Assembly: GCA_964019415.1 (NCBI GenBank)
Contig: OZ025870.1
Coordinates: 10,610,955 to 10,674,954 of the forward strand
Length of the DNA: 64,000 bases
Reading direction: 5' to 3'
Source: Ianthella basta
Lineage: Eukaryota; Porifera; Demospongiae; Verongiida; Ianthellidae
The notes under the pieces were generated by a model. The model was not told the origin of the DNA. It did no database searches and was given only the letters and a program-made list of their open reading frames with translations. Made by a program: the position numbers and the translations under genes. Below, one piece after another: positions 1 to 64,000 of this stretch. How positions within the stretch are numbered: position 1 is the stretch's first letter; every line of letters begins with the position of its first letter.

Positions 1-1200
1 CAGTACTTATATCACTGAAAAAACCGCGGTGGATTCAAACCGCCATTGGCGGTTTGTCAGGGACGAAAGGTTTGAACTGAACAACTGCCTGTCCCTGCGT
101 GAGAAACCACCACTGGTGGCCCGAAACCATCACTGCTTTTACAGAGTAATTCTGAGCAGTTCTGTTGGCTCGAACTCGCAAAACTAGCACAGTTGTCAGG
201 CTGGCATAATTTATAGTAAATTCGTTCATCTTGCACGATTAAAACTGCGAGTAGCCATAGTTATATCATCAAAGGTCTCTAGCTACACAGTCAGCGGCAA
301 AGACTAGCTAGGGTATCAGCGGTCTCCTTAAGGCTTACCTAAAACTTCGCAACAGAACTGTGGTTGCAGTCGACTCTGAACGCCTCAATCCACTGCTAAC
401 GTGCACGGAATCAATTTAAACACCGTGAGTGTGTTTGCATGTATTTATATGGTGTGATAGGGTGGCTCCATGGTGACGTACTGGTCCATTTCGGGAGACC
501 GGGGATGCACGGTGCATCACCGCACATTCCATAGGGAATCCTTTAGCTATCTACGTTAACTGTTTTAGGTTATCCTTAGCAGCGTCAGCACGATGGCAGA
601 CAGTACATGCCATGTTGTAATGGAGACTGATGGGTTGCACCGAAATTGAACTTTGAGACTTGGATCTATATATCTGACTGGCTAACTGCAGCCAGTAAGC
701 TCCCTCTTCTGTCATGTTGCATGTGCAGTTTGTATATCACTATTCTACAACTTGTATGATCGGATTATATGAGCTATATACTTCACTTATAATTGGGCAT
801 TAGCTACACATACTACATTTGGTTATGAGTAGGGTCAAAGGCGGTTGAATGAGTGGGGAGGGGGGAAAGGGGAGGGGGGAGAAGGGGAGGCTCTGGGCCC
901 CATATAATATTAATTTTAATCCACAATTTAGGCTATAAGCCTGATGGACTCAAACACCCCCCTCCCAAAAATTAACTTTGCTCTGCCATCACTGAGTTGA
1001 GTAGCTATTCCTCTGAATATTGCTGCTTGAAGCCAGATTAGCACCCTGCTGACATTGCAACCGGAACATCTGCAGGTGGCACTCCCATACATCTTGTCAA
1101 AATTTACCCTACTGTTCATTCCATGAATACTTGTGACATTGGGATAATCCGTACATGGTGTCTATGGGAAATTACTGAAATTTTGTGAATACCTGCAAAT
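1..1200. other. No recognisable gene
   Basis: Both strands hold only short open frames with no recognisable domain and no convincing exon chain. A purine/G-rich stretch lies near 848-895. I see nothing else supportable before the dinucleotide repeat. Confidence 0.5.
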
Positions 1201-1227
1201 GTATTATGTGCATGTGTGTATGAATAT

Positions 1228-1582
<355 letters not shown>

Positions 1583-2362
1583 TGTATGTGCATGCGTGTG
1601 TGCCATGTATATAAACATGGCTGCAGTTGACAAACACCGCCATGAACCATCATGCAGGAATCAATCTAAATTGCCGTGAGTTCATTTGTCTGTTATATGA
1701 ACATGACTCAATGGTGGTGTAGTGGACCATTCGGGGAATTGGGGGCGGGGGGGGGGGGGATGCATGGTGCAACACTGCCCATCAATTTCAAGGTGAAGTC
1801 CTTAATTTAACAATCATTGCTTTTGGCTACATCCTTAGCATGCATTAATACAATTGATGACAGTACAGTCATGGTCTATCTAGCTTGCTATATGTGTGCA
1901 TTGTAAGGATATGGTGCCAGTGCTGTAGATTGCACATTTCACTACTGTACTCACTTCCAGCCATTCTTTATAATATATCCTGCACCACGTGCATGCAGTT
2001 CATAGAATAATTGTAGAAGTTTGAATAGAAGAAATTGCACATACACACATGTAAATTAAAGTTAATGCTTACAGTAAGTCATTGAATGGTTCGTGCATTC
2101 AACAATCAGTATATAAGTGCAGTGAATAGTACAGCTGCAGCAAAATGATACATAAAGTTGCAAGATGATCGATGCAATACAGTTATAAAGGGAAATACGA
2201 TACAAGTGAAATGCAATTCAGTTCCAGTTCAAGTTATGTAGCTAGAGATTGTACGGAAACTGACTAGTTCTTCAGATTGATTGAATACACCTTCGTAGAT
2301 TTACATACATAATAATAAGCTTGAGCCTTTAAACCTCAGGGAAATAAAGCCCCAATGTGATA

Positions 2363-4487
2363 CTACGCAAGAAACATTAGCTCATTCTTCTCCCCCTGGT
2401 TCCTTGATATGCAGCACACACAGGTTGCTTTAAAGCGTCTGAGTACCTTCTTTAGAAAACTGCGATGAGGGAGATCCTATAACATTATATGAGATAGATG
2501 TGAGAGGTAGTGTGCTGAGGTGCAGAAGACGGCTATATATATAAATATGTTATCAGTGACAAAATGAGTAGTGTGCATGTATATTATACATGTGTTTACA
2601 TGGTTTTGCTAGCGTTTGCATGTGCATGCATGTTTGTGTAGTACATGTTTGTTGTGCATGTGTGCTTGTGTTTGCATGCATGCGTGTGGGTACATCTGCA
2701 TGTATAATGTATAAGTCCAATGCAACGCGTTATTAAGAATGATTATATATACACATAGAAACGGTTCTTCAAACATATGAAAATTTACTATACTCATAAA
2801 TTATTAATTCAATATAGCAAGATATGTCGCGGATATGTCTAGATATAATTATATGTGTTTACGTTGTCACTCAACAACTTGCAAGCAAGCTTACCATGAC
2901 TTTGAACTCCTCTTCTTCACTGTCATGTGAAGGAACTTGATCATTACCTGTTTTTGCCTGAGGTGACTTCTGGTAACCCGGTAATATATATACGGTATAC
3001 GGCTTTGACTGTTGCCGAGTGCGATGTCTCTGTCGTGCAATACTGCAAACAGGTAAAATATAGCAGCTGAAATGAACTGCTGAGCAAAACAACAAACAAC
3101 AGTTAAGCACTGAATGCAGGTTATTTCATTTGACTCAGGTGTCGACCTTTGTCATGAAGTGGCCAGGGAACGTACGTACAATGGTTACTCACTCACTAAA
3201 GGCCACCATTGTTGTAACATGCCTGCGCATGCATCACCATAATTGAGCTAAGCCTTTCATTGAGCACTATAATGACTTATATATATATATTATACACATT
3301 TCCTAGCTTGTCTGCTAGCATAATTGTATAGCATAGCAAATAATATAATAATTACTATATGAATATGGTTACATATACCTTTGTTCACTTGCAGCATTGA
3401 TACCTAGCACACCACCACTGGTTGCAAATGTATATTGTCCTGGTACCCCGGGCCCAGAGATAGTGTTTGTGTTCTCCTCCTCCTGGCGCATTGGTGTACT
3501 AGCAACCACAGGCCTAGGCCCAGGATCTGAAGAGCGGCGGTCGGGTGGATGTATCTCTGGAATGTGCTGTTCCTGGCGCTGCTCCTGCATATGCTGGTGC
3601 TGGTGGTGCTGGTGTTGGTTCTGCTCCTGGTGGGGGTGCTCCTGATGTGGGTGGTGGTCTTGCAGGTGCTGCGGTCGTGGTGTTGCCCATGTTGTGGGTG
3701 CTGTTGTAGCTGCTGGTGGTGGTGGTTTGGCTGACAGTGTCCTGCACCATGATTCAGGGTGGGGTTATGTGGTTGGGAGCAACTACATGATGTGGAAATA
3801 GCAATGCTTATTCAATGATTGAGCATAGACAATTTAAAAGTGGGCATCAAATACATATTAATAGTAATTTGTATAGTTATACTCCCATAATTGGAACATA
3901 ATTATTGGCTTCAATTATAGTCTCGTCCACAGCTCAAACACGGCCGCCATTCAAAATTAATACCTCACCCCATTAAAATGGCATTTGAAAGAAGGGTACG
4001 AGGCTATATACATCTCATACTGCACTTCATATAGCATGCAGCTGTATATCGCGTAATTCTATAATTCTATAATTTCGCGAATTTGGTCAAATTGCGAACA
4101 TTAAACCTCACGAAATTTTCTCACTATACGGTACTTCACAAACAATAGCCAAAATATATACCTTGCTACAGTTGCAGCTGGATGGGTAGCATGATGAGTT
4201 GCACATCCAGCATTGTGACGAGCAGCGTGAGGAGCTGTATGTCCAGAATTGTGATGAGCAGAGCGAGGAGCTCCACGGCCAGCAACATGACGAGCAGCGT
4301 GCGGAGCTCCACGGCCAGCAACGTGACGAGCAGCGTGCGGAGCTCCACGGCCAGCAACGTGACGAGCAGCGTGCGGAGCTCCACGGCCAGCAACGTGACG
4401 AGCAGCGTGCGGAGCTCCACGGCCAGCAACATGCCAAGAAATGCCAAGAGGTATGCATATAGGGTCGATATATGCATGTCCATGCAT
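2363..4487 (-). CDS. Paralog 3 of a Pro/Gln/His-rich small protein with a C-terminal basic helix and Cys-Cys motif
   Basis: I do not recognise this family. The model has four exons, read 4487-4162, 3741-3379, 3042-2895 and 2476-2363, with GT-AG borders and matching phases (2, 2, 0), giving about 316 aa. Exon 1 encodes a 12-residue repeat (HVAGRGAPHAAR type), aligned by position with the Ala-rich N-terminus of the gene at 10380-11569. Exon 2 is His/Gln/Pro-rich. Exon 3 ends in an acidic patch (SEEEE). The last exon encodes RSFLKKVLRRFKA, then Cys residues, then SRNQGE and a stop. That exon is also present in the two upstream paralogs, which fixes the frame. The start at 4487 is the first Met of the exon-1 frame and is uncertain. 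The basic helix next to cysteines could be a membrane-contact or palmitoylation site, which is inference only. Confidence 0.6.
4196..4431. repeat. 36-bp tandem repeat inside the first exon of the 2363-4487 gene
   Basis: Five near-identical 36-bp units containing CCACGGCCAGCAA recur every 36 bases from about 4273, preceded by two degenerate units. Because 36 is a multiple of three, all frames stay open. The frame used by the gene model gives HVAGRGAPHAAR. Confidence 0.9.
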
Positions 4488-4606
4488 GCACGACTGTATT
4501 ATTTATTATGCCCTTTGCATACAGCGACCCATGCATATGTGCATATAAAGTGAAGTGTTGGGATTTTGCAAACAAGTTGCATAAACAAAATTATTGAAGT
4601 CATACA

Positions 4607-4790
4607 CAGCGAAACCTATCTGCCATGCACCTGCATGTGGGTCAGTTTTAACTGACCATTATAGAGAGGTGGTTGCCCTACAGAGGTAGATTGCTATGTT
4701 TTAGTGCTATTTGGGGCCAGAGAGTCTGGCTGTTTTAGAGAGGCGGCTGCCTAACTCAGTGCATGACCATCATAAACAGGTTCCAAATTG
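4607..4790. mobile_element. MITE-like element with CAGYGAAACC / GGTTCCA ends
   Basis: About 180 bp beginning near CAGCGAAACCTATCT and ending near AACAGGTTCCA, with internal motifs (AGAGGTGGTTGCC, AGAGGCGGCTGCC). Relatives occur at 37165-37320 and, in reverse, at 41568-41718, with a partial copy at 19190-19262. It has no coding capacity and fits a non-autonomous DNA transposon. Target duplications were not resolved. Confidence 0.6.
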
Positions 4791-5873
4791 AATGCAATAA
4801 TTATATGGGTTCAAGTGTGCTGTAATTGATGTATACACATTAATGACATATTGTATGCATACTTTGCATAATCTATATAAACAGTCTGGTGCATGTGATG
4901 CAAAAAGAACTAGTATAGTTTCACACAAATTATCCTGGAATTGTGCAAGAGGAATCAAAATGAATCCAGTTTGCATATAGAAGTGATGTTTAATAGAGTT
5001 TGCATGTATAACATGGAAATGGAAAGAAGACTGCATAGTATGCAAGTTACACCTTATATGCCTTGGAGTCTCAACATACATAAGATTACACCTGTCAGGA
5101 AGCATTGCCATGTCGTCATCCTGCTGGTTATCTGATGAGCAGCAAAGACAAGCTGTTTTGAGGTGCTGGAGAATCTTCGTCAAAAGGCTGCGGCAATCCT
5201 GAAGGTAGAGAGAAGGAGAAACATGCACATAAGTTTAGATTGTACTGTGTATCACATGAGGATGTTCGAAATACAAATTAATGTGTGCTTTCATTTTCAG
5301 TGCATGTGTACATGACACCATACACGTGCAGAGGTAGAGCGACTCGCACACTAAATACTAGAAAATAAATAAATAAAAATACAAAAACCTAAATAAATTT
5401 GTGAAATGTAGTAATACTCTGCAAAATTAAAGTGCATAATAGTTATTGTTAAGGTATCTGACACTGATTCTAGTCAGGCTTACTGTTATTGCGTCTTCCT
5501 CGTCTTCATTTGGTACAAAAGTGTGCCTTGGTGTAGCAGTAATTGTAGGCTGCACCTGCAGCATCTGGTAGTCATGCTGTGTGGATCGATAGATAATGTT
5601 TGCTGCGGATGCTGAGGGTGGCACTGAGATGGGCTGTGGCTCCTGCGGATGCCAGTAGTTGTACTGACTCTGATTAGCATCAGTTGTAGGTTGTGTAGGT
5701 TGCATATGGCACTGCTGTGGTGGTGGGAAGTAGCCTTGTTCCATAGTAGCCCCAGTTGCAAGCCGGGCTTGCTGCATATAGAAATGCTGCCCCTGCTCCT
5801 GCTGGTACTGTGGGATGGGGCCTTGAGGAGGGGGAATTCCTGCGGGCATTGGTTCTGGTAGTACTGCAGCTGT
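4770..5873 (-). CDS. Paralog 2 of the Pro/Gln-rich small-protein family, 5' end missing from the model
   Basis: Two exons are supported: 5873-5484, ending in an acidic patch (NEDEEDAIT) before a GTAAGC donor, and an exon starting at 5198 with RSLLTKILQHLKTACLCC. These match the last two exons of the neighbouring genes in order, phase 0 junction and motif (acidic end, then a helix with Leu/Lys and Cys-Cys). The exon at 5873 has Pro/Gln-rich sequence like PPQGPIPQYQQEQ. It opens in phase 0, unlike the phase-2 junction of its paralogs, so the first exon is either different or lost; ATG 5849 could also start it. The frame after the motif stays open to a stop at 4770, longer than in the paralogs, and that tail may not be real. 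Function unknown. Confidence 0.45.
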
Positions 5874-5959
5874 CTGTGAATGGATACAAATAAACCCTCA
5901 GTCTGATTAGCAATAGTGAATATGGCATATAATATAAACACTTAATAAATGTATACATA

Positions 5960-7500
5960 CACGTTACCTTTCATTAAGCTATAAGCATAACACGTATACA
6001 GTATATTCATTACTATTGATCAAGACTATGTATACATGGATTTTACGCATGGAAAGGACCACATTGTGTGTCAGTGAGACCCATAATGTAATTGCCACAC
6101 ATACGTATACACACTCAAAGCTGCACAGTGAAAATTACTTAAAACAATGAGTGGTGTCTTCTTTCTATTAAATTAAATGAAGTCATATATTGTAAGCTTG
6201 GTAATTAAGTGTGGTAACCATGCTGTGATTTTAAATGGTGCACTGAGGGGGACTACTAGTAACATTTTCACTTTCAGTAAATGCTATATATTGTAACACT
6301 AATCCACCACATTATAAAAAATTAGACTTTATGAAAATAGAAAGCATTAAATTCAAGCAAATTTGCAAATAACATTAAGCAACAAAAGCAAACATATAGC
6401 AAAAAGCTTAACCATTATTTAAACAACTGTTACTTGTTTGTTTATTTGTGCGTACTTGAAATAATGCAACATCCACCAACAAACAACAGTGTGTGCCAGG
6501 CCAAAAGCTGAGGGTGGATGTCACTGAGAATGACATTCAAGTGTGGCATATATATATGATTAATATACATACAACGTCAAGTTCAAGAGTGAGATACAAC
6601 ATTAATCACACTCTCATAATCCCCGGTTGCCATGGTAATGTGGTAGATGTTCCTCCATCACTTTTTTCATAGTACCTCCAGTCGTTGCTTGAATAATTAA
6701 GGTCTTACATTGCTACATAATAATTAATCTACATGATTGTACAGTTTAATCAAGATGCAGCAGATTATTCCAGGCCCGTCGTACCGTTTTCTTTCCTCCT
6801 CTGCTCGGGCAAGTCGGAGGGCAATGAGAGCACTATAACAGGCAAGGTGAACGGGCATTCTTTACTTGGAAAGGGGTATCAGTCAGCTCTGTATAGAATG
6901 ATGCCTGCAGTAGGGAGAACAGAAACTGATTATAAAGATCATGCATGCGCATGGATATAGCCACTATATGAGAGCACATGCACAGCTGGTGTTTCTTATT
7001 TCAAAAGAACCTCAGAATATGTGCATCTCTCTAATGGGGACGGCTCCTAATTTATGCTCTGCTGCATAATGGCCTGGGCCTGGTTAAAGGCATTGCACAT
7101 TGCATTCCACAAAGATACCACAAACGCGCAAAGTAAGTACTTGGCGGACAGTGGTAGCTTTAACAGTGACGTACTCTGCCCGACTAGTGCCAAATTGTAC
7201 AAGCAAGAACTAGCCGGCTAGCTACGGACAGACGCAGGCACAATTAGCGAACTTTCGCTCAAGCCTACCTTTATACAACGAATTGTGCGCAGACAGTCTG
7301 TCAGTGTGGTTGGCACAACAGGTCGAAGAAAAACGGTCTGAATTGAAGTTGGAAATTAATTACAAGCAAACCATTACCTCAAGCCAGCTTCTAAAGTGGG
7401 GGATGGAATAAATCGTGACACCGGTGGGGCGGTCTAGCGACCAGACTAGTAAGTAACTAGTTTGTGCACGTGACCTTGACCGACCGGTAGTTCAGCTAGT
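5960..7500. other. No recognisable gene
   Basis: AT-rich spacer between paralog 2 and a CpG-richer stretch around 7100-7560. A 75-codon frame at 6733-6960 has no recognisable domain. I saw no first exon for paralog 2 here. Confidence 0.4.
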
Positions 7501-7550
7501 TTACTTCTTCCCTGCATGGATGTCGTATTTTGGGGGAAGCTTCACAGGAC

Positions 7551-7586
7551 ATGTCGGACGAGCCTCAGTGCTCAGAAACTTGGTTG
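7551..7586 (+). CDS. Possible first coding exon of an unidentified plus-strand gene
   Basis: An ATG in an acceptable context opens MSDEPQCSETW and runs into a strong donor (TT|GTAAGT). It follows a CpG-rich stretch that could be a promoter. I could not find the next exon, so this rests only on the start codon and the donor. Confidence 0.2.
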
Positions 7587-8109
7587 TAAGTAAATATATG
7601 GCATATATATGTGTGCTCATGGTAGTGTACGGACAGTCTTTAGAGGTCTCGCGTAAATGTTAAGACATTATCGAAGTTATAACACTGTAGCGTCGGTCCG
7701 TCTCTATAACGGACTTCCTAATATTTGTGATGGGGATTGCGAGTTACAGTAAGACCCGGGTCACACTAAGTCGAAAACGTGCGGCGGCGGTAACAGTTAC
7801 GTTCACTGTACGAGAACGTCGCCGTGAACAATCGTTCATACTTTAAATAATGAGAATAATGTACTTGTGGATCTACCTCCTCACCCTTTCCTTTCCTCGC
7901 GGCAACCCCCGCGAGGGCAGGAATCGCAGTCGGACCCGCAGGTAGCTATCATTATCTTCACGGGCGGGGTCCACTATATATATATATTGATATATTATTA
8001 TTTAAGTGCACCGTGTTGTATAATACAAACACTAGGGTGTCAGCCCCATGCAGCACTATAATATAATTAAATGTAACAGTGTCAAAAGAATCACAATGGG
8101 CATAGTTCT

Positions 8110-8424
8110 TTAAGGGCAGCTTGTCCTTTTCTGCCACATCCTCTGCAGCGCCTTCCGCACTCTTCCATCTTTGCATGCCTCCTCCAGTACCGTATATATA
8201 TACGCAGCCGAGCCGCACAGGATCGTGTACGTTCGGTTTTTGGTAGTCGCTCTTGGTTCTTCCTCCCTTTCAGCAGCTAATTCGTTCCCTGCGATCTCCT
8301 CGACGATTCTGAGCAGCTCCAAGGCAGCAGGGATTCTGAATTTGAAAAGGACGTGTGTTTGCCGTGGCGAACTATGGGAAGGATCTAATATCTTGATTGG
8401 GAGGAAACGCAGTACCTCCAGCAC
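8110..8424 (-). CDS. Unrecognised coding-like frame, 104 codons
   Basis: The frame is rich in Glu, Arg, Ala and Leu, with amphipathic stretches (for example ALELLRIVEEIAG and VLEEACKDGRVRKALQRMW) and a GC-richer codon choice than the surrounding DNA. A plausible acceptor (pyrimidine tract then AAATTCAG) lies near 8339, so the real exon may begin there rather than at the Met at 8424. The stop is at 8110. I recognise no domain. It could be an exon of a small gene or a chance frame in a CpG-rich patch. Confidence 0.3.
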   Translation of the reverse strand: MLEVLRFLPIKILDPSHSSPRQTHVLFKFRIPAALELLRIVEEIAGNELAAEREEEPRATTKNRTYTILCGSAAYIYTVLEEACKDGRVRKALQRMWQKRTSCP

Positions 8425-8959
8425 TATATAGCTATAGGGTTAGCAAAGATGCATTTTGCAGGGGCGGATCCAGGGGGGCTTTGGGGGTTGGAGTCCCCCC
8501 TCCTTGACCCAGATCTGAAATATACTTTTTAGCAAAACTCCATTAAATTGTACATCCAACAGGATCTAATGGCCTAAATCATCCAAATAACCTTATAGGA
8601 GCTGGTTTAAGCTTAATAGAGTCTGGTGTGGCTGCACAGGGATCTGAAAGTGTTTTTCTTTTGTTTTTGGCTGTTTATATTGCTGTGTAGCCCAGTGAAA
8701 GCCCTATCTTATGACCTCGCTTCAATGATTCTGTGTAGAGTGATAATAGGCAACGAACTATACATACAAAGCCGTACACGTGCCGAGTGGCCATTTCCTA
8801 TATGCATGCAGAATGGATAATCCCATCCCTTACTCCCAAACAATGAACACTTACCATTAATGAGCTAAGGTACGCAATAATGGACTAATGGACTAATTGC
8901 GATGACGCCACATCTGGCAGCCAAAGGTTGGCTTATGTATGCATGGGAAACATAGGAAA

Positions 8960-9545
8960 TGGTACCCATGTTTGAAGTTGGTGTCCTACTCAGACATACA
9001 CCATTTGATTTAATTCTGCAAACAGTATGAAGAAGACCGTGCCTTGACATGCACAAGAAAGTGTGAAACAGTCTGATCAGTTGAGCAAGGCTTAGCGCAA
9101 GATTGGGAGCATAAGGTGGTGGCATTTGGTGGGGCAGAGAGTAGTCATCATGAGATCATGCAGTGCATAGACAGGGAAAGGCTGTGTGGCATGAAGAAAG
9201 TGTGGCAGAGACCAAAATGGCCATTCTGCAGGTTACAAGGTATTGGAGCCTGATTCCTCTGTGTAGAAGCGACTGCGCTTACTCTGGGAGGGCGTGATTA
9301 GCTGAAGTCTCACTCAGAAGTCCTCCAGGGAAGTCAGAGTCCTTTAGCTGTGCTGGGCCAAGATTAGTGTGCACAATTATGCACTCCACCTTAGGCTCTC
9401 GATCTCCGCACTCGCTCAACTGATAGGACTGTTCCGCACTTTTTCAGGTGCCTCAAGGCATAATATTCTTTGTACTGTTTGCAGAATTAGATCAAACGGT
9501 ATGTCTGAGTAGAGCACCAACTTCAATACCTGCAAACATTGGGCA
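8960..9545. repeat. Inverted pair of a roughly 160-bp repeat
   Basis: The segment 8960-9125 recurs in reverse complement at 9385-9545. Shared blocks include TTTGAAGTTGGTG, CTACTCAGACATAC, AATTCTGCAAACAGTA, ATCAGTTGAGC and CATAAGGTGG versus CCTAAGGTGG. The spacer is about 260 bp. It could be a fold-back element or two independent insertions of one repeat in opposite directions. Confidence 0.75.
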
Positions 9546-9812
9546 TCTAGTGTTCCAGTGAACTTCACCAGGGAATACGGCACCACCTACAAATATTGGG
9601 CATCTGGTGCCCCAGTGAACTTCACCGGGGAATACGGCATCCCCTGCAAACATTGGGCATCCGGTGCCCCAGTGAACCTCACCGGGGAATACGGCACCTC
9701 CTGCAAACATTGGGCATCTGGTGCCCCAGTGAACTCACCGGGGAAAATGGCATCCCCTGCAAACATTGGGCATCTAGTGCCCCAGTGAACTTCACTGGGG
9801 AATACGGCACCC
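9536..9812. repeat. 57-bp minisatellite, about five units
   Basis: The unit contains GGGCATCTGGTGCCCCAG, CTTCACCGGGGAATACGG and CCCCTGCAAACATT. The same satellite occurs at 30240-31165 in about 16 units. Each unit holds a near-perfect palindrome (CCCCAGTGAA, one base, TTCACYGGGG). The unit length is divisible by three, so frames are open on both strands. Confidence 0.95.
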
Positions 9813-10379
9813 TAAAAGCTTACAACAGGAGTTATTTAAAAATTAATGTCATTAAACAGTTAATATTATAATGTTAAGCAAAAATGCCTACTGCCACAGC
9901 TACATCAAAATGTGACAAAACTACCTCTGAAGTAAGGACACCTCTCTAGTGAGGACAGTCTCTACTGTCCCAGCTGCATACATAGAGATGTGTACGACCA
10001 CTTCTGAGGTAAGGAAATCTGTCTATTGTGTATACTTAATAGGGCCTGCCTAAACATTCCAGCAGTGCGTGTGTCCAGAACACATGCATGTGTCACTGCA
10101 ATTGACCACATCAATGAAATTTGCATATTAGTTTAGTTGATTGATATCTGCTCACAGTAAATGTGCACTTGCAATTGACTGAATTATATTGAACTAGCTG
10201 CATGCAATACTTGTATACAAATGCAATAGTTAGACAGCTAGCTACACACACTGGTTACATGCACAGAGGTCATGCTCAGTCCATACATTCCAGTTTACAA
10301 TCTAAAATAAATTAATATAAATGGGTTATAACACACATTGCGTGGAATACATTCTGGATCTTTGGAGCCTGCAAGCTGA

Positions 10380-10580
10380 CTAAGAGTGGCTGTTGCCATG
10401 GCTACCAGACAGCATGGGCTCCTCATCGTCCTCTCCCTGGTTCCTTGCTGTGCAGCAGAGACCTGCCTTGAAGCGTCGGAGAAGCTTCTTGAAGAGGCTG
10501 CGGCGTGGGGGATGACTCTGAAGGAACGAAGTGAGATATATAGACCATGCAAATAAAGAGGTATGGGTGCATGGAGACAG

Positions 10581-10636
<56 letters not shown>

Positions 10637-11569
10637 GCGTGTGTGTGTGTGTATGTGCATGAGTATACAAAACTAAATGACCTTGTATAATTCTATAATT
10701 TATATTGCTGCATTATTAACACAATTTTCATGTAATCTAACACTATTTATGTAATACCTTACAAATCATGAAATCTAATGTATCTCACCATTTCATTCTC
10801 CTCTTCTGGTGCCTGTGGAGGAACAGGTCCTGGTCTAGCAGCAGTGGCAACTCGTGGAGACTGCACACAGTATTGGTGCTGTTGCTGATGCTGCTGGGGA
10901 ACCTGCCTAGTCATGGGGCCTTGAGGGCGGCTATACATCTGTGGCTGCTGCTGTGGAAGTGGTCCTTGAGGATGGCCCCGCATCTGTGGCTGCTGCTGTG
11001 GAAGTGGTCCTTGAGGATGGCCCCGCATCTGTGGCTGCTGCTGTGGAGTTGGGCCTTGAGGATGGTAGTACATTTGTGGCCGTTGCTGAGAGGGGTGCTG
11101 GTGTGGATGAGCCTGACGAATCACATACTGCGGAGGTACACTCCTACAAAGAGAGAATTATTGGTATCATTGCACATGATCACCATATCATTCAAATATC
11201 CAGAAGTTTCATCGGATCTCGATCTGCTTACCACACTTCATCAAGCATGCAGCCAGGTGTTTTACAAAATTAATACTAAAATTAACAGATGCACCTGCTG
11301 TAAATATTATGTAACATTTAAACATGTGAATATAAATGCTTGCATGGGTCCCAATGGCTAGTAACTTGTATAGAATGATATAATTACCTCTGTCCATTCA
11401 CAATCTGATGCACAACTCCATTAGAAGACATGACATACTGCACTGGCACGGTCTGCACTGCCATTTGCTCCGCCCTCCTATTAGCAGCGTTAGCAGCAGC
11501 AGCAGAGGCACCTACTGAGGCTGCCAAGCATGCACCGTGAACAGCAAGATGAGCTAGACCAAACACCAT
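10380..11569 (-). CDS. Paralog 1 of the Pro/Gln-rich small-protein family (224 aa)
   Basis: Three exons, 11569-11388, 11143-10789 and 10517-10380, join in phases 2 and 0 with GT-AG borders. The N-terminus (residues 1-35) is hydrophobic and Ala-rich (MVFGLAHLAVHGACLAASVG). Residues about 75-140 contain four copies of a 15-residue Pro/Gln unit (HPQGPLPQQQPQMRG type). Exon 2 ends in an acidic patch (PEEENEM). The last exon encodes RRSLFKKLLRRFKAGLCC, then an Asp/Glu-rich tail and a stop. This exon plan and C-terminal motif are shared with the genes at 2363-4487 and 4770-5873, all on the same strand, so the three form a tandem family. I do not recognise the family. Membrane association through the basic helix and cysteines is inference. 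Confidence 0.7.
10580..10655. repeat. (GT)n/(CA)n microsatellite
   Basis: Dinucleotide tract lying just downstream of the last-intron donor region of the minus-strand gene, inside its intron between 10789 and 10517. Confidence 0.95.
10918..11075. repeat. 45-bp coding tandem repeat in the 10380-11569 gene
   Basis: Two units are nearly identical over 45 bp, flanked by two diverged units. They encode the Pro/Gln/Met repeat. The near-identity suggests recent slippage or unequal exchange. Confidence 0.85.
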
Positions 11570-11599
11570 ACTGCGGCTGACGTGATATTGATGTGGACA

Positions 11600-12930
11600 G
11601 CTTAATGCGTCTATCAGTCAATCTGATCAGTGATACACCTGTAGAGGCATGGTCCAGAGCAGCAGTAATTGATCAATCAGCACTGAATATAGTATATACA
11701 TAGTTCATAAAATATAATGGAGCAAATTGAAATTAGTGAATGCAGAACAGTACATAAACTGTCAATATGCAATGATTACTAGGTGAACTTTACTTCATAG
11801 TGGAAATCAGCCTTTTATATGCATACAAAGAGAATAGAATTCAACAAGCACAAAGACTATGCTTGCCTTGTGAAGCTGTCTAGCTATATAGGCTGCCCAG
11901 GCCATGCACATACCAGATATTTGCCTGGCCATTAAATTTTATATATATATATTGCTAATAAGGTACTTTCATGCATGTTCTATGTGAAACCCTCGAGAAG
12001 TACAGCATACTGCAAATGTTGTTATGCAAGGCCTGACCACTTTTAAGGTAGTAGGAGTGCATGGCTCACGTGTCAAAATCAATCCTGCCAAATTTTCAGT
12101 GCAGTGGTTGATTTAGGGGCCTGAAATACATATCTGAAGTTTGGAGTTGATTACTTCTTCCCCGAGCCAGTTATGAAAGACAGAAAAGTAGCCAAAAGGT
12201 GTTGCACTAAAGGTGTTACATAATTAATTGATGAGACCAATGCTTATTGAAAACACAAAATCGGCATTTCCAGCGCTTTTTGGCTATATTCTGTACTCCA
12301 TAAACCAATTATAAGCTGTTCAAGTATGTCAGCCCATCACCAACGCTGGTTGCGCCGTGAAAATCAATCAATTATTGGTCTGAGTCTATGTAAAGACTGA
12401 AATCGGTAGTTCTTTTCGCAGTGAAAGCATTGTAAGCACCAAAGAAGCCTTCTGGTAGTCTCTTGCAAGCAGCGCTGTATATGCAATTACAGTTTTTTTG
12501 CTGTATTCAACTTACTGCACTCTCAGTGCTACAGAACTGTGTAGGACCAAGGTGTTGCTTGGCTATCTAGTCGGTAATGACATGAACACATCAAATGTGG
12601 TTAGTTCCATTGCAATGTACAAGACAATGCACAGGAAACTAAAACTATGGCAGGACACACAGGGTACTATAGTCCAGCTATGGTAGTGCTCAGTCATTCA
12701 GAGCAAAACTAAATAGATTTTTTGTGGAGTTGTATGACATCATTTCCTGGGAATTGTTTTGTTTTCAATTAGATTATTCAGTAACGGAAGTGTCTATCAT
12801 TTTATGATTCACCATATTATAGGGAATTTCCTTGTTTATAACATTTGTAATAATCAAGATGATTGGTTGTACGGTTTTAGAGTTACATAGTCACAAGTAA
12901 TGTACTCTAAAGGAAGCTTTGAGCCACTGC
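11600..12930. other. Spacer with no recognisable gene
   Basis: Only short frames without domains are present between the minus-strand gene and the duplicated segment near 12.9 kb. Confidence 0.45.
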
Positions 12931-13195
12931 TATTACCTTAATACACACCCTTCCTCTGGGCCTGCTATATGGGCTCCTCCTTTGTCCTTATATGGCTATC
13001 ACAACTTTTTTAGTTTGCGTATGTACACAGATACCATATTATATGCTTTGGTATACTAGGAATGAGCAGTGTTGAAGTGCACTGTAAGAGGAAGTTCCGC
13101 TTCAGAGTGTAAAGTTATGCCTGCTTTACTAGCATGACAGAATACAAAATGCCAAGTTTGTTATACAAACTTAGTTCAGTGTATACAAATTTTGA

Positions 13196-13325
13196 AGGGG
13201 TAGGGGGTGAGGGGTGGGGGTGGAATAAGGGGTGAGGGAGTGGAGTAGGGATTGAGGGGTGGGAGTGTGGTAGGGGTGAGGGGTGGGGGTGTGGTAGGGG
13301 GTGAGGGGTGGGGGTGGGGTAGAAT
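13196..13325. repeat. G-rich minisatellite, possible G-quadruplex tract
   Basis: Plus strand holds repeated GGGGTGAGGGGTGGGGGTG-like units with many runs of four or five G. A similar tract follows the second duplicate copy at about 14101-14280, and another lies in a CSP intron at 17061-17225. Confidence 0.85.
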
Positions 13326-13769
13326 GAAATAGCTAAATAGCTTGGATGTAGACAGTTGAAGGACAAGCAGTACCAGGCAGCATCGGAGTTCGTTTGCGGC
13401 AAAAACGTCTTCGTAAGTCTGTCAACAGGCGGCGAAAAATCGCTCTGCTATGCTCCGCTCCCCGACGTTTACGATGTTCTAAGCTAGCGCGCCAGCCCTA
13501 CCTCGATTGTCATCGTTGTGAGTGCCCTGCTCCGCACAGAATAGCAACTCGCGATCGAAGCGTCAGAGAAGCCGTAACTAACCACACGCAGCTTTACGTC
13601 ATCATCCATAATTACATTCCATTGTGCCCAAACTTCCTGCCCACTTTCACCAGACCCTTCCTCCCCCGCAGGAAATGTCTGGGGACGAGACTAAAGTCTG
13701 ACCACTTTTTATTTTAATACACTTCCTTCCTATGGGCCTGCTACGTGGGCTCCTCTTTGTCCTTATATG

Positions 13770-13903
13770 TGATCCTGTACGCAGTTGACAAAGACCTTCT
13801 GGTCGAAACGTCCTGCATTTGCTTGATTTATCATTATCAGTTGTGTCTTGCTCAAGAATCTCGTATAATTGTATTATCAACGCAACTATGAGCCTCTACA
13901 ATA
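13770..13903 (+). mobile_element. Inserted repeat, copy 1, carrying a hammerhead-like motif
   Basis: The insertion limits come from comparison with the uninterrupted duplicate at 12935-13196. Its 3' end (CAACTATGAGCCTCTAC) matches the end of the copy near 18.2 kb (CAGCTACGAGCCTCTAC). It has no coding capacity. Penelope-like retroelements are known to carry hammerhead motifs; assignment to them is inference. Confidence 0.6.
13781..13816 (+). ncRNA. Hammerhead-ribozyme-like motif, copy 1
   Basis: Read in order: helix I strand GCAG, core TTGACAA, one extra A, helix II GACC-TTCT-GGTC, GAAAC, GTC, then helix I strand CTGC. This follows the hammerhead plan (CUGANGA, helix II, GAA, cleavage after the UH of GUC). 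C3 is replaced by U and G8 by A, two positions that pair with each other in the active fold. Helix III would be the minimal AC/GU, which would need dimer formation. Activity is not established. Confidence 0.45.
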
Positions 13904-14128
13904 TCACAACTTTTTTAGTTTGCGTATGTACACAGATACCATATTATATGCTTTGGTGTACTAGGAATGAGCAGTGTTGAAGTGCACTGTAAGAGGGAAC
14001 TCCGCTTCAGAGTGTAAAGCTATGCCTGCTTTACTAACATGACAGGATACAAAATGCCAAGTTTGTTATACATACTTAGTTCAGTGTATACAAATTTATG
14101 GAGGGGTGGGGGTGGGGTGGCGGATGAG

Positions 14129-14212
14129 GGGTGGTGGTAGTCTCGCTCTTACTGCCTCCATTTTAAATTGCACAATAGAGGAAAGGGTCGCCATGCGAGA
14201 CTAGGGTGGTGG
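14129..14212. mobile_element. Miniature TIR element with 9-bp target duplication
   Basis: A 66-bp body (14138-14203) starts TAGTCTCGC and ends GCGAGACTA, flanked by identical 9-mers GGGTGGTGG (14129-14137 and 14204-14212). The flank is low complexity, so the duplication alone is weak, but two similar elements in the window also have 9-bp flanking repeats. Confidence 0.65.
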
Positions 14213-14998
14213 TGGTGGAGTAAGGGGTGAGGGGTGGAGGAGGGAGTGGGGCAGGGGGAGGGTAGGGGGGTGAGGGGATAAGATGATTGGTAAGACACAA
14301 GTATTAGATAAGCAATTAAGGTAAGGTAGAGAATATGACATTTCAACCTTGTTCACACAGGTCTTGATCAACGATGAATAATTATTGTAGCAATCTTCAA
14401 ATTTCCACTGCATTAGCCATCAAAAGTACTCTCAACATTTTGTCTGTTAATGGCTAGAAGAATTGCCATTTAATATAATCTGAGGGTATACAAAGGGCTA
14501 ATTCTATAATTATTATCTAGTCTACTGTAACCTATATCAAATCATAACAGTACGAAGGCACAGCGCCAGTATATAGATCTTCGATTTGTCTATAATTTGC
14601 TGTATGCATTCAATCTCAAGGCCACCTACACTACATTGCTACAGCTAGCTATTAACACTAAAGCCATTACTTTAGTCTCTAGTACTGCTAGCTACCAATT
14701 TTATAAGTTGTGATAGTAACAAGACTAGCCTCTTAACGATTGCAAGGCTTACGGGCTTGGACTAGTGTCTAGGGTTAGTGTGAGAACTGATTTCATATCA
14801 GGTAAATAGCTACTTACCAAATTCAACTGCTGAAGAGGCGGATCCTGATGGAGACCTTCGGAACTGTCTAGTCGTGTTGCCGAAATGGAGCGGGACGTCG
14901 TATACCCGCCCTTAGTACAGCGACAGGATGTGGTCGATCGCCTAACTTAATTTATTCAAGCGCGTGACTGCCACGGCCGGTCACGTGAGCGTCAGAAC

Positions 14999-18612
<3,614 letters not shown>

Positions 18613-18863
18613 TCAATCGTTTAACTAAGTTTAATATACTACCATTTAGTGAAAGCCTTGGTTTGCCTAGATTGAGCTGTACTTTAGTTTGGAGGATGGT
18701 AGATTTCTATGTTCAATTGTTGCAATGAATACGTGTTTTTCATGTACCAATTTAGCACATTGATCATTGAAATAAGGACACGTGAAGCCCTAGGAATCAT
18801 TTTTTCTGGAATATTTTGTCACTCTTGAAATGAACGCATGTGTACACCATAATATTGCTGCAG

Positions 18864-18869
18864 AATAAA
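18864..18869 (+). terminator. Poly(A) signal AATAAA, candidate for CSP
   Basis: Canonical hexamer about 250 bases after the CSP stop codon, with no gene in between. Confidence 0.5.
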
Positions 18870-18916
18870 ATAGGTGGTTAGATAAACTGATCCCATAATT
18901 ACTTCCTGCCCTGCAC

Positions 18917-18985
18917 GAATTGTACTAGTCTAGCGCGCTAGCCCCACTTCGCCGTCAGGGCTAGCTTGTTAGACTAGGATTGTAC
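18917..18985. mobile_element. Miniature palindromic element with 9-bp target duplication
   Basis: Arms 18926-18944 (TAGTCTAGCGCGCTAGCCC) and 18958-18976 are inverted with three mismatches around a 13-base loop. The flanks are GAATTGTAC (18917-18925) and GGATTGTAC (18977-18985), a 9-bp duplication with one mismatch. Confidence 0.7.
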
Positions 18986-19189
18986 CATCTGCCTGCCTGC
19001 TCATAGCAGCAATGTGAGTAATGTCACTGGAAGCACTTGCCTTCTCCATGAGCCTTGCCTGGGGCTAAAGAACAGAAACAGTGATGTGTTAACCCATTAC
19101 CAATATCACCTGCCTAGCCATTGCTGGTTACTTTATGGCGTCGGCCCCAGGCGAGCAAACAAACATGCAACATAGTGCAATTGTCCTAG

Positions 19190-19262
19190 CGTAGTGCAGC
19201 CACCTCTCTATAAAGGTCAGTTCCAACCGGCCCATAGGCGGCAGTCTTAGACACGTTTCACT
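19190..19262. mobile_element. Partial MITE-like element (GTTTCACTG end)
   Basis: CAGCCACCTCTCTATAAAGG through GGCGGCAGTCTTAGACACG and GTTTCACTG matches one end of the element at 41568-41718 in the same orientation. Confidence 0.55.
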
Positions 19263-19909
19263 GTATGTCCCCTTCTATGTAGTGATGCAACATTCTCTAG
19301 TATTATATCGGTACTTGTAGTAATATGCATGTTGCAAATGTTGTCCTTTGAACAAGTTACACAAGCAACAACAATGATGGGAGCATGCACAGACAACCTC
19401 AACCGTATGCACCATATTCACTCACTCACACACACACACACAACCGTGCGCATACACGCACACACCCATTCACGCACGTGCACAAACACATGTCATTAGA
19501 AGCCAAGCGCTAATACTGGCTTGCATGCCATGGTCCTTGGTTCTGGAGCCAGCCTGTCAACGGATGCGAATGTATGTTATTATTGTGCCTACACATCCAG
19601 CTAGCTAGCTACCAGAAGGAACAAGACTAGCTGCTTCTTTATGAGCATTAAAAGTAGACATGCTGGACTCAATGTGTGAAATCATTGTCGTAATGACATG
19701 GCTACCTATAGCTGAATGAGTTGCTGCTCAGTTTTTCGGGAATTGTTGCGTCACTTGAACCGACCTTTGGAGGAACAGGAAAATACGTCTTCCGTTTCCG
19801 CCTAATCAGCTGACCCAAATATTGCGCAACTCACGGAGAACAAAGAGGTGTGACCGCACCCCGCCCAGCTGAGGCAGATTCCGGCTACCGGATAGCTACA
19901 AGGACAACA

Positions 19910-22900
19910 ATGTCAGCCGACAGCAATGGACCTGCCATTGAATTGATGGAGAAAGGAGAGGATGAAACCATTCTGGACATCCGGCAGCCTACAGAAAAGA
20001 AGAAAGCAAAGGAGCCGTTTTTCGAGGACAGATTCAAGACCATTCTGACGGCAGACTACAAGAACAAAAAGGCGTGGTGGAACGATGTGGAAGGGCTGCT
20101 GAAGAAGGATGACGACTTTAGGGAGAAAGTGAGCGGCTTATATTTATTTTATATTAATATCATACTTTAAGTTAGCTACGTAGCTAGCTAGCTAGCTATA
20201 CGTATACGAGTGCGATGAATTCCCTGCTAGCAGTCCTTTAGCTATACTCGGTCTGGAGCAATTTAGGTCGAAACCCGATTTAGAACGCACTAACAGTTAT
20301 GCTGCTTCGCACGTGTTTGCAGGTTGTAGCGAAGTCTGAGGGGGACTGGGCCACTCCAAAGAAGCAGGCCATTGTAGAAGTGATGGTTGACCTCCTCCTC
20401 GACTCTGAGGGAATCACAGTGCACAAGGGATTGGTGTATGTGGCAGAGAGTTTGGATGGCTATCCTGTAAGTGTTGTACGTGTGTAGTGGTAGGTCTGTA
20501 GCAAATGGTCCTCATTGCAGCTAAACTGTGTATATAACACATTGACGATAGCGGTACTCTCTTTCTCTCTCCCCTTTAGCTGCAGTTCATGGCTACTGAG
20601 CTGCTGAAGCGTGGGGCAAACCCTTCAGAGAAAGGCTACAATGGGGCCACACCACTCCATCTGGTTATGGACAAGCCTAAATTGCATCCTGTTTTGGTGA
20701 AGAAGCTGCTAAAGGAAGGAGCTGATCTAGAGGCAAAGGATGATTTCGAAGGTACCCCTCTCTGGGATGCACTTTACTGCCACGCATCTGAAGAAATAGT
20801 TAATCTCCTCCTGAGGAATGGTGCAGATGCGTTTGTTGTCAACACGGACAGGATGACTGCCCTGCACGTTACTGCTCAGAATGATAACACATCCGTGATG
20901 CAGCAGCTGATTGAGAAGGGTCTTTCAGTGAATGCTCAAGACAGATTCAACCAGACTCCACTACATCTAGCAGCATACTGCGGCAATAAAGATGCAGCAA
21001 AAGTCCTCATCAAGAATGGTCAGTCCTATATACTGCATGAATGACTACTACTATGAACTATGAAAACTAGCAAAATACAGCTGTACATATGATATATATT
21101 GCTGTATGCACTAATGTACAGACTAGCAAACTGCATGGAGCATAGGGCTCCACCCTCAGTGTTCTCCCAGTGCCTTTCCGAATGGGGGCCCTCTATGCAA
21201 TTCTCTTTGATGTGGTAGTGGGTGTGGCTGAAATCTTTTGATATCACCTCAAGATCTCACCCTGCCCCTATGCCTTGCTAATTTTCTGGGAAGCCCACTG
21301 AGCCCATGTCAACACCCCCCATGGAGCCCAGTATGGCTTCTGTGTTCCCTCAATGAACAGCCACAGCAATTCGTGTCGAAGATAGTGGTGAGAGAGGGGC
21401 TCCTGGGTGGCATCCATGATGCGTCGTCCGAGGTCGCGGATGAAACTGAAGGCTTCTGGGCCAAACACACCAGGGGTCTCCACTGCTATGGGCACGAATG
21501 GTGACTGGGCTCCAGATGGGTGTTCTTGGCTTTTTTAACCCTCTCGGCCTCACTTGCTGCTGCCTCCGCTTCTCTGGCTGCAACTGCACTGTACGAGGCG
21601 CAGGGCCAGGGTGTCACAAGGATTGTTTTGTAAAGGTCTGTGGCTAGCTAGATTGTCCTGCCAGGAAGCATCTCCATTTATGTAGGTGTCGAAACACTGG
21701 AATTATTTAATTCAAAGTGTCTGCTCTGCCACACTTACTATGTAGACTGCAAAAAGAATAAAATGAAGCACATAAAATACCTTAGCACAATATGATCATT
21801 ACCAAATTACTGCAAAAAGTGCAGAAATTGCATTTTAACTGGAGTTTAGTCAGATGTACGTATGTACATTCACACCCATTCTCTACTTTGTGACCTAAAT
21901 GTTTTGCCCACACTATACTATACCCTGGCCTGCTCCGTGAACTCCACTCCTGCTTTCTGCTGCATTGCCATGCATACATACAGGAGCCAAAACCAACTTC
22001 CTGAATCACAGGAACCAGACTCCTCTGCATATGGCGGCCAAGGGAGGAAAGGAAGAACTTGTCAGGGTTCTCCTAGACGAGAAGGCAGACCCCAACCTTA
22101 CTGATTTGGATGGAAACTTCCCACTGGACCTTGCTGCTGCGGAGCAACATGAGACAGTTGTCAACATCCTCCTTGAGCACTCAACCTCTTTCAAGACTGA
22201 TGATATTTGGAAGAAAGCATTTAGAAATGCAATGAAGTCAGAAGGGGTTGACGATAGCTACGTCAAGGAAGTAATAAAAGGAATGTCACCACCAAGGTGC
22301 GAATGTTAGCTGCATGCTGTGACTGCATAAAATCCTTTGCATTATATACCTCCCTCCCCTCCCCCTTGACTTCCACAGTGTGGTCAGTCTGTTCAGGTCC
22401 AAGGCATGTGGTGGAGAGGGGTATAAGTTTGTGAAATTCATCAACAATCCAAAGCTCAAGGTGACGCACAGTCAGGGTATAACCTGGCTATCTTTACATG
22501 CATAACTAGTGTGAAAGCCACCTTTAGCAGGCATGCCATGTTCCAGCTCGTCAATGGCATTGTCGAGCAGAATGTTGTTCAGATGCACTACTGGAAAGTG
22601 CCCTGCTGGTGCTGCTTGTATGGCACTTGTCATTCTACTGTTCTTGCCTACATATTCATATACAGGGCATTAAAAATTCTGCTGTTCTCTTCGACCAGAA
22701 GTCAAGAGAGCAATAATTAATAAAATGGCGTCAGCCAGGATGAAAAACCGGAAATAGAAGGATATCTCTTCAAGAACTGCAAGGCGGGCGATTTCAACCC
22801 GTGGAGGACACTCGCGGAGCCCCACTTTATAATCCCTAAGAGTTTGGTGGCGTTCTGTGCAGTAGTTTTGCCCGAATCGCAAACGAACAGACAAACAAAC

Positions 22901-25900
22901 AAACAAACAAACGAACTGAATTATATATAATATTATAGATATACTAAATGAGAAAATCACAATTCTTCTCACTCATCCAAGTACAAAGCTTTTATTTCAT
23001 CAATCTTAGTTTGTCTCCACAGGAATCAACCAAGGCCATCATGGACCGCTTTATGCTGGACAAGAAACATGTCTACTGCGAGATCATTGAGGCTGACGTG
23101 TCAGGAACTCCCCCAAATGACCCCCATTTTGATGAAAACTGCCAGACTGTGCTGGATCGCATTATGGATGACAAGGTGGGAATCTTCACTCTGTGTATAC
23201 GTACATGTAATTCATTGTGTTTGAAGGCCTCATGCAACTTCTTTATGTACGAAAAGCTGATCATAATTTAGTATGACTGGCATCCACGATACTACTGAGT
23301 TTGACAGGATTGAAGTGACTATTCATGCATTCAGTGAGAGGCAGTTCATGGTCACTCCCTCATCTCGTTTATTCCTTTCCCAGGAGCTAGCCCAACATCC
23401 TACCATTAGGGCTATCCTGGACTACAAATGGAGAAAATTTGCAAGATGGCATTACATGTGAGGTTGCAGAGAATCTGGCTATAGTCATGCACCTGTTCTG
23501 TGTTGTAGTGATGACATTGTATTCTTGCGTTCTCCCATTCAGGCGTTCACTCGTAGTGTATGCTCTCCGCATGCTATTTCTTGCACTCGCTCTGCTCATT
23601 GCTGCACGACCTGACCTGGACAACCCTGGCTGCTACAGAAATGTATGGGATTACGTCAGAGGAGTTTGTGAGGGGATTTGCATCATCCTATTTCTGGCCA
23701 AATTCGTTGATGAGATGCAAGAGATGTGCAAGTACATATATGTCTGCACTTACTGCTCATCTGCATTTGTATGTATGCATAGCTTCATTATGTGAATTGT
23801 TCTTGCGCTTCACAATACACATCATTAATACAATGTCTGCCTTTTGCAGCTTAAGGAAGAAATACTTCAAGGACTACTACAACTACATGCAACTGCTTGC
23901 AGTGTTCCTCCCCGTTTTGATCATCCCCTTCCGAGCAGCCACCGCATGGTGTGCCTCCACTGGAGATGGATACTGTGTAGACCCCACTCTCCTACCAAAT
24001 GCTACCAATGCCACACTGGACATCAACCAGGCTTGCATTGATGCATCGAATGTCCAGTGGATTATTGCCGCTCTGGCCTACATGGCCAATGCCATTCTGA
24101 TCTTTGAGCTCTTATCTGTGTTCAGGTATAAAATTTACATATACCTATAACTATTGCATATACCTGTGCGGGTAGCCAGAGCACTATACACGTCTCTACA
24201 TTCCTTCTGCAGGACAACGGGTGTGTACGTGAGAGTTATTCTAAAGATTATTGTGTCCGACCTGCTGAAGTTTATAGTGATCTTTGTCGTTGTCCTATAC
24301 ATCTTTGTTGGGTCCTTTTATCTGTCCCTGAGGGCCGGAGTGACCGTCAACATGTCAAATGGAGTCACCACATCAGACTTGGAGCGATTCAGACTAGATA
24401 CCCTGTAAGCGGCAGAAGTGATGCACAAGCAGTTTGCCCCTGCATGTGAAGTTTGTTCCATATACATGTGCACATCATACAGGTACCCCTGGAACGTGGT
24501 GTTCACTGGTATCCGCATCCTAATTGAGGGTGGAGATATCTTTAGAGGCCAGTACTTTAATGAAGAGTCAGGCTACCAGTGGGTGTACATGCAGTGATAC
24601 CACCTGGTCCTGCATGCCTGTCCATTTGTGTGACTCTCCTTCACATCACTCCCTCCCTCCACAGATGGCTCTCTGTTGTCTTGTACCTAGCCTTCCTGTT
24701 TAGTATGACTGTGATCCTGCTGAGCATGCTGATTGCCCAGATGAGTGATACGTATAGCAAAATACACGAAGGTGTGAAGAAGAGCTTTGCTATTGTAAGG
24801 GCTACAGGCATTAACAGGATCCAGAAAGAAAACTGGTTGCCATTTTGTAAAGAAGTGAGTGCAGAATACAGGCAATATTGCTAAGCATGTGCATGTGTTA
24901 AAGTGCCTGACCTGCATCTTTCTTTTTTACCTGCAGACGTACAGGAAGCGCTACTACTGCCCAATAGTAGAGACAGGTTAGTCATTTTGTTGCTCTTGTA
25001 AATGTTACATTTGTAATGAATCTGGAATTTCTCACATTGGTCTGATCAGTACCAGTACTAGAGATCTACGCATTTTTTACAATCTGAAAGTATTAAAATA
25101 TTAAAGCGAAGGGCACAGATGAGGGGCTATCAGCTTGTTACTTTCCAAGGGGTACCAGTATATGGGTCTCCTTGTGTTATGAGATGTGATGTAAGCTAGT
25201 CTAATAGAGTAGTCTATTTGCGCCCCTTTATTCTACAAGACTTAGACACTAAATTCTAAGCTGCATGAGCTCTACATATCCATAATATCTTCATTAAAGG
25301 TCACTGTGTATTGCATGAACCTGAATTGTGTTAATGCTATATCTTACGCTCATTTCGTGAGTCCCCTTACAAGCTGTTAGATATTAGAAGGATGCAGGGA
25401 AATCAGAAAATTTAATTCACAAAATATCCTCAGGTGCATCATGCATGACCTGCAAAGTACCCATCTAAACGACCACCTCTTTGAAAAGACCACCTTAAAA
25501 AATAGGACTGCTTTGGTTTCTAAATCAGTCCCAAATTCATGTATGTATTTAGTCAGGTGTCGCGTGACCCCTCCTCACAGAAGGGTCAGGTTAAGTCTAA
25601 TACATTGACTTGTCCACGTGGAATGCAATTATCTGCTGTGGAATGTAATTATTGTGCAAGATTATGCCTTGCTTGTGGCTGCAAGTATGCGCAACGGCTC
25701 GCGACATTTACCTAATTTTTCATAATAGCCGTCAAAGGAGCGACAGCAAAGACTATCGATGTCCCTTCGACCGGCAACACCAGGACAAACACTGTCGGCG
25801 GGCACACGTAGCACAGGCTCTTACCAAAGCCGGTTGGCAAAACAGCGAAAACATCCCTCCTAGAAACGATGCCAGACACGACCTGAAGTTGCTCTGGCTT

Positions 25901-27504
25901 CATGGTATAATAACCAAGGCGCTGAATGGCTTCCGTCGCAACATATAACACTCTCTGGTCCATGCTCGGGTCTGCTGCCATTTGCAGATACGCAAGGGAT
26001 AAATATTTCACACCTTTCCTGCAATCGGATTGGGCACGCAACCATTGTGGCGTGCTACACACTTCAATGTATTAGACTTAACCTGACCCTTCCGCGAGGA
26101 GGGGTCACGGGATGCCTGACTAGTATGTATTATGATTTTCAGAATTAAGACCACCTCAATAATAAGACCACTTTGCATGGCCGGACCATGGTCTTAATTC
26201 TGAGGTTCCACTGAACTTACCATACATAGCCACTCCTCTATCCTCAGTGCTCACTGATAAAGAGTTGAGACCACACGAACAGGAGGCTGAGCAGAGATTT
26301 GTGTGAGTTTGTTCATATTGTAATAATAACATTAATATAATATGCACAAAATACCAACCGAACATTTTGTGAATGGCTGTCAATATATGTATGGGGTCTG
26401 AGATGTTTCCAAAAAGTCACAAAGGAAGCTGGCTATGGTACATTGTGACTTACTGGCCAAAGCTTGTTAGGAATTACTGAACAAGGCCAACGCATGTGCA
26501 TGGTGGGCATCTGATTGGACGAATGATGCAGAGATAGCCACACCTTAAACACTGGCCATTTTCAGCAGCTATTTTAATGATGTTATATTGTATGGGCAAA
26601 TTTCTTGGAAGAAAAATTGGCTCAATCTGTGATGCCTAGTGGCCATTTTGCCACTGCACAGCGATTAGGTCCCTGCATGATTGTGTTTTTGATGTGCATG
26701 TAAGCGGTTTTCTTGGTACGTGTGTGTACCAATCTGAAAATTCATGCAGGCACCCTTGCTTAATGTGCAGTGGAACCCCACTAAAGGACCACCTCTGTAA
26801 AATGACCACCTTAACAATAGGACCACTTTGGCTTAGTCCCAAATCTATGTATACATGAATAATGGTACTCAGAATTAAGACCACATTGAAAATGCAGTGT
26901 AACCTTAGAAATAAGATCACCATCCAGGCCATGAAAAGTGTTCTTTTTCGATGTGGTCTTTATTCTGATAGCCATTATTCATGTATACATGAAATTGGGA
27001 CTAAACCAAAGTGGTCTTATTATAAAGGTGGTCGTTTTATAGAGGTGGTCGTTAGCAGAGTTCCACTGTAAGGCCACTTTTCATGGCCCGGATGGTGGTC
27101 TTATTTCCGAGGTTCCACTGTACATGTGCTGTGCTGCTTATCCCAGCTTGCATCCTCCTTGTGCATACAGCACAATGTACTTTAGAGTTACCAAACTGTT
27201 TGAAGAGCAGCAGCAGGAGCTGAAGAAGGAAGCCAAGTTGATGCAACAGCGATTTGACCAGCTTGAGAAAGTGATGGCTGAAATCACCAGAAGACTGCCG
27301 CCGGATATCACTGCCAGAAGACTGCGACACGTTACCATTGTCAGAAGATTTCCGCAGAATACTGATGTAGAGCGGGACGGCCCTACCTGCAATCAACCTG
27401 ATGGTGCAGAGGACCAAAGTGATACCAACAGCTGTGCCATTAAATGGAGTGACACTGATGATGACCTTGATGATGGAGATGCTGGTGGTGGCCGGGATGC
27501 ATAA
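19910..27504 (+). CDS. TRPV-like ankyrin-repeat cation channel, gene A (931 aa)
   Basis: Fifteen exons with consistent phases: 19910-20128, 20323-20466, 20580-21018, 21984-22296, 22379-22460, 23023-23175, 23384-23457, 23543-23731, 23850-24125, 24213-24404, 24483-24578, 24665-24854, 24937-24976, 26248-26302 and 27171-27504. Residues 1-121 are a charged region of unknown fold. Ankyrin repeats fill about 122-350 (ATPLHLVMDK, TALHVTAQND, TPLHLAAYCG, TPLHMAAKGG). Membrane segments: S1 about 477-496, S2 512-533, S3 549-569, S4 606-629, S5 648-670, pore loop 695-715 with IRILIEGGDIF, S6 728-755 ending LIAQMSDTY. The post-S6 stretch resembles the TRP-box region of TRPV channels. The S3-S4 loop is long, with Cys residues and two N-glycosylation sites. 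The C-terminus is a coiled coil and an acidic tail (EDQSDT, WSDTDDD). ATG 19910 matches the MSA starts of its paralogs. TRPV-like (TRPVL) rather than TRPA is a judgement. Ligand unknown. Confidence 0.88.
21255..21600 (-). pseudogene. Fragment of a LINE-type reverse transcriptase C-terminus
   Basis: Antisense in gene A intron 3. One frame reads SPFVPIAVETPGVFGPEAFSF followed by LGRRI and a hydrophobic segment; upstream sequence is in another frame. The VP-IAVET-GV-GP-A-F-LGRR pattern resembles the C-terminal region of non-LTR retrotransposon polyproteins as I recall them. It is short and frameshifted. Confidence 0.45.
22712..22890. repeat. Dispersed repeat, copy 1 (second copy 33256-33405)
   Basis: Shared core includes GAAGGATATCTCTTC, GGCGATTTCAACCCGTGGAG and TATAATCCCTAAG, collinear over about 150 bp. 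Copy 1 is followed by an (ACAA)n-like tail near 22890-22915. Both copies lie in introns of paralogous channel genes in the same orientation, but at different introns. Confidence 0.8.
25541..26131. mobile_element. 573-bp TIR transposon with 9-bp target duplication carrying a helicase fragment
   Basis: The body is 25550-26122. The ends form 59-bp inverted repeats with about five mismatches, starting TAGTCAGG. The flanks are an exact 9-bp repeat GTATGTATT (25541-25549 and 26123-26131). A 9-bp duplication is typical of Mutator-like (MULE) elements. It lies in gene A intron 13, inside an older MITE. The minus strand encodes the start of a RecQ-like helicase directly inside the right repeat, so this looks like an internally deleted copy of a larger element that encoded a helicase. 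Confidence 0.85.
25712..26062 (-). pseudogene. RecQ-like DEAD/DEAH helicase, N-terminal fragment (116 codons)
   Basis: The reading frame begins at an ATG immediately inside the right terminal repeat. Residues about 45-90 read EAIQRLGYYTMKPEQLQVV, then RRDVFAVLPTGFGKSLCY, which is the RecQ-type entry motif followed by Walker A (GFGKS). VAPLTAIMK near the end corresponds to motif Ia. The frame then stops, and the DEAH box, motifs III-VI and the zinc domain are absent. A full RecQ core needs about 350 or more residues, so this cannot be an active helicase. There is no frameshift in the retained part. Known RecQ proteins are genome-maintenance helicases; here the copy belongs to a transposon. Confidence 0.85.
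26765..27120. mobile_element. Two head-to-head copies of the ACCACCT/AGGTGGT MITE-like family
   Basis: 26765-26950 begins CAGTGGAACCCCACTAAAGG. 26940-27120 is largely the reverse complement (AAAGTGGTCTTATTATAAAGG, AGAGGTGGTCG, GAGTTCCACTGTA), followed by a terminal fragment ending GAGGTTCCACTGTA. The pair forms an imperfect large hairpin in gene A intron 14. Confidence 0.75.
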
Positions 27505-28014
27505 CTGACACTTGATTAGTAACTGGTCTAGGGAATAGGGATATATCATGTATAGAGGAGACCAAGTGCACATGTACTTGTGTAGACCATTTTGTACATT
27601 GTTTTATATATATATATATACTGGCTATGGTGGCAGATCTTTATAGACAGGCCTAGCTATTGTATACATAGGAGCTTAATTTTGTATCCTTGCTTATTAG
27701 TGTGTTTACATACTATTTTGAGCTAATGGTCTTGATGATTAATTTTAATGGAGTTTTTGGACAGACCTTGACAAATTGTCATGATTCGCTTCTTCGAAGT
27801 ATATATGTATAGTGTAGCAGCACAAGTGATTGCTGTATAATTACACTCCATATTTGCAAAGGACTGCATAATACATTCACCACAGTATAATTATGCTTTG
27901 AACAATAAGTTTCAAAGACTTACACTATAATTTATAATTACCACTGTTCAGTCATGAGTGTGTATACTGTCAGCCTTACTGTATGTGGTTTACTGTTTAA
28001 TTGTCTATACCACT

Positions 28015-29940
28015 TAAAATGACTTTTGTATCCATTGATAATCTGCTTCAGGTTGCAGGCTGCATTCATACATACCATGTAGTGGCCATGCATGTATGTT
28101 TGTGATGGTACTGTACAATGTGTAGATGTGTAACAGGGCCATATGTGTAGCTGCATGGTGCGTAAAGTTGACTGTAGAGCTTGGTAGCTATAGGAAGCTC
28201 GTGCTACTACATGCATGCCAAAGGTCAGAAGGGACAAGCACACCCCAGTCTGATTACCTGTGAAAGTAAAGTGGGAAAGAAAGCAGCATCAATTGCAGGT
28301 CCTGTGATTGGCTGTGATCCTGGGTGCGAGACTATAGGCATTGTCTGCTATGTATTCAGCTGTCTTCACATAATTATATATAGCTTGTGGGGCTTATAGG
28401 ACAGTTAGTGCATAAATATCATAATAATTATGCACTAACTGTCCTCAGCCAGCAGATAGCCCTGGAGTAGCAGCACTTCATGCAGCACTGACAAAGAATA
28501 CCCATCGATATCAAGCTTGTCCTAGTAGCTAGCTTTTCACTTCTGATACTGAAGAGACACTCTTATTTCTAGCTGTCTCCTACTGTACATTCTCGGACAT
28601 TACTTGGATGCTCACAGTGTTAAACATCCATGTAATGAGAAAGAGCACTGCATAATTATGGAGATCACATTTTGATTTTGTTTCTCACTGAAGTGCATGT
28701 AAACTGCACAATACTACTATGTCTCATGCCTTGGCAGGCTTCCTGCTACAGCATTCACATTCACATGCAGCTGGTCAAGCCCTGAACGCTGTAGCATATG
28801 TATTGACTATGCAGAGTTGAGTAGCACCAAATCAAATAAACCAATAGCCAGGGGAAATTATTGACATGTGATGATTATGGTGGTTGGGACTGAAGGAAAT
28901 TATAATCAGAAATTGAAGGATTTCGCCAAGAATTAAACCAGTAGGATGTATTATACCGTATTATGTATACTCTATATGTGTATGTATGTTACGCGCATAC
29001 CTCCAACTGGGGCAAACCTCCAACTCTTGACCCCAAAGTGGACACTTTGCGAATGGGGATGGGGTGCATGGGTATATGGATCGATGCGAGATTATAGCCA
29101 GGTGTGAGTAGGCCTAATATAGCTAGTGGAGATCAACTATAAATATTAGGAGAGAAATGCTGGCTACACCTACAATCTAGAAGACGTGTATGGATTATTG
29201 ACTGTAGGAGTATTTCACTAGCAAAGACTGTTGTTTGAAATGAGCTATTATAGGATAATCTGTTTTGATACTAAGCTATAAAGGTATTCAGAAGCACAGT
29301 CATGCAAAACAAAGTTGTGGACTCACATTTAATGCACAAATAAAGGAAGTAAAGTGGTGTAGTACTAAAACAGGAAGCGGCAGCACAAATCATGCATGAC
29401 AATTAAAGCGAAGTGTTTCATGCATGTCGAGGAGAGAATATTAAATATTCAATTAGAATTGGTTAAACTACATCCTGTTGACAATAATAGCTCCCAGGTG
29501 TATTGCTCGTAACACCTTAGTGACCTAAGTGATAGTCAACCAAAAAGGATGTAATCTAATGAATAAAGAAGCAAAATTAATTTTATCTTCCACATGCTTC
29601 CTCTGATTATCAGAATACCTAAGCTATTGTGGCTGATGTCATGACTTGTGGTCAGGAGATCCGTTCGGCTGGGAATCTCACTGGCAAGGAGAACAATGTC
29701 AGCCAGCTTGAATACAGAGGTGGCTGACATTGAAATGGCAGAGAATTTTCGAAGGGAGAGGATCAAGCTGATCCACACTACACTCCGACAGTGGAAAAAA
29801 TAGCGACAGAGTCATGTTACAAGGACAGGTTTAAGACCATTATGAAGGCTGACTATATACATGCAGAAACAAGAAGATGTGGTAGAACATTGTGGAAGAG
29901 CTGCTTAAGAAGGATGTGAACTTTAGAGAGAAAGTGAGCC
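28015..29940. repeat. Segmental duplicate of 42110-43680
   Basis: Collinear with 42110-43680: GTATCCATTGATAATCTGCTTC, CAGCCAGCAG near GTAGCAGCACTTC, CATGCCTTGGCAGGCTTCC, GTGGAGATCAACTATAAATAT, and the exon-1 region at the end. It lies downstream of gene A as the partner lies downstream of gene B. Part recurs at 54820-54960. Confidence 0.85.
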
Positions 29941-30155
29941 ACTATACCTTGCTACATGTACATGCATGCGTATCAAATGTATGCACGCAGCAAATTGCAT
30001 GCTTAATGTATAAAAAACTTTTAGCTTATAATTATGTTCATATGCTGTTGTCGCCTGTATATATATGCAGGTTGCAGCAAAGTCGCATCAGCACCCTGAT
30101 AAGAAAGGAGAAGCAGGTCATCACTGAAAGTATGGCGGACAAAATGTTAAAATGA
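29696..30155 (+). pseudogene. Remnant exons 1-2 of a TRPV-like channel paralog
   Basis: 29696-29933 aligns with channel exon 1 (ENNVS start, ADPHYTP, SCYKDRFKTIMKADY, then LLKKDVNFREK before a GTGAGC donor). It carries small insertions (near 29740 and at TACATGCAGAAAC) that break the frame. 30071-30155 matches the start of exon 2 (VAAKSHQHPDKK) and is cut short at a GGGGCTGCC repeat and the minisatellite. No later exons of this copy exist before gene B starts its own exon 1 at 32642. Confidence 0.8.
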
Positions 30156-30239
30156 AAACCACAATTATTGGGGCTGCCTGTGGCAGCCTCAAAGAATGAT
30201 GTCACTAGGATTGATAACCAATAACTGATTGCATCAGGA

Positions 30240-31165
30240 TCCCTGCAAACATTAATATAGGGCATCTGGTGCCCCAGTGAGCTTCACCGGGGAATATGGC
30301 ATCCCCTGCAAACATTGGGCATCTGGTGCCCCAGTGAACCTCACCGGGGAATACAGCATCCCCTGCAAACATTGGGCATCTGGTGCCCCAATGAACTTCA
30401 CCAGGGAATACAGCATCCCCTGCAAACATTGGGCATCTGGCGTCCCAGTGAACTTCACTTGGGAATACGGCACCCGCTGCAAACATTGGGCATCTGTGCC
30501 CCAATGAACTTTACCGGGGAATATGGCATCCCCTGCAATCATTGGGCATCTAGTGCCCCAATGAACTTCACCTGGGAATGCGGCATCCCCTGCAAATATA
30601 GGGCATCTGGTACCCCAATGAACTTCACCAGGGAATACGGCATCCCCTGCAAACATTGGGCATCTAGTGCCCCAATGAACTTCACTTGGGAATACGGCAT
30701 CCTCTGCAAACAGTGGGCATCTGGTACCCCAATGAACTTCACCAGGGAATACGGCATCCCCTGCAAACATTGGGCATCTAGTGCCCCAATGAACTTCACT
30801 TGGGAATACGGCATCCTCTGCAAACATTGGGCATCTGGTACCCCAATGAACTTCACCAGGGAATACGGCATCCCCTGCAAACATTGGGCATCTAGTGCCC
30901 CAATGAACTTCACTTGGGAATACGGCATCCGCTGCAAACAGTGGGCATCTGGTGCCCCAATGAACTTTACTGGGGAATACGGCATCCCCTGCAAACATTG
31001 AGCATCTGGTACCCCAATGAACTTTACCGGGGAATACGGCATCCCCTGCAAACATTGGGCATCTAGTGCCCCAATGAACTTCACTTGGGAATACGGCATC
31101 CCCTGCAAACATTGGGCATCTAGTGCCCCAGTGAACTTCACCGGGGAATACGGCATCCTTTGCAA
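30240..31165. repeat. 57-bp minisatellite, about 16 units
   Basis: Same unit as 9536-9812. Units alternate in type: ACTTGGGAATACGGCATCCTC and ACCAGGGAATACGGCATCCCC variants recur every second unit, suggesting a higher-order two-unit period. The long open frames on both strands follow from the 57-base period and are not evidence of a gene. Confidence 0.95.
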
Positions 31166-31796
31166 CACAATGTACCTAATAAGATACAATTAAAATGCAC
31201 AAATGGCATAGCTACTTAATTAGAGGAGGTCCTCCCAGAGTACACAACATATATACCATTAGGCTTAGCTGTGTCCTGGGTAGCTATGTACTTACATAGC
31301 TTGTATAGGATTCCAAATAAACTCTTGTCATCTTTAGTTTTGGTTATGAATTACTTCAAAGTCCATTAATCTACCAGAAATGACATGGCAGTGTAGATAC
31401 TGGTGTTAGTGTGAACATTACACTAAAGTAAAATTATGGTGTGACTGATCACACCCTAACTTGGTGTGAGCACTGACTGGTGTTATGGTCACACCATATT
31501 TTTAACGATGTGTAGAGATTATATATAATATTATGTGAATGCAAGGACAACCATCTAAATGGTGCATACCTTTCAGATCTCAACCTGAGCTGAGCTACAA
31601 CCAATCTCAGCTAAGAGCCCACGGTACCAGATTGGAACTGACTTTGTCGAGCATGAGATGGCATCTGCAGTTTCACCTTCGATCAGACACGGATGCGGCA
31701 CCATTTAGTAACTTGCTTCTTCAATGGAAAAATTCACCTTTCCAACGCTTGCATGAGCTGCAATGATGCAGCAGGAAGGAGATAAGTGACACGAAG

Positions 31797-31915
31797 ATCA
31801 AGCTGTTCTGCAAGTGCTTTGTGCCAGACATGCATGCATGTGGGATAAGAATATGATCATGTGTGACAGGTGTGACGAATGGTTTCACTTTATGTGCCAA
31901 GCAAACAAGAACAGT
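31797..31915 (+). pseudogene. PHD-finger-like fragment
   Basis: One frame reads KIKLFCKCFVPDMHACGIR; after a one-base shift the next reads NMIMCDRCDEWFHFMCQANK. Together these give the CxC...CDRCDEWFH..C pattern of a PHD zinc finger. The frameshift and lack of flanking coding sequence suggest a relic, possibly from a transposon; some non-LTR elements encode PHD-like fingers. Confidence 0.55.
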
Positions 31916-32641
31916 GGTTCTGTAGTGGTTCCGCATGTTAGCTAGCAACATTGTCCAAGTACTATTGGACACTATTTAGTTATCCTATGTATTATTTGAC
32001 GCTGTACTATTATAATCTACCTTGTACTAAAAATAATAATTATAAATTATGCATACATAGCTATTATAGCTATTTCTAGAATTATATCATCCTGCCTAAA
32101 GGGACCGAAATTTTCAGGGTAGGACCAATATTAATATATTTTCAGAAAAGTCTGGTCCGAGGGACCAATATTTATTTTTTCAGGACCAATTTTCCAGTGA
32201 CTGGGCGCTTGCGAGTTGAAGGAGTGTGTCGAGTCATGCCTACGGTTGCCGTGGTAGAAGCTCGCGAACTTCAAAGATCCCAGCAGTGGGTACAACGTCC
32301 TCCTGGAATGATCGGAAAACCGAAGTGCGCTGCTGCTTCTTGCTACTAGTAGACTTGCATGAGGACTTTGACCTGTACCTTGTGAAGCCATAGACACAGG
32401 ACGGTGAAGCCAAGCGCGTTTCGAAGTGGTCTGTGAGACTATCCTGAAGCCACTTAGACAGGGCTTATCGGCGAGGTGTGGCATTTACATTAATTTTCTG
32501 CTAGACCCAACACTTTCTCGCCCACGCGCAATCGGGGGCAGGAAGTTGGGGCTAACGGATCCGAACACAATACGAATATTTGGCCGTGAAAATATACGGC
32601 AGTACTACGGTGGAGTAGTCACTGGGCAAGGCCTAACAACT

Positions 32642-34222
32642 ATGTCAGGCGCCAACAATTGCAAGGGACGCCGAGACCTATTTGCCATTGAAATGGAGAG
32701 AGGAGAGGATCTGTCCTACATGGGCAGGTTCAGGATCATTCTGAAGGCCGACTACAAAAACAAGAAGGCGTGGTGGAGTGCTGTGGAAAGGCTGCTGAAG
32801 ACGGATGGCGACTTCAGGGAGAAAGTGAGCCACAGTGTTGGATTTGCCTTGCTAACGCGCGGCGAATTATTACCAGCTATAATGTTACATCTATAATGAT
32901 ATACGTAGGTTGCAGCGAAGGCGCAGCAGTACCCTGATAAGAAAAGGAAGCAAGTCATCATCGAAGTTATGGTGGACCTCCTCCTAGACATGGAGAAATG
33001 CACGAAGCACAAGGGATTGGTGTGGGTGGCGGAGAATTTGGATAGCTATCCGGTAAGTGCACTAGAGCATGATAAGTAGGAATTTAGCGGGATGGCCACG
33101 CCTGCTTCGGCGGCACAGCAGCGAGTCGGGTCCACGCAATTTTGAAGTATGTGAGCTTGTAGCAACAGAAGGTAGCTGCTATAACGACGGCCGTTAAATT
33201 CCATCTTTGAACAACAGTGAATCAAATCACGTCCGATAATCGGAAGTGTACGTAGCGATAATTAAGAAAATGGCCGTCAGCGCGAACGCAAAACCGAAAT
33301 TGAAGGATATCTCTTCGAAAACTGCAAGACGGGCGATTTCAACCCGTGGAGGACACTTCTGGAGATCTGTGTTATAATCCCTAAGGGTTTGGTGACGTCA
33401 TGTGCAACAGGTAGTGACGTCACATTCTGGTGGCTGACTAAATTACTGAGGACTGTGTAAGTGAGGTGAGTCGCAAATATTTAGGGGCTGCCGCAGGCAG
33501 CCCCTATATTGTTTTCAAATTGACGTTTTCATATGGCTTCATGTTACGGATATATATATAATACGCCAACCTACGGTTGTACGTCAATGCTTACATTTAT
33601 ATTGAATGTATTGGGCGAAGTATTGGGTATAGGGAATTTATATTGTCGGCCATTTTATTCGGCCAGAAGTGGACCGTGTGCGAGGCCAAGGGACTTTGAA
33701 AACCGGCTTCTAAGCGACGTCTTAGCAATCTTTGGTCGTTTTCTTCCACCTCTGATCCTGGAACAGACTCTTACAGCACTTCTGGCCGACGGGCAAAGAC
33801 ACAGCTTCGAGACAGCGCCCAACAGGTCATCGACTTCGCCCCGCGCCTTCTTCAATAATGGCCGCGCCCGCCTCAGAGGATTCACTCCGCCGCCTGGAAC
33901 ACATGACAGGAGCAACGTAGAAACTGGTGAACACCGTGATATGTAGACGCTAACATTCTTCAACCGTTTGTAGCGTTGAAAAGCTTAACTCGCACGGTTG
34001 CCCTTCTGAATGCTCTTCAGAACCTGGCCCACGCGTACTGCGCTGTAGCAAACGTACGTAGCTTTTGCCATCACAGACCACTAGCTACTCTGGCGACTGT
34101 GAGTTCCTTGGTACATTATGTTTCTGTAATGACTCACGGTAAATGCATGTGATACAAGCAGTCATGTGTCTGTCTTTGCTGGAGATTTCTCTGTGCATGT
34201 GTGTGTGTGCGTGCGTGTGTGT

Positions 34223-34270
<48 letters not shown>

Positions 34271-34349
34271 CTCATGTGTCTGGTGATAGTGGTGTGTGTG
34301 TGTGTGTGTGTGCGTGCGTGTGTGTGTGTCTCATGTGTCTGGTGATAGT

Positions 34350-34406
<57 letters not shown>

Positions 34407-37400
34407 AGGTTACTGAGGTATTAAGAAACGATGTCATGTTTACCTATTGTGAGTGACAGAGCTGCAACCGAAGGGAGCAAGTATTTCGAGTTGGGGCGGC
34501 AGCCCCACGAGTTTTTAACTTGAAATACTTGTTAAAATGGAGTGTCGTCTCGCGGAGAACGGTTGAAGGAGTCGCACTCTTCAGCCACAAGGCAGCTAGG
34601 TGAACGGCACCCCGCTAATAACACGCCTGCCCAGTCCCTCAACTGACATGGAGCATCTCGAGCCGATTCCCTGTAAGACGCTGATTTGATGAGGTAACAA
34701 ATAAACACAAGCAGAGATTCGATATTGTAAGATACTTTCACTGTGGAAAACATCAATATCCACTGGATGCATGTGACCATGCATGAACGTAACCAGTTTT
34801 GGTTGTAATTTGCAGATAAGGTCTGTGCATGGCATTTGGTATGCTGCAGGTAATTCAGTACTTTCCGTACTTACTTTAGGTTACTCTCACTATATATGCC
34901 TCTTCGTAATCCTACCATGTTTCGTGGCGTTTTGTCCAGAATTGAAGGAGTATATCCCGGACAACGAAATGTGTGTTACATTAATTAAAATATGATTTTG
35001 AAGTTGCTTTATCCACTTTGTCGAAAACTATAGTGATAGTGAAAGGTTGATATATCTCCATGGCCCCCGAATACTCTGCAGTCATGCCCTATAGCTAGCT
35101 GCATTGAAAAGTTGCACTATAATGGATGCGGTGTACTCTCCCCGGCCCTCTACTAGCTGGAATTCATGGCTTCTGAACTGCTAAAGCGTGAGGCAAACCC
35201 CTCAGAGAAAAGCCAGAAGAGGCACATGCGCACACCACTCCATCTTGCCATGGCCAAGCATAGACCGTGTCTGGATTTGGTGAACAAGCTGCTAAAAAGA
35301 AAAGGTGATCTGGAGGCAGAGGATGGTTTCGGCTGCACACCTCTCTGGGAAGCACTATACTGGAATGTGGATTATGAGATAATTGATCTACTCTTCAAGA
35401 ATGGTGTGAATGTGTTTATTGTCAATACGCATCAGACAAGCGCCCTGCACCTTACTGCTCGAAATAACAACACTTATGTGATGAGGCGACTAATTGAGGA
35501 AGGCCATCCAGTGGATGCTAGGAACAAACTTGGCTGTACCCCACTCCATGATGCAGTATACAATGGGAGTAAGGATGCAGCAGAAGTACTCATTGAGAAC
35601 GGTGAGTCTTCTGCATGTATATCTGCTTTAAGTTGCATATTAATAATTAATATTAATACACATAATGTATACAAAAATAGTAAGGATGTAGCAGGAAGGA
35701 AACAGCGTGACTGGTGCCATTGCAAGCAGCTGCTTGCAATGGCACCAGTCACGCTGTTCCCTTCGGTTGCATTACGTGCATGATCTGAAAGTGGTGTCCA
35801 CCTCGCTTGGCCAAGCAACATGGCGAGAGTCGTGACAAGCATGCAGTCAGCTGGGATGTCTAACTAAAGGCTCTGCGCTATTCAATTAGAAGGCTAAATA
35901 TAAATTGAGTGTTATTTCAGAAATCAATGAAGTTCAATGTGATGTCACGAGAGCTGCACACATGGTGGGGCACAAACATGTATATGGTAGTGGGGTACTT
36001 GCATGAAAGCCTGCCAGTCCCCACTGTCACCACTCTATAACTGCCACATGCCACCAGCCATGACACCACTTCCATGACACCACTACCACAACATAGTGCA
36101 AGTTACAATCTGCGCATGCAGACCACTGGTGCTAGTTGCCTAGGGTAACCACCCCATGTGCAGGTAGAGTGTAACACTTTGCGAATTGATGGAAAGAAAT
36201 TTAAAACACCACCAGTGCTAGCAGCTGCAGGTCAGGGAAACTGAGCACCAGCATCGAACGGCACAAGTTGGACGGGATGCAGCAGCAGTTATGGCACTTG
36301 CACTTGGGCACTATAATGAATACGTATAATGCAGTACAACTTATATATAGATAATTATATTATAATTATGTTAAGTAGAAGTGCATCTGACTGCATGTGC
36401 ATGCAATACTTTGGATAGTATGATATGGACTGAGTGGCTAGGAAGACTCATACTGTACTTCATGGAACCGCTAGCCAGATCATAACTCAAAGAGATCAAC
36501 ATGTCAGCAATACTTTGGAATCTAATTTTTATACCCTAGCATTGTATATCTCACTCACACATGGATATATATTCATGCATGGTTTCACTGTCATGCATGC
36601 AGGAGCTATAGTTAACTTCCGGAATCATATGCACCAGACTCCTCTGCATGTGGCAGCTAAACTTGAGAATCCAGAAGGAAAGGAGGAGCTCGTCAAGCTT
36701 CTCCTAGACAAGGAGGCAGATCCCAACATTTCTGATGTGAATGGAAACATCCCACTGGATCTTGCAGCAGCTGCTGAAGAGCAACATGATACAGTCACGG
36801 ACCTCCTCCTAGATCACACAACCTCTTCTGCCACTGATGAGATTTGGAAGGCAGCATTTAAAAGGGCCATGAAATCAAATAAAATCAATGATGTTCAACA
36901 CATATTCAGAGCGATGTCGCCAATAAGGTACGATATGACCACAGCGCTAAATGTGTGAGCTACAGTGAGAGCATGATAATTATAGTTATTCTAATGATCC
37001 CCCTCCACCTCTGGCTTCCACAGTGTGGTCAGTCTGTTTAGGTCCAAGGCATGTGGTGGAGAGGGATATCAGCTCGTGGAATTCATCAGCAATCCAAAGC
37101 TCAAGGTGATGCACTGTCAGGATAGCCTCAGGCCCTGCATGGGTGCACGTGTATACTTATGTATATGCATTGCAGTGAAACTTTTGGGACAGTTAACTGA
37201 CCTTTATAGAGAGGTATCTGCTCTAGATTGCTATGCTTTAATGCTATATATCTGGGGCTAAGGAGGTTGGTTGTTTAGAGAGGTAGCTGCCTAACACAGT
37301 GACCATCTTAGTCAGGTTCCACCGTGCCACCACATGAAATCAGCTGCAGCATCACTGTGAGCCACCACCACCTGTACCACACAGTCAAACTGCACAAGTA

Positions 37401-40400
37401 CAGCAGGGTATGCAGTAGTGCTGCTGGGAAAAGACCACTAGTGCAAGTTGCAAAGGTGGCCAACACAAAATAAGAATAATTTGATAGTTGATGGATGGAA
37501 ATACCACTAGCATATTTGCATACATAGCATAATAATTTTTGAAGACCAGGGGACTGCAGGAATGGCAAAAGTTGGAGCAGGAAGTGAAATATATATCCTG
37601 CAACTTGCATACATATGTAAGTTTGAAGTCTAATGGACGCGACTCTGAGAAAATGTAGGCGAGGAAAGGGAAATTGGCACCAGCCGGCATTGAACTTGTG
37701 ATGAGTAGGCCCGGTTGCGGGGTTTCAGCAGTCTAAGCCAGTTGCCATGACCCAAGACAAAATGCAAGAGTGTCAGTGGTCTAGATCTGTTTTTTTTTAT
37801 TAGGGGCTGCTGCAGGCGGCCCTTGTATTGTATTCATTTTGACATTTTGATGTATCATGGCTTTGTGTGCTGATGAATTATGCAAAATTAGTTGCAATAT
37901 ATAGCTACTATTATTGATAACACAGCAGTGACTGGAGGAAGCAAGTAATTCAAGTTGGGGTGGCAGCCCCACGAGTTTTTTGACTCGAAATATTTGTTTC
38001 CTTCTTGCATTCAGGGGTTAGGGTGAATTATAGGTAACCCCTTCTGCCATATTCTTTAATTATGTTCACATTGTTATTCCTTATTATTTGAAACTGACCA
38101 GTGGCAGCGGAACATGAAATGGTTTGAGGAGGGCGTGGCATGGTGGCAATGACAGTCAACCTTAAAGCCAATGTACAACTGGGAACAAGAATTTTTGATG
38201 GCTACATCCCATTATTCCCAGCCCTAGCAACATTAATTGACTACTGAACCACCTTATTATACAATCCAAGTAGTGGCCTATTACAGACATTCAACCCTCA
38301 AAAGTGAAACTCTAGATCTGTGTAGTTCAATCCAGTAGTATTCGGATTCCGAACTTAACTCAACAGTGTGTGATAAGCCAACTGGTTACAAAGTGATAGA
38401 ATGACACTAGCTGTTTCTCCTAGATGAAGCATTTAGTTGTTGATGGCCTCTTTTGGACTCTCCAGGGTCCAACCATGGCCATCATGGGCCGCTTTATGCT
38501 CGGCAAGACTGTTTATTGCGAGACTATTGAAGCAGACATGAAAGGAGTTCCCCCAGATGATCCCAAGTTTGATGAAAACTGCAAGACTCTGCTTGATGTC
38601 ATTGTAGAAAAAGATGACAAGGTATAGGAGTCCTCAATTCCACTGTATTTGATACAATGTGGTAAAGGCCTTGTTACATATATTCATACATGCTAAATAC
38701 ATCGCATCATGATACATATGACACATAATTTGCATCATTAGTATATATTTCAATTATAAGAAAGGATTGAATGGCACATATGTACACATTGAGAAGCAGT
38801 CTATATCTCTAAACCCCGTTCCCTTCCCAGGAGCTAGTCCAACATCCTACCATTAGGGCTATCCTGGACTACAAGTGGAAGAAATTTGCAAGATGGCACT
38901 ACATGTGAGGTTACAGATGCTGGACAATCACCAAATGAGTAATTGTTGTGCACTGTAATCATTGCATGGAACTCTCACTCTCTCCCATGCAGGCGTTCAC
39001 TCGCAGTGTATGCTCTCCGTATGCTGTTCTTCACACTGGCCCTGCTGATTGCTGCTCGGCCTGACCTAGATAATCCTGGCTGCTACAGAAATAATTCTGA
39101 TTACTTTAGGGGGATTTGTGAAGGAATTTCCCTCATCTTTTTTGTCGCCAAATTTGTTGATGAGATTCAGGAGATGTTCAGGTGTGTGACTGCACTTCCT
39201 TTGCAGTTACTGTATATTACATGCATATAGCTTCATCATATGGTTAACGTTCCTGTGCATGCCTTCCAACACATTATAGTAATGCTACGTCTGTACTTTC
39301 TGCAGCTTCGGAAAGAAATACTTCAAGGACTACTACAACTACATGCAACTGCTTGCAGTGTTCCTGCCCTTCTTAATCATCCCCATCCGAGCAGCCACCA
39401 CATGGTGTGCCTCCACTGGAGATGGATACTGTGTAGACCCCACTCTCCTACCAAATGCTGCCAATTCCACTAATATCACCTTGGACATCAACCAGGCTTG
39501 CATCTCTGCATCACAAGTCCAATGGATAATTGCCTCACTGGCCTACATAGCCAATGCCATTCTTGTATTAGAGCTCCTTGCCGTGTTTGAGTATGTACTG
39601 CAACCACCCTTGTAAGGTATGCCAAGAACCATACTTATATATTTGAAAATGCACTCCTCCTTCTGCAGGACTACTGGTGTGTATGTGAGGGTTCTCCTGA
39701 GGATTATTAAGTCAGACATGGTGAAGTTCACAGCGATATTTCTCGCTACTCTATGCATCTTTGTTGGGTCCTTCTATCTGGCTCTGAGGGCCGGAGTGAC
39801 CGTCAACATGTCAAATGGAGTCATCACATCAGACTTGGAGTTATTCAGTCTAGAAACCTTGTGAGCTGCACAATCTCTTGTGATAGTGATTCACAGTTTG
39901 TCCCAGAGTGTGTTATAATACTCATTGTGCTGCTTTAATTTGTGCAGGTACCCCTGGAATGTGGCATTCACTGGTATCCGAATCCTGATTGAGACTGGAG
40001 GGATCCTTGGTGGCCAGTACTTTGCTACTAATGTTGATGGACAATATATCGGCTACCAGTGAGTGTATTGCATGTAGTGATATCATCTGGTTCTGCATGC
40101 CCTATATATCCATTTGTGTGACTCCCCCTCCCCCCCCCCACTCCCTCCCTTCACAGATGGTTCTCTGTTGTTGTGTACCTAGCCTTCCTCTTTAGTGTGT
40201 CTGTGGTCCTCCTAAACTTGCTGATTGCCCAGATGAGTGATACCTACACCAAAGTGCAGGAAGATGTGAAGCGAAACTTTGCCATTGTAAGGGCCACAGG
40301 TATTATCAGGCTGCAGAGAAACAAATGGCTACCATTTTGCAAACAGGTGGGAGACTAGTGTTAGATTTATGACTTTAGGCACCTTGTATAGTGCTAGCCA

Positions 40401-41173
40401 TGTACATGTGATTATTAATGTGCATATCAGTATATACATCTCTTGCCTTGTTGCTTGCAGACAAACAGGAAGCGCTACTACCGGGCACAAATAGAGATAG
40501 GTAAGTTATACATAGTCTTATGGTTATAATATGGCCAAAAGCGTCCTTCATGGTGTATCTAATAATGCTCATAGTTACTGTATTGCATGGTTTGGCCCAT
40601 TTGTATTTATACAATTGAAGTCTAATTAATACTTGCAGCAAGTGTGAGCTGTGCACGTATGCCCACTCCTGTTCCCTTGCATCTCACAGATAAAGAGCTG
40701 AAGCCACAAGAGCAGCAAGAGAAGGCTGAGCAGAGATTTACGTGAGTCATTCCATAATTATAGGACAGTCACCAGTAGGAATCACAGATTAGTGAAAATT
40801 GGGCTTGATGTGTTGCAGCAATTGGTCACCCTGTGCTTCCCCTTGCATTGGATGCAGTATAATGGATACTAAAATGAACCGGCTCACCAGACTTGCTGAA
40901 ACACAGCGGCGGGAGCAGAAGAAGGCAGCTGAGTTGATTCAACAGCTGATGGAAATGATGGCTGAAGTCACAAGAAGACTGCCAAAGGATGTTAGTGAGG
41001 AGCAGGATGGACCTACCTCTGAAAGAGACACCGTTCATGCTGAGGGCAGTGAAGTTGATGGTACAGAAGACCAAAGTGACACTGCCAGCTGGGACGATAA
41101 ATGGAGTGACACTGATGATGATGATGATGATGATGATGAAGATGCCGGAAGTGATGGGGATGCATATGCATGA
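32642..41173 (+). CDS. TRPV-like ankyrin-repeat cation channel, gene B (927 aa)
   Basis: Fifteen exons in the same phases as gene A: 32642-32824, 32909-33052, 35157-35601, 36603-36927, 37024-37105, 38466-38621, 38831-38904, 38993-39181, 39306-39590, 39669-39860, 39948-40058, 40157-40346, 40461-40500, 40690-40741 and 40858-41173. Exon 1 is shorter than in its paralogs (no ADPHYPP/TEKKK segment). Ankyrin motifs include TPLHLAMAK, SALHLTARN, TPLHDAVYN and TPLHVAAKL. S1-S6 match gene A. The pore segment reads IRILIETGGILGG, replacing EGGD of gene A. The tail has a longer Asp run. In exon 15 an upstream acceptor at 40819 is also in frame and would add 13 residues rich in Cys, so that end is ambiguous. 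Intron 2 (2.1 kb) and introns 3 and 5 are swollen by repeats. Introns 9-11 resemble those of gene C, which points to a recent common origin. Confidence 0.87.
33256..33405. repeat. Dispersed repeat, copy 2
   Basis: Matches 22712-22890 (GAAGGATATCTCTTCGAAAA, GGCGATTTCAACCCGTGGAG, TATAATCCCTAAGGGTTTGG). It lies in gene B intron 2. Confidence 0.8.
33481..34530. mobile_element. Interspersed element with GGGGCTGCC/GGCAGCCCC hairpin ends, long copy
   Basis: The left end is TTAGGGGCTGCC-GCA-GGCAGCCCCTATATTG, a perfect 9-bp hairpin. The right end holds GAGTTGGGGCGGCAGCCCCAC within a larger inverted repeat (AAGTATTTCGAGTT ... AACTTGAAATACTT). A deleted copy (37798-37998) has both ends, and a left-end copy is at 63212-63290. 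The interior here includes a 137-codon frame (33533-33946) without a recognised domain and a GT tract. Class not determined. Confidence 0.65.
34194..34402. repeat. (GT)n microsatellite with an internal 50-bp tandem duplication
   Basis: GT runs interrupted twice by CTCATGTGTCTGGTGATAGTG, at about 34271 and 34330, showing duplication of a GT-plus-insert unit. Confidence 0.95.
36236..36300 (-). repeat. Possible tRNA-derived SINE fragment
   Basis: Minus strand contains CCGTTCGATGCTGGTGCTCAG followed by TTTCCCT, close to the B-box end of the candidate at 37672-37760 (TTCAATGCCGGCTGGTGCC then AATTTCCCT). Confidence 0.4.
37165..37320. mobile_element. MITE-like element (CAGTGAAAC / AGGTTCCACCG ends)
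   Basis: Same family as 4607-4790: GTTAACTGACCTTTATAGAG, TCTAGATTGCTATG, GTAGCTGCCTAACACAGTG. It is located just after gene B exon 5. Confidence 0.65.
37672..37760 (-). repeat. tRNA-derived SINE head, candidate
   Basis: Minus strand shows an A-box-like TGGCTTAGACTG and, about 40 bases on, a B-box-like GTTCAATGCC, the spacing of an RNA polymerase III promoter in tRNA-derived SINEs. It does not fold as a normal tRNA in my reading. Confidence 0.4.
37798..37998. mobile_element. Short copy of the GGGGCTGCC-ended element
   Basis: About 200 bp with the left end AGGGGCTGCTGCAGGCGGCCC, an ATGGCTT block, and the right end GGAAGCAAGTAATTCAAGTT, GGGGTGGCAGCCCCACGAG and GACTCGAAATATTTG. It corresponds to both ends of 33481-34530 with the interior missing. 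Confidence 0.7.
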
Positions 41174-41567
41174 CTGTCTGGTTCCTGACTCTTGATTACA
41201 TAGTAGCTAATCAAGCTTTATATAGGAATCAACATGTTAACGCATCGGCCTAGGCCTTATTGCTTTAGGACTGGTACAATATAGCTATAGTGACAGATAC
41301 ATTGGCAGCGTAATTTTGTAACAAAATATACTGTATGCTCAGAATCTGCACCAAACATGTACTGCTTATAAATAATATAGCTGTAGCATTTCAGCACATG
41401 TATACAAATGCTATTGTATAGAATAGGTAATTTGGTACCAGAATGTATTATAATTCAACAATCACCCCTATATGTGCTATAGTCACACAGAACATGCATG
41501 CATGGTGACAGCCCTAATTAGCTAATTATGTATAATTCTATGTGCGATAGTCATGTATAGACATGCA

Positions 41568-41718
41568 GCCACCTTTCTAAAGCAGTCAGCCGCCCTGGCC
41601 CCAAATAGCACTACCATAGAACTAAAACATTGCAGTCTACCTCTGTAAAGCAGCCACCTCTCCATAGAGGTCGCCTATATATGGCCACAGGCGGCTGCCT
41701 TAGACAGGATTCACTGTA
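41568..41718. mobile_element. MITE-like element, reverse copy of the 4607-4790 family
   Basis: CAGCCACCTTTCTAAAGCAG, GGCCCCAAATAGCACTA, AGTCTACCTCTGTAAAGCAG and GGATTCACTGTAT are reverse complements of motifs in 4607-4790. It lies about 400 bases downstream of gene B. Confidence 0.7.
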
Positions 41719-42109
41719 TACTGCAGGGATCCAGCTATGTATTGTATGTAAGACATGCTGTAGGGCAAGTAGCACTACAAGGCGCGTACATGTAGATTAG
41801 GGTTAGATTAGGGCATGTGTGAATGTAGTCAGCCATGTGGTGTGGGCGTGTGGCGTCTTTGTGATGCATGTGAGCTGACACACACCCACATGCATGGGTG
41901 TTGGTTTCACTGCATTCTTGGGACATACATTCAACACACTATCATGCAACATTATGCTTTGAAGAATAACTTTGAAAGAGGGAATAATTATATAGTAGTA
42001 CATAATGGGTATAAATTGCATCATTATTGCTTACTCATGAGCATACGCTATGAACTTTAGACTGTAGACTAGTTTCCGTTTACTAGTATATAAACATAAC
42101 ATATGTTAT

Positions 42110-43446
42110 ATATGCTACTCTTGTATCCATCGATAATCTGCTTCAAGGTGCAGGTGCACTCATACATAGCACTGGCCATGCACATTGTGATGGTACTGTG
42201 TAGATCCCTGGTACAGTTGACTGTAAAGCTAGGTAAGAAGTTCATGCAACTGCATGGCAGGGGTTGGGAGGGACAAGCACAATCCAGTACAAGCTTAAGT
42301 ACACATCTGTGAAACAAGAAAAGGAAAGAAAGCAAATGTTGAAGGTTCTGTAAATAAATGGCTGGCGGACGGGTGGGGTGTGCGTGGGTACGATACTAGG
42401 CATTGTCTGCTGTGTCTTCAGCTGTCTCCACAGACACCTTGGCATAATACTAACTGTCCTTGGCCAGCAGGAAGCCTTGGAGTAGCTGCACTTCCATAGC
42501 AGCACTGACAATTATGTTCCATTTCACTACATCTAGCTGTTCACTTCTGATACAGAAGCTCTAGAGATACTCACTTTTTATATTTCTTTCTCTTGTACAT
42601 TCTTGATCATTTGGCTGCTCACCATGTTGAGCTTCCATGTAATGATTAAGAACATGTTTTCTGATTTGTTCACTGATTTGTTGTACTGAAATGCATATAA
42701 TGCATGTAAACTGCACAATACTAATATGGCTCATGCCTTGGCAGGCTTCCTGCTACAGCATTCACATGCATACAGTTGAGTCAGGCCATAAACACAAATC
42801 AAATCAACCAATATAACCAGAAGATACAGGGAAAATCATAGACATTTGATGATTATGGTGGTTGGCACTGAAAGAACAACCAGAATTAAATCCAAAGATT
42901 TCCAAGAAACCAGTAGGATGTATTACCGTATACTCTATACCCAAAGTGAACGCTTCACGGGAAGGTGATGGGGTGCATGGGTATTAGGATGCAAGATTAT
43001 AGCCAGCAGCTGCAGGTGTGAGTGTAGGCCTACCTGGCTAGTGGAGATCAACTATAAATATCAGGAGAGAAATTACTGGCTGCAGCCACAACCGAGCAGA
43101 TGTGTATGGTTGACTGACTATAGGTGTATTTCACTATCCAAGACTGTTATTTGAAGTGAGCTATGTTATAGGTCATAGCATTTATCTATTAATTTTAGAT
43201 ATATTGCTATAGAGCTATTCAGAGGTACAGTCATATAGAACAGAGTTGTGGACTCACTATTAAATACACTAATGAAGGAAGTAAACGGTGCAGTAACAGG
43301 AAGCGATAGCACAAGGCATGCATGAAAATTAAGTGAATTTCAATGCCGCGAGGGATTATAACTCAATTACTGGCTAAACTATATACAGCCTGATGTGACT
43401 TGTGGTCAGGAGATCCGGCCGGCTGCGGTCACTGGCAAGGAGAACA
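42110..43446. repeat. Segmental duplicate of 28015-29695; contains the likely promoter region of gene C
   Basis: Collinear with the DNA downstream of gene A. The conservation extends through the gene C start codon. No independent gene is seen in it. Confidence 0.8.
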
Positions 43447-46400
43447 ATGTCAGCTGGCTTGAATGGAGAGGTGGTCGATATTGAAATGGCAGAGGAGGGA
43501 GAGGATCAAGCCGATCCACACTACCCTCCAATAGTGAAGAAAAAGACGGCGGAGTCGTGGTACAAGGACAGATTTAGGACTATCCTGAAGGCCGACTACA
43601 GAAACAAGAAGACGTGGTGGAACGCTGTGGAAGAGCTGCTTAAGAAGGATGTGGACTTTAGAGAGAAAGTGAGCCACTATACCTTGCTACATGTACGTAT
43701 CATATGTATACACGCGGCGAACTGCATGTAAACTGTTAACGCCCGTATAATACAGGTTGCTGCAAAGTCTCTGGCGGACGCGGCTAAGCCAAGGAAGCAG
43801 GCAATCGCGGAAGTGATGGTGGACCTCCTCCTCGACTCAGAGGGAATCACAGTGCACAAGGGATTGGTGTATGTAGTGGAGAATTTGGAGAGTTATCCTG
43901 TAAGTGTTGTGGAGAATTTGCAGTGCACTATTATACTTAAGGCACGACCTAGGCAGCGGTCAGTTGGGTACACTTTTAGCCGCGCTCCACGTTTTGCTGT
44001 TCAGCAAACATTTCATATAGAATGGCTGTTTACTGCCATGCTAGCAGGTAAGAAGAACATTAATTCAGCAGGCCAAACCAAGTATTTAGGCATGTGTGAT
44101 AGTTAAGTCTATCCTTGCACTTTGTTGACAGAATGATACTTTCTGGTGAAAACACCAAGAAGTAGCAAACTTCCTGTGTTGCTGTGTGCTGTGAGTGTGA
44201 CTTTTTTGGGATCCTAAGTCATGCACATATACTAAGGGAGATTATGATGAGTGCTGCATGTAGGTATATGGAGAAGGATTGGGCTAAAACCCGTTGAAGC
44301 AAGCAAGTAAACTCTGTGTGTTTAAATCCATGTATGTGAATGGTTTTGATGGGAGGTGCTGCATGGAAGGTGCGCAGGAGAAGAGCCATGGAAGAGTCGT
44401 AATGATGCTGAGAGGTGGAACTTCCCTTTTGTGTAGATTGAGACTGATAGACGGAGAGGTGTAGGGAATGTTACTGAGATGAATGAAGTGGAAGGTTGCA
44501 ATCACTGGCTGTTACAATGTCCGAGGTGGGATCTATTGAAAGACGACATCTGCATGCTGACTAATGTTGGAAAACGGATCCCTTATTTTGCAGCTTTTGT
44601 AGTTGACAATATTCAATCTACTGCAATCACAGGCTTGGCTTGTAAGGACCCGGGGATTGCCCAGCTGCATGATCTATTCAACATGGACTGTGAGATATGA
44701 ATGATTTAACCTAATAGTATGGCTTCATCTATATGGTGATTCTTTACAGTCATGACAGTGCCTCATTGGGCTGGTACCCTATAGTGCTTCTGTTCTGCAC
44801 GTGTGCACTCTAATATTGATATTGATATGTATTAGTTATAACACCTCCTTGAGGGATGTCGCTGATTCAATTCAATTCAATTCAATTATTATTAACGTGC
44901 ACCATGCCACATGGCGGCACTAGGACTCACTGTGGTCCAATGTAGCACACACAAACATAAGAAACATCATGTAAATAGTCAGTTGATGAGTTAATCAGGA
45001 TATGTGCCATAGCTAACAGGAAAAAGTGCTGTACCATTGTGACTACATCAGGAGCGGGAAAGAGATGAGAACAACACATAGAGTCTCAATTAAAACTTGC
45101 CAAACCGAGCATACCACATTGACATAATAGTGGACAAAATGTTATAGTTTCTACAAGCAAGGGACAATAGGTGAGCTGTGCCTTCTGCGTCTTCTGTGTG
45201 TGATCGGACTTCAGGCAACAATGGCTGTCGAAGACTGTTCCACGCTGGACATCTCAGAAGCCAATGCATCACATCTTCCACTTCATTACTGGTACACTCC
45301 TTGCACAGCCTATCCTCTCTCTTCACTCCCTGCCACCTGCCTGTCTCCACCTGAAAAGCTGCTGTGCCTCCCCTTAGCTTCAGCAAAACCCTCCTCTCCC
45401 ACTTTGCGTTCACATCTGCACAAGAAGACTCCTCACCACACTCGACAGCCCTCCTCAGCATTGACAACTTCGGTTTCATCTCTAAATCCTTGCTCCATTC
45501 TGCCTTCACTCTCCTCCATGCAACACTCTCTAGCATTCCTTTCAACTCCGTCTCTGACATGTTCTGTACCTGCTCAGCACCCACCTCCTGCCAACCAAAT
45601 TCCTACAACAACTCAGCATCTTCTGCATCCAACTGCCCTTGCCATATTTTACTGCCTCCACTGCCACTCTCCTCAGTATTCTCCCTTCATACACTTTGCT
45701 TGCCAGCACTTTGAACCAAAAGAGGGTGCATCGCATTCTTGCCAACCACACCATTGGCAGATCGCCCATTTCTAATAACAGTGACACTCTAGGGTGCAGG
45801 GTTCCAACACCGAAGAACATCCGACATGCCCTCAGTTGTATCTGGTCCACTGCTTCTAAGTTAATTCCAAGAGCACCCCCAAATCTCAGCTCCATATAGC
45901 ATTGAGGACTCCACCAGCGAACTCATCAGCTTCTTGAACGTCCCAATGCCTATATCTCCAACTTCTACTCTGCACCACTGAAACCAAGCCCCAAAGGCCT
46001 TCTTTCCTGCCACTACTTCATCTTGTATCATCTCCTTAAGGTCCAAGTGCTCATCTATCACACACCCCAAGTACTTGTAGCAGCTCACCATTGGAATCTC
46101 CTCACCGTCAATCATGTATCTTATCTCATTTCTCCTCACTTTCTTCTTTCTGATGTGCATGATACCACACTTGGCAACGTTAATCCTGATCCCCCAATCC
46201 TCACGCTACCGCACAAGTACATCTAGACTTTTTCTTAATCCCTCTTCGTCTGAGGCCACCAGGGTGGTGTCATCTGCAAAGAGGAGACCTGGTATGGTGT
46301 CGCCACCACACTCCACACCACAGCTATCCTCCCTCAGTCTGGACACTACACCATTAATGTAAAGGGAGAATAACAAGGGAGAGAGGACACAGCCCTGGCG

Positions 46401-49400
46401 AAGACCAGCATTGACCTGAAACTCCTCACTCTGTTCACCTCCCACTTTGACACGGCAGGTGGTTCCCTCATAAAGGGCCTTCAAGAAATGCAAGAACTTG
46501 CCATTTATCCCCAACCCCTCAAAGCACCTCCACAATTTCCTCCTGTCCACTTTGTCATATGCCTTAGAGAAATCTATGAATGCAACCATCATCCCATTTG
46601 CCATCTTCACCATTTCCATCTGTCCCAACAGCACCAACGTCAACACCTGGTCCCTGCACCCCCTCCGCTTCCTGAAACCTCCTGATTTATAAGCCCGAGG
46701 GGGGAGTGCTTATAAATCAGCGACATTCCGAAAAGGAGGTGTTGTAAGTGATTTATTTGCCGAACAAAGGGAAGCGTGGGCGAATGTTAATTGGTTTCTT
46801 GCCAAATAAAGAAAGCATTAGGGGAGCGCGGGCTAATCCAATTCATTTTTATTCATTACGAGAGCTAGCTAGCGAGGAGCCAAGCGAGTCAGGCAGAAAC
46901 GTCGGTACACCTCTGGAAACCTCTTCCTCTACGGAGGAGACGTCTTGCCCCGCTCCTGCAACGCGATCGAAGGCGCCAACAAGACTTTACTGGTGAATCG
47001 TGATCGGCGGAATGTGCGCCCGACGGCATTGGAGGCGGAGGGAGCCAAGCTGGCTCGGACGAATCTGACGGAGGGACAGCACGATGGATCGGTGATCAGC
47101 TGCGTCGGAACTGACCGTGATCTGAGACTCTATGTTCGTTCGGTAGCTAGCTAGCTACGTAGCTACGTACTTGAGATGTCTTTCCGACCGGGTCCTCTCG
47201 TGCGGAAGAATCGGCCACCCATCGACGCACAAATTTCGTCGAATCGACAGCTGTAGTACGGTAGAACGGCAGTAATCAGCTTGCTCAGTGCTTCCAATAG
47301 GATGAAGCTTAAGATTTTGTGCCCTTTTCCATGACTGAAACTACAGTGGCACCATAGATTTTCAAAACCCAACCATATTTAATGGTTGGGTAGTGTAGAG
47401 TTACTGTATACTTCATTGAACGGTTCTTGTGTTTTGATCTGAATGCATGCACTTGCATGTGAAGTGTTGCTGCTATTGATTGAATCACTCTGAACCCGAT
47501 TAGATATTTTCGTGAACCCGATTAGATAGTCTTGCTCTCCAATAAGATATAATCGCTCTCCTATAAGATATAATCGCTCTCCAATAAGATGTAATCACTG
47601 TCTGATAACAAATTGTCACCTCTCACTGCAAGTAGCACTTTTATAGTCACTCAATAAACATAGCAACCACATAGCAACGGCAAATAATGATATATAAAGC
47701 TTTACTTCCAGCAACACAAGCTGCCAAAATGCATTATTATATAATATTGGAACAGTGTGTATGTTTGAATTATGTTATTGTATATACACTGGCAGACTGA
47801 CATTATTATATGCATGTACACACACTAGACTAAGTGCATAAACACATAATAATTCATTGCTATGTAGGTAATATAAGCATGTCATATTGTGGTAAATGCA
47901 TAATTATTATAATTATACACAATATGAATTATAATTAAATCACCAGAATAAATTGATTGTGAATTTTCTTTCATTTGGCTACTTCACTGTAAACAAAGCT
48001 TGTATACCATGCAGGCCTTTAACCTTTAGAACTACTTAAAAATAACTCCTCGATCACAATTTGCAAACTTGTCTTAATCAACTCAATAACTATGTACAAC
48101 CTATATTGGTGATAACTGTACCTTCTCTTCATTAGTTGGAGTTCATGACTACTGAGTTGCTGAAGCGTGGAGCAAACCCCTCAGAGGTAGGCTACAATGG
48201 GGCTACACCGCTCCATCTTGTCATGAGTAAGCGCAAAGTCTGTCTGGATTTGGTGAAGAAGCTACTGAAGAAAGGTGCTGATCTGGAAGCAAAGGACGAT
48301 TGTGATTGTACTCCTCTCTTAGACGCACTCCACTTTCATGCGGCTAACTATAAAGAAATAGTTGATCTCCTTTTGATGAATGGTGCAGATGTGCTTGCTG
48401 TTGATTCAATTGGGATGACTGCCCTTCACCTAACAGCTGAGACTGATAGTGCAGACAATGCATATGTGATGAGACAACTGATTGAGAAGGGTGTTTCAGT
48501 GGATGCTCAGGACAACTCTGGCTGGACCCCACTCCATGAAGCAGCAAACAGTGGGAGTAAGGATGCAGCAGCAGTTCTCATTGAGAATGGTCAGTCCTTT
48601 AATTCTGCATGTATTGATGCTTCCAAACCTTGCATTATGATACAGAATATCATCCATCTCCTGCATGCCACACTTGAAAGGGAAATATCATGCACCGATA
48701 GTATATATCTCCTATCTGAAAGTGTATATTGTAATCTGTAGACCAATACCAAGAGTAAATCATGTCCAAATAGGAGTTTTGGGTTTGAGAAAACATGCAT
48801 GGTTTCCTTGGCAACAATGAGTATTAAATTATATACACTCACGCAGTCATTTGACATTGCTACCTACTGTATTGGTAGATGGTCATCTGGCATACTCTGA
48901 GTAATAATAATAATTATATTAAGTGGCTGTAAAGGTCTGAGTGGCTAGGTATAAACGTGATCCTTTTTGTTGGCTTGGCTACAGTGATTCTGACAGAAAG
49001 GATCATTATCATAAGTTAATCCTTAGCACCAATTGTAATTCCCACTCATGTTTTCATGGTTGCACTGTTACACATACATATATAGGAGCTACAGCCGATC
49101 TAAAGAATTACAAGGAGCAGACTCCTTTGCATTTGGCAGCCAAGCAGGGAAAGGAGGAAGTGGTCAGTTATCTTCTGGACATGAAGGCAGATTCCAGCTT
49201 TACCGATGTGGATGGAAACATTCCACTAGACCTCGCAGCCAAAGAGCAACACGAATCAGTTGTTGATCTCCTCCTGAAGCACTCAGTCTCTTCCAAGACT
49301 GAGGATGACATTAAGAAATTGTTTAGAAAGGAAATGCAGCCAAAATTGGTCCATGATGACTCTGTCAAAGAAATTATTAGAATGATGTCACCATTAAGGT

Positions 49401-52400
49401 ATGACCCCAGGATGAATTTGAGCTGCAGTGACTACATGTTGTTTATTCTAATTGTCCTTTCTGGTATGGGCCTTCACAGTGTGGTCAGTTTGTTCAAGTC
49501 TGAGACATGTGGTGGTGAGGGGTATAAGTTTGCAGAGTTTGTCAAAGACCCAAAACTCAAGGTGATGTACTGCTAAATATGGTAGCCTACATGTGTACTA
49601 TCTATCTAACTATCTCTCCATTTTTACCACTGCAACACATGCTATATATAGTTGTGGTGGGTAACATGCCAGAAAGGCAATCTTCAGCTAGCCATAATTA
49701 AGCTTCTTGCCCATCACATCAAAGGCCTTGCAGTAACATGTACCAGCATTCAGTGCCATTATCTGTATACTTATATGGGAAAATCGAGTGTTCAATCATT
49801 CGTAAAGCTATTCAGTTGATCAATCTCACCTTGACCCTCTAGCAATCAACCAAGGCCATCATGGACCGCTTTATGCTGGACAAGAAACATGTCTACTGTG
49901 AGATCATTGAGGCTGACATGGCAGGCATCCCTCCAGATGATCCCAAATTTAATGAAAACTGCCAGACTCTGCTTGATCTCATTATGGAAAGAAATGATGA
50001 GGTATAAGAATCACGTTCAGCAGCTGTCTATATATTTATTTCAATGCGTTTAAAAGCCTCATTATTGCTTAAACTCAAACTCATCCCTAGCTCTTCCCCC
50101 ATCCCAGGAACTAGCCCAACATCCTACCATTAGGGCTATCCTGGACTACAAGTGGAAGAAATTTGCAAGATGGCACTACATGTGAGGTTACAGATGCCGG
50201 ACAACCAACAATTGTTGTGCACTGTAATCATTGCATGGAACTCTCGCTCGCTCTCTCCCATGCAGGCGTTCGCTTGCAGTGTATGCTCTTCGTATGCTGT
50301 TCTTCACACTGGCCCTGCTCATTGCTGCTCGGCCTGACCTAGATAATCCTGGCTGCTACAGAAATGGATGGGATTACTTTAGAGGAATTTGTGAAGGAAT
50401 TTCCCTCATCTTTTTTGTTGCCAAAATTGTTGATGAGATTCAGGAGATGTTCAGGTGTGTGGCTGCACTTCCTTTACAACTGCTGTTGCATGCATATAGC
50501 TTCACATAATTATAGTTAATGTGCATGCCTTCCAACACATTATAGTAATGCAACGTCTGTACGTTCTGCAGCTTCAGAAAGAAATACTTCAAGGACTACT
50601 ACAACTACATGCAACTGCTTGCAGTGTTCCTGCCCTTCTTGATCATCCCCTTCAGAGCAGCCACCACATGGTGTGCCTCCACTGGAGACGAATACTGTGT
50701 AGACCCCACTCTCCTACCAAATGCTGCCAATTCCACTAATATCACCTTGGACATCAACCAGGCTTGCATCACTGCATCGCACATCCAATGGATAATTGCC
50801 TCACTGGGCTACATGGCCAATGCCATTCTTGTATTAGAGCTCCTTGCCGTGTTTGAGTACGTACTGCAACCACCCTTGTAGGGTATGCCAAATACCATTA
50901 CATATTTTCTTTGCAATGCACTCCTTAAATTCTGCAGGACCACTGGTGTGTATGTGAGGGTTCTCCTTAGGATTATTGTGTCAGACATGGTGAAGTTCAC
51001 AGCAATATTTCTTGTTGCTCTATACATCTTTGTTGGGTCTTTCTATCTGGCTCTGAGGGCCGGAGTGACCGTCAACATGTCAAATGGAGTCATCACATCA
51101 GACTTGGAGTTATTCAGTCTAGAAACCTTGTGAGCTGCACAATCTCTTGTGATATTGACTAACAGTTTGTCCCAGAGTGTTACATGTGCTGCTTTAATTT
51201 GTGCAGGTACCCCTGGAATGTGGCATTCACTGGTATTCGAATCCTGATTGAAACCGGAGGGATCTTCGATGGCCGATACTTTGCTACTAATGTTGATAGA
51301 CAATATATCGGCTACCAGTGAGTGCATGGGCATGTAGTGATATCATCTGGTTCGACGCATCCATTTGTGTGACTCCCCCTCCCCCCCTACTCCCTCCCTT
51401 CACAGATGGTTCTCTGTTGTCGTGTACCTAGCCTTCCTCTTTAGTGTCATTGTGGTTTTGCTGAACTTGCTGATTGCCCAGATGAGTGATACCTACACCA
51501 AAGTGCAGGAAAATGTGAAGCGAAGCTTTGCCATTGTAAGGGCCTCAGGTATTATCAGACTTCAGAGAGAAAATGGCTGCCATTTTGCATGAAGGTGAGG
51601 AACCAGTATTGTATTATGCATTAGTGATAGGCATGTGTATGTGCTAATGTGACCTGGATTTTGGCTTAAATGTTGCATTCAGTCATTCAGGAAGCAGTAC
51701 TACAAGATGATAACAACAGGTTAGTCATACTGTATGTGGTTGTACATGACTTAAAACAGGCCATGATGAAATTTACATTGCTCATGTATATTTCATGCAT
51801 GGTCCCATCTATACTGTATGTAGTGACTTACAACTGAATGCCTGCCCTTCAGGTGTACTCTCAACCTGGCATCCACAAGTCAATGAAATTGTCTATTGTA
51901 TATAGTTGGGACCTTTCCAAAGGCTGTAATTGTAAAACTCTAGATGTGTGGGCACAAAATGTTCTTATGATGATTTATTTTATACAAAGAGGCAGCAGCA
52001 AAGGTGCCAACCACATTAATTAGGTGACTTACCAAATTGTTGTGAATCAGATGCAGTTTATATTTCTGTGTATATATAATATTTGAATAATGTGATCACT
52101 TGCAAGTGTATCTGTTATCAACTCCTTACATCTAACAGATGAAGAACTGAAGCCGCAAGACCAGGAAGAGAGGGCTGGGCAGAGATTAGTGTGAGTTCCT
52201 CTGTATGATTATTATAGCATTGTATGATTATTCAACTTTTACTATTTATTGTGTTATGTACAGCCTAATCATAAAAATGTATATAATATTATAATATAAT
52301 GTAATACATCCTGTGGAGGGTCTGTGGCCTGATTAACATGCACTCTGTTAATGGGCCCCCTTGTGTTCTCCTTGTGTTGGGTGCAGTATGATAGATTCCA

Positions 52401-52720
52401 GAGTTAACCGACTTGGCAAACTTGCTGAAGTCCAGCAGCAGGAGCAGAAGAAGTTAGCTGATTTGGTGCAACAGAGATTTGACCGGCTTGAGAAAATGCT
52501 AGCTGATATCACCAGACGACTGCCACAGGATACTGATTTAGAAGAGGAAGATCCTACCCCAGAAGGGGACACAGCCAACGCAATGGACAGTCAGCCTGAT
52601 GGTGTGGCGGACCAAAGTGACACTGACAGCTGGGATATTAAATGGAGTGACACTGATGACGAGAGTGATGATGATAAAGATGCTGGGGGTGATGGGCATG
52701 CTGTCCATGTACGTGTGTAG
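43447..52720 (+). CDS. TRPV-like ankyrin-repeat channel, gene C, frameshifted after S6
   Basis: Exons: 43447-43668, 43756-43899, 48136-48589, 49086-49398, 49480-49561, 49843-50001, 50108-50181, 50266-50454, 50572-50856, 50938-51129, 51207-51317, 51406-51594, 51683-51719, 52139-52190 and 52387-52720. All borders are GT-AG and equivalent to genes A and B. Exon 12 is 189 bases instead of 190: one base is missing near 51570-51573, so the frame ends ENGCHFA at a TGA (51590-51592) after 803 residues. S1-S6, the pore (IETGGIF) and LIAQMSDTY are intact; the post-S6 end, coiled coil and acidic tail are lost. Without the deletion the protein would have about 945 residues, and exons 13-15 remain open. 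This means a very recent mutation, an assembly error, or a truncated but usable channel. Intron 2 (4.2 kb) is packed with LINE fragments. Confidence 0.85.
44330..44900 (+). pseudogene. Decayed LINE 3' fragment, plus strand
   Basis: A frame ending at 44700 reads NEVEGCNHWLLQCPRWDLL, matching the zinc-like C-terminal motif of the neighbouring minus-strand LINE (NEVEDVMHWLLRCPAWNSL). Upstream, LRGGTS and ETDRRRGV match LRGGTA and ETGRWQGV in a different frame. A (TTCAA)n run at about 44867-44890 may be the 3' tail, although the minus-strand LINE could also claim it. Confidence 0.7.
45090..46690 (-). pseudogene. 5'-truncated non-LTR retrotransposon (LINE) with reverse transcriptase
   Basis: Frames 46646-46206, 46160-45861, 45895-45542 and 45584-45090 overlap or abut and must be joined by frameshifts. 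The first holds RT blocks: FIDFSKAYDKVDR (A), GLRQGCVLSPLLFSLYIN (B) and GLLFADDTTLVA (C, catalytic DD present). The second has YKYLGCVIDEHLDL, typical of the thumb region. The last holds CKECTSNEVEDVMHWLLRCPAW, a CxxC...H....C motif seen at LINE C-termini. The endonuclease and the start of RT are missing; the similarity begins at FRKRRGCRDQ, next to a 13-bp hairpin. It is inactive, in gene C intron 2, antisense. Clade not assigned. Confidence 0.9.
46682..46720. repeat. Perfect 13-bp inverted repeat at the LINE truncation point
   Basis: CTGATTTATAAGC (46682-46694) and GCTTATAAATCAG (46708-46720) flank a 13-base G-rich spacer. The LINE similarity ends exactly here. Confidence 0.8.
46721..47480. 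other. CpG-rich patch of unknown nature in gene C intron 2
   Basis: From about 46860 to 47260 the sequence is distinctly GC- and CpG-richer than its AT-rich surroundings. Open frames here (46748-46996, 46945-47154) have no recognised domain. It could be an inserted element. Confidence 0.35.
47491..47610. repeat. Short tandem repeats (about 21-24 bp units)
   Basis: GAACCCGATTAGATA occurs twice, then CTCTCCAATAAGATATAATC or close variants three to four times. Confidence 0.85.
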
Positions 52721-53514
52721 GCATAATATATACATTGCTTTAGGTACTAGTGATATATAGATCTATAAAGAGGGAATAACTGCAGGAATTGAGTGTACCC
52801 TTGCTTAATGTGTGCATCAAGAATAATTGTATACAGCTCCTTCTCTTGATGATTTAATTGAGTTGTTGGACCGTGCACTGAATTGTCTGATTTACTTCAA
52901 ATCTATAATGTACTTCCATTACTGTATTCTCCCTGGCTGCAAAAGTGACTGCTAGCTACATATTATAATTATGTACTACGTTATGTTCATATTCACTTGC
53001 AGCACCAATTAAACACCTCAATGAACAACATTGCATGCAAGCAAGTAAACCAATAATGTTACTGTAGGTTCAGTAATTCCTATAATTTCCAGAATCACAG
53101 CATGGAAGCACACTTTCATCAAACTAATGCCTACACACACAATATTTGTACTATAATATTAAACCACATATATAGTTTGCATTGCATTTGTGACAGCCAT
53201 TAAAAATTTTAATTCAACTTGCGAAAACTGACATAGGGAGAACCTGAGGAGTGAGAACCAGAACTCTCCATTTTTCCTTAAACTACTATTATAATTTTAT
53301 GTAGCTGGCCCAGAGGCGATGTTTAGGTTGATCATGTGCACGCCCACAACATAATTATATATATATATAGCATGCAGATCTAGATATGCATGCTATAATT
53401 TTACGTATGTAGGTGGACACTATGGAGCTAGTGATATGTACTGCGCACCATACAGCATGCATATGCATGCAGCAAATATAAGTCACTAATGGTGCATGTG
53501 TGCATTAATTAAAA

Positions 53515-53650
53515 TTAAAACAAATCTGACAATGCAGAGGACCAAAGTGACTCCAACAGCTGGGACATTCACTGGAGTGAGTGATGATGAAGATGCTAGC
53601 CTGGTGATTAGTGTGCACGCATGATCATGACTGTCTGGATCCTGACTGGT
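53515..53650 (+). pseudogene. Isolated fragment of a channel last exon
   Basis: DNA reading AATGCAGAGGACCAAAGTGA then AACAGCTGGGACATTC, TGGAGTGA and GATGATGAAGATGC matches the acidic-tail exon of genes A-C (EDQSD-SW). A stop follows at once and the following DNA resembles the 3' flank of gene B (TGACTGTCTGG, CCTGACT). Confidence 0.7.
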
Positions 53651-56228
53651 CAATAAAATTAATATGCACACACGTGTAGGCCTTATTACTTTATAAATAA
53701 TTCTACTGACTATGGAAGGTGATAGATCATACAGGTGGTCTGTGTACTCATATTAACACTGTACGCTTGTGAAAACTTGATGCTGTAGGATAAGTAGTTA
53801 ATTAGTTGTTGGAATCACTGCATAGAATTATGCAGTGATTCCAGTACACTTTACCACTGTACTATTACCATTACTGATACCATTTACACTTATCATCTGT
53901 AGCATTTAATGATTCTACCATTTGTTGCAAAAGTTTGGTGCTATTATCAATACAAGACAGCTGTATTAAATGTATAGGTAATCATGCAAAATGGTGCTGA
54001 AGTGAACTAACATGCAGCACAATAATACAATGATTACAGCACAAAGGCACTACATCGTGATAAAGTCATGCAGTCCACAATACACAAACACATGCTACAG
54101 CTGCATAATATAATGATACAGACAAAACCCCAAGCAGCCTATGGCAAGTTTTCACACGATCCATGGAAAGGTTGCATATAGAAGTCTAGAGTGAGCAATT
54201 CCATTCAACTTCTAGCCATATTCTCACTCAAAGAACTATCAGAGAGCTCCTAAAAGCTAAGGTTGAATGAACTACAGTGACTTCATTGAATACATGTCAA
54301 ATTTACTATAATTATGTACATTCATTAGGTACTTGATAGACTTCCTCCTATATACTACAAATTGTCAATCTGCTGCAACAAATGTAGGACTACTTAGCAG
54401 CAGTCCAACCTACGTACTAGCGTCATTTTCAACTGTTCCTTGTACAATGCAGGAAACTTGTCTGAGATGGCAACCATGCACCTCTCATGATCATTTGGAA
54501 CAGCCACCACTTGATTAAGACCAATTATAAATGGCTCACAGGTGGCTGGTTGTACTTAGACATGTACAGCCTTCAATGGTATGTGCATATTTGTACTTGT
54601 TTCTGTGACATTGTGCTGTGCATATTACTATAGCCTGTAAGTGAATAAAGAGTCCTTATAACCCTTTAGCCAAACACCTACGTAGTTTGCCAGGGGTCAT
54701 GCTGTTTGCTGCAGAAGAAAAATTTGGTTGTCAAGTAGCAGAGCGTGTGAACGACTCTTTGTTGTGAGATCAAGGGAGTTGAGGGCCTGCATATTGATGA
54801 TATTTTGATAAACCTTTTCGATACATAAAGCTATTCAAAGACACGTACAGTCATGCAAAACAAAGCTGCATGCAAACTCACTTTAAGTACACTATTTGTA
54901 GGAAGTAAAATGGTGCAGTACTAAATGGGAAGTGACAGCACAAAGCATGCATGAAAATTAACCAGATGTTTTGCAGGGGTATTGTGCAACAGTCTGGTGT
55001 GCAAGACTAGTACGACCCCACTACAGTATTAGAGATAAGAATTTATACGGACTTCCGATACACATTGTCGGTCACATTCCTATTATTATATTATATTATT
55101 GCATACAGACTGTTACCTAGTCTTGCATGCAGGTCAGACCAACCGCTCAGGCGCTTTAGGCTCATGATGACTAATTAACCTCATGTCCAAAAATATGAGG
55201 TATACTGAATAGCGGTTTCAACTTCCAGAGGACTCCCATAACAAAAAGAGATTGTTAGTCCCCAGACCGTCTTTTGGGAGGGCGGAGTCAGATCAAAATG
55301 GCATCAGCATTTGCACAGGGTCAGAACTCCAAAGGCTATATCTGTTTGTATGTACAAATATATATACATGGGGCTCAGCAGTTTCTTGTGTCTAGATCTT
55401 GTGCAAACAGACAGTGGAGTGTCCTACAGAGGCTTTAGATGTACCAGAGAAGTGCATGGAAATCTGGAACCCTCTCTCTTCTGCAATAGCATATCATTTT
55501 CTGCTATGCATCACAACCATTGACTGCACATGGATGCATGGTACCAGGAAAGGCTGTAGTCTTGTGCTCTGGACAAGTTCGCGGAGATGCAGGGGCTGGA
55601 TGGACGGCTAGAAAAGTTGGACCCCCCTCAATGCAGCAATGTCTGCATCAGAAAGGTCATGCACTGCATGAGCAAGTTATCACCACCTAAAGAGGTAGCA
55701 AATATCTACTTATAATTAAATTACAAATTATAATTACAAACCACTCTGTCTGTGCACAACTATAGCTTTCCATCTCTTGAAGCGTGTAATTTCTGAATCA
55801 GCACATTTATACCATACAGCCATGGAAGCAAAAGACAGGATGGCTACACCATCCCCAAAACAGCGGGTCTAGATGCATACAAACTAGTATATAGCTATAG
55901 GTCTAACCTCCACTATTCAACACTGAAATGTACATGTGCTAGCTATAGGAAGGTGCGAACTTCACAGTAGTGCTTAGACACTCTGTGCTACATGGTTTCC
56001 GACAGATATGTGACAAGTATGATAAAAGAGGCTGGCTAAATCTATTCACACCTTACATGGATACGGATGCTGTACAACTACTTTACTGGAAAAAGAGAAT
56101 ATTTGCAGCTAGCCTTACTGGCCATATCTCAGCACCATACAGGAGGGTAGAAATTACCATCATTCTGAAGACGCTAAGTTTGGTGGATTGGCTCAGATAT
56201 ACCTACTTCTGAAGATCTTACACACATG

Positions 56229-56362
<134 letters not shown>

Positions 56363-57755
56363 AGCCCTTGCCGAAAGACTACAGAGCTTGACAGTTGTAG
56401 TGTAGAAGGACAGGGTATGGTTAATGTTCAAGAATCACAGCAGTACGTCTGTCTTACCCTTGCCATACCAGTATTGCAAGGCCATTGTATAGCCTCTGAG
56501 GTGTGTCTATGTGTTTCAAATAGCTTGAATGCGTATCACAGTCAGTTTCATTCAGCAGGTTTATCTTTCCTCAAACTGATATAGGTTTCACACTCATGTC
56601 TGCTCTCAGTCCACATTAGAACACCAGTAGCTACTTATCTTTGACCTTTAGTATATTCCCTGCCATTTAAGCTGTACATCCACATTTCCCCACTCCAACT
56701 CTGTCCATTTACCTAATTATATGAATCTTCTCAATTGAACCTTCCAACATTCGAGTATCTCACCCTCCTGCCATGGATTTGTCATGCCCCTATGCATTGT
56801 CTCCTTGCATGTATAAGTGCTCTCACTCCATGCCTTCAAGCCCTCTCTTCCTTTTAGATATATGTGTCAACAGTCACATTGTAACTCTCCTGGACACTGT
56901 TGGAAATGCAAGAACATATCTGTCGGAAACCATGCATGTGGCACAGAGTGTCTAAGCACTACTGTGAACTTCGTACCTTCCTAGTACATGTACATTTCAG
57001 TGTCACATTGTCACATGTAATTGTTGTTGTCAGGTCCCCTTCCCACATTTTACAGTTATTGTTTCAGTTGTGTGCCAAGTCTGTTGGGGCCAAAGAAAAT
57101 CATTGGAAGCAGGTCACAGATGTTGGAGGAATCATGGTGAGGATGGAGAGCAGTTTATTCCTCATAAGCAGCCAGAGTACAGATCTGATGATAGGGTGCA
57201 ATATACCAGCTGCTTTTAATTGCAAGTTGTGCCGTTTTATGATTAAGCCTTTCCCTTTTTGTATTTTGCAGTTGCTTAGGCTCATAAGACAAGAAATGTA
57301 GCTCAATGGCAAAGCTCCAGCACACCCGAAGCATGACATGATCACGAGAGAACCCTGACAGGTCCTCCTTCCCCAACAGCATTAGTGGCACCTTGGACGT
57401 TAAGGGAGTGTTTACGTGTACAGTCATAGAGGTAAGTTGGACACTGTGATTGCCGTATTTATCTTTCTAAAAGTACAGTGTAAATCACTAAGCTGCAAGG
57501 AGCAGATGTAATAATTAGGCAGAAGCTCATTACAGCAGTTGTTTTTAAAAACATGTTTTTATCAAGATTTCATTTTGCCTAATGATATTAATGACATTCA
57601 TGGCAAGCTATGATATTGATGATATCATGACAATGGCAGTCATAATTGTAAACCTTGAAATTGTTATTGTTGACAGGAGCTGCTTACCCGGCTACCGTCG
57701 CCGCCCTTTCTACCGTAGTGTGAACGCCGCCAAGGGAATTCATACGGACTTCTGG

Positions 57756-57763
57756 TATATATA
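57756..57763 (+). promoter_or_regulatory. TATA-like box, candidate for gene D
   Basis: TATATATA in a CpG-rich context about 70 bases before the gene D start codon. Short AT runs are common in this DNA, so this is weak. Confidence 0.3.
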
Positions 57764-57830
57764 CGCGTTGTCAGTACTATCCCTGCGTATACGAACTGCT
57801 GCGTAGCTGTACGAAAACACGAGTTGTCGC

Positions 57831-60800
57831 ATGGACCCAATGTTAGAGGGCATGGATGGAGGTGTAGCTGCTATTGAATTGGCGGAGAAGGGAGAGGGTG
57901 AAGCAGATCCAGACTACCAGTCAGCGAAGAAGGAAACAGCGGCGAAGGCTTCCTACACAGACCGGTTCGAACCCATTTTGAAGGGTGACTACAACAGCAA
58001 GAAGTCGTGGTGGAAGGCTGTGGATGAGCAGCTGAAGAAGGATGATGACTTTATAGATAAAGTGAGCTACAGGTAGCTATGCCATCGGAGTTCCTATATG
58101 CACACGCGCAGGGAATTACAGGGTGGCTAGCTTTAATAATCAGTCAAGTGTGCGATATGTAATGTTCTGTAGGTATCAGCATAGATACAGTATAATCTAT
58201 GGTATCAGAAGGTGCAACAGCACTATAGTATACGTAAGACTGGATGGTATAGGTTGTCACCCAAACCACTAGCCAGTACAAAGGTGAAAGTACTAGTGGA
58301 AAAACTCCTGCCTCCCGTGCCCCCTGATGGAAGATAGTTTCGCATAGCCAGAAAGCGGTCTGGCTATGCGAGACTAGACAGAAGATAATGCTTGGAAATG
58401 TAAATGATAGCTATGTATGTGTTTATTTTCCTTCTTCCTTAATCGCCCATGGCTAGTTATCCTGTGTGGCTGCTTATCTTACACTCATTTAGGTACCTAC
58501 CATATATTACTATGCAACTTTGCCCTGCAATGTACTTTCAAGCCTACTTATATTAAAGCTACTGGATACTTTACCTGCATGGATATGACTTCCTGCTGTG
58601 TTTGTTTTCGATCATTACTAGGTGTTGAAGAGGTGCTACTAGAATATGGGTGTCCATTAATGGCACAACACCAGCTCATTTGCTCTGCTGGGGAGCATCT
58701 ATGCGTGTGAGACTTGTCCTCTCCCTTTACACAACGTGAACCTTGTGATATTCACGCCTTGAGGTGTGAAATTCCTGTGTTGCCATGGCAAGGCTTGCGC
58801 TGCTGCAGTGATGGCAAGAAACAAACAGCTCTGGTTTCTTGTAGTGGGTGCCTGTTAGGTACCACCGCAGCCCTTGAACGATGACGCGTGGATGATGCAC
58901 TGCTCCGGAAAACCACAAGTTGCCGAGTGACATGACGCATGCTATTGCAGCATTGCACAACTCTTGCACAATCCTTTAGGGGCACCCGCTACATGAAACC
59001 ATAGCCAAACAAACTTTCAGGGGACAACAAAGAGTTCTAGTAAGAGAGACAGAGCTGTTATGTTAGCAATATTTCGGCAAACATTTGCTCGTATTAATCG
59101 GCTCGCTGTGCATTTCTCCGGGTTTTCCTGCCAACATGCTATGCATGTCGTGATAACCCAACCACTCTACAACATAGCAAAGGAGAGTTTCTTCTTGAGC
59201 CATTTTCTTACTTGCGTAGTCTAGCCCTCATCTCACATGTGGGGGCACGAGCGATGTCAAAGAATGAACCACTTCACAAATGATGTCACATTCCACATGT
59301 TTTTTGATGTGTTGGCAAAGTGGCACGAGTCACAGTTATTCGTCTCTTTGTGAAGCGTGCGCTTTAGGAACGCAATCCTAGTGACTTGCAGTGCTGTGAA
59401 CTGCACCAACAGATGAACCAAGGGCTCGTCGGTGAAGCTTTTCATCTTTCCTGCTGACCCGGGAGTGGCAGAAATGTGGATAGTTGCCATATCTCAAGAT
59501 AAGTGGCTCCCGTCTAAGCACGATCGCCTGTGCAGTGACCATTCCGTCAGTGGTATACCATCATATGTCCCAGAAAACGTTGGTTACGTCCCAACTCTTT
59601 TCACCGATGGCAAGAAGAGGCGCTCAGCTCCATCAGAGGAGTAAGGCAATATGGACGGGCTAACAAGAGAGTTAAGGTATGCGAAGAGTGCAAAGAAACG
59701 ATTTTTGCTGCTAAAGTGCTTCTAGATTTATCCACCTCGTCTGCTAGCTTGCCTCCCACAAAAGATGCTTCCATACAAACGGACCTAAGGTGTACAGCTT
59801 TAGATGGTCTATTGGCTGAAGCCAACAAATTGAAATCAAGTGAATTAAGGTTGAGTGAATTTGTAGTCAACTTACTGAGCAAAGTGGATGAAAAGTAGTT
59901 GAATTTGAGGTTAAGGCGGTGTGGTCACCCAATTTGCATAAATATGCACAACATTCCTCAACCCTTGCAGATAAGTGTGAATGCTCTTCCAGCATTTTAG
60001 TTATCCATTTCAGATATTCATTTAGTCAGTGAACATAATTTAAAGTTTCTAAAACATGCAGTAAAGTATCGCACTCTACCATGGCAGTAAAGTCAAAACC
60101 TGTTTTGGATGCTTCCTGCATCAGGAAAGCAAGTATTTCTTGTACCGAATACGAAGCTCTGCACGCACTGCATCATTTTACACCTCCGCTAGACTGTACA
60201 CTGCTTTATGGGCAAGAATGAATCCGAAATAGGTCCAGAATAGGTCACTGAATAAGATCTCGTCAATGTCCTACCATCTTAAGAGGCAATAGCGCTAAGA
60301 TGATAAGTAGGATGATGCATATGAGTGTCACAAGTGTGCACTGAAAATTTGGAGTGAGCTGTACTAAAACTGTCAGAGCCAAGCGTCAAACATGTGTAAC
60401 ACACTTCGACAAAAAATGAATGTAACATGCTTCGACAACAAATGAATTTGCAGCAACTCAATAGCAGTACTCAACAGTACACTCCATGTGCTAGCTCTAA
60501 CTCTACTCTAGAAAGTTCTTTGGCCTAACAATCAGTTAGTAACACACATGAAAAAAGGTCAAATAAATGGGGCAATGTCGCATATCTTATTACATATGTG
60601 AAATGCAAAACAAAAATATTAAGCACATGTGGAGGTCACGTGATACAACGTGATATCTGATTGTGTAAAAGGCCTAGGCTAGGCACATGTAGTAAACAAA
60701 AAGTCGAGAGACAATCAGTTGCAGACAGTTTCTGCAAGACTCTGAAGAAATGGTTCTTGAGTTGGTTGTTCACAGGTATAACAAGGCAGGTCAAGTTCTG

Positions 60801-62662
60801 GGAGTACAGTGTGACTGTAGAATTGGATGAGGTGGCGGCGAACAGGTTCCCAGAATGCCAGATCTGCTTGGATGATCTCTATGCTGATGCCCATTGGTGT
60901 CCACAATATGAAGTGGCACCACTGATTGCCTGTGATGGCTAGGGAGCCTTGTACCTGGTAGTAGTACTGGTGTGTCTGCTTGAGCTCCAATTTGCCACCA
61001 CTGTTCAAGGCAGAGCAGAAATCTTTCAATTGAACTGCAGCCTGCTCCGTGGAAGATTCTCCTTGGCAGCCTTGTACGAGCACTTGTGTTCAACCAAGCC
61101 CAGTTCACCGGTCGGATATGCAATGAAATTGCCTGGGCTACATGCCAAACATGGATCCTTCTGGCCAGATCAAATGAGGAGGAGTCCATGTTGACCACTG
61201 ACAGCCATCTGATGTAGGTATGCTCTTCGTGCATCGTCTTCGTGTGTTTTTCCCCACCAAAGGCTGGGTGTGTCACAGAGTCGGCTATAAAGTAGAGATT
61301 CAATAGTCTTTGCGACTGGGCTACTGTCTTTTTGTCTTGCAATCCTCCGAAAGTTTAATTCAGTGATACGAAGCCTGCGTTGTCTGCACCACTCTGGGGT
61401 GTCTGACTGTTGCTGTGTGGCACTGTCAATGGCTTTGGCCTGCTCAACTATTGCCCCCACTTCTCTTGCAAGGAACACACTGCAAAGGCAGTCAAGCTCC
61501 TCCGGAGTTGCATCTGGTTGTTCATCTGGTGAATCAGGCCCATAGTCATGTTGCAAGGGTGGCATAGGGGTATACTTGGAAGACTGATGTTAGAGCTTGT
61601 ACTTGTCAGTGGCCTTCCTATCCCTGTCCTTTCCCAGTTGGGCAACTCTCTTGTTACAGCAGTTTGGAAGACCTGTAATAAATCAATGACAATGAGGTAC
61701 TTTTGCAGCCACTAGTTTATGTATGTACCTATATGCATTGGAGACTCACTTTTCCAGGTATTTCACCAATGACATGCTCTAACGTGTCCAGTTGCCAAGT
61801 TGGACCAACCTGTACCCTTATTCCTGCCGCATAGCATCTACCCTCAAATGCTCCAGACTGCACACGGTTGTACTGCTTCCCACCATCGAACACACTGCGG
61901 ATTGACATGTAACACTCAGCAACATTGCTAGACTCATTTCCGACCACTTGAGCACTTATTATAGCATCACCAGATGATCACCACAGGCTTTCACCTTTTC
62001 CACCAGTCCAACCGGCAGATGATTCGACCTGCATTCAATAGCCTTTCTAGCAGCCTCCTTCCTCTTTATGCTTGTGTATTTACCCCTATCTGCTCTGCTA
62101 TAGGTAGCTTTCCTCTTACTCATGCTCTGGTGTCCACAAATGCCTGGGCCTGCCACTATAAACCAAAGACACCCTAAGCTAAGAAACAGCAATGGTTGCT
62201 TAGCTTAGAGATCTGCAAAAACAACCACTCATAGGTCACGGGAATAGCATGTGATATGGGCTGGGTAACATTAAAAGTCCGCAAAGGGAAGGTAGTCTCA
62301 CCACTGATGCAAAGACTAGGTATAAATTATACTACACTGGGGTACCTACCTTTGCTGTGTTTACAGTAGTCCTCATGTTTATAGAGTCATATATCACAGT
62401 AGCTCACCAACGTCTCAGTGATTCTGACAATTCTTCCTAAAGCAGAAAGAATCTATGCATTGCCCAAATGAATGGTATCTGCATAACAAATAATTCTATA
62501 CTGTTGACACCCCTATGCATGTAGGTTGCAACTCAGGTGGATGGAACTAAACCAAGGAAGCAAGCCATTGTTGAGGTGATGGTGGACCTCCTCCTTGACA
62601 TGGAGGGAATCACAAAAGACAAGGCATTGGTGTATGTATTGGAGAATTTCAAGAGATATCCT
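57831..62662 (+). CDS. TRPV-like channel, gene D, exons 1-2 only (continues beyond the window or is truncated)
   Basis: Exon 1 (57831-58061, 77 codons) reads MDPMLEGMDGG, then AIELAEKGEGEADPDY, ASYTDRFEPILKGDYNSKKSWW and DEQLKKDDDFIDK before a GTGAGC donor. Exon 2 (62525-62662, 46 codons) reads VATQVDGTKPRKQAIVEVMV, then DLLLDMEGIT and FKRYP before GTAAGT. Both match exons 1-2 of genes A-C, with the phase 0 junction. Intron 1 is 4.5 kb, against 84-200 bases in genes A-C, because a THAP/YqaJ transposon relic sits in it. No ankyrin exon (ATELLKRGANPSE type) appears in the remaining 1.3 kb. In gene C the same gap is 4.2 kb, so a complete gene could continue outside. Confidence 0.75.
58326..58385. 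mobile_element. Miniature palindromic element with imperfect 9-bp target duplication
   Basis: Arms 58335-58352 (TAGTTTCGCATAGCCAGA) and 58359-58376 (TCTGGCTATGCGAGACTA) are inverted with one mismatch around a 6-base loop. The flanks are GATGGAAGA and GACAGAAGA (7 of 9 identical). Confidence 0.7.
59381..59898 (+). pseudogene. THAP-domain protein remnant, probable transposase N-terminus
   Basis: A frame with one in-frame stop reads CSAVNCTNR*TKGSSVKLFIF, then PADPGVAEMWIVAISQDKW, LPSKHDRLCSDH and VGYVPTLF. This gives the C2CH zinc ligands (C....C, CSDH), the invariant W and P, and the AVPTLF-like end of a THAP domain. After a frame change, LPPTKDASIQTD and a Leu/Lys-rich coiled-coil-like end follow, stopping at 59898. 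The DDE catalytic part is not recognisable. THAP domains bind DNA and occur in several eukaryotic transposases. With the nearby YqaJ remnant this suggests an ISL2EU-type element (from memory). Confidence 0.7.
60715..62192 (-). pseudogene. YqaJ-like nuclease remnant of a DNA transposon
   Basis: Minus-strand pieces in order: a basic N-terminal part (KRKATYSRADRG), GNESSNVAECYMSIRSVFDG and RCYAAGIRVQVGP to about 61749, an apparent intron (donor AAA|GTGAGT, acceptor TTACAG), then TPEWCRQRRLRITELNFRRI and LWWGKTHEDDARRAYLHQM, PCLACSPGN, GELGLVEHKCSYK, and LELKQTHQYYYQVQGSLAIT to VLPEL. This is the order of a YqaJ (lambda-exonuclease-fold) domain. At least three frame changes and an in-frame stop (LLLI*SGQ) break it. 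The catalytic SPDG reads SPGN, so the metal-binding Asp is lost. It faces the THAP remnant tail to tail. Confidence 0.75.
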
Positions 62663-62699
62663 GTAAGTGTTGTGGCTGGGAAATAAGCAGGGTTCTGTA

Positions 62700-63200
62700 C
62701 CATGGTAGCAAGTAGAAGTAGAAGTAAGTTCAGCTAAAGCCAAACCAAGTGTTTAGGCATGTGTGATGTCTGTACCACATTGTTTGACAGAATGAATACC
62801 TTGTGGTTAGATACCCCAAGTTGCAATATTATACCCTATTTTGCACTTTCCATTGGGCTATGAATACAATTTCTGGCATCATGAATATGTAGTGAGATAT
62901 TTAGGTACACCCACCACCTTAATATATAAATTATGCTTCCATTGTGTGGCTAATCCAAAGGTAAACATGTGATACTTCTAATTCAACTAGTATAATAAAA
63001 ATGCTTTCAATATTAAAAGGGATTTTGGAATGGCCAGCAGAAAAAGCATAGAAGCAAGCTACTCAGCACTATGACATTTCAGTGGAGTTCATTTGACATT
63101 CCTGATACCTTTGTACGCAGTCCCAAAATGTGTAGTAAAACTTGCTAGTTCCATGTATTAGGAATGTCGCATGAACTTCACAGCAATGAGGCACATCGTC
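62700..63200. other. Gene D intron 2, no exon recognised
   Basis: After the exon-2 donor the DNA (for example CCAAACCAAGTGTTTAGGCA, then TTGACAGAATGA) resembles the start of gene C intron 2 near 44075-44135. I see no ankyrin exon. Confidence 0.5.
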
Positions 63201-63211
63201 GCATTGGACAG

Positions 63212-63290
63212 CTTTTTGGGCTGCCAAAGTTGCCCCTATATTGTTTTCACTTTTAGGTATTCGTATGGCTTCATGTTCGTAATGGACTAT
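63212..63290. mobile_element. Left-end fragment of the GGGGCTGCC-ended element
   Basis: GGGCTGCC then GCCCCTATATTGTTTTCA and CGTATGGCTTCATGTT match the left end of 33481-34530. The hairpin arms here are damaged. Confidence 0.65.
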
Positions 63291-63781
63291 GTATGTATGT
63301 ATGTATGTATGCATATTTTGGGCAATTCAAGATGGCAGCGCTCGAGGTCTATGATTTACAAGGCTCGCAATCATCTATGTTCACATTTCGCCGTCTATTT
63401 ATCAAACAGAATTAAGACATGGATATGGGTTTACGCGGTAATACTAGTAAGAAGCCTATTGAAAGACTCTCCTGTGAGATATAGCTCCAAATATTATGAA
63501 GACCGAGTGACGGGCATTTTACAATGGCGGTGTTCTGAGACGAGTCGCTATCGATCAACGTATTACATTTAAACTTCCTCTATTGCATAGTGCTTTTTAA
63601 TTAGTTAATGTGGGCTTAGAACCATTTGTTCATTATAATATACCAACGCAATGAGGTTCCCTGGATGAATTGGCTTGATTTTCCACCGAAAAGCCTGATT
63701 TTGTGCATGATGGGAAGCTAGCTAGCTACCCTCGTGGAGTTCATTGAGACAGCGAAACAGTGTGGCGCACTTCAGGAAATC

Positions 63782-63802
63782 ATGGCACCGAAGTGTGCAA
63801 AG
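63782..63802 (+). CDS. Possible first exon of another gene
   Basis: ATG opens MAPKCAK directly before a GTTAGT donor. It is too short to identify, and the window ends in a GT tract. Confidence 0.15.
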
Positions 63803-63923
63803 GTTAGTACTCCTAGAGGAATCGAAATTACACTGTGGGCAGGTAACATGCGCTGAAATGTTCTTCCATTTACAACAGACCTTGCTAGCTGACGCTCTGT
63901 GTCTACCATCTCTCTCACTCTGT

Positions 63924-63925
<2 letters not shown>

Positions 63926-64000
<75 letters not shown>
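63926..64000. repeat. (GT)n microsatellite at the window edge
   Basis: Pure GT repeat running off the end of the window. Confidence 0.97.

Follow-up and report, generated by a model that had tools for sequence, protein, structure and literature searches.

How does an element of 573 bp come to carry the opening of a RecQ-type helicase gene, and was that piece taken from the host or left over from a larger transposon? The question is raised by a locus in the window (the whole stretch of DNA analysed, 64,000 nucleotides of the sponge Ianthella basta, on contig C3). An earlier note, made from the letters of the window, had read the element as an internal-deletion copy of a transposon whose first gene is a RecQ-like helicase and had suggested either an undescribed helicase-bearing superfamily or the capture of a host gene. 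Relatives were sought in the whole genome (209 Mb, 96 contigs); a 98% protein match on a 1.1-Mb contig and homologues from Ephydatia are in line with a sponge host.

Direct reading of the sequence places the element at window positions 25550-26122, and the features identified there and at its borders are the following.

25541-25549, no strand: left copy of the target-site duplication, GTATGTATT (from the sequence; 9 bp also in the family)
25550-25613, plus strand: terminal inverted repeat, end B (the one opposite the helicase start), beginning TAGTCAGG (from the sequence)
25614-25711, no strand: subterminal sequence of end B, in which GGAATG(C/T)AATTAT is repeated (from the sequence)
25712-26062, minus strand: open frame with a RecQ-type helicase start (from the frame list, Pfam, solved structures and the family consensus)
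26059-26122, minus strand: terminal inverted repeat, end A (the helicase end) (from the sequence)
26123-26131, no strand: right copy of the target-site duplication, GTATGTATT (from the sequence)

The two arms are 64 nt each and identical at 57 of 64 positions (89% complementary); the inverted ends described earlier are therefore present but, by count, slightly longer than the 59 bp given for them, while the exact 9-bp flanking repeat was read on both sides as described. The consensus motif of the end-B subterminal sequence occurs 145 times in the genome, against 0 for its control, and this sequence meets the helicase piece at an internal deletion junction near 25712: both ends and the helicase start have been kept in this copy and the middle has been lost. 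A search of the window against Rfam gave 0 matches. Copies of another repeat lie on both sides of the element (25471-25496 and 26139-26203; GACCACCT... and TCAGAATTAAGACCA with its inverse), so that an older repeat was probably the site, or the neighbour, of the insertion. A plus-strand frame at 24579-24884, some 670 bp upstream, matches the Polycystin cation channel domain (PF08016, 2.8e-5); it probably belongs to a channel gene, as one of its exons.

The minus-strand frame of 116 codons does possess the RecQ features reported for it, namely the entry motif, Walker A (LPTGFGKSLCY) and motif Ia. It matches Pfam DEAD narrowly (26.5 bits, cut-off 26), and comparison with solved structures led to RecQ-family helicases (best 1oyw, E 7.9e-7). 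The opening of the frame fared less well: as listed it begins at GTG, while the ATG of 'MAAD', its codon 28 at about 25981, is likely the start codon, the 27 codons before it being an open run-on. The helicase is cut just past motif Ia, with its first ~90 codons retained, and the frame ends at a TAG in place of the Gln codon of the family consensus. This copy has no transposase and is too small to hold one, and we infer that the truncated helicase frame has no present coding role.

The element is one of a large family: with up to 3 mismatches allowed, its 24-base end was matched 225 times in the forward and 234 times in the reverse direction, 459 matches genome-wide, compared with 0 + 0 for the same pattern read backwards; the ends in the window are therefore not due to chance, and other genomic copies with these ends do exist. 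From 38 loci, 29 distinct short copies with both ends 450-700 bp apart were retained (the nine dropped comprised five repeated places, one identical element, one without a recognised right end and two above 700 bp). Their 9-bp flanks, which vary in sequence, are exact duplications in 18 copies and have one mismatch in six, two in two, three in one and six or seven in two, so that 26 of 29 have at most two mismatches. Exact duplications of 7, 8, 10 or 11 bp were found in 0 of 29 copies each, and none of 812 crossed pairs of left and right flanks matched at 9 bp (control). Mean identity of the short copies to their own consensus is 95.7%. Change per site is 4.5% in the helicase stretch and 3.7% and 4.4% on either side of it; relative to the expectation from the flank spectrum, the helicase stretch has 201 nonsynonymous changes (210 expected), 142 synonymous changes (110 expected) and nine stops (11 expected). 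Either CpG decay or a remnant of earlier constraint may account for the surplus of synonymous changes. That the short copies hold a working frame was considered and rejected, their changes being those of near-neutral drift with no sign of upkeep as a gene.

A RecQ family search of the genome gave at least 33 matches (29 of 633 candidates scored), and comparison of near-identical copies put the start of several of these RecQ genes a few hundred bases in from an end with TAGTCTCG or TAGTCTGG at its tip. Two complete elements were delimited. That at locus L057 is 6878 bp long and has TAGTC ends; its inverted repeats span 129 bp at 99%, and CGGCAGGAG stands on each side as an exact 9-bp duplication. 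From one end the helicase gene reads into the element, and from the other a further gene converges on it, Pfam assigning DEAD + Helicase_C to the former and DUF6589 (E 4.5e-29) to the latter. That at L046 is 5391 bp long, with TAGTC ends, inverted ends of 89 bp at 88%, an exact 9-bp duplication (GTGACCAGT on each side) and a RecQ frame and DUF6589 in convergent arrangement. The layout of these relatives bears out the idea of an internal-deletion copy of a transposon with a RecQ-like first gene, and the transposase expected beside the helicase has a counterpart in the transposase-like DUF6589.

The link between the two genes extends beyond these elements. DUF6589 gave 58 matches in the genome compared with 0 in 14 control genomes (all prokaryotes), and it lies within 6 kb of 17 of the 26 RecQ loci (matches within 10 kb merged, with the neighbours L052 and L054 as one locus); conversely, 18 of 40 DUF6589 loci are near RecQ among the matches listed. 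Paired genes converge in 16 of 18 cases, those of L049 and L050 having the same direction. Nine RecQ loci are unpaired: L043, L045/L063, L051/L059 and L062, which were taken as the host's own RecQ genes; L061 and L065, which have TAGTC upstream; and L039, L040 and L044. The motif TAGTC[TA][CG]?G occurs within 700 bp upstream of all 11 transposon-type helicase loci examined, with L061 and L064 less clear, where about 0.1 per locus would be expected by chance (our own estimate).

The three remaining unpaired loci, L039, L040 and L044 (C11:2787019, C21:3030457 and C5:7910441), encode a different RecQ and are 96-98% identical over kilobases. This RecQ, with a frame of 766 aa, has the best RecQ score in the genome among the matches scored (303 bits); DUF6589 is absent nearby, and the three loci are possibly another RecQ-bearing mobile element.

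The consensus of the helicase fragment is about 51% identical to L057, L065 and L041, 38-43% to L049, L053, L061, L064 and L066, and 33-38% to L060, L046 and L067; identity to four other RecQ pieces is 35-42%, the transposon helicases L060, L046 and L067 being no closer to the fragment than other RecQ genes are. In a tree of 17 short pieces, a comparison with other RecQ genes that had been proposed earlier, the fragment stands on the transposon side of the split (support 81/95), most forks being open and the fragment branch long. Profiles gave the fragment 84 bits for transposon-type helicases versus 45 bits for other RecQ genes, these being 11 and four short pieces of unequal breadth, with type labels assigned in this analysis and 'other RecQ' denoting the four RecQ loci without a DUF6589 link. 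On these comparisons of short sequences, the capture of a host gene entertained earlier gives way to another origin: the helicase piece is most likely a remnant of the transposon's own gene.

Capture might have taken the form known from Pack-MULEs, a Mutator-type element having acquired the first part of a host RecQ gene and being moved by a MULE transposase. Duplications of 9 bp and long inverted ends are typical of MULEs. Both are present here, the genome contains 13 MULE transposase matches, and the consensus continues beyond the helicase piece with CAG/GTAAGT, a possible splice donor. The duplications and inverted ends are common to AcademH elements (see below) and so do not discriminate, while the fragment groups with the transposon-type helicases by the profile scores above and the genome has complete RecQ elements that likewise start with TAGTC and are flanked by 9-bp duplications. 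Translated, the CAGGTAAGT codons give DQVS, in agreement with conserved RecQ (...KDQV); the splice-donor reading, though possible, is therefore not required. A Mutator helper for the window element, though it may exist, is unneeded too, and we consider a Pack-MULE-like capture very unlikely.

Longer copies with TAGTCAGG ends were found at L015 (1516 bp), L071 (1704 bp), L073 (2542 bp), L074 (1587 bp) and L080 (1646 bp), and further ones at L072 (808 bp), L075 (789 bp) and L079 (765 bp). By their frames and similarity, L015, L071-L075, L079 and L080 are the short element plus extra or inserted DNA, with no DUF6589-like frame seen among them; a Pfam search of the frames of L070, L071, L073 and L074, the loci so searched, gave no transposase. 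In the 2.5-kb copy L073, positions 1811-2011 (plus strand) encode a conserved 67-residue piece of a repeated family with 69 genome matches and no Pfam hit. At L070 (3085-3702, minus strand) the helicase fragment shares one frame with a P2X7-C-terminal-like domain (PF20478, 6.5e-10), and a THAP domain (1.6e-11) lies about 2 kb off; the locus either combines two transposon types in a chimera or results from nested insertion.

At 100 of the 145 end-B sites, a helicase piece faces inward within 1.43 kb in 87 cases, and in 13 there is no helicase piece within 12 kb. DUF6589 was not found within 15 kb of these 100 sites or of 142 of the 153 helicase-piece matches (some overlapping pieces omitted), the DUF6589 rows used being 41 of 58, with second pieces of a locus mostly omitted; nor was a full-length element with a TAGTCAGG end found among these sites and pieces. 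The search for long copies by their ends, proposed in the earlier note, thus returned copies of the family but no full-length parent with the same end. Loss of the parent is one possibility; another is that helpers with TAGTCT ends are enough.

The predicted structure of DUF6589 is closest to the P-element and Hermes DDE transposases, with moderate scores, about 8% identity and an rmsd of 6-8 Å. With Foldseek alone there was no match at E <= 0.001, and a DUF6589 sequence profile compared with solved structures found no convincing relative (best E 0.15). Going by the modelled fold, DUF6589 is a probable DDE transposase, and a family that Pfam lists without a known function would thereby gain a likely one. 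Its homologues among the matches include scallop proteins, and the name 'DUF6589' is absent from the literature searched, subscription papers lying outside that search.

These observations suggest how the family may move. DUF6589, as the putative DDE transposase, would cut at the TAGTC...GACTA ends and join the cut ends to the target across a 9-bp stagger, the helicase perhaps helping to open or process the ends or the target; the 573-bp copies would then spread in trans with proteins from a full-length relative. The window element is very probably a non-autonomous, MITE-like transposon that derives from an AcademH-type element by internal deletion and is moved in trans, AcademH being matched here by its published description. 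The two complete elements offer a concrete helicase-transposase pair with which to ask why a RecQ helicase should be present in some cut-and-paste transposons.

Among known systems, KolobokH is described in PMC9587614 as a RecQ-encoding lineage of the TTAA-duplicating Kolobok transposons, reported only from fungi. Like the elements described here, it is a DNA transposon with a RecQ helicase beside the transposase, a trait that the complete relatives possess and that is common to AcademH, and a KolobokH-like element would also agree with the THAP and P2X7-C-terminal-like domains beside the fragment copy at L070. That copy, however, is a single chimeric locus, and the duplications here are 9 bp long and of varied sequence instead of TTAA; their length disfavours a KolobokH-like origin, which we regard as extremely improbable. 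The P-element and hAT (Hermes) transposases differ in that the elements here have TAGTC ends and 9-bp duplications. With Mutator elements and Pack-MULEs there are in common the 9-bp duplications, the long inverted ends and the presence of gene pieces in short copies, whereas the gene piece here comes from a helicase native to related transposons. A work by Kojima (2020) on the AcademH lineage reportedly names animals and fungi in its title.

According to PMC10045372, AcademH is a helicase-encoding lineage of Academ with target-site duplications (TSDs) of 9 or 10 bp; two further papers place a RecQ helicase in Academ (PMC3627910) and describe Academ as abundant in bivalves, with a mean length of 5565 bp (PMC10294476). 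Could the TAGTC elements with RecQ and DUF6589 instead be a superfamily separate from Academ, as the lack of a name for DUF6589 in the literature searched might indicate? The helicase and the 9-10-bp TSDs fit the published description of AcademH, for which the title of the 2020 paper is said to name animals and fungi, and scallop DUF6589 proteins are among the matches, alongside the Academ elements of bivalves and complete elements of 5.4 and 6.9 kb here. A separate superfamily is thus quite unlikely, and we hold it unlikely that these elements stand apart from Academ with DUF6589 as a DDE transposase family unnamed in the literature searched. The undescribed helicase-bearing superfamily of the earlier note finds no support beside the published AcademH: helicase-carrying transposons are already known, and the element is a new example, not a new kind. 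An exact 9-bp duplication flanks 18 of the 29 short copies and both complete elements, in keeping with the TSDs of AcademH; the relatives encode a RecQ-type helicase (DEAD + Helicase_C) of which the window copy has a remnant; and the place of the Academ-type DDD/E transposase might be filled by the RecQ-linked DUF6589 with its DDE-like predicted fold. The elements share with AcademH the character of a helicase-encoding TIR transposon with 9-10-bp TSDs, and the window copy differs from it in being non-autonomous and in possessing the helicase start only.
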